Of a DNA stretch of 64,000 bases, positions 1 through 64,000 are shown piece after piece. The position numbers were made by a program, and so were the translations under genes. The notes under the pieces are model-generated. The model saw nothing but the letters and a program-made list of their open reading frames with translations. It had not been told where the DNA came from and made no database searches. This stretch comes from Synechococcus sp. NB0720_010 (GTDB lineage Bacteria; Cyanobacteriota; Cyanobacteriia; PCC-6307; Cyanobiaceae): contig NZ_CP090898.1 of assembly GCF_023078835.1 (NCBI RefSeq), forward strand, positions 434,001 through 498,000, given 5' to 3'. Positions within the stretch are counted from its first letter, which is position 1, and each line of letters starts with the position of its first letter.

Positions 1-1
1 G

Positions 2-64
2 ACCCTGGCCGCCGAGCGCCGTCGCCGCGAGCGTGCCGCAGCCGAGCACGAGGCCAATCACTAA
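2..64 (+). CDS. 3' end of an unidentified gene (partial)
   Basis: An open frame enters from the left edge and ends at a TAA at 62-64. The visible 20 residues are rich in Ala, Arg and Glu (ending AAAEHEANH), which looks like a charged helical C-terminus. The stop overlaps the stop codon of the gene on the opposite strand, a common convergent arrangement in this window. The protein cannot be identified from so short a piece. Confidence 0.5.
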   Translation, partial: TLAAERRRRERAAAEHEANH

Positions 65-1299
65 AGCTTGAGTTCGCCGCTCAGGGCCGTTTGCCCGTCA
101 ACTCCTCTGGGGTGTTCACCCGTGATCTCCAGCTGACCGGCGCGCCGGACCACCAGAGGCAGCAGTGAGGGAAGCAGCCCCTTGGCCTGCAACTGGCTAG
201 GCCTGAGTTGCAGGGACCAGCTTGCGGGTCGTTCAGCGACCTCAGCCGCAACGGCGGCAGGAGGTGGGCCAAGGAAAAGCAGCAGCTGCTGCTTCGAAAG
301 CCAGCGCCAGCCGCCTTGGGCCACGCCATCGCGACTCCAGAGCCGTTGACCAGCGTCACCAGGGCTCGGAGCCAGACCTTGATCCTTCAGGGCTTGCTCC
401 ACGGCCGCCAGCCGCGCCGTCCAGAAGGAACGACCGTCCCGCAGCCGCAGCTGCAGCTGAAGGCCCGCCAGGAACGGACCCCGTTCAACGGCCGAGAGAC
501 GCAGAACAAAGGGGCTTTGTGACAAGCGCTTGAGGGCATCGGCCTTGAGGCCGTAGCGCTCGGCGAGCGCCTGCTTCAAGGCGCCACTACTCAACAGCCC
601 GCGCAGCAGGAGCTCCAGCTTCGGGCCCTGCAGAGCCAGCAGCGTGGGAGGCGCCAGCGCGCGCGTCTGAGCTCTGGGAACCGGGCGGGGGCCCGCCGCC
701 AGGCTGCCGCGGGCTGCATCGGCCTCACCGCTCCAGAGCAGCCTGTTGCCCTCACTGCTGAGGGCCAGGCAGCCCTGCTGCAGGCTGCTGGCCAGGGGTG
801 CCAGGGGACCCAGGAGCGATGAGAGGCCAGCAGCACTCCAATAGACCGCATCACCCCGTTGCAGCTGCTGAGCGCAACGCCGCTCAAGGCCGCGCAGGGA
901 CGGTCGATCGAGGCGCAATTGCGCCTGAAGTTCGTTGCGCACCAGGGGGTTAGGGGCCACCAGGGTCAGCTGCTCAAAGCGGAGCGCGTTCTGAGGCAGG
1001 GGTGTCTTGGAGGGGACCTCAAGCACAAGGACCGCACCGGCTGAGCTGTGGGTTCCCCAGAATTGCCACCAGAGCTGAGGTCGAGCCGACCAAAGCGGGG
1101 CCGCCTGGGGACCAAGGCGCTGGGTCCACAGGGCCGGTGGCGGGTCGGCTGGACGGGAACGGTGGGTCTGAAACAGCGAGGCCTCCAGAAGGAGCCGATC
1201 GAGACCGCGGGCTGAGCCGCGAGGAAAGAGCCATAGAGCCAGGGCTGGTAGCAGCACCAGCAAGGCCGTCACTGCCAAGCTGTTGCGCAGGCCCTTCAT
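61..1299 (-). CDS. Secreted or membrane-anchored hypothetical protein, 412 aa
   Basis: The N-terminus has two basic residues followed by a hydrophobic stretch at about residues 8-26 (ending near LWLFPRG), so it is probably exported or anchored. The remainder is Leu-, Arg- and Gln-rich with no motif I recognise. It starts with an ATG that overlaps the cofH stop by one base (TGATG), so it is likely translated in the cofH operon. It could be a divergent member of the large cyanobacterial exported-protein families such as DUF3352, but that is a guess. Coding nature is supported by the length, the tight junctions at both ends and the signal-like start. Confidence 0.7.
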   Translation of the reverse strand: MKGLRNSLAVTALLVLLPALALWLFPRGSARGLDRLLLEASLFQTHRSRPADPPPALWTQRLGPQAAPLWSARPQLWWQFWGTHSSAGAVLVLEVPSKTPLPQNALRFEQLTLVAPNPLVRNELQAQLRLDRPSLRGLERRCAQQLQRGDAVYWSAAGLSSLLGPLAPLASSLQQGCLALSSEGNRLLWSGEADAARGSLAAGPRPVPRAQTRALAPPTLLALQGPKLELLLRGLLSSGALKQALAERYGLKADALKRLSQSPFVLRLSAVERGPFLAGLQLQLRLRDGRSFWTARLAAVEQALKDQGLAPSPGDAGQRLWSRDGVAQGGWRWLSKQQLLLFLGPPPAAVAAEVAERPASWSLQLRPSQLQAKGLLPSLLPLVVRRAGQLEITGEHPRGVDGQTALSGELKL

Positions 1300-2588
1300 C
1301 AGCTGACCGCTCCATAGAGAGTCGTGCGCTCCCGCACGGGCCGGCCCAATGTCAGCGCCGACGAGCGAAGAGCCTGAACCGATTGGCAGGTGCCCCCCTG
1401 GGCGCCCGCCATGCTTGTGATGCTCTCCTCCATCAGCGTGCCACCGAGGTCATTGCAGCCCCAGCGCAGGGCCTCCGTGGCACCAGCGAGGGTGAGCTTC
1501 ACCCAGCTGGGCTGATGGTTTCGGAACCATGGCCCGAGCAGCAGGCGCGCCTTTGCGGTGAGAAGCAACATCTCCAGGCGATCGGGTTGATCTCGTCCCA
1601 CGCGATGACGCAAGGCTGCCGGAGCTTGAGCTCCAATGAACGGAAGCAGAACGAACTCAGAAAAGCCAGCCTGTCCGGCCCGAAGCGCCTCCTGCTGCAG
1701 GGCCACCAGGGTCAAGAGATGAAGGGCACGATCGCGGGCATTTTCAATGTGACCGGCCATCAGCGTGGCCGTGCTGGCGAGGCCAAGGCGATGGCACTGA
1801 AGGATCACCGCGCACCACTGCCGAGCGCTGATCTTCTCTGGACAAAGCTGGGCGCGAACCCCATCGCTCAAGACCTCAGCAGCGGTACCGGGGATCGAAG
1901 CCAGGCCGGCTGATCGCAGTTGCTCGAGCACAGCCTGCAAAGCGCTCCCGTCCTGCTCAGCAATGAACAGCAGCTCCTGTGGGGAGAAGGCATGCAGGTG
2001 CAGTCCAGGGGCCGCATCCCGCAGAGCCTCCAGTAAATCGACGTAGTAGCGGAGTGCCGAACCGTTGGTGCGGGCCGCTGGATTCAATCCCCCCTGGATG
2101 CAGAGCTCTGTCGCTCCAAGGGCTGCGGCCTCAGCGGCCTTGCTGCGAAGCAGCTCCAGGTCATGCCAGTAGGCGCCTGGAGCGCCGGCATCACGGCGAA
2201 AGGCGCAAAAGCTGCAGTGTTGAACGCAGTGGTTGGTGAAGTTGAGATTCCGGTTCACCACGTAGGTGACCGTCTCTCCAACCAGCTCTTGCCGCAGGGC
2301 ATCGGCCTGCTGCTGAAGGCTGACGGAGTCGCCACAGCTCAGTAGTGCCTCGGCAGCAGCAATCGAAGCAGGGCTGGCAGGGTTTTGCGCCAGTGCGTCC
2401 TGGAGCTGCTGCTGCGACTGCAGAGTCCAGGGTTCTGGATGAAGAGAAGCGGAACGATCTGGAGCTGTCACCAACAGCTCGACGGAACGGTCCCAGGCCC
2501 AAGGTTCAAAAACCCCCGGCTCGAGCGTCACTTGCGGGCGCGAGCTGAGGGCTGAACCGGTTGCTGGCGGCGACGCCTGTCGCGCCAC
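1299..2588 (-). CDS. cofH: CofH, FO synthase subunit 2 (radical SAM)
   Basis: CofH joins a tyrosine-derived fragment to 5-amino-6-ribitylamino-uracil; with CofG it makes FO (8-hydroxy-5-deazaflavin), the F420 chromophore and, in cyanobacteria, the antenna of some photolyases. The radical-SAM cluster motif CxxxCxxC is present at Cys121, Cys125 and Cys128, followed by a typical CofH segment containing ELCIQGGLNP and HAFSP. The 429 aa are a little longer than usual because of an N-terminal extension. The frame opens at a GTG and overlaps the upstream 52-aa gene by 61 bp, so a start further inside is possible. No cofG is in the window. Confidence 0.9.
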   Translation of the reverse strand: MARQASPPATGSALSSRPQVTLEPGVFEPWAWDRSVELLVTAPDRSASLHPEPWTLQSQQQLQDALAQNPASPASIAAAEALLSCGDSVSLQQQADALRQELVGETVTYVVNRNLNFTNHCVQHCSFCAFRRDAGAPGAYWHDLELLRSKAAEAAALGATELCIQGGLNPAARTNGSALRYYVDLLEALRDAAPGLHLHAFSPQELLFIAEQDGSALQAVLEQLRSAGLASIPGTAAEVLSDGVRAQLCPEKISARQWCAVILQCHRLGLASTATLMAGHIENARDRALHLLTLVALQQEALRAGQAGFSEFVLLPFIGAQAPAALRHRVGRDQPDRLEMLLLTAKARLLLGPWFRNHQPSWVKLTLAGATEALRWGCNDLGGTLMEESITSMAGAQGGTCQSVQALRSSALTLGRPVRERTTLYGAVS

Positions 2589-2686
2589 TCAATGGTGGAG
2601 AGATAGAGAACTCCACCGCTGACAAACACCAACAGTGCCGCGGTGGTCACCGCGAGAACACTGTTGATGTTGAGCGACTCAATCAC
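2528..2686 (-). CDS. Small single-helix membrane protein, 52 aa
   Basis: The GTG-started frame encodes a short polar N-terminus (IESLNINS), one hydrophobic helix at about residues 10-30 and a very basic tail (EWRDRRRRQQ followed by PVQPSARARK). This topology resembles small thylakoid or photosynthetic complex subunits, but I do not recognise it as a named Psb, Psa, Pet or Ndh subunit. It lies between petN and cofH on the same strand, overlapping cofH by 61 bp. The placement next to petN suggests co-transcription. The call rests on protein-like composition and position. Confidence 0.55.
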   Translation of the reverse strand: MIESLNINSVLAVTTAALLVFVSGGVLYLSTIEWRDRRRRQQPVQPSARARK

Positions 2687-2710
2687 GGATGAGTAACCCG
2701 GCGCTCAGGC

Positions 2711-2812
2711 TCAGAAATTCAGGGTGCCGTCGCCGTTGCGACCCCAGACGACCATGGCGATCGAGAAGGTGAAGACGGCGGCAAGAGCGGCCCAACCCAC
2801 AGTGATCAGCAT
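2711..2812 (-). CDS. petN: Cytochrome b6f complex subunit PetN (subunit 8), 33 aa
   Basis: The ATG-TGA frame encodes a 33-residue single transmembrane helix that begins [10 protein letters not shown] and ends in the PetN signature [13 protein letters not shown]. PetN is an essential small subunit of the cytochrome b6f complex in the thylakoid membrane, which carries electrons between plastoquinone and plastocyanin or cytochrome c6. It is divergent from clpS, 77 bp away. The length fits PetN proteins (about 29-33 aa). Confidence 0.95.
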
Positions 2813-2889
2813 GGTGCGCAGAAAGCGTTTGGACGAGTGTAACCAGGGCTGTGACCCAAACTGAGATCAGATCTGCTGGCTGTTTCGAG

Positions 2890-3201
2890 ATGCAACCCAT
2901 CCGCTCCATCAGTTCCTCCCCAGGCGGACAGGCCGTCATGGAGCGGCAGCGGGTCAGGGCTCCTTATCCCACGGGTCGGGTGATCGTTCTCGACGATGAC
3001 CACAACACGTTCCAACACGTGGTTGAGGTGCTGGTGAAACACATCCCAGCCATGGTCAGCGATCGCGCCTGGGAGCTGGCCCATCAGATTGACTCGCAGG
3101 GCTCAGCGGTGGTTTGGAGCGGTCCGCTCGAGCAGGCTGAGCTCTACCACCAACTCTTGGCCGGAGAGGGCCTAACCATGGCACCCGTGGAGCGGGGCTA
3201 A
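2890..3201 (+). CDS. clpS: ClpS, ATP-dependent Clp protease adaptor
   Basis: ClpS delivers N-degron substrates to the ClpA/C unfoldase and so tunes ClpAP/ClpCP proteolysis in the cytoplasm. The ClpS core is clear: a strand reading VIVLDDDHNTF, then HVVEVLVKHI and the helix ending AWELAHQIDSQG. I place the start at the ATG giving MQPIRSISSS (103 aa); the frame is open 13 codons further upstream, but that part is unlike the family. ClpS beside petN is, from memory, a recurring marine-Synechococcus arrangement. Confidence 0.92.
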   Translation: MQPIRSISSSPGGQAVMERQRVRAPYPTGRVIVLDDDHNTFQHVVEVLVKHIPAMVSDRAWELAHQIDSQGSAVVWSGPLEQAELYHQLLAGEGLTMAPVERG

Positions 3202-3210
3202 GGATCTCGG

Positions 3211-3495
3211 TTAAGCGAAGCGCCGTTGCAGCAGCTCGAACATCGGCAGCGTGCGCAGACGCTCCTGTTCGGCATCCAAAACGAAGCTGAGGATGCGACC
3301 TGAGCAGACCGCCACACCCTTGACGCTCTGGTCGCCACTGCGCTCAAGGCTGACCAACTGGGCGGCACCACCAAGCTCGTCACTGAGCCGTTGCCGCAGC
3401 TGCTCGCGCAGCTCTGGAGCGTGCTGGCCTGCCATCCGGCAAAAGGAGGGGACAGCATCTCTAGCAGCGGTCAGGCAATCCCGCCACCAGGGCAC
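3211..3495 (-). CDS. Hypothetical protein, 94 aa
   Basis: The GTG-started frame gives a soluble protein with a helical Arg/Gln-rich first half (PELREQLRQRLSDEL) and a beta-like second half (VKGVAVCSGRILSFVLD). No catalytic motif is visible. It is convergent with clpS and starts about 20 bp from the divergent DUF2103 gene. It looks like a conserved cyanobacterial small protein, but I cannot name a family. A later start at the Met giving MAGQHAPE is possible. Confidence 0.6.
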   Translation of the reverse strand: MPWWRDCLTAARDAVPSFCRMAGQHAPELREQLRQRLSDELGGAAQLVSLERSGDQSVKGVAVCSGRILSFVLDAEQERLRTLPMFELLQRRFA

Positions 3496-3515
3496 TCGTT
3501 TCTAAGGTGCCCGCC

Positions 3516-3794
3516 ATGGGACGGCTGGTCATCACCCACAGCACCTACCTCGAGGGCCTGATTCCCTGCCTGAAACGGCTGGTCCGGGAGCCCGAGATCG
3601 ACACGATCACCCCCGCGGTCATTTCAAGGGTCAAGGGCCGGGCGCCAGAACTGCGCCTGAAGGTCTCCATTCCCATTCGCGGTGGCTGGAAGGTAGTTGC
3701 ACGGCGCGGAAGCAGCGCCCAGGAAGTGTTTGTGGTGACGGGGCTGAGCGCCATGGAACTGGAGCAGCGAATCCAGAGCGCGCTGGCGCGCTGA
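3516..3794 (+). CDS. DUF2103 family protein, 92 aa
   Basis: The sequence opens MGRLVITHSTYLEGLIPCL and contains ITPAVISRVKGRAPEL, IRGGWKVVARRGSSAQEVF and a C-terminal helix. This is the pattern of DUF2103, annotated in databases as a predicted metal-binding protein of unknown role. An ATG three codons upstream also exists; the family usually starts at MGR. It is convergent with the DUF1651 gene, the two stops being a base or two apart. Confidence 0.75.
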   Translation: MGRLVITHSTYLEGLIPCLKRLVREPEIDTITPAVISRVKGRAPELRLKVSIPIRGGWKVVARRGSSAQEVFVVTGLSAMELEQRIQSALAR

Positions 3795-3795
3795 T

Positions 3796-4044
3796 CTAGA
3801 CCTCGACGTCCTGACCCCACTGGGGCGCCACCGGGGTCCAGCCACGGCTCAGAAGAGCCCGCCAAAGCTCAACTGCCTGGTCTCGATGGAGGTGGTCACG
3901 GGACTGGAGCAGAGGAGGTTGTGCTGGAAAAGGTCGCCCTGAATCGACGAAGACCATCGGGTCTTGCGCCCAACTTTTTTCGTCGCGATGGAAGCGCTTG
4001 GTCGCGAGCGTGGCGGGATCCTGGAGCCAACCGTGTCCTGACAT
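3796..4044 (-). CDS. DUF1651 family protein behind a LexA-type promoter, 82 aa
   Basis: The core reads KRFHRDEKSWAQDPMVFVD, then RPFPAQPPLLQSRDHLHRD and the tail ELWRALLSRGWTPVAPQW. This is the layout of DUF1651, a small family of unknown function that I know mainly from marine picocyanobacteria. I place the start at the ATG giving MSGHGWLQD; the open frame extends 36 codons upstream but that portion is unlike the family. The upstream promoter-like sequence overlaps a perfect LexA-type palindrome, so the gene may be DNA-damage inducible. Confidence 0.7.
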   Translation of the reverse strand: MSGHGWLQDPATLATKRFHRDEKSWAQDPMVFVDSGRPFPAQPPLLQSRDHLHRDQAVELWRALLSRGWTPVAPQWGQDVEV

Positions 4045-4145
4045 GGGGGTGAGGCGGCAGAAGCAGCGGACGCAGCGGGCCAGACCCAATCCGAGGCGCG
4101 AAAGGTGGCGTACGGGGAAGCAACAGGAGCCATCAGCCCGATGCG

Positions 4146-4183
4146 AGTACACCTGTACTAGCCGGCTTCAGTTGTGCTGTCAA
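4146..4183 (-). promoter_or_regulatory. Putative promoter with overlapping LexA (SOS) box
   Basis: Reading the minus strand, TTGACA (4183-4178) is followed by a 17-base spacer and TAGTAC (4160-4155) as a possible -10. The perfect palindrome AGTACACCTGTACT at 4146-4159 covers the -10 and the expected start site. It matches the cyanobacterial LexA consensus RGTACNNNDGTWCB at every position. A scan by eye found no second full match in the window. The downstream gene is the DUF1651 gene, whose ATG is about 100 bases away. Confidence 0.6.
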
Positions 4184-4189
4184 CAGGCC

Positions 4190-4360
4190 CTAGTCGCAAC
4201 GCTCAGCAAGAACCCTCATCACCTGCCGGCGCACGCGCTGCATCTGGGTGCGTTGGATTTCGTAGCGGGTCGAGCGGGTGAATCCGTAGAAGAGAACAAC
4301 CCAGGTCGCGCTCAGCCCAAGGGCAATGAGGGCGACGGAAAGAGCATTGATCTCGCCCAC
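4190..4360 (-). CDS. Small single-helix membrane protein, 56 aa
   Basis: The frame starts at a GTG and reads INALSVALIALGLSATW, then VVLFYGFT and a basic tail rich in Arg and Gln. There is one membrane helix at about residues 6-27 followed by a positive cytoplasmic tail. An in-frame TAA lies eight codons before the start, so this GTG is the only usable one. It sits directly downstream of the exported 71-aa gene on the same strand. No family is recognised. Confidence 0.5.
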   Translation of the reverse strand: MGEINALSVALIALGLSATWVVLFYGFTRSTRYEIQRTQMQRVRRQVMRVLAERCD

Positions 4361-4381
4361 ACCGCACGCTTCGAGGTGGTC

Positions 4382-4597
4382 TTAACGGTACGAGCGGCTG
4401 CAGAGGCCCAAGCGCCAATCGCTGATGCAGCGCCTGGCCTGCTCACGTTTGCGTTGCTGGCGGGCCAGCTCACGGCGCTGCCAATCACTGAGCTGCTCTT
4501 GGCTCCCTGCGGACGGCGTAGAACTGCTTTGCGCGAACGCTGGGGCCAGAAACAAGCCAAGACTGAAGCCAACAGCAACCAGCAACCTGGACATCAC
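4382..4597 (-). CDS. Small exported protein, 71 aa
   Basis: A clean signal peptide is visible: a short N-terminus, a hydrophobic core (LLVAVGFSLGLFLA) and a PAFAQ cleavage site near residue 22. The mature part is about 49 residues, Gln/Arg-rich and helical (DWQRRELARQQRKREQARR), with two cysteines at about 57 and 66 that could form a disulfide. No family is recognised. It is followed on the same strand by the 56-aa membrane protein. Confidence 0.6.
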   Translation of the reverse strand: MMSRLLVAVGFSLGLFLAPAFAQSSSTPSAGSQEQLSDWQRRELARQQRKREQARRCISDWRLGLCSRSYR

Positions 4598-4723
4598 GTG
4601 GTCACGCCAACATCGGATGCACTCAAGTCTGGAAACAGCAAACGCCGGCGTCAGTGAGCAGAAACGCTGCTCTTGTCGAATCGGAAAGAGCTGGCAGGCT
4701 TCGGCTGTCGCTGGGAGGCATCA

Positions 4724-4879
4724 ATGGCCCCAGATCAACACAACGACAGCAACAAATCGACTGATCAAGCTCCGATCAGCGAATTGAAGAAACCGACCAA
4801 CCGCAAGCGAAGTGCCAAGGGTGCCCGCTGCACGCATGCTCCGGGCTGGTGCAGAACAACTCACCCACTCGCCAGCTAG
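4724..4879 (+). CDS. Small basic hypothetical protein, 51 aa
   Basis: A strong ribosome-binding site (GGGAGG, six bases before the ATG) supports this short frame. The product is hydrophilic, starting MAPDQHNDSN, with a Lys/Arg-rich middle (KKPTNRKRSAKG) and a C-terminal CTHAPGWC motif that might bind metal. No family is recognised. It is divergent from the exported 71-aa gene and convergent with the 90-aa gene that follows. Confidence 0.4.
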   Translation: MAPDQHNDSNKSTDQAPISELKKPTNRKRSAKGARCTHAPGWCRTTHPLAS

Positions 4880-4889
4880 CGGTAGAGCG

Positions 4890-5162
4890 TTAAAAACCAA
4901 TGAGCCGGTAGCCCAGCTCCGAGTGAATCACCTGCGGTGACCATCCATGCAGGATCAAATGCTGACTAAAGCGACGGGCTTCAAGCAGACTCTGGAGTTC
5001 CCGTTGTTCAACCACGCGCATGGGCTCACCGTGAGCCAGCAGTTCGTGGCAGGCGGAATAGGCACCGAGGTCATTGGCGTCATAAAAAACCCAGATGCCG
5101 CGGTAATCCGCTTTGGGATCAGAAAAGCGAAGCAAACATGGATTGCCAAATGAGGTGGGCAC
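4890..5162 (-). CDS. Hypothetical protein, 90 aa
   Basis: The GTG-started frame has an aromatic, protein-like N-terminal half (YRGIWVFYDANDLG) and a helical middle (RVVEQRELQSLLEARRF). The later segment SQHLILHGWSPQVI distantly recalls the LW-x-LLxxGWxxV tail of DUF1651 proteins, but the resemblance is weak. Neither a signal peptide nor a catalytic motif is visible. It is convergent with the 51-aa gene. Confidence 0.5.
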   Translation of the reverse strand: MPTSFGNPCLLRFSDPKADYRGIWVFYDANDLGAYSACHELLAHGEPMRVVEQRELQSLLEARRFSQHLILHGWSPQVIHSELGYRLIGF

Positions 5163-5495
5163 GATGGTTTCTGTTCAACCCAGTTTTGAAACTGCAGGTG
5201 CGAGGCAACCTCAATCAGTGACCAATCGCACAAAGACACCGTTCTTATTGATAACTGCGTAGCGATCGACACACCAGCTCGAGCTATCCCGCGGGACAAC
5301 ACAACGAGAGCATCAGTCCTGCGTGAAGCCCCTGGGTTTGCTGGCGATGATCAGCCTGCGAGTGGCGATGAATGACGGTGTCTTCATCGAACAAAGACGA
5401 ATGCCCACCCGACAGCCCTCCAAGGAACTACGAGCAGCGATTGTTCGGCCCTGGAAGCGAGGGAGCAGACCTGATCCGCAGATCCGTGCGACGCC
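5163..5495. other. 333-base stretch without a convincing gene
   Basis: This gap lies upstream of the 90-aa gene and downstream of the HhH gene, both on the minus strand. A plus-strand frame at 5323-5523 could encode 66 residues (starting MKPLGLLAMISL), but it runs into the HhH gene and has no clear ribosome-binding site, so I do not call it. No strong hairpin or repeat was seen. Confidence 0.4.
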
Positions 5496-6179
5496 TCAGG
5501 CCACCTCCTGGGAGCGAATTTGAGCGATGAGCTTTGGACCGATCCCACGAATCGACTGCAGCTCGGCGTCATCAGCCGCCTGAACCATGGCCGGAGTCCT
5601 CAGGCCGGCATTCCAGAGCAGTTGTGCCTTTTGAAGGCCGATCCCGCGCAGGGTAGTGAGTTCCGCAATGAAGACTTCATCGGGAAAGCTCTCACCCTTG
5701 AGGCTGGAGGCCACCGATCGAAACGCCTCCTGATCGACCAGGGCATAGATCTGCATCAACTTCTGATCGACATGGAGCACCTTGCTCTCAAAAATCTCGC
5801 GAAATCGAATGAGCAGCCTGAGCTTTTGCTCACGCTCAACACCCGAGTCCGCCATCCATGAGTCAATCTGAACTTGGCTGAGTTCAGCCAAGGCCACAAA
5901 ACCGTCAGGGCGATAAGGAATCCACTCGCCACATCCTTTTCCAGTGCGCTGAATCGGCTGAAGATCAGGAGGATTTTGCGTACGCTGCTGGCCATCCCGC
6001 TTCAGATAAGCCAACGGGGTGTGAAAGCTCAGCCTGGCGTGATAGCGCCAGAAGGCGATGGTTTGAAGTTCAGAAGCTGGGCTGACCTCAGCCGGCGGCG
6101 GCTGGGCAGCAGGCTCCGCAGCGGTGGCCGCTGAAGGCCGAGAGGAGGAAAAAAAGGAGCGAAGCCGCTGCCAGATCAT
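5496..6179 (-). CDS. Helix-hairpin-helix domain protein, 227 aa
   Basis: The C-terminal 60 residues hold two HhH-like repeats (TTLRGIGLQKAQLLWNAG and QSIRGIGPKLIAQI), a module that usually contacts DNA backbone non-specifically. The N-terminal half has a Pro/Ala-rich linker after a short basic start and an uncharacterised middle containing IPYRPDGFVALAELS. The protein resembles cyanobacterial HhH/DUF4332-like proteins, but I cannot assign a reaction. It is most likely a cytoplasmic nucleic-acid binding protein. Confidence 0.7.
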   Translation of the reverse strand: MIWQRLRSFFSSSRPSAATAAEPAAQPPPAEVSPASELQTIAFWRYHARLSFHTPLAYLKRDGQQRTQNPPDLQPIQRTGKGCGEWIPYRPDGFVALAELSQVQIDSWMADSGVEREQKLRLLIRFREIFESKVLHVDQKLMQIYALVDQEAFRSVASSLKGESFPDEVFIAELTTLRGIGLQKAQLLWNAGLRTPAMVQAADDAELQSIRGIGPKLIAQIRSQEVA

Positions 6180-6394
6180 CTGCGGAAGCTAGAGACACTT
6201 CCCCCTCACGGCTGTATCGACGTGAGCAACTGAAGAAAAAGCCAGGGGTGGTCGCTGCCCTCCTGAAGCCTTGACGGACTGGTCGTGCCTATTGTCGGTT
6301 GGTGAGGGGGAGACCCTGTCTTGCGTGGTTGCTTGATGGGGTGGGTGGGGTCACGCTCACTGCCTCTCTCACACCTCATTTGAGCGCAAGGGCA

Positions 6395-6790
6395 TCAGCC
6401 GCCATCGACCTGGCAACCCACCAAGGCGCCTGCTGCTGCACCCACTGGAACGCCGATCCATCGTCCGTTGCCGCGGGAGAGAGCAGCTCCAGCACCCGCG
6501 CCAAGAAGGCCACCGATGACGGAGCCTTCGATGCAGCTGTTGTCGTCGACCTTCTCTGAGGCCGTCGGCTTTGGAGGCGTCGTGCAGGGGATCTCGACCT
6601 TTTCGCTCCACTTCTTGACGTAGCCCGGTTTCTCCTTCGTTCCGGGGACGTACTCCTCTCGGTATTCGTCCTTGAAGCACGTGCTGGTCTTGGAGTAACC
6701 AGGCTGGGAATCCTGCTGAGCCCAGGCGGGGCTCACCTGGACCGTGCTGAACGCAAGCGTGAGCCCGGCCAGAACAGACAGGGACTTCAT
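6395..6790 (-). CDS. Exported glycine-zipper protein, 131 aa
   Basis: The start at MKSLSVLAGL gives a good signal peptide ending SPAWAQ. The mature protein has Cys residues and a charged domain (EEYVPGTKEKPGYVKKW), then a C-terminal glycine-zipper 2TM-type segment (GSVIGGLLGAGAGAALS and PVGAAAGALVG). Such segments insert into membranes and occur in outer-membrane-associated proteins of unknown role. An ATG six codons upstream also exists. About 280 bp of apparently non-coding DNA precede it. Confidence 0.7.
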   Translation of the reverse strand: MKSLSVLAGLTLAFSTVQVSPAWAQQDSQPGYSKTSTCFKDEYREEYVPGTKEKPGYVKKWSEKVEIPCTTPPKPTASEKVDDNSCIEGSVIGGLLGAGAGAALSRGNGRWIGVPVGAAAGALVGCQVDGG

Positions 6791-7068
6791 GGGGTCCGCA
6801 GACAGCAAGGGAGCCCATGATCACGTGAGATCTGGATCTGACCAGAGGCGACGTCAACTGCGCTGCAATGGGGTGAACCGCTGTGCCGTTCTGCCCCAGA
6901 TTCCGACCTGGATAAACCAGAAGGGGAGTCAAAGCGCAGATTCGTTTCCGGCTACGAGGCCGGTCTACGGCACTGTCGCGACAGACGCCCCAAGTCGAAA
7001 AGGGAGTCAGATCAGAAAACTGTAAAAGGCAGTGACCAACACAGCAGTCCTCTGAAATCCTAGGCCCA

Positions 7069-8310
7069 TCAAGCAGCGCCTGGATCGCCGGGCAGTGGCC
7101 AAATCTCACGGACCTGCTGCAGGCGTTGCATCGCTTCCTCGCGGCGCTGCTCCGGTTCGCTGGAGCGCAGCAAGACCGTCAGATGTCCCAACTTCCGGCC
7201 AAGGGAGGAGCCCCGTTTGCCATACCAATGGAGATGGGCCTCCGGAAGGGCGCTTAGGGCCTGACGCTGCTCGCTGTAGTCCGCAGCTGGGTCCTCAGCG
7301 GAGCGCTGCTCAAACCCCAGCAGATTCACCATCAAGGCGCCTGGCACCAGAAGGGACGGTTCCTCAAGACGCTCGCCGCTGACACTCAGGAGTTGCAGAT
7401 CGAACTGACTGGAACTGCTGGCCTCGATCGAGTAATGACCGGAGTTATGGGTGCGGGGAGCCAACTCGTTGATCAGTAAGCCGCTGCGCCCATAGAAAAA
7501 CTCCAGCGACAACACCCCTACGTAGTCCAGGGACGTGAGCAGCGATGCGGCGATGTTGCGGGCGGCCTGCTGCAGGGCATGGCTGGCTTCCACCGGGGCC
7601 AGGACCCAATCGCAGACCTGCTGATGCTGGTGCGTTTGCACCAACGGCAGACAGACCACCTCACCAAAGCGATCGCGGGCTGCAACCAGGGCCAATTCCT
7701 GCTCAAAAGCGACGAACTCCTCGACGATCCAATTGGCCGGATCAACGCGAGCGATCAAGGCCGCCAGGTCATCAAGACCCTGAAGAACCGCCGTGCCTTT
7801 GCCGTCGTAGCCGCCTGTGGCGGCCTTGGCCATCAGCGGAAAGCTGAAACCCTCCGGACAAACCGCCGCAGGAGCGGGACGTCCTGCTGAGGCTGCATTC
7901 GCCTTCGGCGGGATGGCCGCCGTCAGGGGGAACCAGCGCGGGGACGGGAGGTTTAAACGCTGCAGCAGCTCCCGCTGGTTGCGCTTGCAGACCAGGGGCT
8001 GGAGCGCCTGCAGGCTGGGAACGAACTGGACACCCTGGGCCGCCAAGGGCGCCAGACCCTCCAGATCAATCCACTCGTTCTCAAAGCTGATGGCGGAGCA
8101 ACGCGTCGCCAGCTCCGCCGTAGCCGCGACATCGCGCACGGGAGCCTGGACCACCCCTGCGGCCAGCGAGACCGCAGGGTCCTCACTTGAGGGGGTTTGG
8201 ACCTGCAGCGGAATCTGCTGGCGCTGGGCAGCCTCGGCGAGCATCCAGGCCAACTGGCCGCCGCCGACGATGCCAATCGCAGGGCCCATGCGCCTGGAGC
8301 TCCAATCCAT
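7069..8310 (-). CDS. purK: PurK, 5-(carboxyamino)imidazole ribonucleotide synthase
   Basis: PurK is an ATP-grasp enzyme that carboxylates AIR to N5-CAIR in purine synthesis. The N-terminal nucleotide-binding loop GIVGGGQLAWML, the ATP-grasp region FSFPLMAKAATGGYDGKGT, EEFVAFEQEL and NELAPRTHNSGHYSIEA are all diagnostic. About 413 aa is slightly longer than average because of an insert near residue 140. Two nearby starts exist; MGPAIGIVGGG (8289) would also fit the family. It lies 13 bp downstream of the ABC permease on the same strand. Confidence 0.95.
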   Translation of the reverse strand: MDWSSRRMGPAIGIVGGGQLAWMLAEAAQRQQIPLQVQTPSSEDPAVSLAAGVVQAPVRDVAATAELATRCSAISFENEWIDLEGLAPLAAQGVQFVPSLQALQPLVCKRNQRELLQRLNLPSPRWFPLTAAIPPKANAASAGRPAPAAVCPEGFSFPLMAKAATGGYDGKGTAVLQGLDDLAALIARVDPANWIVEEFVAFEQELALVAARDRFGEVVCLPLVQTHQHQQVCDWVLAPVEASHALQQAARNIAASLLTSLDYVGVLSLEFFYGRSGLLINELAPRTHNSGHYSIEASSSSQFDLQLLSVSGERLEEPSLLVPGALMVNLLGFEQRSAEDPAADYSEQRQALSALPEAHLHWYGKRGSSLGRKLGHLTVLLRSSEPEQRREEAMQRLQQVREIWPLPGDPGAA

Positions 8311-8323
8311 CAATGTCGCATGG

Positions 8324-9220
8324 TCAGGTCAAGCCGCGGTCGCCGGCGAAGGCAAAGCGAACAAGCGAGAGCAACAGGACAATGACGAACAGGGCCAGGC
8401 CGACCGTGCAGGCATAGCTGATCTCGAGCTCCGCAAAGGCCTGGTCGTAGACGTAATAGACCAGGGTCTTCGTGCTGTTGGCAGGTCCCCCCTGGGTCAT
8501 CAAATAGACCTCCTCGAAGACCTTGGTGGCCGCAATCGCTGAGATCACCGCCACCAAGGTGACGTAGGGACGCAGCAGGGGCAGGGTGATGTCGAGGTGC
8601 TTGCGCCAACCCTCACTGCCGTCGAGTTCCGCCGCTTCGTAGAGGTCAGCCGGGATCCCCTGGAGACCAGCCAGAAAAATCACCATGTAGTAGCCCAGGC
8701 CCTTCCAGAGGGTCACGAGCATCACCGCTGGAAGCGCCAGGAGTGGGTTGGTCAGGAAACCAATTGGCTCAAAGCCAGGACCGAGGAGGCTGCCGAGCCA
8801 GCCATTGATCAGACCGTTCTCGGCGTAGAGCCAGCGGAAAGCGATGGCCGCCACCACGATCGAGACCAGAACCGGGGTATAGAAGGCCGCGCGAAACCAA
8901 TGGATGCCTGGGAGCTGACGGTTCACCAGCACCGCCAGGGCAAGGGCGCCGAGCACCACCGGCGGGACCACACCAAACAAATAGGCCAGGGTGGTCCCCA
9001 GGACCTTGAAGAACATCGGGTCCGCCAGCAGGCGGCGCACGTTGGCCAGCCCGACAAAACGCAGCGGTTCACTGACGTCGAGACCGGTCTGGGTGAAGCT
9101 CATCACCAGGGCCATCACCGCTGGGATCAGCACCGACAGGGAGATCAGCAGCAACGCCGGGGCCAGGAAAGCCCAGGCGGTTGAGGAGGAGGCACCGGTG
9201 CGGAGGGAACGCTCAGCCAT
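8324..9220 (-). CDS. Carbohydrate ABC transporter permease (MalF/UgpA type)
   Basis: There are six predicted membrane helices and the permease EAA loop reading YEAAELDGSEGWRKHLDITLPLL, which docks on the ATPase. The family (binding-protein-dependent transport, MalF/UgpA group) imports sugars, glycerol phosphate or compatible solutes such as glucosylglycerol; the substrate cannot be told from sequence alone. I chose the ATG giving MAERSLRTG (298 aa), since the longer open frame upstream is Arg/Pro-rich. No ATPase, partner permease or binding protein lies in the window, so this subunit is encoded apart from them. It is divergent from recQ by 44 bp. Confidence 0.9.
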   Translation of the reverse strand: MAERSLRTGASSSTAWAFLAPALLLISLSVLIPAVMALVMSFTQTGLDVSEPLRFVGLANVRRLLADPMFFKVLGTTLAYLFGVVPPVVLGALALAVLVNRQLPGIHWFRAAFYTPVLVSIVVAAIAFRWLYAENGLINGWLGSLLGPGFEPIGFLTNPLLALPAVMLVTLWKGLGYYMVIFLAGLQGIPADLYEAAELDGSEGWRKHLDITLPLLRPYVTLVAVISAIAATKVFEEVYLMTQGGPANSTKTLVYYVYDQAFAELEISYACTVGLALFVIVLLLSLVRFAFAGDRGLT

Positions 9221-9264
9221 ATCGCGCCATTGTGGTGGATCTTTTCCGATCAGCCAGGCGCCCC

Positions 9265-11082
9265 ATGCCCAGTCCAAGCAGCCGCGATCCGCTGGAGGTG
9301 CTGCAACGGGTGTTTGGCTACGCCAGCTTCCGCGGCCCACAGGAAGCAATCGTCCGCCACGTGATCGGCGGCGGATCGGGTCTGGTGCTGATGCCCACCG
9401 GCGGTGGCAAATCCCTCTGTTATCAGGTCCCCGCGCTCTGCAGCCCTGGGCAGGCGGTGGTGATCTCGCCACTGATCGCCCTGATGCAGGACCAGGTGGA
9501 GGCGCTGCAGCAGCTCGGGATTGCAGCCGCCGCCCTGCACTCCGGCCTCGAGGCCGGCGAGAGCCAACGGGTCTGGCGTCAGCTCAGCGACGGCCAACTG
9601 GATCTGCTCTATGTCTCACCGGAGCGGCTGCTCAGCGGTGATCTGCTGGAGCGACTGGGGTCCATGCCGCTGGCCCTCTTTGCCATCGATGAGGCCCATT
9701 GCGTCTCGCAGTGGGGGCATGACTTCCGGCCCGAGTACCGCCAACTCGATCAGCTCGCGCAGCGCTTTCCCCAGGTGCCGCGGCTGGCCCTGACCGCGAC
9801 CGCCGACCCGCGCACCCAGCTCGACATCCGCGAGCGCCTGCAGCTGCAGGAGGGCGAGGTGTTTCTGGCCAGCTTCGATCGCCCCAACATTCGCTACCTC
9901 CTGCGCCACAAACAGAGCGGTAACGCGCAGTTGCTGCAGTTCCTGGCGGAGCACCGCGGCGAATCGGGGATTGTCTACGCCCGCTCCCGCAGCCGGGTGG
10001 ACCGCATCGCCGCAGAACTCAAGGCCGCTGGATTTGATGCCATCGGCTACCACGCCGGCATGGATGCCGAGGCACGGCGCGAGGCCTTGCAGCGTTTCCG
10101 CCTCGGCAGTGGTGTGGTCGTCGTGGCCACGATCGCCTTCGGCATGGGAATCGATAAACCCGACGTGCGCTTTGTGGCCCACGTGGACCTGCCCAAAAGT
10201 CTCGAGGCCTACTACCAAGAAACCGGCCGGGCCGGTCGCGATGGCCTAGCGGCGGTGGCCTGGATGGCCCACGGCGGAGGCGACATCCCGCAGCTGCGCC
10301 GCTTCATCGACGACTCCGGCGCCAGTGAGGAGCAGAAACGCATCGAGCGCGGCAAGCTCGATGCCCTCATCGCCTACAGCGAAGCCAGCGGCTGCCGGCG
10401 TCAGGTGCTGCTGCGCCATTTCGGTGAAGAGCTTCTCGAGCCCTGCAACAACTGTGATGGCTGCCTGGAGCCCCAGCAGCGCAGCGACTGCCGCGTCGTG
10501 GCGCAGAAGGCGCTCTCAGCGGTCTATCGAACAGGGCAGCGCTTTGGCGCGGGCCATGTCGTGGACGTGTTGCTGGGCGGCAACACCGAGCGCATCCGCT
10601 CGCTCGGGCACGACCAGTTGAGCGTTTACGGGATCGGCAAGGAGCTGGACCGGGGCCAGTGGCGGGCCCTGCTGCGGCAGCTGGTGAGTCTTGGGGCCCT
10701 CCATTCCCCGGAGGACGCCAAGGGGGGGCTGTGTTTCGGTCCGCCCGAGCTGGTGCAGCCACTGCTCAGGGGCGAGCAGGAGCTGGAGCTGGTCCTGCCG
10801 CCGCCAGCGAAGGAGCAACGGCGCCGCAGCATCCCGAGCGATGCGGCAGTGGCAGCGGATGACCCGCTGCTGGCGGCCCTGAAGAGCTGGCGACGCGAGC
10901 AGGCGCGTGAGCAAGGCGTACCTCCCTATGTGGTGTTCCACGACCGCACCCTGGTGGAGCTGGCGGCGCAGCGGCCCGCCTCCCTCAGCGAACTCGCCGG
11001 CGTCAGCGGCATCGGCAACGCCAAGCGTGAGCGCTATGGCACGGCCCTGCTGGAGGTGCTCACGGCAGCAGGCGACCGATAG
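9265..11082 (+). CDS. recQ: RecQ, ATP-dependent 3'-5' DNA helicase
   Basis: RecQ unwinds recombination and repair intermediates. Motifs occur in order: Walker A MPTGGGKS at about residues 43-50, Walker B DEAHC, the aromatic-rich loop [11 protein letters not shown], motif [12 protein letters not shown], the RQC zinc cysteines ([12 protein letters not shown]...CNNCDGC) and a C-terminal HRDC domain ([13 protein letters not shown]). At 605 aa it is a full-length RecQ. The start [12 protein letters not shown] fits the family; a longer frame overlaps the divergent permease start. Confidence 0.96.
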
Positions 11083-11107
11083 CCTCAAGCGACAGCAGCG
11101 TTGTTCC

Positions 11108-12226
11108 ATGAGCGCCACGGCCGCCGCGATCCGCACCATCGAGGTGGCGCTGAGCGCCAATCCCTATCCCGTGGTCATCGGCCGGGGAGCGCTCTCGGCC
11201 CTCGGTGAACAGATCCTGGGCCAAGGCATCAAGGCGGGCACCAAGGTGCTGATCGTGACCAACCCCGTGGTCCATCAGCACTACGGGGCGCAAGCCCTGG
11301 CCAGCCTGGAGGCCGCCGGGTTCAACGCCAGCCAGCTGGTGATCGAAGCCGGGGAAGACCAAAAAACGCCAGCCACCGTGGGGCTGATCCACGACGCCGC
11401 CTTTGCCCGCAAGCTCGAGCGCGGCTCACTGATCGTGGCCCTCGGCGGTGGTGTGGTGGGGGATATGGCCGGCTTTGCGGCGGCCAGTTGGCTGAGGGGA
11501 ATCGCGGTCGTGCAGGTGCCCACCACCCTGCTGGCCATGGTGGATGCCTCCATCGGCGGAAAAACCGGGGTCAACCATCCCGGCGGTAAGAACCTGATCG
11601 GCGCTTTCCACCAACCGCGCTTGGTGCTGATCGATCCCGACACCCTGGCCACCCTGCCGGAGCGTGAGTTCCGCGCCGGCATGGCGGAAGTGATCAAGTA
11701 CGGCGTCATCGGCGACCCCGACCTGTTCAACGAACTGGAGGCAGCCGGGGAACGCCTGGCCTCGATGGACACCCTTCCAAGCGCGTTGCTGCAGAGCGTG
11801 CTCGAGCGCTCCGCTGCCGCCAAAGCCAAGGTGGTGGCCGCCGATGAGCGCGAAGGCGGCCTGCGGGCGATCCTCAACTACGGCCACACCCTTGGCCATG
11901 TGGTCGAGGCCCTCTGCGGCTATGGCACCTATCTCCATGGCGAGGCCGTCGGGATCGGGATGGTCGCCGCCGGGGAACTCAGCCTGGAATTGGGGCTCTG
12001 GAGCGAGGAGGATCAGCGCCGTCAGCGAGCCGTGATCAAAGCGGCGGGTCTGCCCATGGTCTGGCCCGAGCTTGATGCCGAAGCGGTCCTGCAGTGCCTC
12101 CAAGGGGACAAAAAAGTGCGCGAGGGCCGCGTGCGCTTTGTCCTGCCGACGGGCCTGGGCCACGTGGAGATTCGTGATGACGTGAGCCCCGAGCAGGTGC
12201 TCGCGGCCCTGAAGCGCTGCCGCTAA
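11108..12226 (+). CDS. aroB: AroB, 3-dehydroquinate synthase
   Basis: AroB converts DAHP to 3-dehydroquinate, the second step of the shikimate pathway, using NAD+ and a divalent metal. Family hallmarks are [15 protein letters not shown], the [20 protein letters not shown] loop and the metal-ligand regions EVIKYG and NYGHTLGH followed by [10 protein letters not shown]. The 372 aa match the usual length. It follows recQ by 25 bp in the same direction and overlaps the stop of the convergent MidA gene by 4 bp. Confidence 0.97.
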
Positions 12227-13401
12227 CTCAAGGGCGGGTCCTGCAGAAAGTACGGCTGCTGGCTTGAGCCTGGCGAACGCGCAAAGGCCATCCAGCGGAA
12301 GTCGCCCAAGGCCGCAGGATCCACGAAACGCAGCAGTGCTTCACGCCGACTGAGCAGTTCAGCCAACTCCGATGGTGCGCCCTGCTGCAGCGCATGCAGG
12401 CGCTGGGCCAAGCCCAGCGCCAACAGGGCTTCGCCCTGACGGCGTTGACCGAGGGGGGTCCAACCGGCCGCCAACGCTGAGCGCTCCAAGGTCTCCAAGC
12501 AAAGGTGGGCCGTGAGGTCCCACTGGCCCGGCTCCAGCAGCGGGTCATCACTGGCCTGCTGGTTGCGGTAGGCCATCAATGTGCCCCGGCTGCGCTGCGC
12601 TGCGTAATAACGCCAGGCCTCATGGGCGTAGTCGATCACGAGCAACTGACCGCGGCTGAGGGACTGGGCGGCCTGCTCAAGCCAGGGGCGCAAACCGACA
12701 TGCAACTCCGTGCACCAACCGTCCGGACGCTGGGGCCCAGGGGTCAGGGCCTCCAGCTCATGACGCAGTGCTTCCTCGAGTACAGGCCCAGCCGCAAGCC
12801 GCAGGACAGCAGCACCATCGGCGCCCGTCTCCAGCGCCACCCCCTGCAGGCACCAGCGATCGTTGTGCCAGATGATCCGCTCCACCGCCAGGGCATCCAG
12901 CACCTCATGGGCAAGCATCACGCCAGAGCGGGGGCTGGCTTGGAGCTCGTCAAAGGACTGCCAGCGGCATCGCAGCGGTGCATCGGCCAACAGGCCCCGT
13001 TGACGCTCTGCCATCCCGGGGTTCGGCTCCACCAGGACCAACTCCAATCGGACCACCAGCTCCGGCGCCTCCCGGGCAATCCCCTGCGCGAGCTGAAGGG
13101 CCAAGTGGCCTTCCCCAGGCCCGGTCTCGATCAGGGCTAAGGGGGCTTCAGCCGGCTGCTGCTGGAACCACTGCAACAACTGCGGCAGGAGCAGCTCTGC
13201 AAAATCAGGACCAAGGGACGGGGAGGTGGCGAAATCCCCTGCTGGGCCAACGCGCAGCCGCCCAGCCCCGTAGGCGCCATGGACGGGGTCATGGAGAGCC
13301 CAGTCCATGTAGGTCCTGAACGGAACCCAGCCCCCGGCTGCCGCCAGTCGCTCTGCCAGCCAGACCGGAGCTGAATGCAGAGAGGAAGGTGCAGAACTCA
13401 C
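12223..13401 (-). CDS. MidA/NDUFAF7-type SAM-dependent methyltransferase
   Basis: The N-terminus carries the family pattern [17 protein letters not shown], the glycine loop [14 protein letters not shown] binds SAM, and a later strand reads [13 protein letters not shown]. This family (PF02636, formerly DUF185) includes mitochondrial NDUFAF7, an arginine methyltransferase for a complex I subunit. A link to the cyanobacterial NDH-1 complex is therefore possible but only inferred. The 392 aa agree with the family. It is divergent from the Psb32-like gene. Confidence 0.88.
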
Positions 13402-13449
13402 GGCGCTGAGGAGGACTCAGGGAGAATGCTCGCCACTGAAGCAGGTGCC

Positions 13450-14277
13450 ATGTTCGAGCCGCGTGCAGCCCAAGCCCTTCGCGGTTGGCTGGTGGGCCTG
13501 GCCCTCGGCCTGGTGCTGCTGCTGGGCTGGGGGGCCGCTCCAGCCTGGGCCTACGACAATCCGGACCTGCTGCCCGATCACCCCACACCGGTGATCGACC
13601 TGGCCAAGATCCTCACCGACAACCAGCGGGCGGCACTCGAAGCCGAAATCGACGATTTCGAAGCCGTCAGCGGCTGGAAGCTGCGGGTCCTGACGCAATA
13701 CGACCGCACCCCAGGCCTGGCGGTCAAGGATTTCTGGGGCCTCGATGAGCGCTCCCTGCTGCTGATTGCTGATGAGCGCGGCGGCAACCTGCTCAACTTC
13801 AACGTGGGTGATGCGCTGTTTGCCCTGATGCCCCGCACCTACTGGGTGGAGCTGCAAACCCGCTTTGGCAACCAGTACTACGTCCGCGACCACGGCCAGG
13901 ATGCGGCGATCCTCGATTCACTCCACACGGTGAAGGGCTGCCTTGAAATTGGCGGCTGCCAGGTGGTGCCCGGCCTGCCGCAGGAGCAATGGCTGCTGAC
14001 GCTGGCCACCTCGATCCTTGGGGGCTTGATCGTTGGTTTCGCGGCCTACCCCCGCAAACCGGAGCACAGCGTGGAATGGGCCTGGGTGCTGTTGCTCTCC
14101 CCCCTCTGGGTGATCCTGTTCGGGGTGTTCGGCGTCGCACCGATCATCACCCGCACCTCTGATCTGCTTCCACTGGTGCGCAACGCCTTGGGCTTTGTCG
14201 GGGCGATTGCGGTGGCTTACCTGATCGCGCAGAACACCATCGGCAAGACCAGGCTGAAGGAAGGCGACCAGGGCTGA
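13450..14277 (+). CDS. TPM-domain thylakoid protein, Psb32-like
   Basis: The protein has a signal peptide (hydrophobic residues 14-34, AWAYDN cleavage), a TPM domain (VIDLAKILTDNQRAALEAEI and LRVLTQYDRTPGLAVKDFW) and two C-terminal membrane helices. TPM proteins such as Psb32 are tied to photosystem II repair and photoprotection on the lumenal side. I prefer the ATG giving MFEPRAAQAL (275 aa); an ATG eight codons upstream follows GGGAGA but at very tight spacing. A perfect inverted repeat overlaps its stop. Confidence 0.8.
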   Translation: MFEPRAAQALRGWLVGLALGLVLLLGWGAAPAWAYDNPDLLPDHPTPVIDLAKILTDNQRAALEAEIDDFEAVSGWKLRVLTQYDRTPGLAVKDFWGLDERSLLLIADERGGNLLNFNVGDALFALMPRTYWVELQTRFGNQYYVRDHGQDAAILDSLHTVKGCLEIGGCQVVPGLPQEQWLLTLATSILGGLIVGFAAYPRKPEHSVEWAWVLLLSPLWVILFGVFGVAPIITRTSDLLPLVRNALGFVGAIAVAYLIAQNTIGKTRLKEGDQG

Positions 14278-14287
14278 GGAGCCCTGG
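14268..14287. terminator. Perfect inverted repeat between convergent genes
   Basis: CCAGGGCT-GAGG-AGCCCTGG forms an 8-bp perfect stem with a four-base loop. It spans the stop of the Psb32-like gene and ends just before the stop of the convergent GH104 gene, so it could stop transcription from both sides. No long T-run follows on either strand, so it may act only as a weak terminator or 3'-end stabiliser. Confidence 0.4.
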
Positions 14288-14288
14288 C

Positions 14289-15227
14289 TTAGATCCCCAG
14301 GCTCTTGGGCTTGGGGCCGATGCGATCGAGGGCCTGAAGACGGCATCGCAGGGACTGCACAGGCTCACAGGTGGGGAGCTCAACCACAGGCTCCTGAGCA
14401 GGTTCTGCCAGGGTTTTCAGCTGAGCAAGGCTCTGCTCGTAAAAGGCCTTGAGGGCGGTGTAGCGCTTCACCGGTTGGCCGTAATAGCTGTATCCGGCCA
14501 GGGTCGGAAACGAGGCCCATTCCGGCGCCAACTTCGCCGCCAACTGGGGGGTGAACTCGCCACGATCGGCTAAGGCCAGGGCTCCGCGGCGCTGGATCAA
14601 GAACAGGGCCGCCTGATCCTGCACGTGGGGACCAAAGCCGGCCAGACCAAGCTTCTGACTGGCCATCGTCCAGGTGAAGGGCATGAACTGGTAGGCACCC
14701 GCAGCGGCGCTGGCGTAGCGACCGGAATAGATCACGCGGTTGGGATGGCGCTCCAGTCCGCCCATCAGACCGCCACCAAACATCACGCGGTAACCGAGAT
14801 CTTCACCACGGGCCCAGGTGCCCTCAGCGAACCGGATCGTGTTCAGCAGGGCACGGCGCTCGGGCGTGATGACGTAACGGAAGGGACCGCCGGGGCTGAT
14901 CGTGCCGTCATTGCCATCCAGCATGGCCAGCCTTGAGCGGGGCATGGCAGGAGCCCGAGGCACCGGAGGGAGGGCCGGCAACAGGCTGACGTCACTGGAC
15001 TCGCTGACCTGGGGCTTGAGCTTGCCGGCATCGGCAAGGGCAGGCAGCGGAGCCAGAGCCAGGGCAACGCCGGCCAGGGAGAAGAGAGGAAGGGCGAGGG
15101 TTGAACAGACAGAGCTCGAAGGAGCAATCGACTTCGAGGGGATCTGAGTGGTCAAACCAACAAAGGCAAAGAGCAGCGCACGGAAAAGGGACACCCTGGA
15201 GGGTGCACGACCTGCGCACCGAATCAA
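14289..15227 (-). CDS. GH104-type muramidase / lytic transglycosylase, lambda endolysin-like
   Basis: The catalytic domain spans about residues 122-270: RFAEGT with candidate catalytic Glu135, then GYRVMFGG, HPNRVIY, SAAAGAYQFMPFTW, QDQAALFLIQRRGAL and EWASFPTLAGYSYYGQ. This order follows the phage lambda R endolysin (GH104), which cleaves peptidoglycan glycan strands. A hydrophobic segment at about residues 43-66 (ending PLPALADA) suggests export. The frame opens at TTG; a GTG at 15194 is an alternative start. No holin, Rz or phage gene is nearby, so it looks like a domesticated wall enzyme. Confidence 0.82.
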   Translation of the reverse strand: MIRCAGRAPSRVSLFRALLFAFVGLTTQIPSKSIAPSSSVCSTLALPLFSLAGVALALAPLPALADAGKLKPQVSESSDVSLLPALPPVPRAPAMPRSRLAMLDGNDGTISPGGPFRYVITPERRALLNTIRFAEGTWARGEDLGYRVMFGGGLMGGLERHPNRVIYSGRYASAAAGAYQFMPFTWTMASQKLGLAGFGPHVQDQAALFLIQRRGALALADRGEFTPQLAAKLAPEWASFPTLAGYSYYGQPVKRYTALKAFYEQSLAQLKTLAEPAQEPVVELPTCEPVQSLRCRLQALDRIGPKPKSLGI

Positions 15228-15243
15228 AAAGCTGTCTACGTGG

Positions 15244-15265
15244 GGCAGGAAAGCTATTTCCTGCC
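15244..15265 (-). repeat. Perfect 9-bp inverted repeat upstream of the GH104 gene
   Basis: GGCAGGAAA and TTTCCTGCC flank a four-base loop, 17 bases before the TTG start of the GH104 gene. It lies in a 220-bp intergenic region that also has an AT-rich box (TAATTAAT). It could be a 5'-UTR hairpin or an operator for a dimeric regulator; the sequence alone cannot separate these. Confidence 0.5.
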
Positions 15266-15447
15266 GAGGTATGGCAACTAATTAATTGGATGAAGAGAGT
15301 TTGCCTATCAAACCGTCAAACAGGCAAGTCATTCATACCAGTGCAATAACCGTCCACCAGCATCAACAACTGCGCGACCGTGTTCGCATCACTCTTAGTC
15401 ACAGTTTGTGGTGACAAAAAGAACAAAAGGCTGAAAGTTTCAGCAGA

Positions 15448-16524
15448 TCAGCACCTCAAGTCCGAAGCCAAGGCGATCAGGAACCGAGCTGCCTGATCGG
15501 CCCCATCGGGAGGCAAGCCGGATCCGCTGGCCGGGATCAACGGCTGGTCGAGCTGCCACTCCCCTTTCTCCAACTGCGCCCGGCTCAACAGGCGATGGGG
15601 AGCATGCCGTTGCAGGGCCTCTTCCAGGACCTGGGCCTCCGCAAAGCCCTCGCGATGGACCAGGTGAATGCCAAGCCCCAGGGCCATTGCCTCACAAAAG
15701 GTGCTGTAGCCGGGCTTCGTGATCACACGCGAGCAGAGGGGCATCACCTCCAGGGGGCGGAGGTCCTGCGGGAGAACGCTGACGTTCTTGGCCTCGCAGT
15801 GCAGCCCGGGATCACTCACTAGAAAGTGGTGGTCTGGCCAACGGGCAAACAGCCCAGGGTTGAGCTGGAGGCCCAATCCACCGAATCCCATCAGCACGGT
15901 CCGATCTGGGGCTGCGCGCAGATTCAGTCGATCGCGCACCGCTGCTGAATCCAGGCGCGGACGACCGGCGGTGAGACCGACGTCATGGGAGGGAAGCCCC
16001 CAGTCCATCTCCATGGCCAGGGGGCAGCGAATCAAAGCCGTTCCCTGGCGGTAGAGCCCCAGGGCCCGCTCTGCCAGGGCCGTAAAGGAACCACCCATGG
16101 GCCGGTAGATGGCATCCCAGCCGAAATTGCCCATCCAGATCAACGGGGCGGCGAGGGCCCTCGCCAAACGGGCCGCATCGGGGGGGACATCCGCCAGCAC
16201 CACAACCGGTTCAGGCTGCTCACTCAGCCAGGCCAGCTCCTGCTGAATCTGTTGGGGCAAGCGCTCGTCCAGGGCCTCCAGTGCCGCCAAGGTCGCGTCT
16301 GGATCAGCCCCCAGGGCATCGGCCTGGATCACTCCGACATCCCAGCGCAGGGGGCGGTGCTCAAAGGGAATCTCCTCAAAGGCCAAGTCGAGAAATCGAG
16401 CCGGCAGGGGCGTCGAGAGCACGATCCGCCAGGACGGCTGCAACCGGTGCAGGGCGCTCAAGACAGAGGCGACGCGGGAGCCATGGCCAAAGCCATGGCC
16501 GCTAATACAGACGTAAATCAGCAC
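15448..16524 (-). CDS. GT-B fold glycosyltransferase-like protein (MurG/UGT type)
   Basis: The N-terminal loop ISGHGFGHGSRVASVL and the C-terminal nucleotide-sugar region (ITKPGYSTFCEAMALGLGIHLV) follow the MurG-like pattern, and a VLMGFGGLGLQ linker strand joins the two halves. The 358-aa protein has no signal peptide and no membrane helix. The donor and acceptor are unknown. It sits 3 bp downstream of the metallophosphoesterase gene on the same strand, so the two are probably one transcript. Confidence 0.75.
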   Translation of the reverse strand: MLIYVCISGHGFGHGSRVASVLSALHRLQPSWRIVLSTPLPARFLDLAFEEIPFEHRPLRWDVGVIQADALGADPDATLAALEALDERLPQQIQQELAWLSEQPEPVVVLADVPPDAARLARALAAPLIWMGNFGWDAIYRPMGGSFTALAERALGLYRQGTALIRCPLAMEMDWGLPSHDVGLTAGRPRLDSAAVRDRLNLRAAPDRTVLMGFGGLGLQLNPGLFARWPDHHFLVSDPGLHCEAKNVSVLPQDLRPLEVMPLCSRVITKPGYSTFCEAMALGLGIHLVHREGFAEAQVLEEALQRHAPHRLLSRAQLEKGEWQLDQPLIPASGSGLPPDGADQAARFLIALASDLRC

Positions 16525-16527
16525 CGT

Positions 16528-17451
16528 CTAAACGTCCTCCGCGCGATAGAGCGTCTGGCGGTAGAGCAGGGCACCGGCATGGCTGAACCAGCGATGGGAA
16601 ACCTCCTGCAGCACGCCGCCCTGGAACTCCACCCAACTGAAATGCCGCAGAGCACGACCCTGGGCGTCCTCGCTGTGGCGGGGGACAAACGCGGTATTGA
16701 GATAGGCCGTCCCGGATCGATCCCGGCAGAAGCTCTGACGCTCCCCCTGACCGCGTTTCAGCCGGTGATGCATGTGGCCAAACACCACCAACGGCAGAGG
16801 ACGACTGCGGCGAATGCAATCGATCGCCAGGGCTAAATCCTGATCGCCCCAATCACAGGCCGGGGCCTTCCAATCGCGGCCGCAGGGATCGGAGGCCTCG
16901 CTACCCAGACCCGTCGGACCGGAATGGGCCAAAACCACCAGAGGGATCGAGGGATCAGCCCGCAATGCCGCTGCAGTGATGCGCTCGGCAGACTCCTCGA
17001 CGCCCACCGGACCAAAGACCGCCTCGGCGGCGCGGTTGAGGTAATGCCCCCCTCCGGCACTGGCCGGACGGGCTCCCACGACAGCCAGCCCCGGGGGCTG
17101 CAACTCCCGCAGGCCCCAGCCGCAGTGCAGATCCCCCAGAAGCGTCAACTGCGCCTGAAGGGTGCGGCCACTGGCATCGCGGCCGGTGTCGTGGTTGCCA
17201 AGGATGCAGGCCAAGGGCAAGGCCAGGCGCGAGAGACGCTTGGGGATGGCCTGCTGGCCGTCGCTGAGGTCACCCACGACCAGCAGGGCGTCCGGTTTGA
17301 CCTGGGACAGAACCTCCTCATCCAGGCCGTCCCATTGGCCATGCAAATCTCCGGCGATGGCAATGCGGAGGGGGGCCAAGCGGTGCCTAGGCTTCCGCCA
17401 TCCTGCACCACTTAGGGCCAGATCCTTGGTTTTCGCGGCAGCCCAGAACAC
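16528..17451 (-). CDS. Calcineurin-like metallophosphoesterase (TIGR04168-like)
   Basis: All metal-binding motifs are visible: GDLHGQW (Asp35, His37), GDLSDG (Asp61), GNHD (Asn86, His87), [10 protein letters not shown] and GHMHH. The cyanobacterial family TIGR04168 has this length and layout; its substrate is unknown. The GTG start has GGAGG only two bases upstream and lies inside the opposite-strand nadA start region, so the two divergent genes would overlap by 26 bp. A TTG at 17379 would remove the overlap and still keep the whole domain. Confidence 0.82.
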
Positions 17452-18394
17452 CGCCTCCGGTTGCCCTGCTCACCGGGATCTACCGGAGGCCATTGCCGCC
17501 TTGAAACGGCAACGCAATGCCGTGATCCTGGCCCACTTCTACCAAGAGCCAGAGATTCAGGACATCGCCGACTTCATTGGCGATTCGCTTGAGCTCTCCC
17601 GCAAGGCAGCGGCCACCGACGCCGAGGTGATCGTCTTCTGCGGGGTGCACTTCATGGCCGAAGTCGCCAAGATCCTCAGCCCCCAGAAGACCGTGCTGCT
17701 GCCGGATCTGGAGGCGGGCTGCACCCTGGCGGATGCCTGCCCAGCCGATGGCTTTGCCCAGTTTCGGGCCGAGCATCCCGACCACCTGGTGGTCAGCTAC
17801 ATCAACTGTTCGGCCGCGGTCAAAGCCCAGAGCGACCTGATCTGCACCAGCAGCAATGCCGTCGATCTGGTGAATCAGCTCCCCGCTGATCAACCGATCC
17901 TGTTTGCGCCGGACCAAAACCTGGGGCGCTGGGTCCAGAGCCAGAGCGGCCGGGAACTCACCCTCTGGCCCGGCAGCTGCATCGTTCACGAAACCTTCAG
18001 CGAGCAGGGCCTGCTGCAACTGAAACTGGATCACCCCAAGGCAGAGGTGCTGGCCCATCCGGAGTGCCAGCAGCACCTCCTGGACCACGCCGACTTCATC
18101 GGCTCCACCAGTGCCCTGCTACGGCGTTCCGAAGCCAGTGCAGCCCAGGAGTTCATCGTCCTGACGGAACCAGGAATCCTGCATCAAATGCGCAAGGCCG
18201 TTCCAGGCAAGGCGTTCTTTGAGGTCCCCGGCGCCGATGGGTGCAGCTGCAACGCCTGCCCCTACATGCGTCTGAACACGCTTGAGAAGCTCTGGCAATG
18301 CCTGGAGTCGATGGAGCCGCGCATCGAGATGGATGAAGCGATGCGCCTGCGGGCCCTCGCACCGATTCAAAAAATGCTCGAGATGAGCCGCTAA
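17426..18394 (+). CDS. nadA: NadA, quinolinate synthase
   Basis: NadA condenses iminoaspartate with dihydroxyacetone phosphate to quinolinate in NAD synthesis, using a [4Fe-4S] cluster. Diagnostic stretches are [66 protein letters not shown] and [12 protein letters not shown]. The open frame continues upstream, but a TTG at 17426 gives a normal 322-aa protein; no ATG is available near the family start. The stop overlaps the convergent class I aldolase stop. Confidence 0.95.
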
Positions 18395-19467
18395 TAGCTG
18401 TAGTTCGCCACAAAGAGGCTGCTGTCATCCGAGGGTTCGGATCCAGCGACGTAGCTCCCCAGGCTGGCGGCGCCGTTGGCACGGGCCCTGGCCATCAGGG
18501 CGGCTTGCCCCGCCTTGAGATCCGATCCTGCCCAGTGCTTGATGCAGGAATGCTGGAGGGCCCGGCCATAGGAGAATCCCAGGTGCCAAGGGGCTCCAGA
18601 GGCCGCCTGGTTCACGGCGTTGAGACAGAGGCTCGCGTCCTCTTCGCTGAGGCCCCCGCTGAGGAACAGGATCGCGGGTACGGCCGAGGGAACCGTGCGC
18701 AGCAAGGTGCGGGCCGTGAATTCACCCACCTCTTCGGCCGTGGGTTGCTGGGGGCAGGCCGCCCCTGCGCAGGTCATCGACGGCTTAAGCAAGCTGCCCT
18801 CAAGAAAGACCCCATTGACCGCCAGGGCTTCGTAGGTGGTGCGCAACACCCATTCCTGGACGGCGGCGGTCGTGGTGATGTCGTGCTCACCGTCCATCAG
18901 GATCTCCGGCTCCACGATCGGCACGAGGCCCTGCTCCTGAACGGTGCGGGCATAGCGGGCCAGTCCCCAGGCGTTCTCTTTGACGGAGAGCTCTGACGGC
19001 GAGCCATGGGAGCTGATCTGCAGCACCGCCCGCCACTTGGCAAAGCGTGCACCGCGTTCGTAGTAGCGCGCTGCACGCTCCGCCAAGCCCTTTAGGCCGG
19101 TGCACCAGGATTCGCCCTCTAAGCCGCCGGCCAAGGGCTCCACCCCCTGATCGACCTTGATCCCGGGAACGATGCCCTGGGCCTTGAACAACTCGACAAT
19201 CGGTCCCCCACCGGCCTCAGTCGTGCTGTCTTGGAAGAGGGTTTCTTCGAACAGAATCACGCCAGAGATGTGCTCGCTGAGGCCCTCGGTGGTGGCCAGA
19301 AGACTGCGGTAGGCGCGCCGGTTCTCCTCGCTGTTCTCCAGTCCGATCGCATCAAAACGCTTGCCGATGGTTCCGGTGGATTCATCCGCCGCCAAGAGTC
19401 CTGTTCCCGGGGCTGCCAGGGCCGCAGCAGTGCTGGCCAGCTCATCACGAAACGCTTGCAGGGCCAT
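18391..19467 (-). CDS. Class I fructose-bisphosphate aldolase
   Basis: This is a Schiff-base (metal-independent) aldolase that cleaves or forms fructose-1,6-bisphosphate. The eukaryote-like class I pattern is clear: [77 protein letters not shown] and [10 protein letters not shown]. The 358 aa are normal. The same window also encodes a class II aldolase, so the organism carries both types. In cyanobacteria the class II enzyme is usually dominant and class I often stress-related. Confidence 0.95.
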
Positions 19468-19562
19468 GCCAGGGCAGCAGGGGGTCCCCCCTGACTAGCG
19501 AGAAAACGCGGTGCTGGGAGCTGGGTGGTCATGATTCAGGCCGATGACGCCCGCCAGCGCCC

Positions 19563-20588
19563 ATGCCCCTCGCCCCAGGCGGCCTGCTGCAGCTCACCCG
19601 AGAAGGGCTGTACTGCGCGGCAGCTGGTGCCTGGATCGATCCCTGGCGGCCAGTCCCCAGGGCCCTCATCACCCATGCCCATGCCGACCACGCCCGGCCG
19701 GGATGTGGGGAGTACTGGGCCGTGGCCTGCAGTGAGGGGGTCCTGCGGGAGCGGCTGGGGGCCGAGATCAATCTGTTACCGGTGGGCTACGGGGACCTGA
19801 ACCGCATTGGCGACGCTCGGGTCTCCTTTCACTCGGCCGGACATGTCCTCGGCAGTGCCCAAATCCGACTGGAAGCCGGCGGAGAGAGCTGGCTGGTCAG
19901 CGGCGACTACAAGCGCTGCGCCGACCCCAGCTGCGAACCCTTTGAGCCCGTACAGGCCGACGTCTTCATCAGCGAAGCCACCTTTGGCCTTCCCATCTAC
20001 CGCTGGCAAAGCGGGGCGGAGGTAGCCCGTGAAATCGTCAACTGGTGGCGCGGCGCGCCGGACAGGCCTTCGGTGCTCTTTTGCTACGCCTTTGGGAAGG
20101 CACAGCGGGTGCTCGCCGAGCTGCATCGACTCGGCATCGAGGAGACGGTGCTGCTCCATGGCGCCGTCGATCGACTGATGGCGCCCTACCGCGAGGCGGG
20201 GGTTGCCATGCCACCGACGATGGCTCTCTCCCAGTTGCCCAAGGATGAATCCCTCGCGGGACGCCTGGTGATTGCGCCGCCGGCGGCCCACCGCAGCCGT
20301 GGGCTGAGTCGCTTGGCGAAGGCCCAGAACGGCTTTGTGAGCGGCTGGATGGCCGTACGGGGAGCACGGCGCCGGCGGGGCTATGGCCGCGGTTTCGTGA
20401 TGAGCGATCACGCCGACTGGTCCGGATTGGTGCGAACCGTTCAGGAGAGCCAAGCCCAGCAGGTCTATGTGACCCATGGCCAGAGCGCCGTTCTCTCGCG
20501 CTACCTCAAGGAGGTGGAGGGCATCAGCGCTGAACCCCTCGAGGGGGCCTTTGAAGCCGAACGCTTCGATGAGGAGGAGACGCCATGA
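19563..20588 (+). CDS. Ligase-associated DNA exonuclease (MBL/beta-CASP fold)
   Basis: The metallo-beta-lactamase motif HAHADHA (His38, His40, Asp42, His43) is followed by SAGHVLGSAQIRLE, SGDYKRC, a beta-CASP region (FCYAFGKAQRVLAEL) and VMSDHADW. This is the layout of the exonuclease of the ligase-associated DNA damage response set (TIGR04122-like), related to mRNA 3'-processing nucleases but acting on DNA. It overlaps the ligase gene by 4 bp (ATGA), so the two are translationally coupled. The 341 aa match the family. Confidence 0.9.
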   Translation: MPLAPGGLLQLTREGLYCAAAGAWIDPWRPVPRALITHAHADHARPGCGEYWAVACSEGVLRERLGAEINLLPVGYGDLNRIGDARVSFHSAGHVLGSAQIRLEAGGESWLVSGDYKRCADPSCEPFEPVQADVFISEATFGLPIYRWQSGAEVAREIVNWWRGAPDRPSVLFCYAFGKAQRVLAELHRLGIEETVLLHGAVDRLMAPYREAGVAMPPTMALSQLPKDESLAGRLVIAPPAAHRSRGLSRLAKAQNGFVSGWMAVRGARRRRGYGRGFVMSDHADWSGLVRTVQESQAQQVYVTHGQSAVLSRYLKEVEGISAEPLEGAFEAERFDEEETP

Positions 20589-22225
20589 AGGCCTTCTCCG
20601 CACTCTTCGCTGAACTCGATGGCACCAGCAGCACCACAGCCAAGCTGGAGGCCCTGGAGACCTATTTCCGCTCGGCTCCTCCGGCTGATGGGGCCTGGGC
20701 CCTGGCCCTGCTCTTGGGCAAGCGCCGCAAGCGCTTGATCACCGGCCGGCGCCTGCGCGAAATCTGCCTGAAGGCCCTGGCGCTGCCGGATTGGCTGTTC
20801 GAAGCCTGCAGCAACCAGGTGGGGGATTCGGCCGAAACGGTCTCCCTGCTGTGGGGCCAACACCAAACGGATCCACCAAGGCAGGGCCCAGAGAGAAGCC
20901 TGGGGGACTGGATGGAGCAGGTCCTCCCGAAACTGGCTGCAGCGGAGGGGGAGGAGCAGGAGGCCGCGGTGATTCGCTGCTGGCAAACCCTGCCCAACAG
21001 CGAGCTCCTGTTGATCAACAAGTTGCTCAGTGGTGGTTTCCGCGTCGGGGTCTCCACCGGGCTGGTGACCCGCGGCGTCGCCCGCAGCGCCGATCTCGAT
21101 GAAGCCCTCATCGCCCATCGCCTAATGGGCGGGTTCACACCCTCGGCTGAGAGCTTCACCGCGCTGACCGCAGCCGCTAGCGATGGCGATGCCCTGGCGG
21201 CGAGGCCCTATCCGTTTTTCCTCGCCAGCCCAATCGAACTCGAGCAGATCCAGCAGACCCCTGCGGACCAGTGGCAACTCGAGTGGAAGTGGGACGGCAT
21301 CCGCGGTCAGCTGATCCACCGCAGTGGCGGTTGCAGTCTCTGGAGCCGCGGCGAGGACCTGATCAATGAGGCCTTTCCGGAGCTCATCAGCCTCGCTGAG
21401 ACCTTGCCGCAGGGAACGGTGCTCGATGGGGAGGTCTTGATCTGGCAGGCCGAGGCCCCAGCCCCAGAACCCTTTGCCACCCTGCAGCGGCGCCTCGGAC
21501 GTAAGGCCCCGAGCCGGACCCTGCAAAAGCAGTGCCCAGCGGCCTTCATGGCCTACGACCTCCTGGAGCTGGAGGGATGTGATCTACGGCAAGGGCCGCT
21601 GCAGGAGCGCCGTGAGCAGTTGGAAACGCTGGTTCAACGCTGGAGCGACGCCCGAGCACACGGCGAGGAGCGGTCACGCTTACGCCTCTCCGAGACCCCT
21701 GCCCTCAAGGGTTGGAGCGAGCTCGAGCCCCTGCGGGAGCAAGCGCGGGAGAAAGGGGCCGAAGGGCTGATGCTCAAGGCAAAACCCTCCCCCTACCTCG
21801 TGGGTCGCAAGCGCGGGCACTGGTGGAAACACAAGCTCGAGCCCTTCCACCTCGATGCCGTCCTGCTCTACGCCCAATCCGGGAGTGGTCGGCGAGCGAA
21901 CCTCTACACCGATTACAGCTTTGGGCTGTGGAATGACGAGGGCGAGTTGGTGACCTTCGCCAAGGCCTACTCGGGCCTCGACGATGGCGAGATTCGGCAA
22001 GTGGATCGCTGGATCCGGGCCCACACCACCGAGCGTTTTGGTCCGGTTCGAGCGGTCGAGCCGACCCTGGTCTTCGAGCTGGCCTTCGAAGGTCTGCAAC
22101 CCTCCCAACGTCACAAGTGCGGCCTGGCGGTTCGCTTCCCGCGCATCAGTCGCTGGCGCCAAGACAAACCCGCCTCTGAGGCCGACAGCGTCGCCAGTGC
22201 CCTGGCCTTGATGGAGGGGCGATGA
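20585..22225 (+). CDS. ATP-dependent DNA ligase (ligase-associated damage response type)
   Basis: The adenylation motif KWDG lies at residues 235-238 (Lys235 takes AMP), followed by the motif IIIa-like region VLDGEVLIWQ, AYDLLELEG, EGLMLKAKPSPY and motif V WWKHKLEP. An N-terminal helical domain and a C-terminal OB-fold (DYSFGLWNDEGELVTFAKAYSGL) complete the enzyme. The 546 aa fit the PP_1105-type family (TIGR04120-like). It is the middle gene of a three-gene operon with 4-bp overlaps on both sides. It is additional to the NAD-dependent LigA that any bacterium of this kind would need elsewhere. Confidence 0.93.
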   Translation: MKAFSALFAELDGTSSTTAKLEALETYFRSAPPADGAWALALLLGKRRKRLITGRRLREICLKALALPDWLFEACSNQVGDSAETVSLLWGQHQTDPPRQGPERSLGDWMEQVLPKLAAAEGEEQEAAVIRCWQTLPNSELLLINKLLSGGFRVGVSTGLVTRGVARSADLDEALIAHRLMGGFTPSAESFTALTAAASDGDALAARPYPFFLASPIELEQIQQTPADQWQLEWKWDGIRGQLIHRSGGCSLWSRGEDLINEAFPELISLAETLPQGTVLDGEVLIWQAEAPAPEPFATLQRRLGRKAPSRTLQKQCPAAFMAYDLLELEGCDLRQGPLQERREQLETLVQRWSDARAHGEERSRLRLSETPALKGWSELEPLREQAREKGAEGLMLKAKPSPYLVGRKRGHWWKHKLEPFHLDAVLLYAQSGSGRRANLYTDYSFGLWNDEGELVTFAKAYSGLDDGEIRQVDRWIRAHTTERFGPVRAVEPTLVFELAFEGLQPSQRHKCGLAVRFPRISRWRQDKPASEADSVASALALMEGR

Positions 22226-24717
22226 CCAGCGCGCTTCAGCCGATCGAAGCCTGGTTCCAGGAGCAAGGCTGGTCACCCATGGCCTTTCAAAAGGAGGTCT
22301 GGAACGCCTACCTCCAGGGCCAGAGCGGATTGCTGCAGGTGCCGACCGGCTCAGGCAAGACCTACGCCGCCGTGATGGGGCCCATCGCCGAGATGCTCCA
22401 GGAGCCAGGCCAAGGCAAGGGCCTGCGACTGCTGGTGATCACGCCCCTGCGGGCCCTCTCGCGGGATCTGGCGCTAGCGATTGAGCAACCGATTGAGGCC
22501 ATGGGCTGGCCGATTCGTGTCGGAATCCGCAATGGCGACACGGCGACCTATGAGCGCAGCAAGCAGCTGCGCACCCCACCGCAAATCCTGATCACCACCC
22601 CGGAATCGCTGAGTGTGCTGTTGGCCAACCCCAAGGCACCGGCGTTATTCGAGGGGCTTCAGGCCGTCGTCATTGACGAGTGGCATGAGCTGATGGGCAG
22701 TAAACGGGGCAGCCAGTGTGAGCTCTGCCTGAGTTGGCTGCGGCAACAACGGCCCAAACTGCGCACCTGGGCGATCAGCGCGACGATCGGCAACCTGGAG
22801 GAGGCCGCCCAGGCAGCCCTCGGGGCAAGGGGCAGCAAGCCCCTGATCGTCTCGGCGCAACTGCAGCGGGAGACCGCCATCCGCAGCCTCTTGCCCGAGC
22901 AGATCGACGGATTCCCCTGGGGGGGCCACCTCGGACTGCGGATGTACGAGGAGTTAATTGCGGGACTCGATCCCGCCATCAGCACGCTGCTCTTCACCAA
23001 CACCCGCAACCAGGCCGAGCGCTGGCACCAGTGCCTGCGCTTCGCCTGCCCGGAGATGGAGGACGCCCTGGCCCTGCACCACAGCGCGATTGATCGCACG
23101 GAACGGGAGGCCATCGAAGCGGCCGTCAAGGCGGGGGATCTGCGCTGGGTGGTCTGCACCAGCTCCCTGGACCTGGGGGTGGACTTCCAGCCGGTGGAGC
23201 GGGTGGTGCAGATCGGCAGTGCCAAAAATCTGGCGCGGCTACTGCAGCGGGCCGGGCGCAGCGCCCACTGCCCCGGTGGGACGTCGCAGGTGCTGTTCAT
23301 GCCCACCAACGCCTTGGAGCTGCTGGAGGTCAGTGCCATGCGCAGGGGCCTGGCCAGTGGCTTGGTGGAACACCGCAAACCACCGGAACTCCCCCTCGAT
23401 GTCCTGCTTCAGCATCTGGTCAGCCGGGCCTGCGGCCCGGGGTTTGAGCCCGAGCAAGAACTCGCGACCGTTCGCAGCAGCTGGAGTTTCCGCAACATCA
23501 GTGACGCTCAGTGGCAGTGGTGCCTGGACTTTCTCGAGCACGGCGGCCAATGCCTTGGGGCCTACCCCCGCTACCGCAAGTTGGTGCGCTGCAGGCCAGG
23601 CAGCGATGAGCCGGCAGAAGCGGGCCAGCCCTACCGCTACCGGGTGCTCGACAAGACCATCGCCCGCCATCACCGCTTCAACATCGGCACGATCACCGCG
23701 GATCGCTCCGTCACAGTGCGGTTTGTACGGGGCGCTGTCATCGGCCATGTGGAAGAGGCCTTCATCGGACGGCTGAAACCGGGCGATGTCTTCTTCTTTG
23801 CCGGGCGGCAACTCGAGTTCGTGCGCCTGCGTGAGATGACTGCTCAGGTCAAGGCCACCAGCCGCAAGAGCTCCACGGTTCCAGCCTGGGCCGGAGGACA
23901 GATGGCCCTCTCTGATCTGCTGAGCGAACACCTGCGGGAGGAGGTCGATCGTTGTGCCCAGGGCCTGAGCGATGAAGTGGAGCTCGACACACCGGAATTA
24001 CGGGCGCTGGAACCACTGCTGCGGCGCCAGGCTGATCTCTCACGGATTCCCAGGCGGGAGCAGATCCTGCTTGAGGTGTGCTCGAGCCGTGAGGGCAGCC
24101 ATCTCTTCGTCTTCCCCTTCGAAGGGCGCTTTGTCCATGAAGGCATTGGTTTTCTCTGGGCCTGGCGCCTGGCCCGTTATCGCCCCAGCACGGTCACGGT
24201 CTCGATCAACGACTACGGCTTTGAGCTACTTGCCCCCAAGCGCTACCCCTTTGACGAGCTGATTGAGCTCCATGGCGATGAGCTGCTCGACGTCGCCAAC
24301 CTGGACGACGACCTGGAGCAGGCCCTGAACTTCTCAGAGCTCTGCCGCCGCCGCTTTCGCTCCATTGCCCAGGTCAGCGGCCTGGTCACCCAGGCCATGC
24401 CCGGACAGAACAAAACGGGAGGACAACTGCAGATCAGTGCCGCCCTGCTCTTTGACGTCTTTCAAAAACACGAGCCGGATCACCTGCTGCTGGAGCAGGC
24501 CCGCCGTGAGGTGCTGGAGGAGCAACTCGAGACCCAACGCTTGCGCGCGGCCCTGGAGCGAATGGCCTCCAGTGAATGGCTGATGGAGCGCACCCAACGC
24601 CCGGGGCCACTGGCCTTTCCCCTCCTGGTGGAGCGCCTGAACAATCGACTCAGCAACGAGTCCGTGCTGGATCGGGTTCAGCGCTTGATCGCAGAGGCCA
24701 CCAAAGCGGAGCGCTGA
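22222..24717 (+). CDS. Ligase-associated DEXH-box helicase (Lhr-Core type)
   Basis: The 831-aa superfamily 2 helicase has Walker A PTGSGKT at residues 41-47, the Lhr-type box DEWHELMGSKRG, the SAT motif (AISATIGN), LLFTNTRNQAE, SSLDLGVDFQPVERVVQIGS and LQRAGRSAH, then a long Lhr-like C-terminal region with NIGTITADRSVTVRF. Lhr-Core enzymes translocate 3'-5' on single-stranded DNA and unwind RNA:DNA hybrids. It overlaps the ligase by 4 bp and ends the operon; the next gene is convergent. The size matches TIGR04121-type proteins. Confidence 0.93.
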   Translation: MTSALQPIEAWFQEQGWSPMAFQKEVWNAYLQGQSGLLQVPTGSGKTYAAVMGPIAEMLQEPGQGKGLRLLVITPLRALSRDLALAIEQPIEAMGWPIRVGIRNGDTATYERSKQLRTPPQILITTPESLSVLLANPKAPALFEGLQAVVIDEWHELMGSKRGSQCELCLSWLRQQRPKLRTWAISATIGNLEEAAQAALGARGSKPLIVSAQLQRETAIRSLLPEQIDGFPWGGHLGLRMYEELIAGLDPAISTLLFTNTRNQAERWHQCLRFACPEMEDALALHHSAIDRTEREAIEAAVKAGDLRWVVCTSSLDLGVDFQPVERVVQIGSAKNLARLLQRAGRSAHCPGGTSQVLFMPTNALELLEVSAMRRGLASGLVEHRKPPELPLDVLLQHLVSRACGPGFEPEQELATVRSSWSFRNISDAQWQWCLDFLEHGGQCLGAYPRYRKLVRCRPGSDEPAEAGQPYRYRVLDKTIARHHRFNIGTITADRSVTVRFVRGAVIGHVEEAFIGRLKPGDVFFFAGRQLEFVRLREMTAQVKATSRKSSTVPAWAGGQMALSDLLSEHLREEVDRCAQGLSDEVELDTPELRALEPLLRRQADLSRIPRREQILLEVCSSREGSHLFVFPFEGRFVHEGIGFLWAWRLARYRPSTVTVSINDYGFELLAPKRYPFDELIELHGDELLDVANLDDDLEQALNFSELCRRRFRSIAQVSGLVTQAMPGQNKTGGQLQISAALLFDVFQKHEPDHLLLEQARREVLEEQLETQRLRAALERMASSEWLMERTQRPGPLAFPLLVERLNNRLSNESVLDRVQRLIAEATKAER

Positions 24718-24725
24718 AGAGGAAC

Positions 24726-24986
24726 TCAGTAGCCGTAGCGCAGTCTGCGGACTTCCACTTCAAGGCGAACCATCTCCCGGCGTGCCTTCGAGGCGCAATG
24801 GGGGCTCTGATCCAGGGCCTCGTTGTAGCGATAGATCGCCTGGATGTAGTGCTGCTCCAAATCCCGCAGCTGGCCATCGCCAATCGCCCGCTTTCGCACC
24901 ATTCCCCTGAAAAAACGTCCCTCTCTGGCTCTAGCAACGGCAGCCGGGCCTGACACAGCCGGAGCAGGATGAGCATCAGAACTCAT
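24726..24986 (-). CDS. Hypothetical protein, 86 aa
   Basis: The start MSSDAHPAP gives an Ala-rich N-terminus and a charged helical remainder (QLRDLEQHYIQAIYRYNEAL and ARREMVRLEVEVRRL). It resembles the small DUF-type coiled proteins common in Synechococcus, with no catalytic motif. It ends 8 bp from the convergent helicase gene. Confidence 0.55.
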   Translation of the reverse strand: MSSDAHPAPAVSGPAAVARAREGRFFRGMVRKRAIGDGQLRDLEQHYIQAIYRYNEALDQSPHCASKARREMVRLEVEVRRLRYGY

Positions 24987-25037
24987 TGCCCCAGGGCTGG
25001 GATGGCGCAATAACAAGGCTGGTTCACAAAGGTGCGC

Positions 25038-25256
25038 ATGTCGGTGTCACGCAATCGATCAGCCGCTCGGCACACCCTTGAGCAGCAGATCCAAGCCGAG
25101 GCCCTCTCCTCTTGCGATGGCTTTGAACCACTGAGCCCCAGGCCCTGCGCCGCCGCCATGGCCCGCCCTTCGGCCGCCCAGAGCGGGTTTGGCCAGTGGT
25201 GGTCGCTGCTGGTGCGTTGGTGGAAGGGGCTCAAACAGCGCTTCGTCCCGGCCTGA
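25038..25256 (+). CDS. Hypothetical protein, 72 aa
   Basis: An AAAGG box six bases upstream supports the ATG giving MSVSRNRSAARH; a GTG two codons earlier is also open. The protein has a polar N-terminal half and a C-terminal amphipathic Trp-rich segment (FGQWWSLLVRWWKGLKQRF). Its stop abuts the stop of the convergent 116-aa gene with no gap. The family is unknown. Confidence 0.45.
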   Translation: MSVSRNRSAARHTLEQQIQAEALSSCDGFEPLSPRPCAAAMARPSAAQSGFGQWWSLLVRWWKGLKQRFVPA

Positions 25257-25607
25257 TCACCACTGGGCTGGCACCTGAGTCCATCCCTGTCGCAGCAGGT
25301 TCTGCCAGAGGCGCACCGCGTTGTAGCGGAGCATTCGGCTGTTGTGAAACGCCTGGATCTGGCCATCGCTGGCCAAGTCGGCATTGACCACCTCACACCA
25401 CTGGGCGTGGGCCGTCGGGTCGATCGTGGTGATCCGAACCACCTTGCTGCCGCAGGCCGAGCGCAACCAACCTGAACCGGCCCTGCCCTGACGCTTCTGC
25501 TCGCGTTTCTCCTGGGCCGCCACCGTCACGACAAAGTCCCGCGGCGATCGAGAGTAGGTGTTCTCACCGATGGTGCAGCTCTGGGCGTGACGCTTCGATG
25601 CCCCCAC
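25257..25607 (-). CDS. Hypothetical protein with a DUF1651-like tail, 116 aa
   Basis: The N-terminal half is basic (EKREQKRQGRAGSGWLR). The C-terminus SRMLRYNAVRLWQNLLRQGWTQVPAQW closely parallels the ELWRALLSRGWTPVAPQW end of the DUF1651 gene at 3.8 kb, so it may be a divergent relative. It opens at a GTG; no strong ribosome-binding site was seen. The function is unknown. Confidence 0.55.
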   Translation of the reverse strand: MGASKRHAQSCTIGENTYSRSPRDFVVTVAAQEKREQKRQGRAGSGWLRSACGSKVVRITTIDPTAHAQWCEVVNADLASDGQIQAFHNSRMLRYNAVRLWQNLLRQGWTQVPAQW

Positions 25608-25622
25608 GCAGAGAAGAGAACA

Positions 25623-25649
25623 GGCCCCCTTGAATCGGGGGTCTTTTTT
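25623..25649 (+). terminator. Rho-independent terminator, plus strand
   Basis: A five- to six-pair GC stem (CCCCC with GGGGG around a TTGAATC loop) is followed by six T residues on the plus strand. No annotated plus-strand gene ends close by: the nearest plus-strand stop is 366 bp upstream and the intervening DNA codes for a protein on the other strand. It overlaps the last codon of the minus-strand lipoprotein gene. Confidence 0.6.
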
Positions 25650-26181
25650 ATGGCGTCGTCGTCCAGCGGCGGCAGATCTTGGCCACCAGCACCTCTCGGG
25701 GGTCCTGGGAGTTCAGTTGTCCTTGGCTGATCTTGAACTGCGCCAGGTTCTCGGCCACCCCAGGGATCGAGTCGCGCACGCAATAGGCCGTCACCACCGG
25801 GAGTGTCCGACGCGCCCCGTTGGGACCCTCCACGATTGGAGCGAAGCGGGCCACGCGGTAGAGCACGCCGTGCTCCTTCTCGCTCTGGATCAGTGCCTCA
25901 GCGGCAGCCAGACGCGCCTGGTCCCCCTCCAGGTCCTTCTGCCAGAAGTCAACGGGGATGCCGTCGCGTTCATTGAAGTCGACGTTTTTCTTGGCCCAGG
26001 CGATCTCGGCCTTTAACGACTCGAGATTCACCCGCTGCGCAATGCGTCGGTCCTCCAGTTGAACGCTGGCCTCCTCCACCAACAGCCGTTGACCGGAGCT
26101 GGTCTTCACCACCAGATCAGAACCGTCATCTCCGCTCTGGCACCCCACCAGGAGCAGCGCCAACAACAGCAGCAGGCGCAT
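25648..26181 (-). CDS. Putative lipoprotein, 177 aa
   Basis: The start MRLLLLLALLLVGCQSGDD has a lipobox (LVGC, lipidated Cys13), indicating a membrane-anchored lipoprotein. The mature part includes SGQRLLVEEASVQLEDRR, a charged helical stretch (NLESLKAEIAWAKKNVDF) and a Cys-containing C-terminal region (VVTAYCVRDSIPG, VAKICRRW). No family is recognised. The open frame continues upstream but without a signal-like start. Confidence 0.65.
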   Translation of the reverse strand: MRLLLLLALLLVGCQSGDDGSDLVVKTSSGQRLLVEEASVQLEDRRIAQRVNLESLKAEIAWAKKNVDFNERDGIPVDFWQKDLEGDQARLAAAEALIQSEKEHGVLYRVARFAPIVEGPNGARRTLPVVTAYCVRDSIPGVAENLAQFKISQGQLNSQDPREVLVAKICRRWTTTP

Positions 26182-26274
26182 CGGGCCCCATCCATCGTCC
26201 TTCCCTTGTAGCGGCTGGCATGAAGATTCAGCGGGAATCAGAACCGACGGTCGCAAACCCTGCAAGCTGAGCGG

Positions 26275-26427
26275 ATGAGCCTCACGCACTGCCCCCTCTG
26301 CATCGGCCTGGCCGTTCTCTCGATTGGCCGTGCCGCAGCCCATCTCAGTGGGCTATGGCTCATGCTCAGGGGACCAGACACAGCCGCATGCGCACCCTCA
26401 GCTGGGCTGACCTTGACCGGGCCCTAG
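26275..26427 (+). CDS. Possible small Cys-containing protein, 50 aa
   Basis: The ATG-TAG frame encodes MSLTHCPLCIGLAVLSIGRA, then a hydrophobic stretch (HLSGLWLMLRG) and a short tail. A CPLC motif and one weak helix are visible. It overlaps the start of the phosphoribosyltransferase by 40 bp in another frame, and the ribosome-binding site is weak (GAGCGG), so the call is tentative. Confidence 0.3.
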   Translation: MSLTHCPLCIGLAVLSIGRAAAHLSGLWLMLRGPDTAACAPSAGLTLTGP

Positions 26428-26780
26428 ACGCCACGCTGGAGAAGTTTGAGTCGTCGTCTTGGACGGGGGTCTACGGGGTTCCGCGCGGTGGACTGGTCCT
26501 GGCGGTCTGCCTGAGCCATCGCCTGGGCCTACCGCTACTGGATCAGCCAGAGGCGGGTTGCCTGGTGGTCGACGACATCTATGAAACCGGGCGCACTGTT
26601 GAGCCCTTCCGAAGCCGCACGGACATCACCACCTTGGTCTGGATCAGCAAGGTGGAACCGCAGTGGTGGAGCGCCCTCGAGGTGAACGACTCGAGCGAAT
26701 GGGTGCTCTTCCCCTGGGAGAACGCAGCAGCAGCCAGAGCCGATGAACAGCAGTACCGCGCCTCACGCTCCCATGGCTAA
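26388..26780 (+). CDS. Phosphoribosyltransferase-like protein, 130 aa
   Basis: The PRPP-binding loop is plain: CLVVDDIYETGRT at residues 58-70, with the paired aspartates Asp62-Asp63. An earlier GVYGVPRGGLVLAV segment matches the PPi loop of type I PRTases. At 130 aa it is short, lacking much of the variable hood that sets base specificity. The start MRTLSWADL matches the domain edge. It overlaps the deoxyribosyltransferase gene, suggesting a joint role in nucleoside or nucleobase salvage (inference). Confidence 0.75.
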   Translation: MRTLSWADLDRALDATLEKFESSSWTGVYGVPRGGLVLAVCLSHRLGLPLLDQPEAGCLVVDDIYETGRTVEPFRSRTDITTLVWISKVEPQWWSALEVNDSSEWVLFPWENAAAARADEQQYRASRSHG

Positions 26781-27255
26781 ACCAACCCTCTATCTGGCCT
26801 CGCCCTACGGCTTCTCGGCCCATTGGCGCTCGCGCTTGCTGCCTGACTTTGTCGAGGCCCTTGAGCAGCTAGGGATCGAGGTCTGGGAGCCGTTCACGCG
26901 AAATGGTCAGGTGGATCTCGCGCAGCCGGGCTGGGCCTGGCGCGTCGCCCAGGCGGATCTGCAGGACGTGCGTGATGCCGACGCCCTCCTCGCCATCGTC
27001 AACGGCACGCCTCCCGATGAAGGCGTGATGCTGGAACTCGGTGCCGCGATTGCCCTCGGGAAACCTGTTTTTCTTTACCGCGATGACTTCCGGCGCTGCA
27101 GCGACTCCGAGGACTATCCCCTGAATCTGATGGCCTTCAGCGGCTTGCCCCAGGAAGGCTGGCAGGACTGGCTCTATGGATCGATCGAGGAGCTCAAGGC
27201 CCCGAGTAAAGCGCTCATGCAATGGCTCAGGGGCTGGGCGTCAGGCGAGATCTGA
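26773..27255 (+). CDS. Nucleoside 2-deoxyribosyltransferase family protein, 160 aa
   Basis: The segments LYLASPYGFSAHW, WRVAQADLQDVRDADALLAIVNG, PPDEGVMLELGAAIALGKPVFLY and the C-terminal NLMAFSG are the fold and active-site pattern of this family; the Glu in VMLELG is the expected catalytic nucleophile. Such enzymes move deoxyribose between bases or hydrolyse deoxynucleosides or their monophosphates. The start MAKPTLYL fits the domain; an ATG ten codons upstream is also open. It is coupled to the upstream phosphoribosyltransferase gene. Confidence 0.82.
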   Translation: MAKPTLYLASPYGFSAHWRSRLLPDFVEALEQLGIEVWEPFTRNGQVDLAQPGWAWRVAQADLQDVRDADALLAIVNGTPPDEGVMLELGAAIALGKPVFLYRDDFRRCSDSEDYPLNLMAFSGLPQEGWQDWLYGSIEELKAPSKALMQWLRGWASGEI

Positions 27256-27447
27256 GGAAGCGCCAGCGTCTTTGGCCCTTTGGGCGGCACGCATCGCCAC
27301 CTCGACGGGGATCGTCCCGTTGGCCTCGAGTCCGCTCAGCTGCTGAACCATCTGACGCCGCTGTTCAGGGGTGAGCTTCAACAGATCGGCGAGGACATTG
27401 GGGTTGATGCGTCCCAGTCGCTCCCGAGCCAGCCCATCCATCAGCAC
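27241..27447 (-). CDS. Small helical hypothetical protein, 68 aa
   Basis: The product is highly helical: RINPNVLADLLKLTPEQRRQMVQQL and a second helix IPVEVAMRAAQRAKDA. It has no membrane segment. The GTG start could be replaced by an ATG two codons in. It overlaps the end of the deoxyribosyltransferase gene by 15 bp on the opposite strand. No family is recognised, although the composition and codon pattern look coding. Confidence 0.55.
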   Translation of the reverse strand: MLMDGLARERLGRINPNVLADLLKLTPEQRRQMVQQLSGLEANGTIPVEVAMRAAQRAKDAGASSDLA

Positions 27448-27484
27448 CGTTCAATCCAGGCATGCCCTCCTAAGCGAAAGACCA

Positions 27485-27503
27485 AAAAAGCGAACAGCTT
27501 TTT
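27485..27503. other. AT-stem hairpin between divergent small genes
   Basis: AAAAAGC-GAACA-GCTTTTT forms a 7-bp stem with a five-base loop and T-runs on both strands. It lies between a minus-strand start (27447) and a plus-strand start (27539). Its shape is like a weak bidirectional terminator, which is odd in a divergent promoter region; it may instead be a protein-binding site. Confidence 0.35.
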
Positions 27504-27538
27504 CGGCACGCGTCAGCTCACCCAAACAGAGCGCGACA

Positions 27539-27676
27539 ATGCGGCCCATGAACAACCACCGACCCCTCTCGGCTCTGTTTTTGGCCCTGGTCCTCGCCGT
27601 GGTGCCCCTCTCAGCGGCCCTGTTGATCCACGGACACGCGAATTTTCAAGCCGTCTTCAGCAATGCTTTCGGATAA
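27539..27676 (+). CDS. Small single-helix membrane protein, 45 aa
   Basis: The frame has two close ATGs (27539 and 27548). The product has a basic N-terminus (NNHRP), one hydrophobic helix (LSALFLALVLAVVPLSAALL) and a short lumenal or periplasmic tail (IHGHANFQAVFSNAFG). It resembles an uncleaved signal-anchor microprotein. No known photosystem subunit is matched. Confidence 0.45.
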   Translation: MRPMNNHRPLSALFLALVLAVVPLSAALLIHGHANFQAVFSNAFG

Positions 27677-27743
27677 GAACTTTTGGGTTTGAGTCCACCC
27701 GCGAAATCCCTAGCTACCGCCTGAATAGAGACGGTGGCGCCCA

Positions 27744-27914
27744 ATGTTCTTTTACGAGCTGAACGTCACGCTCCCCCAGCGCATCCTGAGGGTTCCACTG
27801 CAGGCAGAGACCCAAGAGCAGGCTTGGCATCTCAGCCGCGACCTCTTCCCTGATCACGACCTGAAGTTGGTGCCTCGGCAGCGGAAGTGTGACCCTGAGT
27901 TCTGGGCGATCTAG
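27744..27914 (+). CDS. Small soluble hypothetical protein, 56 aa
   Basis: The ATG-TAG frame encodes MFFYELNVTLPQRILRVPL, then a helix (ETQEQAWHLSRDLF) and a basic end (KLVPRQRKCDPEFWAI). The strand-helix-strand look is protein-like. It lies 67 bp after the 45-aa membrane protein in the same direction. No family is recognised. Confidence 0.45.
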   Translation: MFFYELNVTLPQRILRVPLQAETQEQAWHLSRDLFPDHDLKLVPRQRKCDPEFWAI

Positions 27915-27925
27915 GGGGCGTCCGA

Positions 27926-28006
27926 TCAGGACTTCTCGAGACGACGCACGATTAAAGCCATCGCACCCAAGGAGCCAGCCAAGGCAATCAGCAACGCAAT
28001 CGTCAT
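27926..28006 (-). CDS. Candidate 26-aa membrane microprotein
   Basis: The ATG-TGA frame encodes one hydrophobic helix (starting MTIALLIALAGSLGAMAL) ending in a basic VRRLEKS tail. The pattern is that of the smallest photosynthetic-complex subunits such as PetL or PsaM, but I do not recognise it as any of them. Its ATG overlaps the ATG of the divergent GGCT gene at a CATG palindrome, and no ribosome-binding site is obvious. It needs expression evidence. Confidence 0.3.
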   Translation of the reverse strand: MTIALLIALAGSLGAMALIVRRLEKS

Positions 28007-28445
28007 GGGTGGGACCAACGGGGCTCCTGATTATGTCGGCCTGGTGTTCGTCTACGGGACGCTGAAGCGTGGCGAGCGCTCCCATGGCCTTCTGGGCGAT
28101 GCCGCGTTCGAAGGAACGGCGCTCCTCAGTGGTCTGGAGCTCTACAACCTTGGGCCCTTCCCGATGGCGATCTGCAATCCCCAGGCCAGTCGCCCCATCA
28201 GCGGTGAGCTCTACAGCATCACGGCCCAGGAACTGCAGGCGCTGGATCGATTCGAGGGAGCACCCCGGCTCTACCGGCGGGAGCTGCGCCGCCTGACCGA
28301 TGGTCGCGAGGCCTGGGTCTATCTCGGCAAGCCGCGGCAGGTGCGATTCGCTCCAGTCCTGAGCAACGGTTGCTGGAGCGGATCAAATCACAACCAACCG
28401 ACGCCTCTGTCTGCAGCTTCTACGCTCAGGCCGGTTTCCAGCTGA
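28005..28445 (+). CDS. Gamma-glutamylcyclotransferase-like (AIG2/GGCT fold) protein
   Basis: The fold signature VFVYGTLKRGERSHGLL is at residues 15-31, followed by YNLGPFPMAI, ISGELYSITAQELQALDRFEG with the candidate catalytic Glu, and YRRELRRLTDG. GGCT-fold enzymes release 5-oxoproline from gamma-glutamyl peptides. The last 30 residues are unlike the family and may be a lineage-specific tail. The ATG at 28005 is shared back-to-back with the minus-strand microprotein; a GTG at codon 15 is an alternative start. It lies 3 bp upstream of a glutathione S-transferase gene. Confidence 0.8.
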   Translation: MGGTNGAPDYVGLVFVYGTLKRGERSHGLLGDAAFEGTALLSGLELYNLGPFPMAICNPQASRPISGELYSITAQELQALDRFEGAPRLYRRELRRLTDGREAWVYLGKPRQVRFAPVLSNGCWSGSNHNQPTPLSAASTLRPVSS

Positions 28446-28448
28446 TCC

Positions 28449-29027
28449 ATGGCCCTCACCCTGTTCGGCGGCGCCCGCAGCCGCGCCTCCATGCCGCGCT
28501 GGTACATGGAAGAACGGGGAATCCCCTACACCTGGCAGCTCCTGGACATGGAGGCCGGGGAGCACCGCCAAGAGCCCTTCACAGCCATCAACCCCTTCGC
28601 CAAGGTGCCGGCGCTGGTGGATGAGGATCCCAGCCTGCCCGGCGGGCGACTGCAGCTATTTGAAAGTGGCGCAATCCTCCTCTATCTAGCGGAGCGTTTT
28701 GGGGGCGAATGCCAGACCGCCGCGGAGCGGGGCCTGGCTCAGCAGTGGGTGCTCTTTGCCAACGCCACCCTGGCCACGGCCCTGTTTGTCCCCTCCAACC
28801 GGGAGCGGGAGTTCCCCCGGCTGATGGAAGTGCTCGATCGCAAGCTCGCTAGCGGTCCCCTGATGGGCGGCGACTGGGGCGTCGCCGATTGCGCCGTGAA
28901 CGCCTACCTGGCCTACCTGCCGATCTTCTTCCCACAGATTGATCTGAGCCCCTACCCGCAGGTTCAAGCCACGATTGCCGCGACCCAACAACGGGCGGCC
29001 TACCAACGGGTCATGGGCCAGCGTTGA
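28449..29027 (+). CDS. Glutathione S-transferase family protein
   Basis: The N-terminal thioredoxin-like domain reads ARSRASMPRWYMEERGIPYTW, then INPFAKVPALVDEDPSL with the cis-Pro, and FESGAILLYLAERFGG; the C-terminal helical domain includes GVADCAVNAYLAYLPIF. The 192 aa are typical. It sits between a gamma-glutamylcyclotransferase and PdeM, overlapping the latter by 4 bp (TTGA). Glutathione turnover next to conjugation is a plausible pairing, while the link to PdeM may be only positional. Confidence 0.88.
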   Translation: MALTLFGGARSRASMPRWYMEERGIPYTWQLLDMEAGEHRQEPFTAINPFAKVPALVDEDPSLPGGRLQLFESGAILLYLAERFGGECQTAAERGLAQQWVLFANATLATALFVPSNREREFPRLMEVLDRKLASGPLMGGDWGVADCAVNAYLAYLPIFFPQIDLSPYPQVQATIAATQQRAAYQRVMGQR

Positions 29028-29674
29028 GCTCCAACGAAACCCTGACCTGGGGCAATAGCCGCCTGGAGTTGCTGCCCCAACGGGCCGCCTGGGATCCAGA
29101 GCTCCAGGTCCTGCTGCTGGCCGATCTCCATCTCGGCAAGGCCGAGAGCTTTCAGGCGCAGGGGATCCCCTTGCCCAGCGATGGGGATCAGGGGAATCTC
29201 AATCGGCTGCTGGAGCTCACGGCCTCGCTTCACCCGCAGCAGGTGCTGGTCCTCGGGGACCTGATCCATAGCCAGCTGGGACTGACCCCTGAACTCCAGG
29301 AGAAGCTCGCAGCTCTTCCCGAACTGATGGGGTGCGAGCTGGTCCTGGTCGGAGGGAATCACGATCGCGGCGCCGTCTTTCCCTCGCTGCAGGCCCAACC
29401 ATCCCTGCAACGAGGCGCCTGGTGGCTGAGCCACGAACCGGAGACGCCTCCGGAGCCTGAGCTGCTCAACATCTGCGGCCACGTGCACCCCGTGGCGGTC
29501 CTCGGACAAGGCTCTGATCGGCTGCGGTTGCCCTGTTTTGGCTTGGATTTCAGCCAGCAACGCCTGCTGCTGCCCGCCTTCGGCGAACTCACGGGCGGCC
29601 ATCCAGCTCCACTGAAGATGCAGCGCTGGGTCATTGCCGAAGACCGGGTTCTGAAACTGCCGGGCGCGAACTAA
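29024..29674 (+). CDS. pdeM: PdeM-like ligase-associated DNA endonuclease
   Basis: This metallophosphoesterase has ADLHLGK (Asp34, His36), LGDLIHS (Asp78), GGNHDRG (Asn111, His112) and CGHVHPV (His152, His154). The layout and 216-aa length match the Mn-dependent endonuclease of the ligase-associated DNA damage response set (TIGR04123-like), shown for the Pseudomonas putida homologue to incise single-stranded DNA. Translation must start at TTG within the 4-bp GST overlap. It is 4.3 kb from the exonuclease-ligase-helicase operon. Confidence 0.87.
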   Translation: MSSNETLTWGNSRLELLPQRAAWDPELQVLLLADLHLGKAESFQAQGIPLPSDGDQGNLNRLLELTASLHPQQVLVLGDLIHSQLGLTPELQEKLAALPELMGCELVLVGGNHDRGAVFPSLQAQPSLQRGAWWLSHEPETPPEPELLNICGHVHPVAVLGQGSDRLRLPCFGLDFSQQRLLLPAFGELTGGHPAPLKMQRWVIAEDRVLKLPGAN

Positions 29675-29796
29675 GCGGTCCCTAGATTGCTGATCTCTGG
29701 TCCCTTCATCTGGACACCGCTTCAGCGCCACCGACGAAACAGAAGCGCCCCCATTGGCGACGCAAGCGCTGGATCCCCCTTTGGCTTCCAGCCGGT

Positions 29797-31122
29797 GTGT
29801 TTGCGTTTTTTGTCGCCATCGCGCCGCCCTTGCCCGAGGGCGAGCCGGCCAGAACGGGTTCCTCACGCTTGAGTGCGGTCGGCGGCCAGGCCGAACCCTT
29901 CCGCTACCTGCCCGACCAGGACGTCTACGCCCTCGACTTCGACCCGCGCAAGGTCCGCATTGATCTGCTCGAGGGCTGGGACCGGGAGCAGGACGCCTAC
30001 AACGACTCCTCCGCCCTGGCCTACGTCTCCGGGCCGATGTACGAGCGGCATGTCAACAGCCTGGGCCGGGAGATCACGGTTCCGCTAGGGGACCTGAAGT
30101 TGGGAGATCAGGTCTGGAGAGGCCGAAACCGAACCGCCGCCCGCCAACGGGCCTTTGTGGGGATTCGCCACGACGGCGGTGCTGATTTCGGCTTTGGCGA
30201 ACTCACATCCGAGCGGGCCGCTCAGTACGACACCTTCATCGGTGGACTGCACAGCCTCTACAACGATCTTCTGGATCCCCCGCCTGAATACCGCGGCGCC
30301 TACAGCGTTTCGATGGGGCAGCAAATCCGCTATTACCTGCCGCGGATTCGGATGGTCATCGGCCTGCGCAGCGATGGTCGCCTCGAGGTGCTCATGAGCC
30401 GCGATGGCCTGACCCTCGAGCAAACCAAAAGCCTGGCCCGCCAGCGCGGTTTCAAGGCGGCCTACCTGCCCGATCACGCCTCCAAAAGCCGCCTGATCAT
30501 TCCAGGGGTCAAAGGATTCACCGAAGCCGATGCGAACTGGATCAGCGGTGGAGCCACCAGCTTTGTCCACGTCCCCTACCTGCTGCGACTGAGCCCCCGC
30601 GCCATCCCCCTGCGGGGCAATCTGCTGGCCAGCCTCACGCCGCGCCTGGGACAACGGGATTGCAGCAACCCGCTGCAATGCGGCCAGAGCTTCGGTGCGC
30701 AGCTGGCCGACCGCGCCCTCGCCGGGCTGAACCGCCTGATGGAACAGGGGGTCGAGCCGGTGGCGCGCTTGATCTGGTCGCCCGCACCCCTGGCCAAACC
30801 GCCCGGCAGCGCCAAGCGCGCGCCGCTGCGTGAACCGCCGATCACGGCCGATCCCCTAGCCCTCAGGGAACTTCAGGAGAGCGCAGCCAACAGCACGCTC
30901 GAGAAAGAACTCACGCCTGAAGCCCCCGACCTACCGCCACCCCTGGTGCTGCTGGATGGGCAGCCCTTGCCCCAGGAACCGGAGTTCTTAAACGGGGATG
31001 CCGATGCCCTCGCGCCTGCTGAAGTGATGCCCCCGGGGGACTTCCCCCTCGGGGCACCAACTCCACCGCCGCTGCTCCCCCCTCGGCCGCTGCCACCGGT
31101 GCTGGCGCCGCCGCCGCTCTAG
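29797..31122 (+). CDS. Exported hypothetical protein with a proline-rich tail, 441 aa or longer
   Basis: From the GTG at 29797 the product starts with a hydrophobic stretch (FAFFVAIAPPLP), but the open frame runs 37 codons upstream and there encodes a basic, Trp-rich segment (KQKRPHWRRKRWIPLWLPAG) that makes a better signal anchor. No ATG, GTG or TTG is present in that extension. The mature part contains RMVIGLRSDGRLEVLMSRDG and KAAYLPDHASKSRLIIPG, resembling phosphodiester glycosidase-like proteins only loosely. The last 100 residues are Pro/Leu-rich (repeated PPPL and PLPP). Confidence 0.75.
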   Translation: MFAFFVAIAPPLPEGEPARTGSSRLSAVGGQAEPFRYLPDQDVYALDFDPRKVRIDLLEGWDREQDAYNDSSALAYVSGPMYERHVNSLGREITVPLGDLKLGDQVWRGRNRTAARQRAFVGIRHDGGADFGFGELTSERAAQYDTFIGGLHSLYNDLLDPPPEYRGAYSVSMGQQIRYYLPRIRMVIGLRSDGRLEVLMSRDGLTLEQTKSLARQRGFKAAYLPDHASKSRLIIPGVKGFTEADANWISGGATSFVHVPYLLRLSPRAIPLRGNLLASLTPRLGQRDCSNPLQCGQSFGAQLADRALAGLNRLMEQGVEPVARLIWSPAPLAKPPGSAKRAPLREPPITADPLALRELQESAANSTLEKELTPEAPDLPPPLVLLDGQPLPQEPEFLNGDADALAPAEVMPPGDFPLGAPTPPPLLPPRPLPPVLAPPPL

Positions 31123-31125
31123 GGA

Positions 31126-31590
31126 TCAGGCCGAGGCCAACGCCCGCACGACATCGCCTCGGGTCAAGACCCCGACCGGGCGCCGCTGCTCATCGAGCAC
31201 AAACAGCCGCTGCGTGCCCTTTTCATGCAGCAAGCGGGCCGCCTCCGGCAGCAGGGTGTCGCCACTGCAGGTGTGGGGGGCCTGGCTCATCACCTCGCCA
31301 ACGCTGTTGCCGAGCACCTGATGCACCTGCTTGTCCCACTGCAGCGGGTTGCGCAGATAGATCACGGCGTCGAGGAGCATCACGTAAGGGCCGGCATCAA
31401 AGCCGCTCTCACGCACCATCAGGTCCTGCTCGGTCAGCTCGCCCACCAGCGCCCCGGCGGCATCCACGACGGGCAGACCACTGATGTGGTGATCGCTCAT
31501 CACCTGCACCGCGTTCTGGAGGGGCGTCTCGCGACCAACGCTGCGAATGGGCGTGGTCATCACTTCGGAGACCCGGCGTTCAACGACCAT
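31126..31590 (-). CDS. CBS-pair domain protein
   Basis: Two CBS repeats span about residues 7-60 (VSEVMTTPIRSVGRETPL...SGLPVVDAAGALVGELTEQDL) and 95-150 (VGEVMSQAPHTC...LFVLDEQRRPVGVLTRGDVVRAL). They are joined by an insert containing VIYLRNPLQWDKQVHQVLG. CBS pairs bind adenosine nucleotides and regulate partner proteins; this arrangement recalls plant plastid CBSX proteins, a tentative comparison. It is convergent with the preceding gene and divergent from the phosphatidyltransferase gene. Confidence 0.88.
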   Translation of the reverse strand: MVVERRVSEVMTTPIRSVGRETPLQNAVQVMSDHHISGLPVVDAAGALVGELTEQDLMVRESGFDAGPYVMLLDAVIYLRNPLQWDKQVHQVLGNSVGEVMSQAPHTCSGDTLLPEAARLLHEKGTQRLFVLDEQRRPVGVLTRGDVVRALASA

Positions 31591-31666
31591 GACTGCGCTG
31601 CGGATGCCGTCATTGTGGCCGCTCCGTCAGGCGGAAGAATGAACCGCAACGCTTGGTCGGAAAGCC

Positions 31667-32203
31667 ATGCCGAACTCCAGCCTTAGCCGGCAGCTTGCCG
31701 ATGGCCTGACCATCGCCCGCGCCGTCATCGGTCTGCCCCTGATCCTGGCGCTGGTCCAGGGCAACGGCTGGTTGGCCTGGTGGTTGCTGCTGCTCGGGGG
31801 CCTCAGCGATGCCGCCGACGGCTGGCTGGCCAGACGCGCCGGGGGCGGCTCGGTCTGGGGGGCCCGTCTGGACCCACTCACCGACAAGATCCTGATCCTG
31901 GCCCCCCTGCTCTGGCTTGGCGCTGCAGGCTCCCTGCCGCTCTGGGCGATCTGGCTCCTGCTCGCCCGTGAACTGCTGATCTCCGGCTGGCGCGCTGAGC
32001 AAGGGAGCGGAGGACCTGCCTCCTGGGGAGGCAAGGCCAAAACCATCCTTCAATTCGCCGCCCTCTTACTGCTGCTCTGGCCCGGTGGGGGAGCAGCCCC
32101 GCTCCAGTTGTTGGGTTTCTGGTTGTTCTGGCCCTCCCTGGCGCTGGCCCTGAGCTCAGCCTGGGGCTACATCACAGCGCCAGCAGCTGATCGTCGGAGC
32201 TGA
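31667..32203 (+). CDS. CDP-alcohol phosphatidyltransferase family membrane protein
   Basis: The full family motif D-x2-DG-x2-AR-x8-G-x3-D-x3-D is present at Asp48, Asp51, Gly52, Ala55, Arg56, Gly65, Asp69 and Asp73. About five membrane helices surround it. The family includes PgsA, which makes phosphatidylglycerol phosphate, a precursor of an essential thylakoid lipid; this 178-aa protein could be PgsA or a paralog. Its 3' end overlaps the convergent epimerase gene by 32 bp. Confidence 0.85.
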   Translation: MPNSSLSRQLADGLTIARAVIGLPLILALVQGNGWLAWWLLLLGGLSDAADGWLARRAGGGSVWGARLDPLTDKILILAPLLWLGAAGSLPLWAIWLLLARELLISGWRAEQGSGGPASWGGKAKTILQFAALLLLLWPGGGAAPLQLLGFWLFWPSLALALSSAWGYITAPAADRRS

Positions 32204-33092
32204 AATCAGGGCTGGTGGGCATCCGCTTGGCGTAGTCGTTGCTGTAGCTGTCTGCGAGGGAGCGCTCGACGTCGTACTGGGGTGTCCAGGCCAGCTCGCG
32301 CTGGACCCGATGGATATCGGTCAGGAAATGGGCCATCCGCAGGGGGAAGGCCTTGCGGGCCTTTTTGTCCAGACTGCTGGGATCAAAGCTGCGGATCTCA
32401 ACGGAGGCCGGATCCTTGCCGCACGCACGCGCGGCCGCCTCCACCAGACCGCGGAAGCTGATGCCCTGAACACTCGAGCAGTTGTAGATCCGATTTGCTG
32501 CGGCATCGACGCCAATGCTCAGGGCCATCGCCGTGGCGAGGTCGTTGACATGGCCCAACTGGGTGATCGTGCTGCCGTCGCCGGGAAGGGGCACCGGACG
32601 GCCATGGACGATCCGATCGAAGAACCAGCTCTCGACTGGGTTGTAATTGCCCGCACCAACGATGTAGGTGGGCCGGAAGCTGGTGAAGGGGATCTTCTCG
32701 GCCGTCAGCCAGGCCTCGGTGTCGAGCTTGCCGCTGTGACGGCTCTGGGGATCGGTCGGGGAGTTCTCGGTCAAGGGCCAGAGGGCACTGTCCGCATAGA
32801 CACCGGCGGAGCTGACGTAGACGAAGCGATGGCTCGGGGCCCCCGTCACCTCCACAACCGAGCGGCTGTCCGCCACGGTGCGGCCGGAACTATCGACGAT
32901 CACATCAAATTGACGACCGGCCAGAGCCGATAGGCCCTCAGCCGTACCGCGGTCGCCACAGAGGTGCTCGACGCCAGCGGGAACCGGGTTCTTGCCGCGG
33001 GTGAACAGGGTGAGTGCATGGCCCGCGTCCTGAAGCTGTTGCACCAGGGGACGGCCCACAAAACGGGTTCCGCCCATCACCAGGATCTTCAT
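32172..33092 (-). CDS. NAD-dependent epimerase/dehydratase family protein, CSP41-like
   Basis: The N-terminal Rossmann loop MKILVMGGTRFVGRPL is followed by VIVDSSGRTV, FVYVSSAGVYADS, TSFRPTYIVGAGNYNP and a C-terminal LTDIHRVQRELAW. The usual YxxxK pair is not evident, as in the plant chloroplast stem-loop binding proteins (CSP41), which are RNA-associated relatives. I chose the Met at the Rossmann loop (306 aa). It is divergent from coq4. Confidence 0.82.
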   Translation of the reverse strand: MKILVMGGTRFVGRPLVQQLQDAGHALTLFTRGKNPVPAGVEHLCGDRGTAEGLSALAGRQFDVIVDSSGRTVADSRSVVEVTGAPSHRFVYVSSAGVYADSALWPLTENSPTDPQSRHSGKLDTEAWLTAEKIPFTSFRPTYIVGAGNYNPVESWFFDRIVHGRPVPLPGDGSTITQLGHVNDLATAMALSIGVDAAANRIYNCSSVQGISFRGLVEAAARACGKDPASVEIRSFDPSSLDKKARKAFPLRMAHFLTDIHRVQRELAWTPQYDVERSLADSYSNDYAKRMPTSPDFSSDDQLLAL

Positions 33093-33179
33093 CGCAGCAG
33101 CCCACAGGTCTGACCATTCAAAACGCTGGGCACGTCCTTGAAGCCCTCTGCAAACTGAGGGTTCTGACGGGCAAAGGCC

Positions 33180-33875
33180 ATGGGCCGCTTCAACGAGGTT
33201 CTGCGCTCCCTCAACAACCTCAAGTTGCTGGCCGCCGTGGGCCGCAGTGGCGGTGAGCTGAGCAACATCGCCGATCTGGTGGACAACTTCCTTGGCAGCC
33301 CCCAGATGGAGGACTGCATCAGGCGCTTCCGCGCACTTCCCGGAGGGGCCGCACTGATGGACGGGCGCTACCCGCCGCTGCAACCACAGATCGAGGCGCT
33401 CGAAGCACTACCGGCCGGAAGCCTGGGACGGGAGTACGCCCGCTTGATTCGCCAGCTGGGCTACGACCCGGAATTCTTTCGGCCCAGGCCGATCGAGAGC
33501 GACGGCCAATGGCTGACGCAACGTATTGCGACCACCCACGACATCCACCACGTCATCAGCGGCTTTGGCACCGAACGGGCAGGGGAGACAGGGGTGCTGG
33601 CGATCACGGCGGCGCAGATCGGCTTTCCCGCCTATGTCCTGCTCACCAGCGCCAGCCAACTGGCGAACTTCCGCTTCAAGCTCGAGGAGTTCGAAAGCAT
33701 CAGCGCCGCCGCCGCCCATGGCTCGGCCATCGCTCACCAGGCCCAGTGCCTGGCCATCGCCCGCTGGGAGGAAGGCTGGGAGAAACCCATCAACCAGTGG
33801 CGCCAGGAACTGGGAATCCAGGATCCTGCAGACAACGCCCCCTACGGCCTGGCCCTGCAGCTCTGCCAGGGATGA
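33180..33875 (+). CDS. Coq4 family protein
   Basis: The zinc motif HDxxH-x11-E is complete: His120, Asp121, His124 and Glu136. The surrounding helices (RYPPLQPQIEALEALPAGSLGREYARLI and ITAAQIGFPAYVLL) match the Coq4 family at about the normal 230-aa length. In eukaryotes Coq4 acts at the C1 position of the ubiquinone ring. Cyanobacteria make plastoquinone rather than ubiquinone, so the substrate here is unknown. It overlaps the next reading frame by 4 bp (ATGA). Confidence 0.85.
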   Translation: MGRFNEVLRSLNNLKLLAAVGRSGGELSNIADLVDNFLGSPQMEDCIRRFRALPGGAALMDGRYPPLQPQIEALEALPAGSLGREYARLIRQLGYDPEFFRPRPIESDGQWLTQRIATTHDIHHVISGFGTERAGETGVLAITAAQIGFPAYVLLTSASQLANFRFKLEEFESISAAAAHGSAIAHQAQCLAIARWEEGWEKPINQWRQELGIQDPADNAPYGLALQLCQG

Positions 33876-34093
33876 AGTGGCCGCAGCAGTGGACCGCCCA
33901 GGCCAACGTCCTTGGTCAGACGCGGGGCTATCGCCACTTTCGTGTTCTCGGGGAGTCCGGCAAGGGGAAGGAGCGACGACTGGCGCTTGAAGCCGTACTG
34001 AATCGGGCGTTCCGCCTCGAGGTACCGCTGGTGCAACTGCGGGATCGCGGCCTCTGGCAGCCTGGCTGGCAGTCCTTGAGCCGACCGGCCTCC
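33872..34093 (+). CDS. TIGR02450-like Trp-rich module, in frame with hisA with no stop
   Basis: The ATG overlapping the coq4 stop opens a 74-codon segment beginning MKWPQQWTAQANVLG, then GYRHFRVLGESGKGKERRLALEAVLNR, LVQLRDRGLWQPGWQSL and a short tail. This is the pattern of TIGR02450, a small Trp-rich cyanobacterial protein that normally stands alone. No stop codon separates it from the hisA ATG at 34094. The product may therefore be a 331-aa Trp-rich-HisA fusion, or hisA may start independently inside. No clear ribosome-binding site precedes the inner ATG. Confidence 0.7.
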
Positions 34094-34867
34094 ATGCAGA
34101 TCATCCCCGCCATCGACCTGCTGGATGGCCATTGCGTTCGGCTGCATCAGGGTGATTACGGCCAGGTCACCCGCTTCAACGATGACCCGGTGGCGCAGGC
34201 CCTCGATTGGCAGCGGCAGGGGGCGCAACGGCTGCACCTGGTCGATCTCGATGGGGCCAAAACCGGTCAACCGGTCAATGACCAGGCGGTCAAGGCCATC
34301 ACCTCAGCCCTCTCGATTCCCGTCCAGTTGGGCGGCGGTGTCCGCAGTGCCGAGCGGGCCGAGGAACTGCTGCAGTGCGGCCTCGATCGGGTGATCCTCG
34401 GCACCGTGGCGATCGAAAAGCCTGAGCTGGTCAAAGAACTCGCCAGCCGTCACCCGGGCAAGGTCGTGGTGGGAATCGATGCCAAAGACGGCCTAGTGGC
34501 CACCCGTGGCTGGATCGAAACCAGCACCGTCCAAGCCACCGAATTGGCCAAGAGTTTTGATGGCAGCGGCGTCGCCGCGATCATCAGCACCGACATCGCC
34601 ACCGATGGGACCTTGGCCGGGCCGAACATCGACGCCCTGCGCGCCATGGCCGAGGCCAGCAGTATCCCAGTGATTGCCTCGGGCGGGATCGGAACCCTCG
34701 AGGACATCCTCTCGCTGCTCTCCATTGCCCCCCTGGGGGTGAGCGGCGTCATCGTCGGCCGCGCGCTCTATGACGGCACGGTGGATCTTGCCGAAGCCCT
34801 ACAGGCCATCGGTCCAGAGCGGCTCCAAGACGCACTCAATCCGCCTACGGGTTCTATAACGGTGTAA
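34094..34867 (+). CDS. hisA: HisA, phosphoribosylformimino-5-aminoimidazole carboxamide ribotide isomerase
   Basis: HisA performs the fourth step of histidine synthesis, an Amadori rearrangement in a (beta-alpha)8 barrel. Hallmarks are IIPAIDLLDGHCVRLHQGDYGQV with catalytic Asp8, LVDLDGAKTG, PVQLGGGVRS, VVVGIDAKDG, ISTDIATDGTLAGPN and IASGGIGTLEDI. From this ATG the protein is 257 aa, normal for the family. It is open upstream into the Trp-rich module. The Fur-family gene follows after 16 bp. Confidence 0.95.
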   Translation: MQIIPAIDLLDGHCVRLHQGDYGQVTRFNDDPVAQALDWQRQGAQRLHLVDLDGAKTGQPVNDQAVKAITSALSIPVQLGGGVRSAERAEELLQCGLDRVILGTVAIEKPELVKELASRHPGKVVVGIDAKDGLVATRGWIETSTVQATELAKSFDGSGVAAIISTDIATDGTLAGPNIDALRAMAEASSIPVIASGGIGTLEDILSLLSIAPLGVSGVIVGRALYDGTVDLAEALQAIGPERLQDALNPPTGSITV

Positions 34868-34883
34868 GAGACCTTTTTGGGTC

Positions 34884-35330
34884 GTGGCTGGTTCCTCAGC
34901 ACCCAACAACGCATCGGCCGGCGGGACCCACGGGGTGGATCTCGCCTATTCCCGCTGCAAAGACCTGGGAATGCGGCTCTCACGCCAGCGTCGGATGGTG
35001 CTCGAGCTGCTCTGGGACGAGCGGGATCACCTCAGTGCCCGCGACATCTTTGAGCGGCTCAACGCCAAGGGCCGCAACATCGGCCACACCTCCGTCTACC
35101 AAAACCTTGAAGCGCTCCAAAGCGCAGGGGTGATCGAGTGTCTTGATCGCGCCAATGGACGGCTCTACGGCTACCGCAGCGATCCCCACAGCCACATCAC
35201 CTGCCTCGAGTCCGGTGCCATCCAGGATCTGGATGTGGAATTACCCGCCGATCTGCTCGATCGCATTGAAGAGCAAACCGGCTATCGGATTGAGAGCTAC
35301 ACGCTCAATCTCAGCGGACGGCGGCGCTAA
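34884..35330 (+). CDS. Fur-family transcriptional regulator
   Basis: The winged-helix DNA-binding domain covers LGMRLSRQRRMVLELLWDERDHLSARDIFERL and GHTSVYQNLEALQSAGVIECLD, followed by a dimerisation half with PHSHITC. The C-terminal CxxC pair that binds structural zinc in many Fur proteins is absent, so it may be a PerR- or BosR-like variant; the sensed signal cannot be told. The GTG start gives 148 aa. A TATAAC box lies just upstream in the hisA 3' end and could be its own promoter. Confidence 0.88.
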   Translation: MAGSSAPNNASAGGTHGVDLAYSRCKDLGMRLSRQRRMVLELLWDERDHLSARDIFERLNAKGRNIGHTSVYQNLEALQSAGVIECLDRANGRLYGYRSDPHSHITCLESGAIQDLDVELPADLLDRIEEQTGYRIESYTLNLSGRRR

Positions 35331-35410
35331 GTGCGCCAGAGCCTTGAGCAGCACTGGAAACTGCGTCAATCCCCGTTAACTTGAGTGCCATTAAGGCTCA
35401 ACCCTGATCC

Positions 35411-37024
35411 GTGCCCGAGGCGAAGGACGCACCTCCGATCCTGATCCTGGCGGAGCCCCTGATTCAGGCGGGCCTGGAGCGGTTGCTGGAGGAGTCGTTC
35501 CAGCTCAAATCCGCCAGCGACCCAGACAAGGGAGCCATCGCCCTGGTGATCTGGAGCATCAGTACTGGCATGCCTGCGGCCACGCTGGAGCGAGAACTCG
35601 CCCAGCTGCGCGATCGCTGGCACCCGGCACCGCTGCTGCTGCTCCTACCGGCGGAATCCGACCTACCCAGCAGCTGGCTGCTGCAGTTGCCAGCTGAAGG
35701 TCTGCTGCAACAGGCGGAGCCCCAGGAGATCCGCGCCGCAGTTGACACCCTGCTGACGGGCGGACGGGTGGTGGAACTGCGGCCGCTGCGCGGGATCGAG
35801 CAACCCGAGCAGAGCCGGGAGGCGCTGGGCCTTGGCCAGTGGCTGCTGCGCAGTGGCCTGGCTCAAATCGAAGCGGAAGCCCTGCGCTGCCGCCGCTGGC
35901 TCGACCTCCAGCCGGTGGGCCTGAACGCCCTGCTGTTGGCGGGTCGGCTGCGGGAACTGGCCCTGGCCAAACGGCTGCTGCTTTGGCTCTGGGGGCCGAT
36001 CAGCATGGCCTTCCCGTCTGAGGCTCCGCTGCAGCGCCCGGAGCCTCAGGCTGTCGTTGGCATCACCCTGCGGGAGCGCACGGCCATCGGGGTCTGGGAG
36101 GCCATCCAAGAGCGGTTGATCACGGCCGCCTCCACCGGTCTCAGCAACCAAAGCGGTCAGCTGATGGCCCTGGAGGGACTGAACACAGACCACCGCCGCG
36201 ATCTGCTGCTCGCCCTGCTGGCCCAGTTCGACCTCCTGATCACCCGCTTCCGCCACGAGCAGCTGCGCGGTGTCGCTCTGGAAGAGCGTTGGCTAGGGCA
36301 GCAACCGGAATTGCGTCGCCTCTCCATGCGGGCCATGGCCGGTGAATACGTCCAACTACCGCTTGAGGGGGGCCTGCTTCCCGTCGCCCAGAGCCTGAGT
36401 GAGGCCAGTGACCTCACCGCGGTGGATCCAGAACTCCCGGCTGCCCTGCCGATGCTCGCGGCCCTGGTCTGCGCCCAACCGATCCTGGTGGACGGCCGCC
36501 TGTTGGCCCCCGATGAACCCCAGGCGCTGCTCCACTTGGAGGCACTGATCAGCAACTGGCTGATTCGCACGGCGGAACTGATCAGCGCAGAAATCCTCGC
36601 CAGCTGCAGCACCTGGCCTGATCTGCGCCGCTACCTACTGCGCAGTGATCTCCTGCCCACACGGAACCTGGAGCGACTGCGCAACCAGCTGAACTCCCAG
36701 CAACGCTGGGACAGCCTGTTTGAGAGGCCCGTCCAGCTCTACGAAAGCCGCCGCTTGCTCTATGGACTCAAGCAAGGCGCCATCGTTCCAATCGAGCACA
36801 TGGAACCCCGGGACCGGGAGTTGCAGCAGCTCAGCTGGGGCCAGCAACTGATCACCCTCGTGCTGGAGGGTCGCGATGCCCTCGCCCCCCAGGTCCAGGC
36901 CCTGTTCAGGCGACTCGGGGATCTGGTGGTGGTGGTGCTGACCCAGGTCATTGGTCGGGCCATTGGCCTGGTCGGCCGCGGAATCCTCCAGGGCATGGGC
37001 CGCAGCATCGGCCGCGGTTCCTGA
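35411..37024 (+). CDS. DUF3685 family protein, 537 aa
   Basis: The first 110 residues (ILILAEPLIQAGLERLLEE and LVIWSIS) look like a degenerate response-regulator receiver without the phosphoacceptor pattern. The long remainder is Leu/Arg-rich with GQLMALEGLNTDHRRDLLLALLAQFDLLI and a C-terminal hydrophobic end (LVVVVLTQVIGRAIGLVGRGI). This is the layout of DUF3685, a conserved cyanobacterial and plastid family of unknown function. It is followed 16 bp later by the PSI factor-like gene. Confidence 0.8.
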   Translation: MPEAKDAPPILILAEPLIQAGLERLLEESFQLKSASDPDKGAIALVIWSISTGMPAATLERELAQLRDRWHPAPLLLLLPAESDLPSSWLLQLPAEGLLQQAEPQEIRAAVDTLLTGGRVVELRPLRGIEQPEQSREALGLGQWLLRSGLAQIEAEALRCRRWLDLQPVGLNALLLAGRLRELALAKRLLLWLWGPISMAFPSEAPLQRPEPQAVVGITLRERTAIGVWEAIQERLITAASTGLSNQSGQLMALEGLNTDHRRDLLLALLAQFDLLITRFRHEQLRGVALEERWLGQQPELRRLSMRAMAGEYVQLPLEGGLLPVAQSLSEASDLTAVDPELPAALPMLAALVCAQPILVDGRLLAPDEPQALLHLEALISNWLIRTAELISAEILASCSTWPDLRRYLLRSDLLPTRNLERLRNQLNSQQRWDSLFERPVQLYESRRLLYGLKQGAIVPIEHMEPRDRELQQLSWGQQLITLVLEGRDALAPQVQALFRRLGDLVVVVLTQVIGRAIGLVGRGILQGMGRSIGRGS

Positions 37025-37040
37025 CCTGCTGAAGGCCACA

Positions 37041-37631
37041 ATGGCCGCAGCTTTCCCTGCGTTGATGCCCCGCACCCTGGCCCGGCTGCTGAAGCCCCTT
37101 GCAGCGCTGGCCCTCTGCTTGGTTCTGGTGCTGGGCCTCGCCGCACCAAGCCAGGCCGCGCGGGACACCAACAGCTACGACGGCAATATCTATGCGCTCT
37201 ACGCGGGCAACGGCTCCCTGGTGCCGCCGCGAAGCACCCTCTCGCAGGCCTTGGAGGAGCACCGGGTGATCATCCTGGGCTTCTTCCTCGATGACAGCGC
37301 CGCCAGCAAGCAGTACGCCGTCGTCTTCAACGAACTGCAGCGCCTCTGGGGCCGCAGCGCTGAGTTGATCCTGCTGCAGACCGACCCGCTGCAGAACCGC
37401 GAGACCCACGGCGCCATTGACCCCGCCAGCTATTGGAAGGGCCAAATCCCCCAGGTCGTGGTTCTCGACCGCGAGGGCAAGGTGATCCTCGATGAGAGCG
37501 GGCCGGTGAGCATCGATGCCATTAACGAAGCGCTCAGCGGCATCACCGGGCTCCGTCCCCAGGGTGATACGAAGCTCAGCCTCAACCGCGAGGTCAACGA
37601 ACTCAACAGCGAAATCGTCGCCGCCCCATGA
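37041..37631 (+). CDS. Thioredoxin-fold exported protein, thylakoid PSI accumulation factor-like
   Basis: The GAAGG box five bases before the ATG supports [12 protein letters not shown] as the start (196 aa). A signal peptide ([19 protein letters not shown]) precedes a thioredoxin-like domain with [32 protein letters not shown] and [19 protein letters not shown]. No CxxC active site is present, so it is not a classical redox thioredoxin. The length and context fit the cyanobacterial family annotated as a thylakoid photosystem I accumulation factor. It overlaps fumC by 4 bp. Confidence 0.7.
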
Positions 37632-39004
37632 GTCAGCGCCAAGAGACCGACAGCCTCGGGGTCATCGCCGTTCCCGCGGAGCACTACTGGGGCGCCCAGA
37701 CCCAGCGCTCCATAGGGAACTTCCCCTTCGGCCAGCGCATGCCCCTGGCGATCGTGCATGCCTTCGGTCAGCTGAAGGCGGCCTGCGCGGAGGCGAATCG
37801 CGATCTCGGCAAGCTGGATGCGGCCCTCTGCAGCGCCATCGTGACCGCCGCCGAGCAGGTGGCCGCCGGTGATCTGGACCAGGAGTTCCCGCTGAAGGTC
37901 TGGCAGACCGGTTCGGGCACCCAGAGCAACATGAACGCCAACGAGGTGATCGCCAACAAGGCGATCGAGGCCCTCGGCGGTGAACTGGGCAGCAAGAGCC
38001 CGGTGCACCCCAACGACCACGTCAACCTCAGCCAATCGAGCAACGACACCTTCCCTGCGGCGATGCACATCGCCGTGGTGATCGAACTGGAGCAACGTCT
38101 CCTGCCCGCGGTTGAGGGCCTGGCGGCGGCCCTGCAAGCCAAGGCCACGGCCTACGCCGATCTGATCAAGATCGGCCGCACCCATCTCCAAGATGCAGTG
38201 CCCCTGAGCCTGGGCCAGGAATTCAGCGGCTACGTCGCCCAGCTGCAGCTGGCGATTGAAGCCATCCGCCAGAACCTGCCGCGGGTGCGGGAGCTGGCCA
38301 TTGGTGGCACGGCCGTGGGCACCGGCCTCAATGCCCCGAAGGGCTTTGGCGAGGCGGTCGCGGCGCGGCTCACGGAGCGCCTTGGAACCGCCTTCAGCAG
38401 CGCCCCCAACAAGTTCCAGGCCTTGGCGGGCCATGAGGCCCTGGCCTCAAGCCATGGCGCCCTGACGGTGCTGGCGGGCTCATTGATGAAGATCGCCAAT
38501 GACATCCGCTGGCTCGGCAGCGGACCACGCTGCGGCCTCGGGGAACTGGTCCTGCCGGAAAACGAGCCGGGGAGCTCGATCATGCCGGGCAAGGTCAACC
38601 CCACCCAGTGCGAGAGCCTGACGATGGTGGCCGCCCAGGTGATGGGCAACAACACCGCCGTTCAGATCGGTGCCAGCCAGGGCAACTTTGAGCTGAACGT
38701 CTTCAAGCCCCTGATCGCCCACAACGTGCTCGAGAGCATCGAGCTGCTGGCGGGCGGCTGCACCAGCTTCCGCGAGCACTGCATCGAGGGCCTCAAGGCC
38801 AATGAACAGCGCATCGAACGGCTGCTGAATCAGAGCCTGATGCTCGTGACGGCCCTGACCCCCGCCATCGGCTACGACCGCGCCAGCGGCATTGCCAAAC
38901 ATGCCCACAACCACGGGCTGAGCCTCAAGGAAGCCGCCCTGGTCCTTGGCGAGATCAGCGCCGAAGAATTCGATCAGTGGGTGCGCCCGGAGGCGATGGT
39001 CTAA
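37628..39004 (+). CDS. fumC: FumC, class II fumarate hydratase
   Basis: FumC interconverts fumarate and malate without an iron-sulfur cluster. The superfamily signature [13 protein letters not shown] carries the catalytic serine, and other marks are [26 protein letters not shown] and [21 protein letters not shown]. The 458 aa are normal. It is coupled to the upstream gene by an ATGA overlap and ends in a 4-bp convergent overlap with the PhoH gene. Confidence 0.97.
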
Positions 39005-40413
39005 AGCAGGTTCGCCGCTAGCTCCGCCAGTTCGCTGCGCTCGCCGCGGATCAGGGTGATGTGGCCGGCGAGCGGCTGCCCTTTGAAGCGCTCCACCAGC
39101 CAGGTCAGGCCATTGCTCTCGGCATCCACATAGGGATTGTCGATCTGATACGGGTCACCGGTGAAGACAATCTTGGTGCCCTCGCCCACGCGGGTGACGA
39201 TCGTTTTGACCTCGTGGGGGGTGAGGTTCTGGGCCTCATCCACCACCATGTACTGGCGGGGAATCGAGCGACCGCGGATGTAGCTGATCGCCTCCACCTC
39301 CAGGAGCCCCATCCCCTTGAGGTCCGTCCAGTTGCTGCGGGGGGCACGATTGGTGCCAGCACGATTCGCAGGCCCCGAGGCGCCCTTGGCACCCGAACGG
39401 CCCTCCTCTTCTGGGCTATTGCCGAGCAGGAAATCAAGGTTGTCGATGATCGGCTGCATCCAGGGGCCCATCTTTTCCTCGAGGCTGCCGGGCAGAAAGC
39501 CGATCTCTTTGCCCAGCGAGATCACCGGCCGGGTCACCAGCAGACGTTCATAGAGCTGTTCATCCGCCACCTGGTGCAGTCCCGCCGCCAGGGCCAGCAG
39601 GGTTTTCCCCGTCCCGGCCTTACCCACCAGGGTCAGGAGTTGCACCGAGGGATCCAGCAGCAGATCCAAGGCAAAGGTCTGCTCGCGGTTGCGGGGCGAG
39701 ACCTTGCCCAGTCGGGCCCGCGTGCTGCGCTGCAGGGGCACCAGCCGCTGATGCTGGGCATCAAAACGCGCGAGCAGCGTGTGATTGGGTTGGGCCTGAT
39801 CCACCAAGGTGACCCCCTCATTGGCCTGAAGGTCGGCCCCTTCAGCGGAGGGAAGCTCCGTGAGCGGCAGCCCCCCCTCGCTCTTGAGGGTGTCCATCGC
39901 CGTTGCACTGGCCGATAGCTCACTGACCCCGGCGTAGAGGTCAGCGATGTCGACCTTGTCAGTTGTGTAGTCCTGAGCGGTCAGGCCGACGGCATCGGCC
40001 TTGATCCGCAGGTTGGTGTCCTTGGTGACCAGCACCACCGGGGGTTGATCGGCAATCAAGCCGGAGCGGAGCTGCTCCAGCGCCACCGCCAGGATGTTGT
40101 TGTCACCGCTGCCGCCCTTGAGCTCCGGCGGCAACTGGGCCAGGGTCTCGCTGCGGCAGAAGACCACCTGCAGCGTGCCGCCACTGCCCTCATCAATCGG
40201 CACGCCATCCGCCAGGTTTCCCTTCTCCCGCAGGGCATCGAGCAGGCGCGAGATCTGGCGGGCATTGCGCCCCTTCTCGGAGGGGTCCTTCTTGAAGCGA
40301 TCGATCTCCTCGACCACCTCAATCGGGATCACCACCGCGTTGTCTTCAAAGCGTGTGAGGGCCTGGGGGTCATGCAGCAACACATTCGTATCGAGAACGA
40401 AGGTCTTGCGCAT
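39001..40413 (-). CDS. PIN-PhoH fusion protein (PhoH2/YlaK type)
   Basis: The N-terminal PIN domain starts [17 protein letters not shown] with the acidic Asp8, includes [10 protein letters not shown], and has [16 protein letters not shown] near residue 135. The PhoH ATPase follows with Walker [14 protein letters not shown] at about residue 262, [43 protein letters not shown] and [14 protein letters not shown]. PhoH2 proteins act as RNA helicase-nucleases and can belong to toxin-antitoxin modules; no antitoxin gene is seen beside this one. The 470 aa are typical. Confidence 0.93.
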
Positions 40414-40498
40414 CAGGGCTCACCACCGCAATGCCGAAACGCTAAGCGGGTTTTTCTTCCGCACCACCTACGCTCCCGCAGAACGCAAAGCTCCGCCG

Positions 40499-41680
40499 TT
40501 GGCCGCCCTGTTTGCTGTTGTCCTGATCGCCGCCCTGGTCTTTGGGTTGGCGTTGCTCTGGCTGGAGCTGCGCCATCGCCTCCGGCCCGCCTCACCCCTG
40601 CGGCTCAGCAGCAGCGGTTGGAAGGTGCAACGGGTCTCCGACAGCCAATGGCAGGTCAAGGGAACCCTGAGCATCCGCAACCCACACCGGCGGATGGAGG
40701 TCTTTGTTCCCGAGATTGAACTCAAACCCACCCTGCTGGGACGCGCGGACCTCTCTGGGGTCAACGTGCGCTGCAGCCTGAGCCCGCAGCACCCCGATGA
40801 GGAGGCCCGCGCCGATGGCTACTGGTTCGCCTACATCGTCAAAGGGCGCAAGACCACCCAAGCCGAAGCGCTGATCACGCTTGAGGCCCCAGCCGGCAGC
40901 GACCTGCGCAACCTGCTGGACACCCTCTGGCTGGAGATCCTCTGGATCAACTACGGCCCCTTCGGCCGGCTGCAACAACGCGATGGGGTGCTGATTCCCC
41001 TGCGCCGTCCGGCCCCAGCGCAGAGCTCCAGCGCCACCTGGCGCCAGGGTGATCGCTGCAGCGTGTTGCCGATTCGCACCCATCTGCTCGGAACCCTCGA
41101 CGATCCCGCCGAGGTCCTGCAGCACTACGCCGGCGCCGTGCTGCAGCCCGGGGATGTCCTGACCATCGGCGAGACCCCGCTGGCGGTCATGCAGGGCCGC
41201 TACAACCACCCGGCCAACCTGCAGCCCTCCAGCCTGGCCCGTCTGCTCTGCCGGGTCTTCCACCCCACCAGCTCCCTGGCCACCGCCTGCGGCCTACAGA
41301 CCCTGATCGACAACGTCGGTCCGGCGCGCGTGCTCTGTGCCTGGCTCGCCGGCACCGCCCTCAAGCTCGTGGGCTCCAAGGGTTGGTTCTATCGGCTGGC
41401 CGGTGAACAGGCCCGCCTGATCGACGACGTCACCGGCACCACCCCGCCCTACGACCAGACCATCGTCCTGGGTCCGGTTCAAAGCAGCGAGGTCTGCCGC
41501 CAACTGGCCTCCGAGCTCGGCGTCGCCGTCGCCGTTGTGGATGTCAACGACCTCGGTCGGGTCAAGGTGCTGGCCTCCAGCCCCGGCTGCGATGAGGAGC
41601 TGCTGGAGCGGGCCCTCAAGCCCAACCCCGCCGGCAACGCCAACGAGCGCACCCCACTGGTGCTGGTTCGCCCGAACTAG
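40499..41680 (+). CDS. CofE-like (F420-0:gamma-glutamyl ligase-like) membrane-anchored protein
   Basis: After a TTG start there is one membrane helix (LAALFAVVLIAALVFGLALLW), then a beta-rich region (VKGTLSIRNPHRRMEVFVPEIEL), and then a domain with LPIRTHLLG, PGDVLTIGETPLAVMQGR and a C-terminal VVDVNDLGRVKVLASS. Cyanobacterial proteins of this type are often annotated F420-0:gamma-glutamyl ligase, but the anchor and divergent core make the reaction uncertain. No ATG is available near the start; the frame is open far upstream. It is divergent from phoH. Confidence 0.65.
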   Translation: MAALFAVVLIAALVFGLALLWLELRHRLRPASPLRLSSSGWKVQRVSDSQWQVKGTLSIRNPHRRMEVFVPEIELKPTLLGRADLSGVNVRCSLSPQHPDEEARADGYWFAYIVKGRKTTQAEALITLEAPAGSDLRNLLDTLWLEILWINYGPFGRLQQRDGVLIPLRRPAPAQSSSATWRQGDRCSVLPIRTHLLGTLDDPAEVLQHYAGAVLQPGDVLTIGETPLAVMQGRYNHPANLQPSSLARLLCRVFHPTSSLATACGLQTLIDNVGPARVLCAWLAGTALKLVGSKGWFYRLAGEQARLIDDVTGTTPPYDQTIVLGPVQSSEVCRQLASELGVAVAVVDVNDLGRVKVLASSPGCDEELLERALKPNPAGNANERTPLVLVRPN

Positions 41681-41721
41681 CAATCGCCCATACCATTGAA
41701 GGAGGCCCCTTCGGCGCCGCC

Positions 41722-42753
41722 GTGTCCTCAGCTGCTCAACCAAGTCTTCAGGTGAAGCCGCTGCGGGGATGGCAGCTGCCTTTTCTGCAGGAAGCCTGCT
41801 TCAGCGATCTCCTGCCTCTGCTGCAGCGATCCCTGCTGTTGCAGGGGCCCGAGCGGCTGCTGCAACGCCTCGCCCCGCGACCGGCCCTGGCCTCGGAGAC
41901 CTTCGTGGCCTTCCGCGACCCCCAGACCCCCCTAGGACTGGTTGTCAGTCAACGGCTGAACCGTAGCGGCAGCTGCTGGCAGATCCAACACCTGCGCAGC
42001 AGTGAGGCCAGCCTGGAGGCCGGAGAAGCCGGACGCATGGCGATAGAGGCCGCCCTGGTGCGCGCCGCCATCCAGGGCAGTCCGAGCGCCGCCAGTTGGA
42101 TCGCCACCAGCCCCAGCACCGACAGCAATCGCTTGGGGCTCCTGCGGCAACAGGGCTTCCAGCAACTCCGCCACGAAACCCTCTGGCGCTGGGAACCGCC
42201 CCAGAAACCGCTCGATCGCGCCCTGCCCTCGGACTTGCAGCTGCTGCCGCTCAATCGGCGGAGCGCCATGGCGATGTGGCAACTCGAGCAGGCCGCCCTG
42301 CCGGCCCAGTTGCGGCAACTGCTTGATCGCCGCGTGGACGATCTGCTCGATCAAAGCGAACAGCCCAGCTGGATGCTGATGGACACCAGTCGCCAGCAGG
42401 CGGTGGCCGGGGTCCGGCGGCTGCGCCCCGGCAGCAGAGAGATCCCAGAACTGGAGCTGAGCCTCCACCCCGGCTGGCAGCACCTGCTGGGGCAACCCCT
42501 GCACCTGCTGCTGGAGCAGAGCGCCCAGGGCCTCGGTGAAGTGCTGATCCGCAGTGATGTCCTCAAGCACGAGCACAACCAATGGCTGCAAAGCCTGGGG
42601 ATGGCGCCCGAAGGGGAAGAGGTGGTGATGGCCCGCAGCGTCTGGCGCCGCCATGCCCCGCAAACCAGCCAAGGGGTCAGCCGCAAGCTGGAGGCGGTCC
42701 TTGGCCAGCTGCAGCCGGGTCAGAAGCCAATCCCAACGCCCCTCGAGCGCTGA
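41722..42753 (+). CDS. GNAT-like hypothetical protein, 343 aa
   Basis: The soluble protein appears built from two related halves, each starting with a helix-rich segment and a strand pattern such as ETFVAFRDPQTPLGLVVSQ and SWMLMDTSRQQAVAGVRRL, as in tandem acetyltransferase folds. LGLLRQQGFQQLRHETLWRW is also typical of GNAT C-terminal regions. Catalysis cannot be claimed. It opens a tight operon: its stop overlaps the ruvX ATG by one base. Confidence 0.65.
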   Translation: MSSAAQPSLQVKPLRGWQLPFLQEACFSDLLPLLQRSLLLQGPERLLQRLAPRPALASETFVAFRDPQTPLGLVVSQRLNRSGSCWQIQHLRSSEASLEAGEAGRMAIEAALVRAAIQGSPSAASWIATSPSTDSNRLGLLRQQGFQQLRHETLWRWEPPQKPLDRALPSDLQLLPLNRRSAMAMWQLEQAALPAQLRQLLDRRVDDLLDQSEQPSWMLMDTSRQQAVAGVRRLRPGSREIPELELSLHPGWQHLLGQPLHLLLEQSAQGLGEVLIRSDVLKHEHNQWLQSLGMAPEGEEVVMARSVWRRHAPQTSQGVSRKLEAVLGQLQPGQKPIPTPLER

Positions 42754-43256
42754 TGGCCGCCCCCGCACCCCGCTCGGTGCTCTCCCTGGATGTCGGCCGG
42801 AAACGCATCGGCCTGGCCGGCTGTGACCCCCTGGGCCTGACGGTCAAACCCCTTCCGGCGCTGCACCGGGGCCGCTATCCCGCGGACCTGCAGCAGCTCC
42901 AGGCCTTGGTGCGGGAACGGCGGATCCTGGCCCTGGTGGTGGGACTCCCACTAGATGCCCAGCAACAACCCACTGCCCAAGCGGAGCACTGCCGCCGCTA
43001 CGGCGAACGCCTAGCCCGGGACCTGGCCCTCCCCCTGGCCTTTGTCAATGAATACGCCAGCAGCTGGGATGCCGGGGAGCGCTTTGGGCTGCGGGGGGAC
43101 CGCAGCGGCGCCCTCGATAGCGCCGCCGCCGCCCTGCTGCTCGAGCAGTGGCTCCAGGAGGGGCCGGAGCCGGCAGCGGTCAGCAAGGCGACCCCAGCCC
43201 ATGGCCTGGAGTCCGATGCCCAGGCATCCTTAGGCCATCTCCCCCATGCGCCATGA
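42753..43256 (+). CDS. ruvX: YqgF/RuvX family Holliday-junction resolvase-like protein
   Basis: The RNase H-like fold opens with SVLSLDVGRKRIGLAGCDPLG carrying the first catalytic Asp, followed by ALVVGLPLDAQ, LPLAFVNEYASSWDA and a final SGALDSAAAALLLEQWL. RuvX/YqgF proteins also mature the 5' end of 16S rRNA. At 167 aa it is slightly long, with a lineage-specific tail. The start overlaps the upstream stop (TGATG) and the stop overlaps the DUF3727 ATG. Confidence 0.9.
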   Translation: MAAPAPRSVLSLDVGRKRIGLAGCDPLGLTVKPLPALHRGRYPADLQQLQALVRERRILALVVGLPLDAQQQPTAQAEHCRRYGERLARDLALPLAFVNEYASSWDAGERFGLRGDRSGALDSAAAALLLEQWLQEGPEPAAVSKATPAHGLESDAQASLGHLPHAP

Positions 43257-43822
43257 GCACTGACGGCCCCAGCATCAACGGCACCGGTGATGTCCCGACC
43301 GTGCTGGTGCGGGACCAGAGCGGGCGCCAGCTGCTCTGCTTCCTTGAGCAACTGATTCCCCTGGACGGCAAGGACTACGCCCTGCTGACCCCCGTCGATA
43401 CCCCGGTCTGCCTGGTGCAGATCGCCGAAAACGAGAACGGCGAAGACGAGGTCATCGAAGAGCTCAGCCATGCCGAGCCGATCCTCTCGGTGGCCGATGT
43501 GGTACTGCAGGAGCACGACCTGACCCTCGTGCGCTCCGCTGTCACCCTGACCGTCAGCGGGGACCTGGAAGAACCCGATCCCGAGGAGTACGACGAGGAC
43601 GAGCTCGACGGCGATGAGGACGATGAGACCGACCTCTACGAAATGCTGATCCAGTTCCGGGCCGAGGACAAGGAATACGGCCTGTTCATCCCCCTGGATC
43701 CCTTCTTTGTCGTGGCCCGCATGGAAAACGGCGAGGGCGTGCTGGTGGAGGGCGAAGAGTTCGAACGTGTTCAGCCCCGGATCGAGGCAGAACTCGAGGA
43801 CCGCGAGCTCGGTGACGACTGA
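43253..43822 (+). CDS. DUF3727 family protein, 189 aa
   Basis: The N-terminal half (LVRDQSGRQLLCFLEQLIPLDGKDYALLTPVD) is DUF1292-like; the second half follows a strongly acidic linker (EEPDPEEYDEDELDGDEDDE) and reads YGLFIPLDPFFVVARME. This combination is the cyanobacterial and plastid DUF3727 family, of unknown function. It is coupled on both sides in the ruvX-proB operon. Confidence 0.82.
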   Translation: MSTDGPSINGTGDVPTVLVRDQSGRQLLCFLEQLIPLDGKDYALLTPVDTPVCLVQIAENENGEDEVIEELSHAEPILSVADVVLQEHDLTLVRSAVTLTVSGDLEEPDPEEYDEDELDGDEDDETDLYEMLIQFRAEDKEYGLFIPLDPFFVVARMENGEGVLVEGEEFERVQPRIEAELEDRELGDD

Positions 43823-44348
43823 TTCGGTGACCCGCCTTTCCGTCTCCGAACTGCTGCAGCCCAATCTGGTGGCGGCTGGAACCCTGGTGGACCTTCCCCT
43901 GCATGGCCTCCTGGCCCAGGGGATCAGGGCCCTGGTGCTGGATGTGGACCGGACCCTGCTGCCCCACCGGGGCTCCAGCCTCCCCGAACCGATGGAGGCC
44001 TGGCTGAAACGGGCGCAGGAGACCGTGCCGCTGCACCTCTTCAGCAACAACCCCTCCCGGGCCCGCATTGGCGGCGTCGCCGAGCGTCTGGGCGTGGACT
44101 TCACCACCAGCGCCGGTAAGCCGCGGCGCTCCCCCCTGCGGCGGGTCTTGCAACAGCTCGATCTCCCCGCCGCCCAGGTCGCGATGGTCGGCGATCGGGT
44201 GTTCACCGATGTGCTGGCCGGCAACCGACTCGGGATGTACACCGTGCTGGTCAAACCGATTGACGCCACCGGTCAGCCCTGCCGCCATGACCACTGGCAG
44301 CGCTTTGAGGTGAAGTTGGCCCAACTGGCTGGAGCGGAGCTCTCCTGA
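43812..44348 (+). CDS. YqeG-family HAD-IIIA phosphatase
   Basis: HAD motif I is ALVLDVDRTLLPHRG (nucleophile Asp and acid Asp two residues on), motif II is LFSNNPS, and motif III/IV is KPRRSPLRRVL and MVGDRVFTDVLAGNRLG. The family includes phosphatidylglycerophosphate phosphatases and their plastid relatives. GTG starts at 43812 and 43827 are both possible; the first overlaps the DUF3727 gene by 11 bp. It lies 2 bp before proB. Confidence 0.85.
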   Translation: MTTDSVTRLSVSELLQPNLVAAGTLVDLPLHGLLAQGIRALVLDVDRTLLPHRGSSLPEPMEAWLKRAQETVPLHLFSNNPSRARIGGVAERLGVDFTTSAGKPRRSPLRRVLQQLDLPAAQVAMVGDRVFTDVLAGNRLGMYTVLVKPIDATGQPCRHDHWQRFEVKLAQLAGAELS

Positions 44349-44350
44349 CG

Positions 44351-45424
44351 ATGGGGATGCGCCGGGTTATCAAAGTCGGCACCAGTGTTCTGCGGGGCTC
44401 CGGTAGCCGCGGAACCGAGCAGGTGATCAACGACCTAGCCGCCAGCCTCTGCGGCCTCTGGCAACGGGAGGAGCCCGTGGTGCTCGTGACCAGTGGCGCC
44501 GTTGGCCTGGGTTGCCAGGCCCTGCAACTGGGCGAGCGACCGACGGAGCTGGAGGGTCTTCAGGCCTCAGCCGCCGTGGGCCAGGGGCGACTGATGACCC
44601 TCTACGACCAGGCCTTTGCCGCCCGCGGGCGCTGCGTCGCCCAGGTGCTGCTGACCCGCGCCGATCTGGCCTCCAGGCGCCGCTACCAGAACGCCTGCCG
44701 CACCCTGGAGCAGTTGCTCAGCTGGGGCGTCACCCCCGTGATCAACGAGAACGACACCCTGGCGACCGATGAGCTGCGCTTTGGCGATAACGACACCCTC
44801 TCCGCCCTGGCGGCGGTGGCGATCCAGGCCGATGAGCTGGTCCTGCTGACCGACATCGACAGCCTCTACTCCGGCGATCCCCGCAGCGATGCCGGCGCCA
44901 AGCCAATCCCTGAGGTCAAGTCCCTAGCCGAGATCGAGGCCTTGGCCGGGGTGGCCAAAGGCGGGGGCCGCTGGGGCACCGGCGGGATGACCACCAAGCT
45001 CTCGGCCGCGCGCATCGCCACCGCCAGCGGCATTCAGGTGCGCCTGGCCGATGGCCGCGATCCCGCTGTGCTGGAAGCCGTCTTGGCCGGCGAACAACTG
45101 GGGACGCTGTTCCGCCCCAGTGAGACCCCCCTGAGCAGCCGCAAGGGTTGGCTGGCCCATGCCCTGCTGCCCAAGGGCAGCATCACCGTGGATGCAGGAG
45201 CGGAGCGTGCGCTGCTGGAGCAGGGAGCCTCGCTGCTGGCCGTCGGGGTCCGCAGCGTGGACGGCTCCTTTGGCCGGCGTGAGGCCGTGCGGGTTCTGGG
45301 CGAGGACGGGCGGGAGCTCGCCCGGGGCCTCAGCGCCCTAGCGAGCGATGAATTGGAGGGGGATCAGGGCCAGAGCGGAGTGGTCATTCATCGGGATCAC
45401 CTCGTCGTCATCGCCTCAAGCTGA
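44351..45424 (+). CDS. proB: ProB, glutamate 5-kinase with PUA domain
   Basis: ProB phosphorylates glutamate in the first step of proline synthesis. The amino-acid kinase domain has [46 protein letters not shown] and [13 protein letters not shown], and a C-terminal PUA domain is present from about residue 275 ([24 protein letters not shown]). The 357 aa are full length. It is the last gene of a five-gene tight operon. Confidence 0.96.
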
Positions 45425-45471
45425 GACCTGAGAAATCGGCCTACCATCCGCAGCACATCCCCCCGCCGCCG

Positions 45472-46539
45472 ATGCGCTTCAGCCAACTGCTCAGCCAACT
45501 GAGCGAGGTGAAGGCCGCAGGTGGGATCCAGTCCCTTCAGCACCACCTCGGGGAGGACCCGGAGCTGGGTGCCGCCGCCGCCCTCGACCAGGCCCTCAGC
45601 GGTCAGATCAGTTTTCTTGAGGCTGGCAATGCCCTGGCGGCCGCCCTCAATGCCAGCGGCGCCAGCGCCGTGCTGCTGCCCGCCAAGGGCAACGAATGCG
45701 AGGCCGCCCAGGCGGAAGCCACGGCCAAGGGCATGGCCTGGGTCGCCCTGGCTGACCCACGGCTGGGTTTTGCCGAGACGCTCGACACCCTCTACCCCCG
45801 TGCCCCCAAGGCTCCGGGTGTTCACCCCAGCGCCGTGATTGCACCGGAGGCGGTGGTGGGCATGGGGAGCCATGTCGGCGCCAACGTGGTGATCGGCAGC
45901 GACGTGCAAATCGGCGCCTCCTGCACGATCCACCCCAACGTCGTCATCTACGACGACGTGCAGATCGGCGATGGCTGTGAACTGCATGCCGGCGCCGTCC
46001 TGCACCCCGGCTCCCGCCTGGGACGCGCCTGCGTGGTGCACTCCAATGCCGTCGTCGGCAGTGAAGGCTTTGGCTTTGTGCCCACCGCCAGCGGCTGGCG
46101 CAAGATGCCCCAGACCGGCCTGGTGGTCCTCGAGGATGCCGTTGAGGTGGGCTGCGGCAGCACCATCGATCGCCCCTCCGTCGGCGAAACCCGGATCGGC
46201 GCTGGCAGCAAGATCGACAACCTGGTCCACATCGGCCACGGCGTCACCACGGGCAAGGGCTGCGCCCTGGCGGCCCAGGTCGGCATTGCCGGCGGCGCCA
46301 AGCTGGGCAACGGCGTGATCCTGGCCGGCCAGGTGGGCCTCGCCAACAAGGCCGTCATGGGCGATCGCTCCATCGCCTCCTCCAAGTCCGGGGTCCACGG
46401 GGAAGTGGCCGCCGGTGAGGTCGTCAGCGGCTATCCCGCCATCCCCAACCGCCTCTGGCTGCGCTGCTCAGCGGCCTTCAACAAGCTGCCCGAGCTCGGC
46501 AAGGCGCTCCGCCAACTGGAAAAACAAGTCAAGCCGTAG
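45472..46539 (+). CDS. lpxD: LpxD, UDP-3-O-acylglucosamine N-acyltransferase
   Basis: LpxD adds the second acyl chain in lipid A synthesis. The C-terminal left-handed beta-helix of hexapeptide repeats runs from about residue 115 ([32 protein letters not shown]), and it includes [13 protein letters not shown] and [14 protein letters not shown] with the catalytic His region. The 355 aa are normal. The C-terminal helix ends [11 protein letters not shown]. LeuB follows after 27 bp. Confidence 0.95.
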
Positions 46540-46566
46540 CCTCCCCCGAAGCCCAGGCGGACGTCG

Positions 46567-47649
46567 ATGACCAGCTTCCGGATCACCCTGCTCCCCGGTG
46601 ACGGGATCGGTCCTGAGATCACGGCGGTGGCCCGCCAAATGCTGGACGCGGTCAGCCGCAGCCACGGCTTTGAGCTGGTCTACAACGAGCAGCCCATGGG
46701 GGGGTGCGCCATCGACGCCACCGGCGAACCCCTGCCCGCCAGCACCCTCGAGGCCTGCAAGGCCGCCGATGCCGTGCTTCTCGCCGCCATCGGCTCGCCG
46801 CAATACGACACCCTGCCCCGCGAGAAGCGCCCGGAGACCGGGCTGCTGGGCCTGCGCTCCGGCATGGGGCTCTTCGCCAACCTGCGTCCGGTGAAGATCA
46901 TCCCGGCGCTGATCGATGCCTCCACCCTCAAGCGCGAGGTGATCGAGGGGGTCGACCTGATGGTGGTTCGCGAACTCACCGGGGGCGTCTACTTCGGCAC
47001 TCCGAAGGGCCGCGTTGAGGCCGACGGCCGGGTGCGTGGTTTCAACACCATGGCCTATTTCGACGATGAGATCGATCGCATCGCCAAGGTGGGCTTTGAC
47101 ATTGCCCAGCAGCGCAGCGGCCGCCTCTGCAGCGTCGACAAAGCCAACGTGCTGGATGTCAGCCAACTCTGGCGCGATCGCGTTGAGGCCCTCCACGCCA
47201 GCAGCTATGCGGGCGTGGAGCTGAGCCACATGTACGTGGACAACGCCGCGATGCAACTCGTGCGCAACCCCCGTCAGTTCGACGTGCTGCTCACCAGCAA
47301 TCTCTTTGGCGACATCCTTAGCGATGAGGCCGCGATGCTCAGCGGCTCCATCGGCATGCTGCCCTCAGCCTCACTAGGCGAAAGCGGCCCTGGCCTGTTT
47401 GAACCGATCCACGGTTCTGCCCCCGACATTGCGCGCCAGGACAAAGCCAACCCGATGGCCATGGTGCTGAGCGCCGCGATGATGCTTCGCGTGGGTCTCC
47501 AGCAAGATGCCGCCGCGACGGCACTCGAGCAGGCCGTGGACCGGGTCCTGGCCCAGGGCTATCGCACCGGTGATCTGATGGCCGAGGGCTGCACACAACT
47601 GGGCTGCAAGGCCATGGGCGATCAACTGCTGGCCGCCCTCGAGGCCTAA
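46567..47649 (+). CDS. leuB: LeuB, 3-isopropylmalate dehydrogenase
   Basis: LeuB oxidatively decarboxylates 3-isopropylmalate in leucine synthesis. It has LLPGDGIGPEITAVARQML, VRELTGGVYFG, DKANVLDVSQLWRD, the family signature NLFGDILSDEAAMLSGSIGMLPSASLG, and EPIHGSAPDIARQDKANPMAM. The 360 aa match the family. It lies 27 bp after lpxD in the same direction. Confidence 0.97.
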   Translation: MTSFRITLLPGDGIGPEITAVARQMLDAVSRSHGFELVYNEQPMGGCAIDATGEPLPASTLEACKAADAVLLAAIGSPQYDTLPREKRPETGLLGLRSGMGLFANLRPVKIIPALIDASTLKREVIEGVDLMVVRELTGGVYFGTPKGRVEADGRVRGFNTMAYFDDEIDRIAKVGFDIAQQRSGRLCSVDKANVLDVSQLWRDRVEALHASSYAGVELSHMYVDNAAMQLVRNPRQFDVLLTSNLFGDILSDEAAMLSGSIGMLPSASLGESGPGLFEPIHGSAPDIARQDKANPMAMVLSAAMMLRVGLQQDAAATALEQAVDRVLAQGYRTGDLMAEGCTQLGCKAMGDQLLAALEA

Positions 47650-47727
47650 AGCAACAGGGATCAACGGATCGGCGGGATTGGCCACGCGACCTGCCAAACT
47701 CGCCGCTAGTTCCACCGATCCCTGCGC

Positions 47728-48630
47728 ATGTCGAAGCGTCACCCGGTTGTTGCTGTCACCGGTTCCTCCGGCGCAGGCACCAGCACTGTGAAGCGTGCCT
47801 TTGAGCACATCTTCAAGCGCGAGGGGATCACCCCTGCGGTGGTGGAAGGCGATAGCTACCACCGCTACGAGCGGGCCGCCATGAAAGAGGCCATGGGCGC
47901 GGCCCTGGCCAAGGGCGAGAACTTCTCCCACTTCGGCCCTGAGGCCAACCTGTTCGACAAGCTCGAAGAGCTCTTCCGCAGCTATAGCGAAACCGGTGCT
48001 GGCCAGAAGCGCTACTACCTCCACTCCGTGGAAGAGGCCGCTGACCACAACGCCCGCCTCGGCACCAACCTCGAGCCCGGCCAGTTCACCCCCTGGGAGA
48101 ACATCCCCTCAGGTACCGACCTGCTCTTCTACGAAGGCCTCCACGGTGGCGTGAAGGGCGAGGGCTACGACGTCGCTGGCCTGGCTGACCTGCTGGTGGG
48201 CGTGGTGCCCATCGTCAACCTGGAGTGGATCCAAAAGATCTCCCGTGACAACGCTGAGCGCGGCTACTCCGCCGAGGCCACCGTTGACACGATCCTGCGC
48301 CGGATGCCGGATTACATCAACCACATCTGCCCGCAGTTCAGCCAGACCGACATCAACTTCCAGCGTGTCCCCACCGTGGACACCTCGAACCCCTTCATGA
48401 TCCGGAACATCCCCACCCCGGATGAGTCCTTCGTGATCATTCACTTCCGCAAGGGTGCTCGTGAGAAGTGGGGGATCGACTTCACCTACCTGCTCGACAT
48501 GATCCACGATTCGTTCATGTCCAGCCCCACCTCGATCGTGGTGAACGGCGGCAAGATGGGCTTCGCGATGGAGCTGATCCTGACCCCGATCATTCACCGC
48601 ATGATCGAAGAGAAAAAGAAGCTGGCCTGA
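47728..48630 (+). CDS. prk: Prk, phosphoribulokinase
   Basis: Prk makes ribulose-1,5-bisphosphate from ribulose-5-phosphate in the Calvin cycle. It opens with VVAVTGSSGAGTSTVKRAF, has EGDSYHRYERAAMK, SHFGPEANLFDKLEELF, LLFYEGLHGGV and a C-terminal VVNGGKMGFAMELILTPIIH. At 300 aa it is shorter than the CP12-regulated beta-cyanobacterial/plant enzyme (about 330-350 aa), and lacks the N-terminal cysteine pair used for thioredoxin control in plants. That fits the alpha-cyanobacterial, proteobacterial-like form. Confidence 0.95.
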   Translation: MSKRHPVVAVTGSSGAGTSTVKRAFEHIFKREGITPAVVEGDSYHRYERAAMKEAMGAALAKGENFSHFGPEANLFDKLEELFRSYSETGAGQKRYYLHSVEEAADHNARLGTNLEPGQFTPWENIPSGTDLLFYEGLHGGVKGEGYDVAGLADLLVGVVPIVNLEWIQKISRDNAERGYSAEATVDTILRRMPDYINHICPQFSQTDINFQRVPTVDTSNPFMIRNIPTPDESFVIIHFRKGAREKWGIDFTYLLDMIHDSFMSSPTSIVVNGGKMGFAMELILTPIIHRMIEEKKKLA

Positions 48631-48748
48631 GCCAACTTCACCCCTAGGCTGGGGCGCAACTGGCGGACACGGTCCTCCCACATCGGTTGCTCCTCAGCCC
48701 AGTCGTATCAACCCACCAGCTCCTCTCTCCTTTGAGATTCGAGGCGCG

Positions 48749-49015
48749 GTGGGTTCTTCTGTATCTGCGCAACCCCGTTGGGATCGGATCAATAGCGCCG
48801 CGGTGATTGCCCAGGCGCGGAGGGTTTACTTCCAGTTCCTTGAGCGCTCCGTCTCGGCCCTGGAGCCCCAGGGGATTGTGCTGAGCCCAGGGCAAGGGCG
48901 GGTGGTTTTTGAACTGCCGGTGCTCCTGCCCGAGGAGCAGTTCATCCCACTGGACTGGGTCCGGTCCCGCCCGTCCCGCAGCCGTCCCTCCCGCTCGCCC
49001 TACCGGGGTCTCTGA
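48749..49015 (+). CDS. Hypothetical protein, 88 aa
   Basis: The GTG start is preceded by GAGG. The protein begins [29 protein letters not shown], then [27 protein letters not shown], and ends in an Arg/Ser-Pro-rich tail ([16 protein letters not shown]). Its stop overlaps the pilD ATG by one base, so it may be translationally coupled to pilD. No family is recognised. Confidence 0.6.
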
Positions 49016-49857
49016 TGCTCAGCACTCTTCCCAGCACGGTTCTGCTGCTGATCACTGCGCTGGGTCTGTGCATCGGCAGTTTTTTGAACGTCGTCGCCTG
49101 GCGTTATCCCCGCCAGGAGTCCGTGGTCATGCCCCGCAGCCACTGCCCCCACTGCGGCACGGGCCTGGGCTGGAGCGAGAACATCCCGGTTCTCAGCTGG
49201 CTGCTACTACGCGGCCGTTGCCGCCACTGCGGCAGCTCCATCAGACTGCGCTACCCGGCGGTGGAGCTGCTCTGCGGCGGTCTGTTTCTGGCGGCAGCCC
49301 TGGGCCATCCTGAAGCCCTGGGGCAGGCCCCCGCCGTTCTGCAGCTGCTGGCCGGCTGGTGCCTGGTGACCCTGCTGCTTCCGCTGCTGCTGATTGATCT
49401 GGATCAGCTCTGGTTGCCGGAGCCCCTCTGCCGCACCGGGGTTCTGCTGGGCTTTGTCTTCAGCCTGCTGGCGGTCTTCAGCCAAAGCGGTGGTCCAGAG
49501 CCGCAGCTCCTGCTTTGGCATCTCCTGGCTGCCAGCGCTGGCCTACTGGGGTTTGAAGCCACCAGCGCCGCCGGCCAGAAGCTGCTCGGGAAACCTGCTC
49601 TGGGTCTTGGGGATGCCAAGTTGGCTGCCCTGCTTGGCGCCTGGCTGGGCCTGACGGGATTGGGCCTGAGCGTCGCCCTGGCGGTCTTCTCCGGGGCGCT
49701 CTTTGGTCTGGTCGGTCTGCTCAGCGGCCGGCTCAAGCGCGGCCAACCCTTCCCCTTTGGCCCCTTCCTGGTGGGCGGCGGACTGGCGGTCTGGATGGCT
49801 GGAAACAGCTTCTGGCTGCAACAGCTGGGCAAGCACTTGGGCTGGAGCGCCCTTTAA
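49015..49857 (+). CDS. pilD: PilD, prepilin peptidase / N-methyltransferase
   Basis: PilD cleaves and methylates type IV prepilins. The zinc-like CPHCGTGL and CRHCGSS pairs occur in the cytoplasmic loop near residues 43-80, and aspartic-protease motifs occur at [10 protein letters not shown] and [12 protein letters not shown]. About seven membrane helices are present. The 280 aa are typical. It implies pili, and so natural transformation or motility, elsewhere in the genome. Confidence 0.94.
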
Positions 49858-49892
49858 TGGTCTGATCAGACCATCCGGAGACCGCTATCACC

Positions 49893-50768
49893 ATGTCGCT
49901 GTTCGACTGGTTTGCCGATCGCCGCAAGACCGCTCCTGCGGTGCGCAATGCCCAGGAGGTCAGCGAAGACGATGGCCTCTGGAGCAAGTGCCCCGAATGC
50001 GGGCTGGTGGTCTACCGCAAGGACCTGGCCGCCAACGCCAGTGTCTGCAGCGGCTGTAGCTATCACCACCGCATCTTTAGTGAGGAGCGGATCCGTCTGA
50101 TCGTCGATGAGGGCAGCTTTGAGGCCCTCGACACCGAACTGTGTCCCACCGATCCCCTCGCCTTTAAGGATCGCCGCAGCTACGCCGACCGCATCCGCGA
50201 CACCCAGCGCGCCACCGGCCTCAAAGACAGCGTCATCACCGGGATGTGCACCGTTGAGGGCATTCCGATGGCCCTCGGGGTGATGGATTTCCGCTTCATG
50301 GGCGGATCGATGGGATCGGTGGTCGGCGAGAAGCTGGCTCGCCTGATCGAAACCGCCACCGCCAAGCGCGCGCCTGTCTTGATCGTCTGCGCCTCTGGTG
50401 GCGCCCGCATGCAGGAGGGGATGCTCTCCCTGATGCAGATGGCCAAGATCTCCGGGGCCCTGGAGCGCCACCGCAAGGCTGAGTTGCTCTATCTACCCCT
50501 GCTGACCCACCCGACCACTGGTGGCGTCACCGCCAGCTTCGCGATGCTCGGCGACCTGATCCTGGCGGAACCCAAGGCCTTGATCGGCTTCGCGGGCCGG
50601 CGCGTGATCGAGCAGACCCTTCGGGAGAAGCTGCCGGATGATTTCCAAACGGCGGAATACCTGCAGGACCACGGTTTTGTCGATCACATCGTTCCCCGCC
50701 CCAAACTGCGCAGCACCCTGGTCAGCCTGCTAACGATGCACGGCTACAGCAAAGCGGTCGCCGCGTGA
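49893..50768 (+). CDS. accD: AccD, acetyl-CoA carboxylase carboxyltransferase beta subunit
   Basis: AccD, with AccA, transfers CO2 to acetyl-CoA in fatty acid synthesis. The N-terminal zinc finger [23 protein letters not shown], the crotonase-fold core [39 protein letters not shown] and [19 protein letters not shown] are diagnostic. The 291 aa are normal. Its TGA is shared with the GTG of the next gene (GTGA overlap). Confidence 0.96.
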
Positions 50769-51184
50769 AGCGAATCCTTGGCGCCGTCTGCGGTCTCCTG
50801 CTGGGGCTGGTCCTGCTGAGTGGCCTTCCCCAACCGGTCTTCGCGGGCCCGGTGGATTGGCAGGAGGTGCCCGTCACCAGCGAAGGACAGCAGTGGTGGG
50901 ATCGCGGCAGCCTGCGTCTGAACAAGAACGGCAATCTGACGGTGCTCAGTCGCTTCCAACCCCCGACCCCGGAGGCGGGTGCCGATGGCAAGGAGGTCCG
51001 CCCCCCGGCCAGCAGCCTCTACGTGATGGAGCTGGACTGCGCGCAGCGCCTCTACCGCGACACCTCGGTCAATGGACTGCCCCAATGGGGAAGCCAGTGG
51101 CAGGCCTCCGCCAATGACGGGTTGATCGAATCCACCATCGAAGCGGTCTGCGCCGCCGGGGAAGAGCTCCTGGCAGGCTCCTAA
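50765..51184 (+). CDS. Exported hypothetical protein, 139 aa
   Basis: The GTG start overlaps the accD stop. A signal peptide ([20 protein letters not shown], cleavage near PVFAG) precedes a beta-rich domain with [38 protein letters not shown] and a C-terminal IEAVCAAG. Two cysteines, at about 105 and 130, could pair. Similar small periplasmic proteins occur across cyanobacteria without a known role. Confidence 0.7.
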
Positions 51185-51202
51185 CAGCAACGCCGAGCCG
51201 CC

Positions 51203-52312
51203 GTGACCGGATCCAGCACCCAACAGCGTCCGTTAGGGGTGGCCCTTGTTGGCTTGGCATTCGGCGAAAAGGTGCACCTCCCCGCCCTACGGGACTGCCC
51301 CCTGACCGAACCGGTGGCCCTCTGGCACCATCGCAGCGAGCGGCTCGATCAGGCCTGCCGCAGCCACGACCTCCCAGGCTTCAACGATTTCGATGCCCTG
51401 CTGGCCGATCCCCGGGTGGATGCCCTGGTGATCGCCACGCCCCCTGAACCGCGCTTCGCCCTGGCCCAGGCGGCCATTGCCACCGGGAAGCACCTGCTGC
51501 TCGAGAAGCCCGTCGCCCTGGAGGCCGCCCAGGTGGAGACCCTCCAGCGCCAGGCCCTCCAGGCCGGGGTGACCGTGGCCGTGGACTTCGAATACCGCGG
51601 CGTCCCGGAATTTCAACAGTTCGCCGCGCTCCTGCAGGACGGCGCCGTCGGCACGCCCTGGCTGGTGAAATTGGACTGGCTGATGGGGAGTCGGGCGGAC
51701 GCCAGCCGTCCCTGGAACTGGTATTCCCAGCGGGCCGCCGGCGGTGGAGTCCTGGGATCCCTCGGAACCCATGCCTTTGATACCCTGCATTGGCTGGTTG
51801 GCCCGACCCGCAGCCTGAGTGCCCAGCGCAGCATGGCCATTCCCCAGCGCCCCCTGGCCGATGGCAGTGGGCGGATGGCGGCAGTGGATGCCGAAGACAT
51901 CGCCCTGCTGCAACTGGAGCTGGAGGACCACCAGGGCCGCTCGATCCCTGCACAGGTGGCGCTGGGCTCGGTGACCCGTCCAGGTCGGGGCTATTGGATC
52001 GAGGTCTATGGCAGCGAAGGCAGCCTGGTGCTGGGATCCAGCAACCAAAGCGACTACGTCCACGGCTTCAAACTTTGGCGCTCCGGCAGCAGCGGGGCCC
52101 TGGAGGAGATCAGCCCCGATCCCAGCCTGGCCTTCCCCCAGACCTGGCCCGATGGCCGTCTCGCCGCCGTCCGCCGAATCACCCAGTGGTGGGCCGAGGC
52201 CGCCATCGAGGGCCGACCCGTGGTGCCCGGGCTCGCGGAAGCCTTCTCGAGCCAGCGGGTTTGCGATCTGGCACTGGAATCTGCGGATGCTGGACTCAGG
52301 GCCAGGGTTTAA
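51203..52312 (+). CDS. Gfo/Idh/MocA family oxidoreductase
   Basis: The N-terminal NAD(P)-binding strand GVALVGLAFGEKVHLPAL is followed by VDALVIATPPEPRF, GKHLLLEKPVALEAAQ with the family EKP motif, and a C-terminal domain with GGGVLGSLGTHAFDTLHWLVG carrying the active-site His. Substrates in this family are usually sugars or cyclitols; a biliverdin reductase role also exists in the superfamily, though the substrate here cannot be assigned. The 369 aa are typical. It starts 18 bp after the exported protein gene. Confidence 0.88.
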   Translation: MTGSSTQQRPLGVALVGLAFGEKVHLPALRDCPLTEPVALWHHRSERLDQACRSHDLPGFNDFDALLADPRVDALVIATPPEPRFALAQAAIATGKHLLLEKPVALEAAQVETLQRQALQAGVTVAVDFEYRGVPEFQQFAALLQDGAVGTPWLVKLDWLMGSRADASRPWNWYSQRAAGGGVLGSLGTHAFDTLHWLVGPTRSLSAQRSMAIPQRPLADGSGRMAAVDAEDIALLQLELEDHQGRSIPAQVALGSVTRPGRGYWIEVYGSEGSLVLGSSNQSDYVHGFKLWRSGSSGALEEISPDPSLAFPQTWPDGRLAAVRRITQWWAEAAIEGRPVVPGLAEAFSSQRVCDLALESADAGLRARV

Positions 52313-52361
52313 GGGAAAAGGCGCCGGTTAGGATCCCCGCCAATCCCTTATTGGTGTCCCC

Positions 52362-53435
52362 ATGGCGCTCGTTCCGCTTCGGCTGCTGCTCGACCACGCC
52401 GCTGAAAACGGCTACGGCATCCCTGCTTTCAACGTCAACAACCTGGAGCAGGTGCAGTCGATCATGGAGGCTGCCTATGAGACCGATAGCCCCGTCATCC
52501 TTCAGGCCTCCCGCGGCGCCCGTCAGTACGCCGGTGAGAACTTCCTGCGCCACCTGATCCTGGCTGCCGTTGAGACCTATCCCGACATCCCCGTCGTGAT
52601 GCACCAGGACCACGGCAACAGCCCCGCCACCTGCTTCGGCGCTGCCGCCAACGGCTTCACCTCCGTGATGATGGACGGCTCCCTGGAAGCCGACGCCAAG
52701 ACCCCTGCCAGCTACGACTACAACGTGGCTGTCACCAAGGAAGTGGTGGACGTGGCCCACGCCATCGGCGTGAGCGTTGAGGGTGAGCTGGGCTGCTTGG
52801 GCTCCCTGGAGACCGGCATGGGCGAGGCCGAGGACGGCCACGGCTTCGAGGGCAAGCTGGACCACAGCCAGCTGCTGACCGACCCCGCTGAGGCTGCCGA
52901 CTTCGTCGCCAAGACCAAGGTTGATGCCCTGGCCATCGCCATCGGCACCAGCCACGGCGCCTACAAGTTCACCCGCAAGCCCACCGGCGAAGTGCTGGCC
53001 ATCAGCCGCATCGCTGAGATCCACAAGGCCATCCCCAACACCCACCTGGTGATGCACGGCTCCTCCTCCGTGCCCCAGGAATGGCTGGAGATGATCAACA
53101 AGTTCGGTGGCGCCATCCCCGAGACCTACGGCGTGCCCGTCGAGGAAATCCAGGAAGGCATCCGCAACGGTGTCCGCAAGGTCAACATCGACACCGACAA
53201 CCGCCTGGCCTTCACCGCCGCTGTGCGTGAAGCCGCGATGAAGGATCCCGCCAACTTCGACCCCCGCCACTTCAACAAGCCTGCCCGGGCCTACATGAAG
53301 CAGGTCTGCCTCGATCGCTACCAGCAGTTCTGGTGTGCCGGCAACGCCAGCAAGATCAAGCAGCGCGACATCAACTACTACGCCGGCCTCTACGCCAAGG
53401 GCGAGCTGGACCCCAAGTCCGCTGTGGCCGCCTGA
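52362..53435 (+). CDS. fbaA: Class II fructose-bisphosphate aldolase (Calvin-cycle type)
   Basis: This zinc-dependent aldolase works in the Calvin cycle, glycolysis and gluconeogenesis. It has [33 protein letters not shown] with a zinc His, [38 protein letters not shown] and [18 protein letters not shown]. The 357 aa are those of the cyanobacterial/proteobacterial CbbA-like subtype. A strong terminator follows directly. A class I aldolase is encoded 33 kb away. Confidence 0.97.
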
Positions 53436-53458
53436 TTCAGGCGTCGCACTGAATGACC

Positions 53459-53483
53459 GGGGCCCTTCGGGGCCCCTTTTTTT
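53459..53483 (+). terminator. Rho-independent terminator after class II aldolase
   Basis: A perfect 7-bp stem GGGGCCC/GGGCCCC closed by a TTCG tetraloop is followed by seven T residues. It lies 23 bp after the fbaA stop and just before the convergent UPF0182 gene, making it the clearest terminator in the window. Confidence 0.93.
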
Positions 53484-53492
53484 GTCCTCGAA

Positions 53493-56375
53493 TTAGGGAA
53501 GGACCGGCTGGGGCAGGGTCAAGGCGCGCATGCCCCCACTGGGTTGGACCGACACCAGGCGCGCCAGGGCCTCATCAAAGGTGGGCTCCATCACAAAGCG
53601 TCTCCCGTCGGTGACCACAACACGCACCAGGGTGGGCAGGGCGTTGTTGTTGCTCTGCAGATAGATCGGCTCGACATAGAGCAAGCCCTGGCCAACGGGC
53701 ATCGCCAACAAATTGCCCCGCAGCAGGCGGGAGCCGACGCGATTCCAGAGGCCAAATTGATAGCTGATGGCCGGGTCCTGCTCGATCAGGGCCGAAATTT
53801 GCTGAGGTCCCAGAAGCAGACGCTGCTGGGGGAAGCGCACCAAAAACAGCTCGCCGTAATTGGGGGTGTCGTTGCGGGCCGCCAGCCAGCCCACCATGTT
53901 TGGGCGCTTTAGAGGCGTGAAGGGCAGCAGCAGCACAAACTCGGGACGCTGCTCACCGGGCAGCTGCATCGTCACGTGATATGGACGGACGGGAGCCGAG
54001 GCATCGCCGTAGATCTCCAGCGGCAGGGCCCAGACGTCATCACCGTTGTAGAAGGTGCGCACGTCGGTGACGTGGTAGCGCAGCAGACGCTCGGCCTGGA
54101 TGTTGAACTGACTCTTGGGGACCTGGATGTGGGCCAGCAAGGCCTTGGGCATCGCTGAGAGGGGACGGAAGAGATCCGGGAAGACCTTCTGCCAGGTCCG
54201 CAGCACCGGGTCGTTCGGATCGTTCACATAGAGCCAGACATCGCCGTTGTAGGCATTGACCACCGCCTTAACGGGGTTGCGGAAGTAGCGAATGCCATCG
54301 GGGTTGGCGTCTGAATAGGGGTAGCTGCGGCTCTCGGTGAAGCCGTCAAGCATCCAGTACTGATGGTGCTCGGGCCTGTAATCGGGGTCGTCCTCGACGC
54401 GGGCCGTCACCAGATAGGGCTTGCTCTCAAAACGCAGGAACGGAGCCAGGGCCTGCAGACGCTCGTTCACCTGCCGGCGCACCAGCAGGCGGGAGGAGGG
54501 AGTCAGGGAGCCGGTGAAGAGCAGCCGCACCTCATTCAGGTAGATCGCCGCCATCAGGCGATCCAGGGGCCCGTGGATTGGAACCCCCGCCTGCCCGTCG
54601 TAGCGGGAATAGACGTTGAGATCGCCCTCGGGGTAGTCGAACTCCCGCACCTGGGAGGGGGCAATCGCGTAGGGAGCGGGAGCGGAGGCGAAGTAGAGCC
54701 GCGGGCGTCCCACAGGCAGGTACTGCTCCACTCGCTTCTGGCTCTGGCCCAGCTGGGGCAGGGCCTGAACCCGGCCGCTGCGGCCCAGGTCCTTGACGAA
54801 ATACAGCGGCAGCCCATCGCTACCGGAGACGTTCACCGGCGAGACAGTGAAGCCGTAGCCGTGGGTGAAGACCAGGTGACGGTTCAGCCAAGTGCGGGAG
54901 CCCTTGGCCAGCGCCGAGGAATCGAGTTCCCGGGCTGCGATCAAGACCTGCTGGGAGCCCAGCGCGCTGGCGTCGGCATTCAGGGGATAGCGATCGACGG
55001 CCGCGGAGGGGAAGTCGTAGTAGAGACGCAGTTGCTGCAGCTGGCGATTGGCCTCCAGCAGGGGCCCGCTATCCCAGAGCCGCACGTTGGCCAAGGTGCC
55101 CTCGGCGCTCTTGAGATCGGCGGCGCTGAGCTGCTGTTTGGGCTCGAGATCCAGCTCACGAACGGCCTCGAGGCCAAAGGCCCGGCGCGTCGCCGCAATG
55201 GCGCGCCTGAGGTAGGGGGTCTCCAGTTGCAGCTCCCGGGGCTGCACCCAGACCCGCTGCACCAGGGGCGCCAGACCCCATTCCACGATCGGCAGCAGGC
55301 AGGCGGACACCAGCAGGGGCAACATCGCCGCGCGGCGAAACCAGGACCGGGGCACCGGCACCAGCAGTCCCAGGCCACTCATCAACAGCAGCAGGGCCAA
55401 CAGCAGCCGCAGGGGAAGACGAATGTGCAGGTCAACAAAGCCAGCCCCCGAAGCCACCCCACTGCCTTCGACCATCAGGTCAAAGGGACTGAGGCCGTAA
55501 CTCAGGGCCGCCATCAGGGCCAAGACCGCCAACTGCGGTTGCAGCACTCGTTGCTGCTCGCGGCTCAACCCTGGAAAGCGCAGATCGGTGAGTGAGGTCC
55601 CTTCCGAGAAAGTCAGCCAGAGGCAACCAACAAAACCAATCAGGACCTGGGCGATCACCAGGCTGACCAGCAGGTGCAGGGCCGGCAGGCGCAGCACCGT
55701 GAAGCTCAGGTCAAAGCCCGTCAGCGGGTCGGCCTCGCCAAAGGGAACGGCCAGCAGACCCGGCAGCCAGAGGCTCCAACCACGGGCGCAGGCCGTGGCC
55801 GAGCCTGCCAGGGCGGCCGCCAGGCTGATCCGCAGGGTGCTGTAGGGCCACCGCAGCAGACAGGGGAGCAGGACCACCGCCAGGCCGAGCACCAGTGCTG
55901 GCGGCAGGTCCGCCAGGACCGAGAGGCCGGTGATGACCTCACCGCCAAAGGGATCCAGGATCAGGCCCCGGGCCTGCAGGAAGAGATAGCTCAGGCCCAT
56001 CACCAGCAGCAGGAGCAGGCCGGTCAAGACCGCCACCAGCGGACCGCTGGCGAGGGGCGCCAAGGGGCGTTCCCGCAGCTGCTTGCGCGGGGCCTCCTGC
56101 CTCAGGCGCCAACAGCGGCGCAGCTGCTGCAGCTGCAGCGGCAGGCCCAAACCCAGGACCAGAGCAAAGGCCAGGCACTGAAACAACCAGCGGCGCAGCA
56201 CCACCGTGAGGGCATCGAACTGCGCAAACCACTGCGCCTCGATCACCAGGCGCGGCAGAAGCACCAACAAACCCAGCACCAGGGCAGCACTGGCCAGCCA
56301 GCGCAACAGCCGCTTGAGGCCTTGAACCGATACCTGCACAAGCCGAGCCGATCCCTGGCCGAGACTAGGCAGCAC
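53493..56375 (-). CDS. UPF0182 family large membrane protein, 960 aa
   Basis: About seven hydrophobic helices fill the first third (e.g. WLASAALVLGLLVLLPRLV and GLLLLLVMGLSYLFL), followed by a long soluble part with PYLRRAIAATRRAFGLEAVRE, HLVFTHGYGFTVSPVN and YFRNPVKAVVNAYNGDVWLY. This is the UPF0182/COG1615 family, widespread in actinobacteria and cyanobacteria and of unknown function. The length matches the family. It is convergent with the aldolase and divergent from thrC. Confidence 0.92.
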   Translation of the reverse strand: MLPSLGQGSARLVQVSVQGLKRLLRWLASAALVLGLLVLLPRLVIEAQWFAQFDALTVVLRRWLFQCLAFALVLGLGLPLQLQQLRRCWRLRQEAPRKQLRERPLAPLASGPLVAVLTGLLLLLVMGLSYLFLQARGLILDPFGGEVITGLSVLADLPPALVLGLAVVLLPCLLRWPYSTLRISLAAALAGSATACARGWSLWLPGLLAVPFGEADPLTGFDLSFTVLRLPALHLLVSLVIAQVLIGFVGCLWLTFSEGTSLTDLRFPGLSREQQRVLQPQLAVLALMAALSYGLSPFDLMVEGSGVASGAGFVDLHIRLPLRLLLALLLLMSGLGLLVPVPRSWFRRAAMLPLLVSACLLPIVEWGLAPLVQRVWVQPRELQLETPYLRRAIAATRRAFGLEAVRELDLEPKQQLSAADLKSAEGTLANVRLWDSGPLLEANRQLQQLRLYYDFPSAAVDRYPLNADASALGSQQVLIAARELDSSALAKGSRTWLNRHLVFTHGYGFTVSPVNVSGSDGLPLYFVKDLGRSGRVQALPQLGQSQKRVEQYLPVGRPRLYFASAPAPYAIAPSQVREFDYPEGDLNVYSRYDGQAGVPIHGPLDRLMAAIYLNEVRLLFTGSLTPSSRLLVRRQVNERLQALAPFLRFESKPYLVTARVEDDPDYRPEHHQYWMLDGFTESRSYPYSDANPDGIRYFRNPVKAVVNAYNGDVWLYVNDPNDPVLRTWQKVFPDLFRPLSAMPKALLAHIQVPKSQFNIQAERLLRYHVTDVRTFYNGDDVWALPLEIYGDASAPVRPYHVTMQLPGEQRPEFVLLLPFTPLKRPNMVGWLAARNDTPNYGELFLVRFPQQRLLLGPQQISALIEQDPAISYQFGLWNRVGSRLLRGNLLAMPVGQGLLYVEPIYLQSNNNALPTLVRVVVTDGRRFVMEPTFDEALARLVSVQPSGGMRALTLPQPVLP

Positions 56376-56502
56376 AACCGGCCGGTCAAGCCGCCACGGG
56401 GGATCTCAAGACAAACCTGGAGATACCCGATCCTGCGGGTCGGGTTTAAACCTGCCTGTGAATTGGCGCTGCTAATTTCGTCCCAACGTTCAGGATCTGA
56501 AC

Positions 56503-57783
56503 TTGACCGCAACCCTTTCCCGCTCCAGCGTTGGGCCGACCTTCACCGGACTGCGCTGCAAGGAATGCGGCCAGGCCTATGACCCTGGGGCACGTCACGT
56601 CTGTGAGGACGTCTGCTTCGGTCCCCTCGAGGTGGTCTACGACTACGAGGCGATCCGCAACCGTGTCAGCCGCGCCACCATCGAAGCCGGTCCGGCCTCC
56701 ATCTGGCGCTACCGCGATTTCCTGCCGATCGAAGGGGATCCGATCGATGTCGGCACCGGCTTCACCCCCCTGCTGAAGGCCAACAACCTGGCCAAGCGCC
56801 TGGGCCTCAAGAGCCTCTACATCAAGAACGACGGCGTCAACATGCCGACCCTGTCCTTCAAGGACCGGGTGGTTTCAGTGGCCCTGACCCGTGCCCGCGA
56901 GCTGGGCTTTAAGACCGTCAGCTGCGCCTCCACCGGCAACCTCGCCAACTCCACCGCCGCCATTGCCGCCCACGCCGGACTGGAGTGCTGCGTCTTCATC
57001 CCAAGCGACCTGGAGCTGGGCAAGGTGCTGGGCACCTTGATCTACAACCCCACCCTGATGGCGGTGAAGGGCAACTACGACCAGGTGAATCGCCTCTGCT
57101 CCGAGGTGGCCAACACCTACGGCTGGGGCTTCGTCAACATCAACCTGCGCCCCTACTACTCCGAAGGCTCCAAGACCCTCGGCTACGAAGTGATCGAGCA
57201 GTTGGGCTGGGAACTGCCCGACCACATCGTCGCGCCCCTGGCCTCCGGCTCCCTCTTCACGAAGATCCGCAAGGGATTCGACGAATTCATCAAGTGCGGA
57301 CTGGTGGAGGAGAAGGCCGTGCGCTTCAGCGGCGCCCAGGCCGAGGGGTGCAACCCCATCGCCACCGCCTTCCGCGAGGGCCGCGACTTCATCACCCCGG
57401 TGAAGCCCAACACCATCGCCAAGTCGATCGCCATCGGCAACCCGGCCGATGGCCCCTATGCCATTGACATTGCCAACCGCACGGGCGGCAACATCACCGA
57501 CGTCAACGACACCGAGATCGTTGAAGGCATCAAGCTCCTGGCTGAAACCGAGGGCGTCTTCACCGAAACCGCAGGCGGCACCACCATCGCCGTCCTGAAG
57601 AAGCTGGTGGAGCAGGGCAAGATCAACCCTGAAGAGCGCACCGTGGCCTACATCACTGGCAACGGCCTCAAAACCACCGAGGCCGTGGTGGATGCCATTG
57701 GCAAGCCCTACACGATCGAGGCACAACTCGACGCCTTCAACACGGCTTGGAAGCAAGCCCAGGCCGATCAAGCGCAGGCCTGA
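56503..57783 (+). CDS. thrC: ThrC, threonine synthase
   Basis: ThrC is a PLP enzyme that converts O-phosphohomoserine to threonine. It starts at a TTG giving [10 protein letters not shown], has a zinc-ribbon-like [22 protein letters not shown] region, the PLP lysine in [26 protein letters not shown], and [11 protein letters not shown] at the C-terminus. The 426 aa fit the class with an N-terminal Cys-rich domain. A short hairpin (ACCCGA...TCGGGT at 56425-56445) lies in its leader. Confidence 0.95.
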
Positions 57784-57823
57784 TCACGACCGACCGCCAG
57801 TCCACACCCTTCCACTCCCCGCC

Positions 57824-58099
57824 ATGCCCGTTCAGGTCCTGATCCCGACCCCCCTTCAGAAGTTCACCAACGATGAGGCCAGCGTCTCCCTGGACGCCTC
57901 CAGCGTCGATGGCCTGATTGACGCGCTCGATGGCCGTTACCCCGGTCTCAAGGGACGCCTCTGTGATGAGGCCGGCAAACTGCGCCGTTTCCTGAACGTC
58001 TACGTGAACAGCGAGGATATTCGCTTCCTCGAGAACCAAACCACCCCCCTCAAGGATGGGGACGAAGTCAGCATCGTTCCCGCCGTCGCTGGGGGCTGA
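57824..58099 (+). CDS. ThiS/MoaD-like sulfur-carrier protein beside thrC
   Basis: The 91-aa beta-grasp protein reads [16 protein letters not shown], then [46 protein letters not shown]. The terminal Gly-Gly is what these carriers use for thiocarboxylate activation. It follows thrC by 40 bp in the same direction. In mycobacteria a related carrier, CysO, feeds sulfur to cysteine synthesis; a similar role at the threonine/homoserine branch is inference. No JAMM protease or E1-like activator lies in the window. Confidence 0.88.
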
Positions 58100-58189
58100 T
58101 CCTGCGCTGTAGCGATTCCTGCAGCAGCCAGCCACTCATGCATGCAGGCTCGCCCCAGAGCCACCTCTCCATGGACCTGGTGTCACCCG

Positions 58190-59173
58190 ATGACTCAAAC
58201 CCCCGATCGTCCATCAGCGGATCTTCGGCTCAGCGTCCAGGCTGAGGCCAACCAAAACTCGCCTGTGGCCGACAAGGCCCTGCTGTTTGATTACCGACAG
58301 GCGGCCAATCCGATCCGCAGGGGTCTCACCGAACCGATCCCCTATCGCAGCTGGGGACCTGAACTCCACGGCAGCGGTCCCAGTGGAATCATTCCGCTGG
58401 ACCTCAGCGCTGAATTAGGCACCACCGGCCCAGCCACCAGCCCCGGCCTCGCAGCCCACTTCATCCGCATCGAAGCTGGAGAGGGCGTCCGTGCCGCGGC
58501 AAGCGCCACCAGTTCCCTCTTCTTTGTGCTCTCCGGCACGGGCGTCTGCCATGGCCGTGAGGCCGAGCAGGACACCAGCATCCACTGGAGCGAGGGCGAT
58601 CTGTTCGTGCTGCCCTCAGGCGGCACCCCGTTGCTTGAGGCCAGCAGCACCAGCGTTCTCTACTGGGTGCACGACGCCCCCCTACTGAGCTACCTGGGGG
58701 TCGTGCCCAGCCAGCCGCGCTTCGAAGCCACCCACTACCGCGCCGAATGGCTGCGCTCTGAGCTGCTCAAACTGGCTCAGCAACCGGGGAGCGCGAGCAG
58801 CAACCGCATCAGTCTGCTGCTGGCCAACCGCGATCTACCCAGCACCCGCACGGTCACCCATGTGCTCTGGGCGATGTACGGCATCGTTCCTGACGGAGCA
58901 ACCCAAGCACCCCACCGCCATCAATCGGTGGCCCTGGATCTGATCATCGATTGCCAGCCTGGGGTCTACACCCTGGTGGGTACCGACCTCAACGCCGATG
59001 GCACCATCCGCAATCCCGAGCGGATCGACTGGCAGGCCGGTGGTGCCTTCATCACCCCACCGGGCTACTGGCATTCCCATGTGAATGGAAGCGGTCAGCC
59101 CGCCTACCTGCTGCCGATTCAGGACGCCGGCCTACAGACCTACCTGCGCAGCCTCGATATTCGCTTCGCCTAG
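58190..59173 (+). CDS. Bicupin protein, gentisate dioxygenase-like fold
   Basis: Two cupin domains are seen: the first around [14 protein letters not shown]...[12 protein letters not shown], and the second around [27 protein letters not shown]...[13 protein letters not shown], which carries likely metal histidines (HRH and WHSH). This matches gentisate 1,2-dioxygenase-type bicupins, but cyanobacteria of this kind do not obviously degrade gentisate and the first cupin lacks an evident His triad. I chose the start MTQTPDRPS (327 aa). The 3' end overlaps ftsH by 42 bp, convergent. Confidence 0.8.
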
Positions 59174-61012
59174 CTCACTGGCGCGCTCGACCACAGCGCG
59201 GAACTCAGGCCCCTCGATGGTTTCGCGCTCGATCAGCAGATTGACCAACTCGTCCATCAGTTCCCGGCGGCACTCCAGCAAGGAGACCGCCTGGCTGAGG
59301 GCACGGCGGGCCAGCTGCTGCACCTCGGCGTCAATGCGGTTCCCGGTTTTCTGGGAGTGATGGGGTTCTGAGCGCAACCAATCGCGACCGAGGAACACCT
59401 CTGAGCCCTCGCCCTCCAGGGATAGGGGACCCAGGGCCGAGAAGCCATAGCGCGTCACCATCTCCCGGGCGATTCGGCTGACCATCTCCAGGTCACTCGA
59501 GGCGCCCTGGGTGATTTCGCTCGGTCCGAAGACCACCAATTCAGCTGCACGGCCGCCCATGGCCATCACCATCCGCGCCTCCAGGTAGGCCTTGCTGATC
59601 AGGCCCGAATCCAGGACCTCCTCGTCGGGCATCGTGCGGGCAAAACCACCGACTCCGCCGGAGCGGGGAAGCAGGGTCACCTTGTCGAGGTCGTCCGACT
59701 TCGGCAGCAGGGTGGCCAGCAGGGCGTGGCCAATTTCGTGATACGCAATCAGGCGCTTCTTGGCGTTGTCCTGAAGCGGCGCGGCCGTGAGACCCATCGT
59801 GATGCGCTCAAGGGCATCGCTGATGGCCTCATCGTTGATGCTCTGCCGCTCGCGCCGGGCCGTCAGGATCGCCGCCTCGTTGAGCAGGTTCGACAGGTCA
59901 GCCCCAGAGAAGCCAGGGGTCCGGCTGGCCCAATCCGAAAGGGAAACCTCAGGTTCAAGCGGTCGGGAGCGGGCATGGACCGCAAGGATCGCCTCGCGCC
60001 CGCGGCGGTCCGGCAGGTCCACATGGATCCGGCGATCGAAGCGACCGGGGCGCATCAGCGCGGCATCGAGAACATCAGGTCTGTTGGTGGCCGCCAACAG
60101 GATCACCCCGGAGTTTTCGGCGAAGCCATCCATCTCCGTGAGCAGCTGGTTGAGGGTCTGCTCGCGCTCGTCATTGCCTCCACCGATCCCGGCGCCCCGC
60201 TGGCGTCCAACGGCATCGATCTCATCGATAAAGATGATGCAGGGAGCCTTCTCCTTGGCCTGCCGGAAAAGATCGCGCACCCGGCTGGCGCCAACACCCA
60301 CAAAGAGTTCGACAAATTCCGAGGCGGCCATCGAGAAGAAGGGCACACCGGCTTCACCGGCAATGGCCTTGGCCAGCAGGGTTTTGCCCGTTCCGGGGGG
60401 CCCCACCAACAGCACACCCTTGGGAATGCGGGCCCCGACGGCCGTAAAGCGCTCTGGCTCCTTCAGGAAGGCCACCACCTCTTGCAGCTCTTCCTTGGCT
60501 TCGTTGATGCCGGCGACATCCTCAAAGCGCACAGCCACCGCAGCTTCCGGTTCCGCCATCCGCGCCTTGCTGCGGCCAAACCCCATCGCTCGGTTCGCCA
60601 CCTGGCTGGAGCGACGAATCAAAAGAGCTAAGCCCGCGAAGAGCAGCAGCAGCAGCAGACCGTTGGAGACCAGGCTGGCGGTGGCCCGATCCTGACGGTC
60701 GTCGCGAACCGTGAGCGGCACCTGGGCTTCCTGGGCCGTTCGCAGCAACACCTGGTCGTTGCTGAAGACCGGCACCTCAGCACGGCTGCCATCGGCGTAG
60801 GTCACCTGGACCTCCCGGCGGCCTGGGGAGAGCAACAGTTCCTTGACCTTGCCGCTGCGCAGTTGGGTCAGCAGTTGGCTGTAGCTGGGGGGCGCCGGGC
60901 GGCTGATGCCGAGATCGCGCCAAAGCTCTGAACGCCTGGACTCAGGGGCGGGGGACGCTTGGGATGAGGGCACCTGCTGCGCTAGCTGACTCGGAGACGC
61001 GCCGCTGCTCAC
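59132..61012 (-). CDS. ftsH: FtsH-family membrane AAA+ zinc protease with one N-terminal helix
   Basis: The AAA domain has Walker A GPPGTGKT at residues 204-211, the pore motif near [32 protein letters not shown] and [17 protein letters not shown]; the protease has HEIGH and the region [16 protein letters not shown] with its third ligand area. Only one N-terminal membrane helix is visible (residues 118-132); the first 117 residues are polar, whereas most FtsH proteins begin with a helix. An in-frame stop upstream leaves no earlier ATG, GTG or TTG. FtsH proteins remove damaged D1 in thylakoids; which isoform this is cannot be told. Confidence 0.95.
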
Positions 61013-61100
61013 ATCAATCTGTCGTTGGCTGGAGCTTAGCGATTTGACGAAAGGAAAGACGACAAGGGAAGATCTTGGTTTGGCTGACTAGGTAAGCGGG

Positions 61101-61277
61101 ATGGCTGTTCCCAAGAAGAAAACGTCCAAGGGCAAGCGGAACCAGCGCCACGCCACCTGGAAAGGCAAGGCTGCTGTGGCAGCTCAGAAGGCTCTCTCCA
61201 TCGGCAAGGCTGTGCTGAGCGGCCGCGCCCAGGGCTTCGTCTATCCCGTGGCTGAAGAAGACGGCGACGACGCCTGA
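61101..61277 (+). CDS. rpmF: RpmF, 50S ribosomal protein L32
   Basis: The 58-aa protein starts [20 protein letters not shown], the L32 signature, and ends in an acidic cyanobacterial tail ([10 protein letters not shown]). It has no zinc cysteines, as is common in the Cys-less L32 form. A GGTAAGCGGG stretch precedes the ATG. It is divergent from ftsH, 88 bp away. Confidence 0.97.
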
Positions 61278-61296
61278 TCGCAGGCTTCAAATCGGA

Positions 61297-61324
61297 CTCT
61301 GCTGCCTCTCTTGAAGCAGCAGAG
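61297..61324. terminator. Hairpin between rpmF and the convergent Ycf20 gene
   Basis: CTCTGCTGC and GCAGCAGAG form a perfect 9-bp stem with a ten-base loop, 19 bp after the rpmF stop. No long T-run follows on either strand. It probably ends or stabilises the convergent transcripts. Confidence 0.45.
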
Positions 61325-61341
61325 CTCCACTGATTCGATCG

Positions 61342-61686
61342 TTACGATCCCAGCTTGAACGCCTCCAGGACCACGGCATAGACCAGGCCGATCCTCAGGT
61401 TGTCGAGCACGAGCCATCCCAACGGCGGACGTCCCTGGACGATTCGGGTGCGCAGACGCACGACCATCTCCAGCAGCACGACCACCGAGAGCACCACCAA
61501 GGGGCGCTGACCAATGGTCTGCAGCCACCAGCTGGTGACGTTCTGGCCGGCATAGAAGCCGAACAGCAGGGCGAGGAGGCCAGCACTGCGGCGACGCCAA
61601 CTGCCCTGGAACGATCCCCAGAGCAGCTGCGCTCCCTGACGCTGCAGGCGATCAAAGCGGGTGGCCTGAATGGGCATCCGGGTCAT
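61342..61686 (-). CDS. Ycf20/DUF565 family membrane protein, 114 aa
   Basis: The basic N-terminus precedes two hydrophobic helices (SAGLLALLFGFYAGQNVTSW and RPLVVLSVVVLLEMVVRL) and a conserved GWLVLDNLRIGLVYAVVLEAFKLG end. This matches Ycf20, linked in algae and plants to non-photochemical quenching. The ATG overlaps the stop of the upstream HAD gene by 4 bp, so the two are coupled; a second ATG lies three codons in. Confidence 0.82.
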   Translation of the reverse strand: MTRMPIQATRFDRLQRQGAQLLWGSFQGSWRRRSAGLLALLFGFYAGQNVTSWWLQTIGQRPLVVLSVVVLLEMVVRLRTRIVQGRPPLGWLVLDNLRIGLVYAVVLEAFKLGS

Positions 61687-62447
61687 CCGCCTGGAAACAG
61701 TCGCTGCAGATAGGACAGCGTGATCTGGCCCTCAGGGCAAGCCGGGCCGCGCAGGACCTGACAGGGCACATCGGGATCCCCCAGCCCATCCAGCAGCGCC
61801 GCTGCCGCCGCGAAATGGGACGCCGGTTCATGGGAACTGGAGGCGCTGCGGGTGGCCAGCACCGTCAAACCGGCCCGATGGGCGGCCGTCACCCCGTGGC
61901 CGGAATCCTCCAGGGCCAGGACGCCCTCGGGGGCACAGCCCAGGCGTTCCAAGGCCAGTTGATAGCCCTGGGGGTCCGGTTTCTTGGCGCTGACATCCTC
62001 CCCGCACACCCAGAAGGCCAGCCAGTCCCGGTGGTCCGGCAGCTGACGCTCCAGCAGGGCCTGCACCGCCGATCGACCACTGGTGGTCACGATGGCCTGG
62101 GGCAGACCCGCTGCCGCCGCAGCGGCCATCAACCGCAGGACACCGGGCCTGAGCTGAATCTCACCCGCTGCGACCAGTTGGCTGTAGTGGGCTTGCTTGG
62201 AGCGTTGCAGGGCATCCAGCCGTTCATCGCTTGGGCGACAGCCCTCCTGCTGCTCCAAAAACACAGCCATCCGCTCCCGGCCACCGGTGACCCGCAGCAA
62301 CGGGAGATAGGTGGATGGGTCCCAGTGAAAGGGCAGTCGCGCCTCGGCCATGGCGCGGTTGAAGGCCAGGCGGTGGCCATCCAGCTCCGTCTCGGCGAGG
62401 GTGCCATCCACGTCCCAAAGAAGAGCCTCGGGGGCCAGTCGCACCAA
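61683..62447 (-). CDS. HAD-superfamily phosphatase, CbbY-like
   Basis: Motif I LLWDVDGTLAETELDGHRLAFN carries the nucleophile and acid Asp, the cap follows, motif II is IVTTSGRS, and motif IV is GVLALEDSGHGVTAAHRAGL, with motif III Lys in SAKKPDPQGY. CbbY enzymes dephosphorylate xylulose-1,5-bisphosphate, a Rubisco inhibitor, which would fit a Calvin-cycle organism; this substrate is inferred. The 254 aa are typical. It is divergent from recJ. Confidence 0.85.
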   Translation of the reverse strand: MVRLAPEALLWDVDGTLAETELDGHRLAFNRAMAEARLPFHWDPSTYLPLLRVTGGRERMAVFLEQQEGCRPSDERLDALQRSKQAHYSQLVAAGEIQLRPGVLRLMAAAAAAGLPQAIVTTSGRSAVQALLERQLPDHRDWLAFWVCGEDVSAKKPDPQGYQLALERLGCAPEGVLALEDSGHGVTAAHRAGLTVLATRSASSSHEPASHFAAAAALLDGLGDPDVPCQVLRGPACPEGQITLSYLQRLFPGG

Positions 62448-62545
62448 GGGGCTGCCGAATGCTGGGGTGAGGCTAAGGGAGCTGGACGCCAGGGCCTGGA
62501 CAGAGCCTGCTCACGGCTCAGAATGCAAGCTGACGAATCGCAAGC

Positions 62546-64000
62546 GTGCTCCTCGAGTCTCCAGAGCAACGCTTGTTCGACCAGCGCCTACAGCAGAACT
62601 GGCAGCTTCCCGCTGCGGTGGCCCTCGAGGAGCTCCCCGGCGACGTGCAGGCCCTGGGACTCTCAGAGCCCATCCTTGCCCTGCTCAGCCGACGCGGCTT
62701 TGGCAGTGCTGCCGCGATCGAAGCACTGCTGAACCCCGCGGATGCCCCCGATCCCAAGCACCACTTCCCCGACTTAGGCCTGGCGGTCAAGCGCCTGAAG
62801 CAGGCCTGCAAAACCAACGAACGCCTGGCGATCTGCGGCGACTACGACGCCGATGGCATGACCAGCACGGCGCTCCTGATCGGTGTCCTGCAGCAGTTAG
62901 GGGCGCAACCGCAAGCGGCCATCCCCAGCCGCCAGTCCGATGGCTATGGGCTGAATGTCTCGATGGTGGAGGAGCTGGCCGCTGAGGGCATTCGACTGCT
63001 GGTCACCGTGGACAACGGGGTCTCCGCACGGGAAGCACTCGAGCGCGCCCAGGCGCTCGGCCTCGAGGTCATCGTCACCGACCACCACACCATTCCCGAG
63101 GAGCGGCCGCCCCTCAGCGCCCTACTGCACCCGCAGTGCACCCCGGAGGACTCCCCCTACCGGGGCTTGGCCGGGGTGGGCATGGCCTACGTCCTCGCCG
63201 GCGCCCTGGCCAAGGCCAACCGCTCAGCCAAGGCTCTGGCCATGGCCCTGGACCTCTTCTGCATCGGCACCATCGCCGACATGGCTCCGCTGCAGGGGGT
63301 CAATCGCCGCTGGTTGATGGACGGCTTGCCACGGCTCAAGGACAGTCCGCTGCCGGGGCTCCAGGCCCTGCAGCAGGTGGCCGGTCTCGACGATGTGCCG
63401 ATCGACGCCGGTGCCGTTGGCTTCCAACTCGCCCCCCGGATCAACGCCGTCGGACGGCTGGGGGATCCGCGCTTGGTGGTGGATCTGCTGACCACCGATG
63501 ACCCGGAGCAGGCCCTGGAACTGGCCCGGGAATGCGAGAGCTTGAACCGCCAACGCCGGGAGCTCTGTGATGCCATCGAGGCGGAGGCACGGGCCCTGGC
63601 TGAAGCGGATGGAGACCAGCGCAGTCCATTCCTACTGCTGGCCCAAAGCCATTGGCATCACGGCGTAATTGGCATCGTGGCGGCCCGTTTGGTCGAGCAC
63701 TACGGCGCCCCCGTCGCCCTGCTGGCCGCCGAGGGGGATGGCCGGATGCGGGCCTCGGTGCGGGCGCCCAAGGGCTTTGCCGTCGATGCCGCCCTCCAGG
63801 CCTGCGGTGATCTGCTGGAGCGGTTTGGTGGCCACCCCGCCGCCGGGGGCTTCACCGTCAAGGCCGAGCGGGTCACGGCCCTGCATGAACGGCTCAACGA
63901 CCTGGCGCAGGTCTGGCGCGAGCGGGAGGGCCTGCAGCTGGTCATGCCCGAGGCCCTGCTGAAGCTGGAGCAGATCAACCGGCCCCTCTGGCGAGAGCTG
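62546..64000 (+). CDS. recJ: RecJ, single-strand-specific 5'-3' DNA exonuclease (partial, runs off the end)
   Basis: RecJ degrades 5'-ended single strands in recombination, mismatch and base-excision repair. The DHH-family motifs are plain: ICGDYDADGMTSTALLIGVLQQ, VTVDNGVSA, VIVTDHHT, GLAGVGMAYVLAG, and the DHHA1 domain ending FGGHPAAGGFTV. Translation begins at a GTG (VLLESPEQRLFDQ) and continues to the last base, giving 485 residues of a larger protein. It is divergent from the CbbY-like gene. Confidence 0.93.
   Translation, partial: MLLESPEQRLFDQRLQQNWQLPAAVALEELPGDVQALGLSEPILALLSRRGFGSAAAIEALLNPADAPDPKHHFPDLGLAVKRLKQACKTNERLAICGDYDADGMTSTALLIGVLQQLGAQPQAAIPSRQSDGYGLNVSMVEELAAEGIRLLVTVDNGVSAREALERAQALGLEVIVTDHHTIPEERPPLSALLHPQCTPEDSPYRGLAGVGMAYVLAGALAKANRSAKALAMALDLFCIGTIADMAPLQGVNRRWLMDGLPRLKDSPLPGLQALQQVAGLDDVPIDAGAVGFQLAPRINAVGRLGDPRLVVDLLTTDDPEQALELARECESLNRQRRELCDAIEAEARALAEADGDQRSPFLLLAQSHWHHGVIGIVAARLVEHYGAPVALLAAEGDGRMRASVRAPKGFAVDAALQACGDLLERFGGHPAAGGFTVKAERVTALHERLNDLAQVWREREGLQLVMPEALLKLEQINRPLWREL

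What the first reader, a model, noticed from the sequence alone, without database searches (positions are those of the whole stretch)
19563..29674. Complete but split ligase-associated DNA damage response set
Seen: MBL/beta-CASP exonuclease, ATP ligase (KWDG) and Lhr-Core helicase (DEWHE) are linked by 4-bp overlaps, and the matching PdeM-type endonuclease lies 4.3 kb downstream. Known: these four families form the ligase-associated DNA damage response cluster studied in Pseudomonas putida by Shuman's group. Inferred: together they form a nick/gap processing pathway. Unusual is that PdeM is detached and translationally coupled to a glutathione S-transferase and a gamma-glutamylcyclotransferase-like gene, so its expression may follow thiol or oxidative stress rather than the other three genes.
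Basis: partly seen in the sequence, partly recalled or inferred. Interest (0 to 1): 0.65.

Follow-up and report, generated by a model that had tools for sequence, protein, structure and literature searches.

The report
Scattered all-or-none DNA repair gene set
This cyanobacterium carries the four known genes of an accessory DNA-repair kit with one gene moved away from the other three, and in the cyanobacteria sampled the four are nearly always kept or lost together even when they lie far apart, which suggests that each is of little use without the others.

Summary
Exonuclease (19563-20588), ATP ligase (20585-22225) and Lhr-Core helicase (22222-24717) overlap by 4 bp; PdeM/MPE lies at 29024-29674; all four pass NCBI's curated cut-offs. 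The split is not unusual here: of 75 genomes of the order with all four, PdeM abuts lhr only in one genus (25 genomes); in the other 50 it is 0.7-700 kb away or on another contig. In four cyanobacteria outside the order the genes lie far apart or on four contigs. What stands out is near all-or-none inheritance: 75 of 101 genomes have four genes, 25 none, one three; in a phylum sample the same 19 of 244 have all four. Ligase and PdeM change together in 7.6 of 8 tree-independent pairs, none opposite, though about half of the changes lie in the genus where the genes are linked. Scars show PdeM lost at its own site. The GST link is real in one sub-clade (11 of 75), but GST does not track PdeM (1.9 of 9). 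Verdict: dispersed variant of a known repair cluster; no evidence for thiol-stress control.

The parts
19563..20588 (+). MBL/beta-CASP exonuclease of the ligase-associated set; HAHADH motif seen in the sequence
   Evidence: TIGR04122 equivalog 439.2 bits, cut-off 325
20585..22225 (+). ATP-dependent DNA ligase; motif I KWDG seen in the sequence
   Evidence: TIGR04120 587 bits, cut-off 400; N-terminal, catalytic and C-terminal DNA ligase Pfam domains; 4-bp overlap with the exonuclease gene
22222..24717 (+). Lhr-Core DEXH helicase, 831 aa; DEWHE seen in the sequence; WH_Lhr and DEAD_assoc domains
   Evidence: TIGR04121 1063.7 bits, cut-off 850; PF19306, PF08494; 4-bp overlap with the ligase gene
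29024..29674 (+). PdeM / MPE metallophosphoesterase endonuclease; TTG start; GD, GNHD, HEP and GHVHP motifs conserved
   Evidence: TIGR04123 188.8 bits, cut-off 150; structures named Nuclease MPE, 6nvo/6nvp, E about 5e-28 with the motifs aligned
28449..29027 (+). glutathione S-transferase-like gene overlapping PdeM by 4 bp; a neighbour, not a member of the set
   Evidence: PF02798, PF13409; directly before PdeM in 11 of 75 PdeM genomes, ortholog in 41 of 101
28005..28445 (+). gamma-glutamylcyclotransferase-like (GGACT) gene, 3 bp before GST; this adjacency was seen in no other locus examined
   Evidence: PF06094; in G044 about 2.7 kb with a sulfatase gene (PF00884) separates it from GST
29797..31122 (+). 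conserved unnamed protein gene downstream of PdeM; not a member of the set, but marks PdeM's site
   Evidence: found after PdeM in 23 of 39 PdeM loci examined; no Pfam match

Best explanation
This is the ligase-associated DNA damage response set (Exo, ATP ligase, Lhr-Core, PdeM/MPE) in a dispersed form: a three-gene operon plus PdeM at its own site. SHOWN: the four families; separate placement; near all-or-none presence; co-loss of separated genes. INFERRED from family biochemistry: Lhr-Core translocates 3'-to-5' on single-stranded DNA and opens a damaged region, PdeM cuts single-stranded DNA near the lesion, the MBL exonuclease trims the ends, and the ATP ligase seals the result. The products act in trans, so linkage is dispensable, but the activities depend on each other, so that when one is lost the rest soon go. 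PdeM was separated from lhr by genes put between them (same strand and order lig-lhr-pdeM in all 23 genomes with a gap under 20 kb) and elsewhere by longer-range rearrangement; its pairing with GST is a later feature of one sub-clade.
For: Curated-family matches for all four. 75 all / 25 none / 1 three-of-four in 101 genomes. Same 19 of 244 genomes for each family in the phylum sample (G299's ligase and PdeM are each split between frames and below cut-off). Ligase vs PdeM: 7.6 of 8 tree-independent pairs go the same way, 0 opposite, median sign-test p 0.008; GST as a control against PdeM 1.9 of 9, not significant. G004 keeps only about 50 codons of PdeM in its usual place beside the 29797-type gene and has no match for the other three; in its five nearest relatives on the tree lhr lies 222-369 kb from PdeM on the other strand. 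G062 has GST next to the 29797-type gene with PdeM gone, and no match for the other three. Each gene tree puts cyanobacteria on one side of a branch: ligase 100*, exonuclease 99*, PdeM 95*, lhr 100*. PdeM matches solved Nuclease MPE.
Against: G042 (draft, 70 contigs) keeps exo, lig, lhr and GST but has no PdeM; homology to its relatives stops in PdeM's first codons. So PdeM loss is tolerated at least for a while. Outside the contiguous genus g2 only 4 changes remain, of which 3.6 agree on average, too few for the sign test. Six changes fall inside g2, where one deletion can take all four genes, as in G067. The thresholds would hide remnants. Only one control gene (GST) was counted. No expression or biochemical data for this organism; order of action and lesion type are untested.
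Confidence: 0.78

Rival explanations
1. One reading: PdeM has been recruited into a thiol or oxidative-stress unit with GST and the cyclotransferase, and is expressed apart from the other three.
For: GST overlaps or closely precedes PdeM in 11 genomes of seven genus codes in one sub-clade, with stop/start overlap in the window and G044 and apparently in G053. Several other genes and minus-strand open frames lie between lhr and the GGACT gene, so one transcript for all four is doubtful; the minus-strand frames have no family match and two of them no tblastn match in 15 related loci, so they may not be genes.
Against: GST not found in 36 of 75 PdeM genomes and present in 2 of 26 without PdeM. 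GST changes with PdeM in only 1.9 of 9 independent pairs. G062 and G042 have GST without PdeM. The cyclotransferase was seen in 9 other loci and abuts GST in none.
Confidence: 0.1
2. The all-or-none pattern is only shared history: genome reduction removed many repair genes in a few ancestors, and the four genes need not work together.
For: 20 of the 25 genomes without the set are small (1.5-1.9 Mb) and 16 of the 25 fall in one clade that may have lost it once. PMC3940434 (passages read) lists an ATP-dependent DNA ligase among repair genes lost early in Prochlorococcus.
Against: Isolated losses in G004, G031 and G062 inside clades that otherwise keep the set. GST, a control gene in the same genomes, does not behave so. 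In G111, G160, G261 and G299, of three families outside the order, the dispersed genes are all present.
Confidence: 0.17
3. Not exclusive of the main reading: the Prochlorococcus-like genus lost the set with its relatives and re-acquired a contiguous operon by transfer.
For: It nests in a clade whose other 16 genomes lack the set. Its four proteins are 36-54% identical to the window's in three loci, against 48-85% for the other loci of the order compared (tblastn). The operon is contiguous, and the 29797-type gene is not found beside it in the three loci read.
Against: AU tests do not reject a place with the other Cyanobiaceae (p 0.39) or with the genera g5 and g9 (p 0.19); the branch is very long and its letter make-up skewed. 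All four trees still put it with cyanobacteria.
Confidence: 0.45

Closest known systems
Four-gene nucleic acid repair cluster of Pseudomonas putida (ligase, Lhr-Core, MPE, Exo; Shuman group; its papers known here only from citations seen; the 2019 paper is not held)
   Same: The same four families; PdeM matches the solved Nuclease MPE with conserved motifs
   Different: Here three genes form the operon and PdeM lies 4.3 kb away; in four cyanobacteria outside the order all four are apart or on separate contigs
Contiguous exo-lig-lhr-pdeM operon of Prochlorococcus (genus code g2, and ten loci of that name among L258-L269)
   Same: Same four families, same gene order, cyanobacterial side of the gene trees
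   Different: Contiguous, and strongly diverged
Split clusters of other bacteria: exo next to lig without lhr or pdeM nearby in 20 of 40 non-cyanobacterial loci with full flanks
   Same: The set is not one operon
   Different: Exo and lhr near lig but no PdeM: 2 of 40 there, 5 of 7 in non-Prochlorococcus cyanobacterial loci. PMC8301817 (section 17 read) reports MPE near bacterial lhr genes in 276 of 319 genomes

Membership tests
Ligase-associated DNA damage response proteins (NCBIfam TIGR04120-04123) | Each protein passes its curated cut-off | tested here: met
   439/325, 587/400, 1064/850, 189/150 bits
Ligase-associated DNA damage response proteins (NCBIfam TIGR04120-04123) | All four present in one genome | tested here: met
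   G000 has one match for each family at the thresholds used
PdeM / MPE nuclease | Metallophosphoesterase motifs (D-H, GD, GNHD, H, GHxH; metal-ligand roles recalled) aligned to solved MPE | tested here: met
   alignment to 6nvo/6nvp
[quoted passage not shown]
   needs purified protein
Four-gene contiguous repair cluster | exo, lig, lhr and pdeM adjacent in one cluster | tested here: not met
   lhr ends 24717, PdeM starts 29024, other genes between; filed as a dispersed variant, not as the contiguous cluster
Lhr-Core helicase | RecA domains plus winged helix plus DEAD-associated domain, no long C-terminal extension | tested here: met
   831 aa with PF00270, PF00271, PF19306, PF08494
   GST adjacent in 11 of 75; GGACT next to GST in none of 9 other loci with GGACT

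The most novel reading that the evidence does not exclude
The four enzymes form an all-or-none module: each step leaves a DNA intermediate that only the next enzyme can resolve, so losing one member makes the others a burden and selection clears them from distant chromosomal sites. Cyanobacteria, which scattered the genes without uncoupling their fate, would be a natural genetic test of the interdependence of a pathway otherwise inferred from gene neighbourhood and single-enzyme biochemistry.
Probability: 0.33. Interest if true: 0.65.

Novelty: new variant of a known kind. Interest (0 to 1): 0.45.

Why it matters
As far as the passages seen here show, the functional link between these four repair enzymes rests largely on their sitting side by side in genomes. 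Where the genes are scattered that argument disappears, yet in the cyanobacteria sampled they are still kept and lost together. That is evidence beyond linkage that they form one pathway, and it points to organisms where the dependence can be tested gene by gene.

Tried and rejected
Thiol-stress unit: rejected as unsupported (GST control). 'Exonuclease pseudogene in G042': one search flagged one TGA inside the match; the gene reads without a stop over the 328 aligned residues, so the idea was dropped. Shared dispersal in G111, G160, G261 and G299: in 9-12 kb loci (no exo or lhr locus of G299 was read) the neighbours of the four genes are not shared, apart from three single weak matches, so one ancestral dispersal could not be shown. 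Re-acquisition in Prochlorococcus: left open. Promoter scan: 0 sites against 0.8 expected, uninformative; terminator-like sites 10 against 6.4 (sd 2.8), not clearly above chance. Paper searches listed no paper whose title or opening abstract concerns cyanobacterial co-occurrence of this set; subscription papers are missing from that library. PMC9611098 (one passage) only lists two of the proteins in a Sphingomonas table.

Rows dropped: G057 left out of the rpoBC tree (100 of 101 genomes of the order, plus 7 outgroup genomes with rpoB only; FastTree, no bootstrap). L327 too short for the ligase tree (103 of 104 rows used). 54 of 103 ligase rows used for the AU tests. In one search Prochlorococcus loci numbered above L262 were left out and short or split proteins dropped; its trees and those are 'quick' ones with long branches, whose stars deserve less trust. 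In one search the profiles were grown from window proteins, so distant lhr or PdeM may be missed in other phyla. Neighbourhoods were read for 40 loci of 40 genomes (39 with PdeM), not for all 75 PdeM genomes. Searches used strict E-value limits, and one search scored three candidates a genome.
Full report
1. Observation. NCBIfam assigns each to the expected curated family well above cut-off: exonuclease TIGR04122 439 against 325, ligase TIGR04120 587 against 400, helicase TIGR04121 1064 against 850, PdeM TIGR04123 189 against 150. The DNA shows ATGA overlaps between exo/lig and lig/lhr, and a TTGA overlap between GST and PdeM. PdeM aligns to the solved Nuclease MPE (6nvo, 6nvp; E about 5e-28) with its metallophosphoesterase motifs conserved. 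The helicase's best PDB matches are 5v9x and 7lhl, which PMC10953399 (passage seen) names as M. smegmatis Lhr; the exonuclease's are MBL/beta-CASP nucleases, weakly; the ligase's are DNA ligases.

2. Distribution in the order. 101 genomes of the window's order were searched with each family. 75 have all four (in G081 the lhr match stops at a contig break and is below cut-off; in G029 the ligase is matched in three pieces of one frame), 25 have none, and one (G042) has three (tally). In 25 genomes, all of genus code g2, the order is exo-lig-lhr-pdeM with lhr-pdeM gaps of 30-36 bp between profile matches; g2 sequences group with loci named Prochlorococcus. In the other 50 four-gene genomes PdeM is never adjacent: 23 have it within 20 kb of lhr, always on the same strand and in the order lig-lhr-pdeM; one (G044, same genus as the window) 35 kb away; 23 at 90-700 kb; 3 on another contig. 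The window's 4.3 kb is an ordinary value for its family. The trio is not uniform either: gaps are under 500 bp on both sides of lig in 27 of 51 genomes outside g2, and in G029 and G085 the exonuclease lies hundreds of kb away.

3. Distribution in the phylum. A sample of 244 genomes gave the same 19 genomes for all four families: 15 in the order and G111, G160, G261, G299 outside it. 48 of 244 have some match to the helicase family at E 1e-60, but only these 19 pass its cut-off. In G111, a one-contig genome, the genes lie at 0.15 (exo), 0.56 (pdeM), 3.88 (lhr) and 4.79 Mb (lig). In the drafts G160, G261 and G299 they lie on four different contigs each; in G299 ligase and PdeM are each read in two frames. 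Neighbouring genes are not shared among these genomes apart from three single weak matches. A named relative, L256 (Leptolyngbyaceae), has exo about 1.6 kb from lig, so dispersal is not complete in all of them.

4. Are the co-occurrences independent? A tree from RpoB, RpoC1 and RpoC2 of 100 of the 101 genomes plus seven outgroup genomes (rpoB only; FastTree) needs 11 changes of presence; counted alone, the genomes outside g2 need 4 and those of g2 need 6. Independent-pair counting gives 8 pairs on starred branches that differ in ligase; PdeM goes the same way in 7.6 on average, never the other way (median sign-test p 0.008); exo and lhr go the same way in 8 of 8. GST, the gene beside PdeM, is the control: of 9 pairs that differ in PdeM it goes the same way in 1.9, not significant. 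Without g2 only 4 pairs remain, 3.6 agreeing for PdeM, too few for significance by themselves.

5. Scars of loss. G004: about 50 codons of PdeM's end remain in the usual place upstream of the 29797-type gene; the alignment to G019 shows about 590 bp replaced by about 90 bp. The other three genes gave no match, and in G011, G017, G019, G075 and G093, its nearest relatives on the tree, lhr is 222-369 kb from PdeM on the other strand, so at least two events are needed if G004's ancestor was arranged alike. G062: GST and the 29797-type gene are neighbours with PdeM missing. G067 (g2): the alignment to G007 is consistent with one deletion of about 5.8 kb that removed exo, lig, lhr and PdeM's start. 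G042 is the counter-example: exo, lig, lhr and GST present, homology ending in PdeM's first codons; it is a 70-contig draft. The site in G031 was not read.

6. Origin. In each of the four gene trees the cyanobacterial sequences are one side of a branch: ligase 100*, exonuclease 99*, PdeM 95*, lhr 100*. This suggests one cyanobacterial lineage for each gene, though transfer within the phylum is not excluded and the trees are quick ones. The g2 branch is long, and tests do not settle whether it is vertical or re-acquired.

7. GST and the cyclotransferase. GST lies directly before PdeM in 11 of 75 PdeM genomes (codes g1, g8, g10, g13, g14, g15, g17), all in one sub-clade of the tree. A GST ortholog is present in 41 of 101 genomes; with PdeM the table is 39 both, 36 PdeM only, 2 GST only, 24 neither. 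G044 has GST and PdeM tightly joined but about 2.7 kb, with a sulfatase gene, between the cyclotransferase and GST. Among nine other loci in which the cyclotransferase was found, it abuts GST in none. The triplet is therefore particular to this genome among those compared. Whether PdeM is co-expressed with GST is untested.

8. Other bacteria. Among 40 non-cyanobacterial ligase loci with full flanks, 12 have all four genes within about 6 kb, 20 have only exo near lig, 5 only lhr, 2 exo and lhr, and 1 exo and PdeM (PdeM or lhr may be missed in distant phyla). PMC8301817 (section 17 read) reports MPE near bacterial lhr genes in 276 of 319 genomes. Splits are thus common in general; exo-lig-lhr without PdeM nearby looks characteristic of this order (5 of 7 non-Prochlorococcus cyanobacterial loci, 2 of 40 others).

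9. Mechanism. Shown here: families, motifs, arrangement, inheritance. From papers seen only as passages: Lhr-Core translocates 3'-to-5' on single-stranded DNA and lies next to MPE in many genomes (PMC7437997); ligase B together with an Lhr helicase and two nucleases implies DNA repair (PMC10799422). Inferred: unwinding, incision, trimming and sealing by four proteins acting in trans. PMC3940434 (passages) lists an ATP-dependent DNA ligase among repair genes lost early in Prochlorococcus, in line with the loss in the clade around g2 seen here. PMC2921402 (12 of 18 passages) showed nothing specific to these genes.

10. Verdict. Real, correctly named, functionally coherent; a dispersed variant of a known repair cluster. 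The detachment as such is ordinary for the order. The part worth attention is near all-or-none inheritance despite dispersal.

Noticed in passing
26355-27255 (+): A phosphoribosyltransferase-like gene and a nucleoside 2-deoxyribosyltransferase gene (overlapping open frames) follow lhr in this genome, in G044 and in a Vulcanococcus MAG (L251); the second is 86-89% identical there. They may be a nucleotide-salvage pair that stays near the operon.
   Followed up: partly
29797-31122 (+): A 441-aa protein with no Pfam match lies downstream of PdeM in 23 of 39 PdeM loci examined and is still there after PdeM is lost in G062 and G004.
   Followed up: partly
16528-17451 (-): A second calcineurin-like metallophosphoesterase (PF00149) lies about 2.1 kb before the operon on the other strand.
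   Followed up: no
G029:C1:208761-210797: The ligase of G029 matches its family in three pieces within one open frame of 939 codons without stops, which suggests in-frame extra segments in the ligase.
   Followed up: no
G299:C66:23640-25222 and G299:C64:14998-15617: In G299 both the ligase and PdeM are split between two frames while the exo and lhr matches have no stop: sequencing error or joint decay.
   Followed up: no
L343 9548-9565 (G067): The two alignments flanking the 5.8-kb deletion in G067 overlap by 18 bases, as expected of a deletion between short repeats.
   Followed up: no
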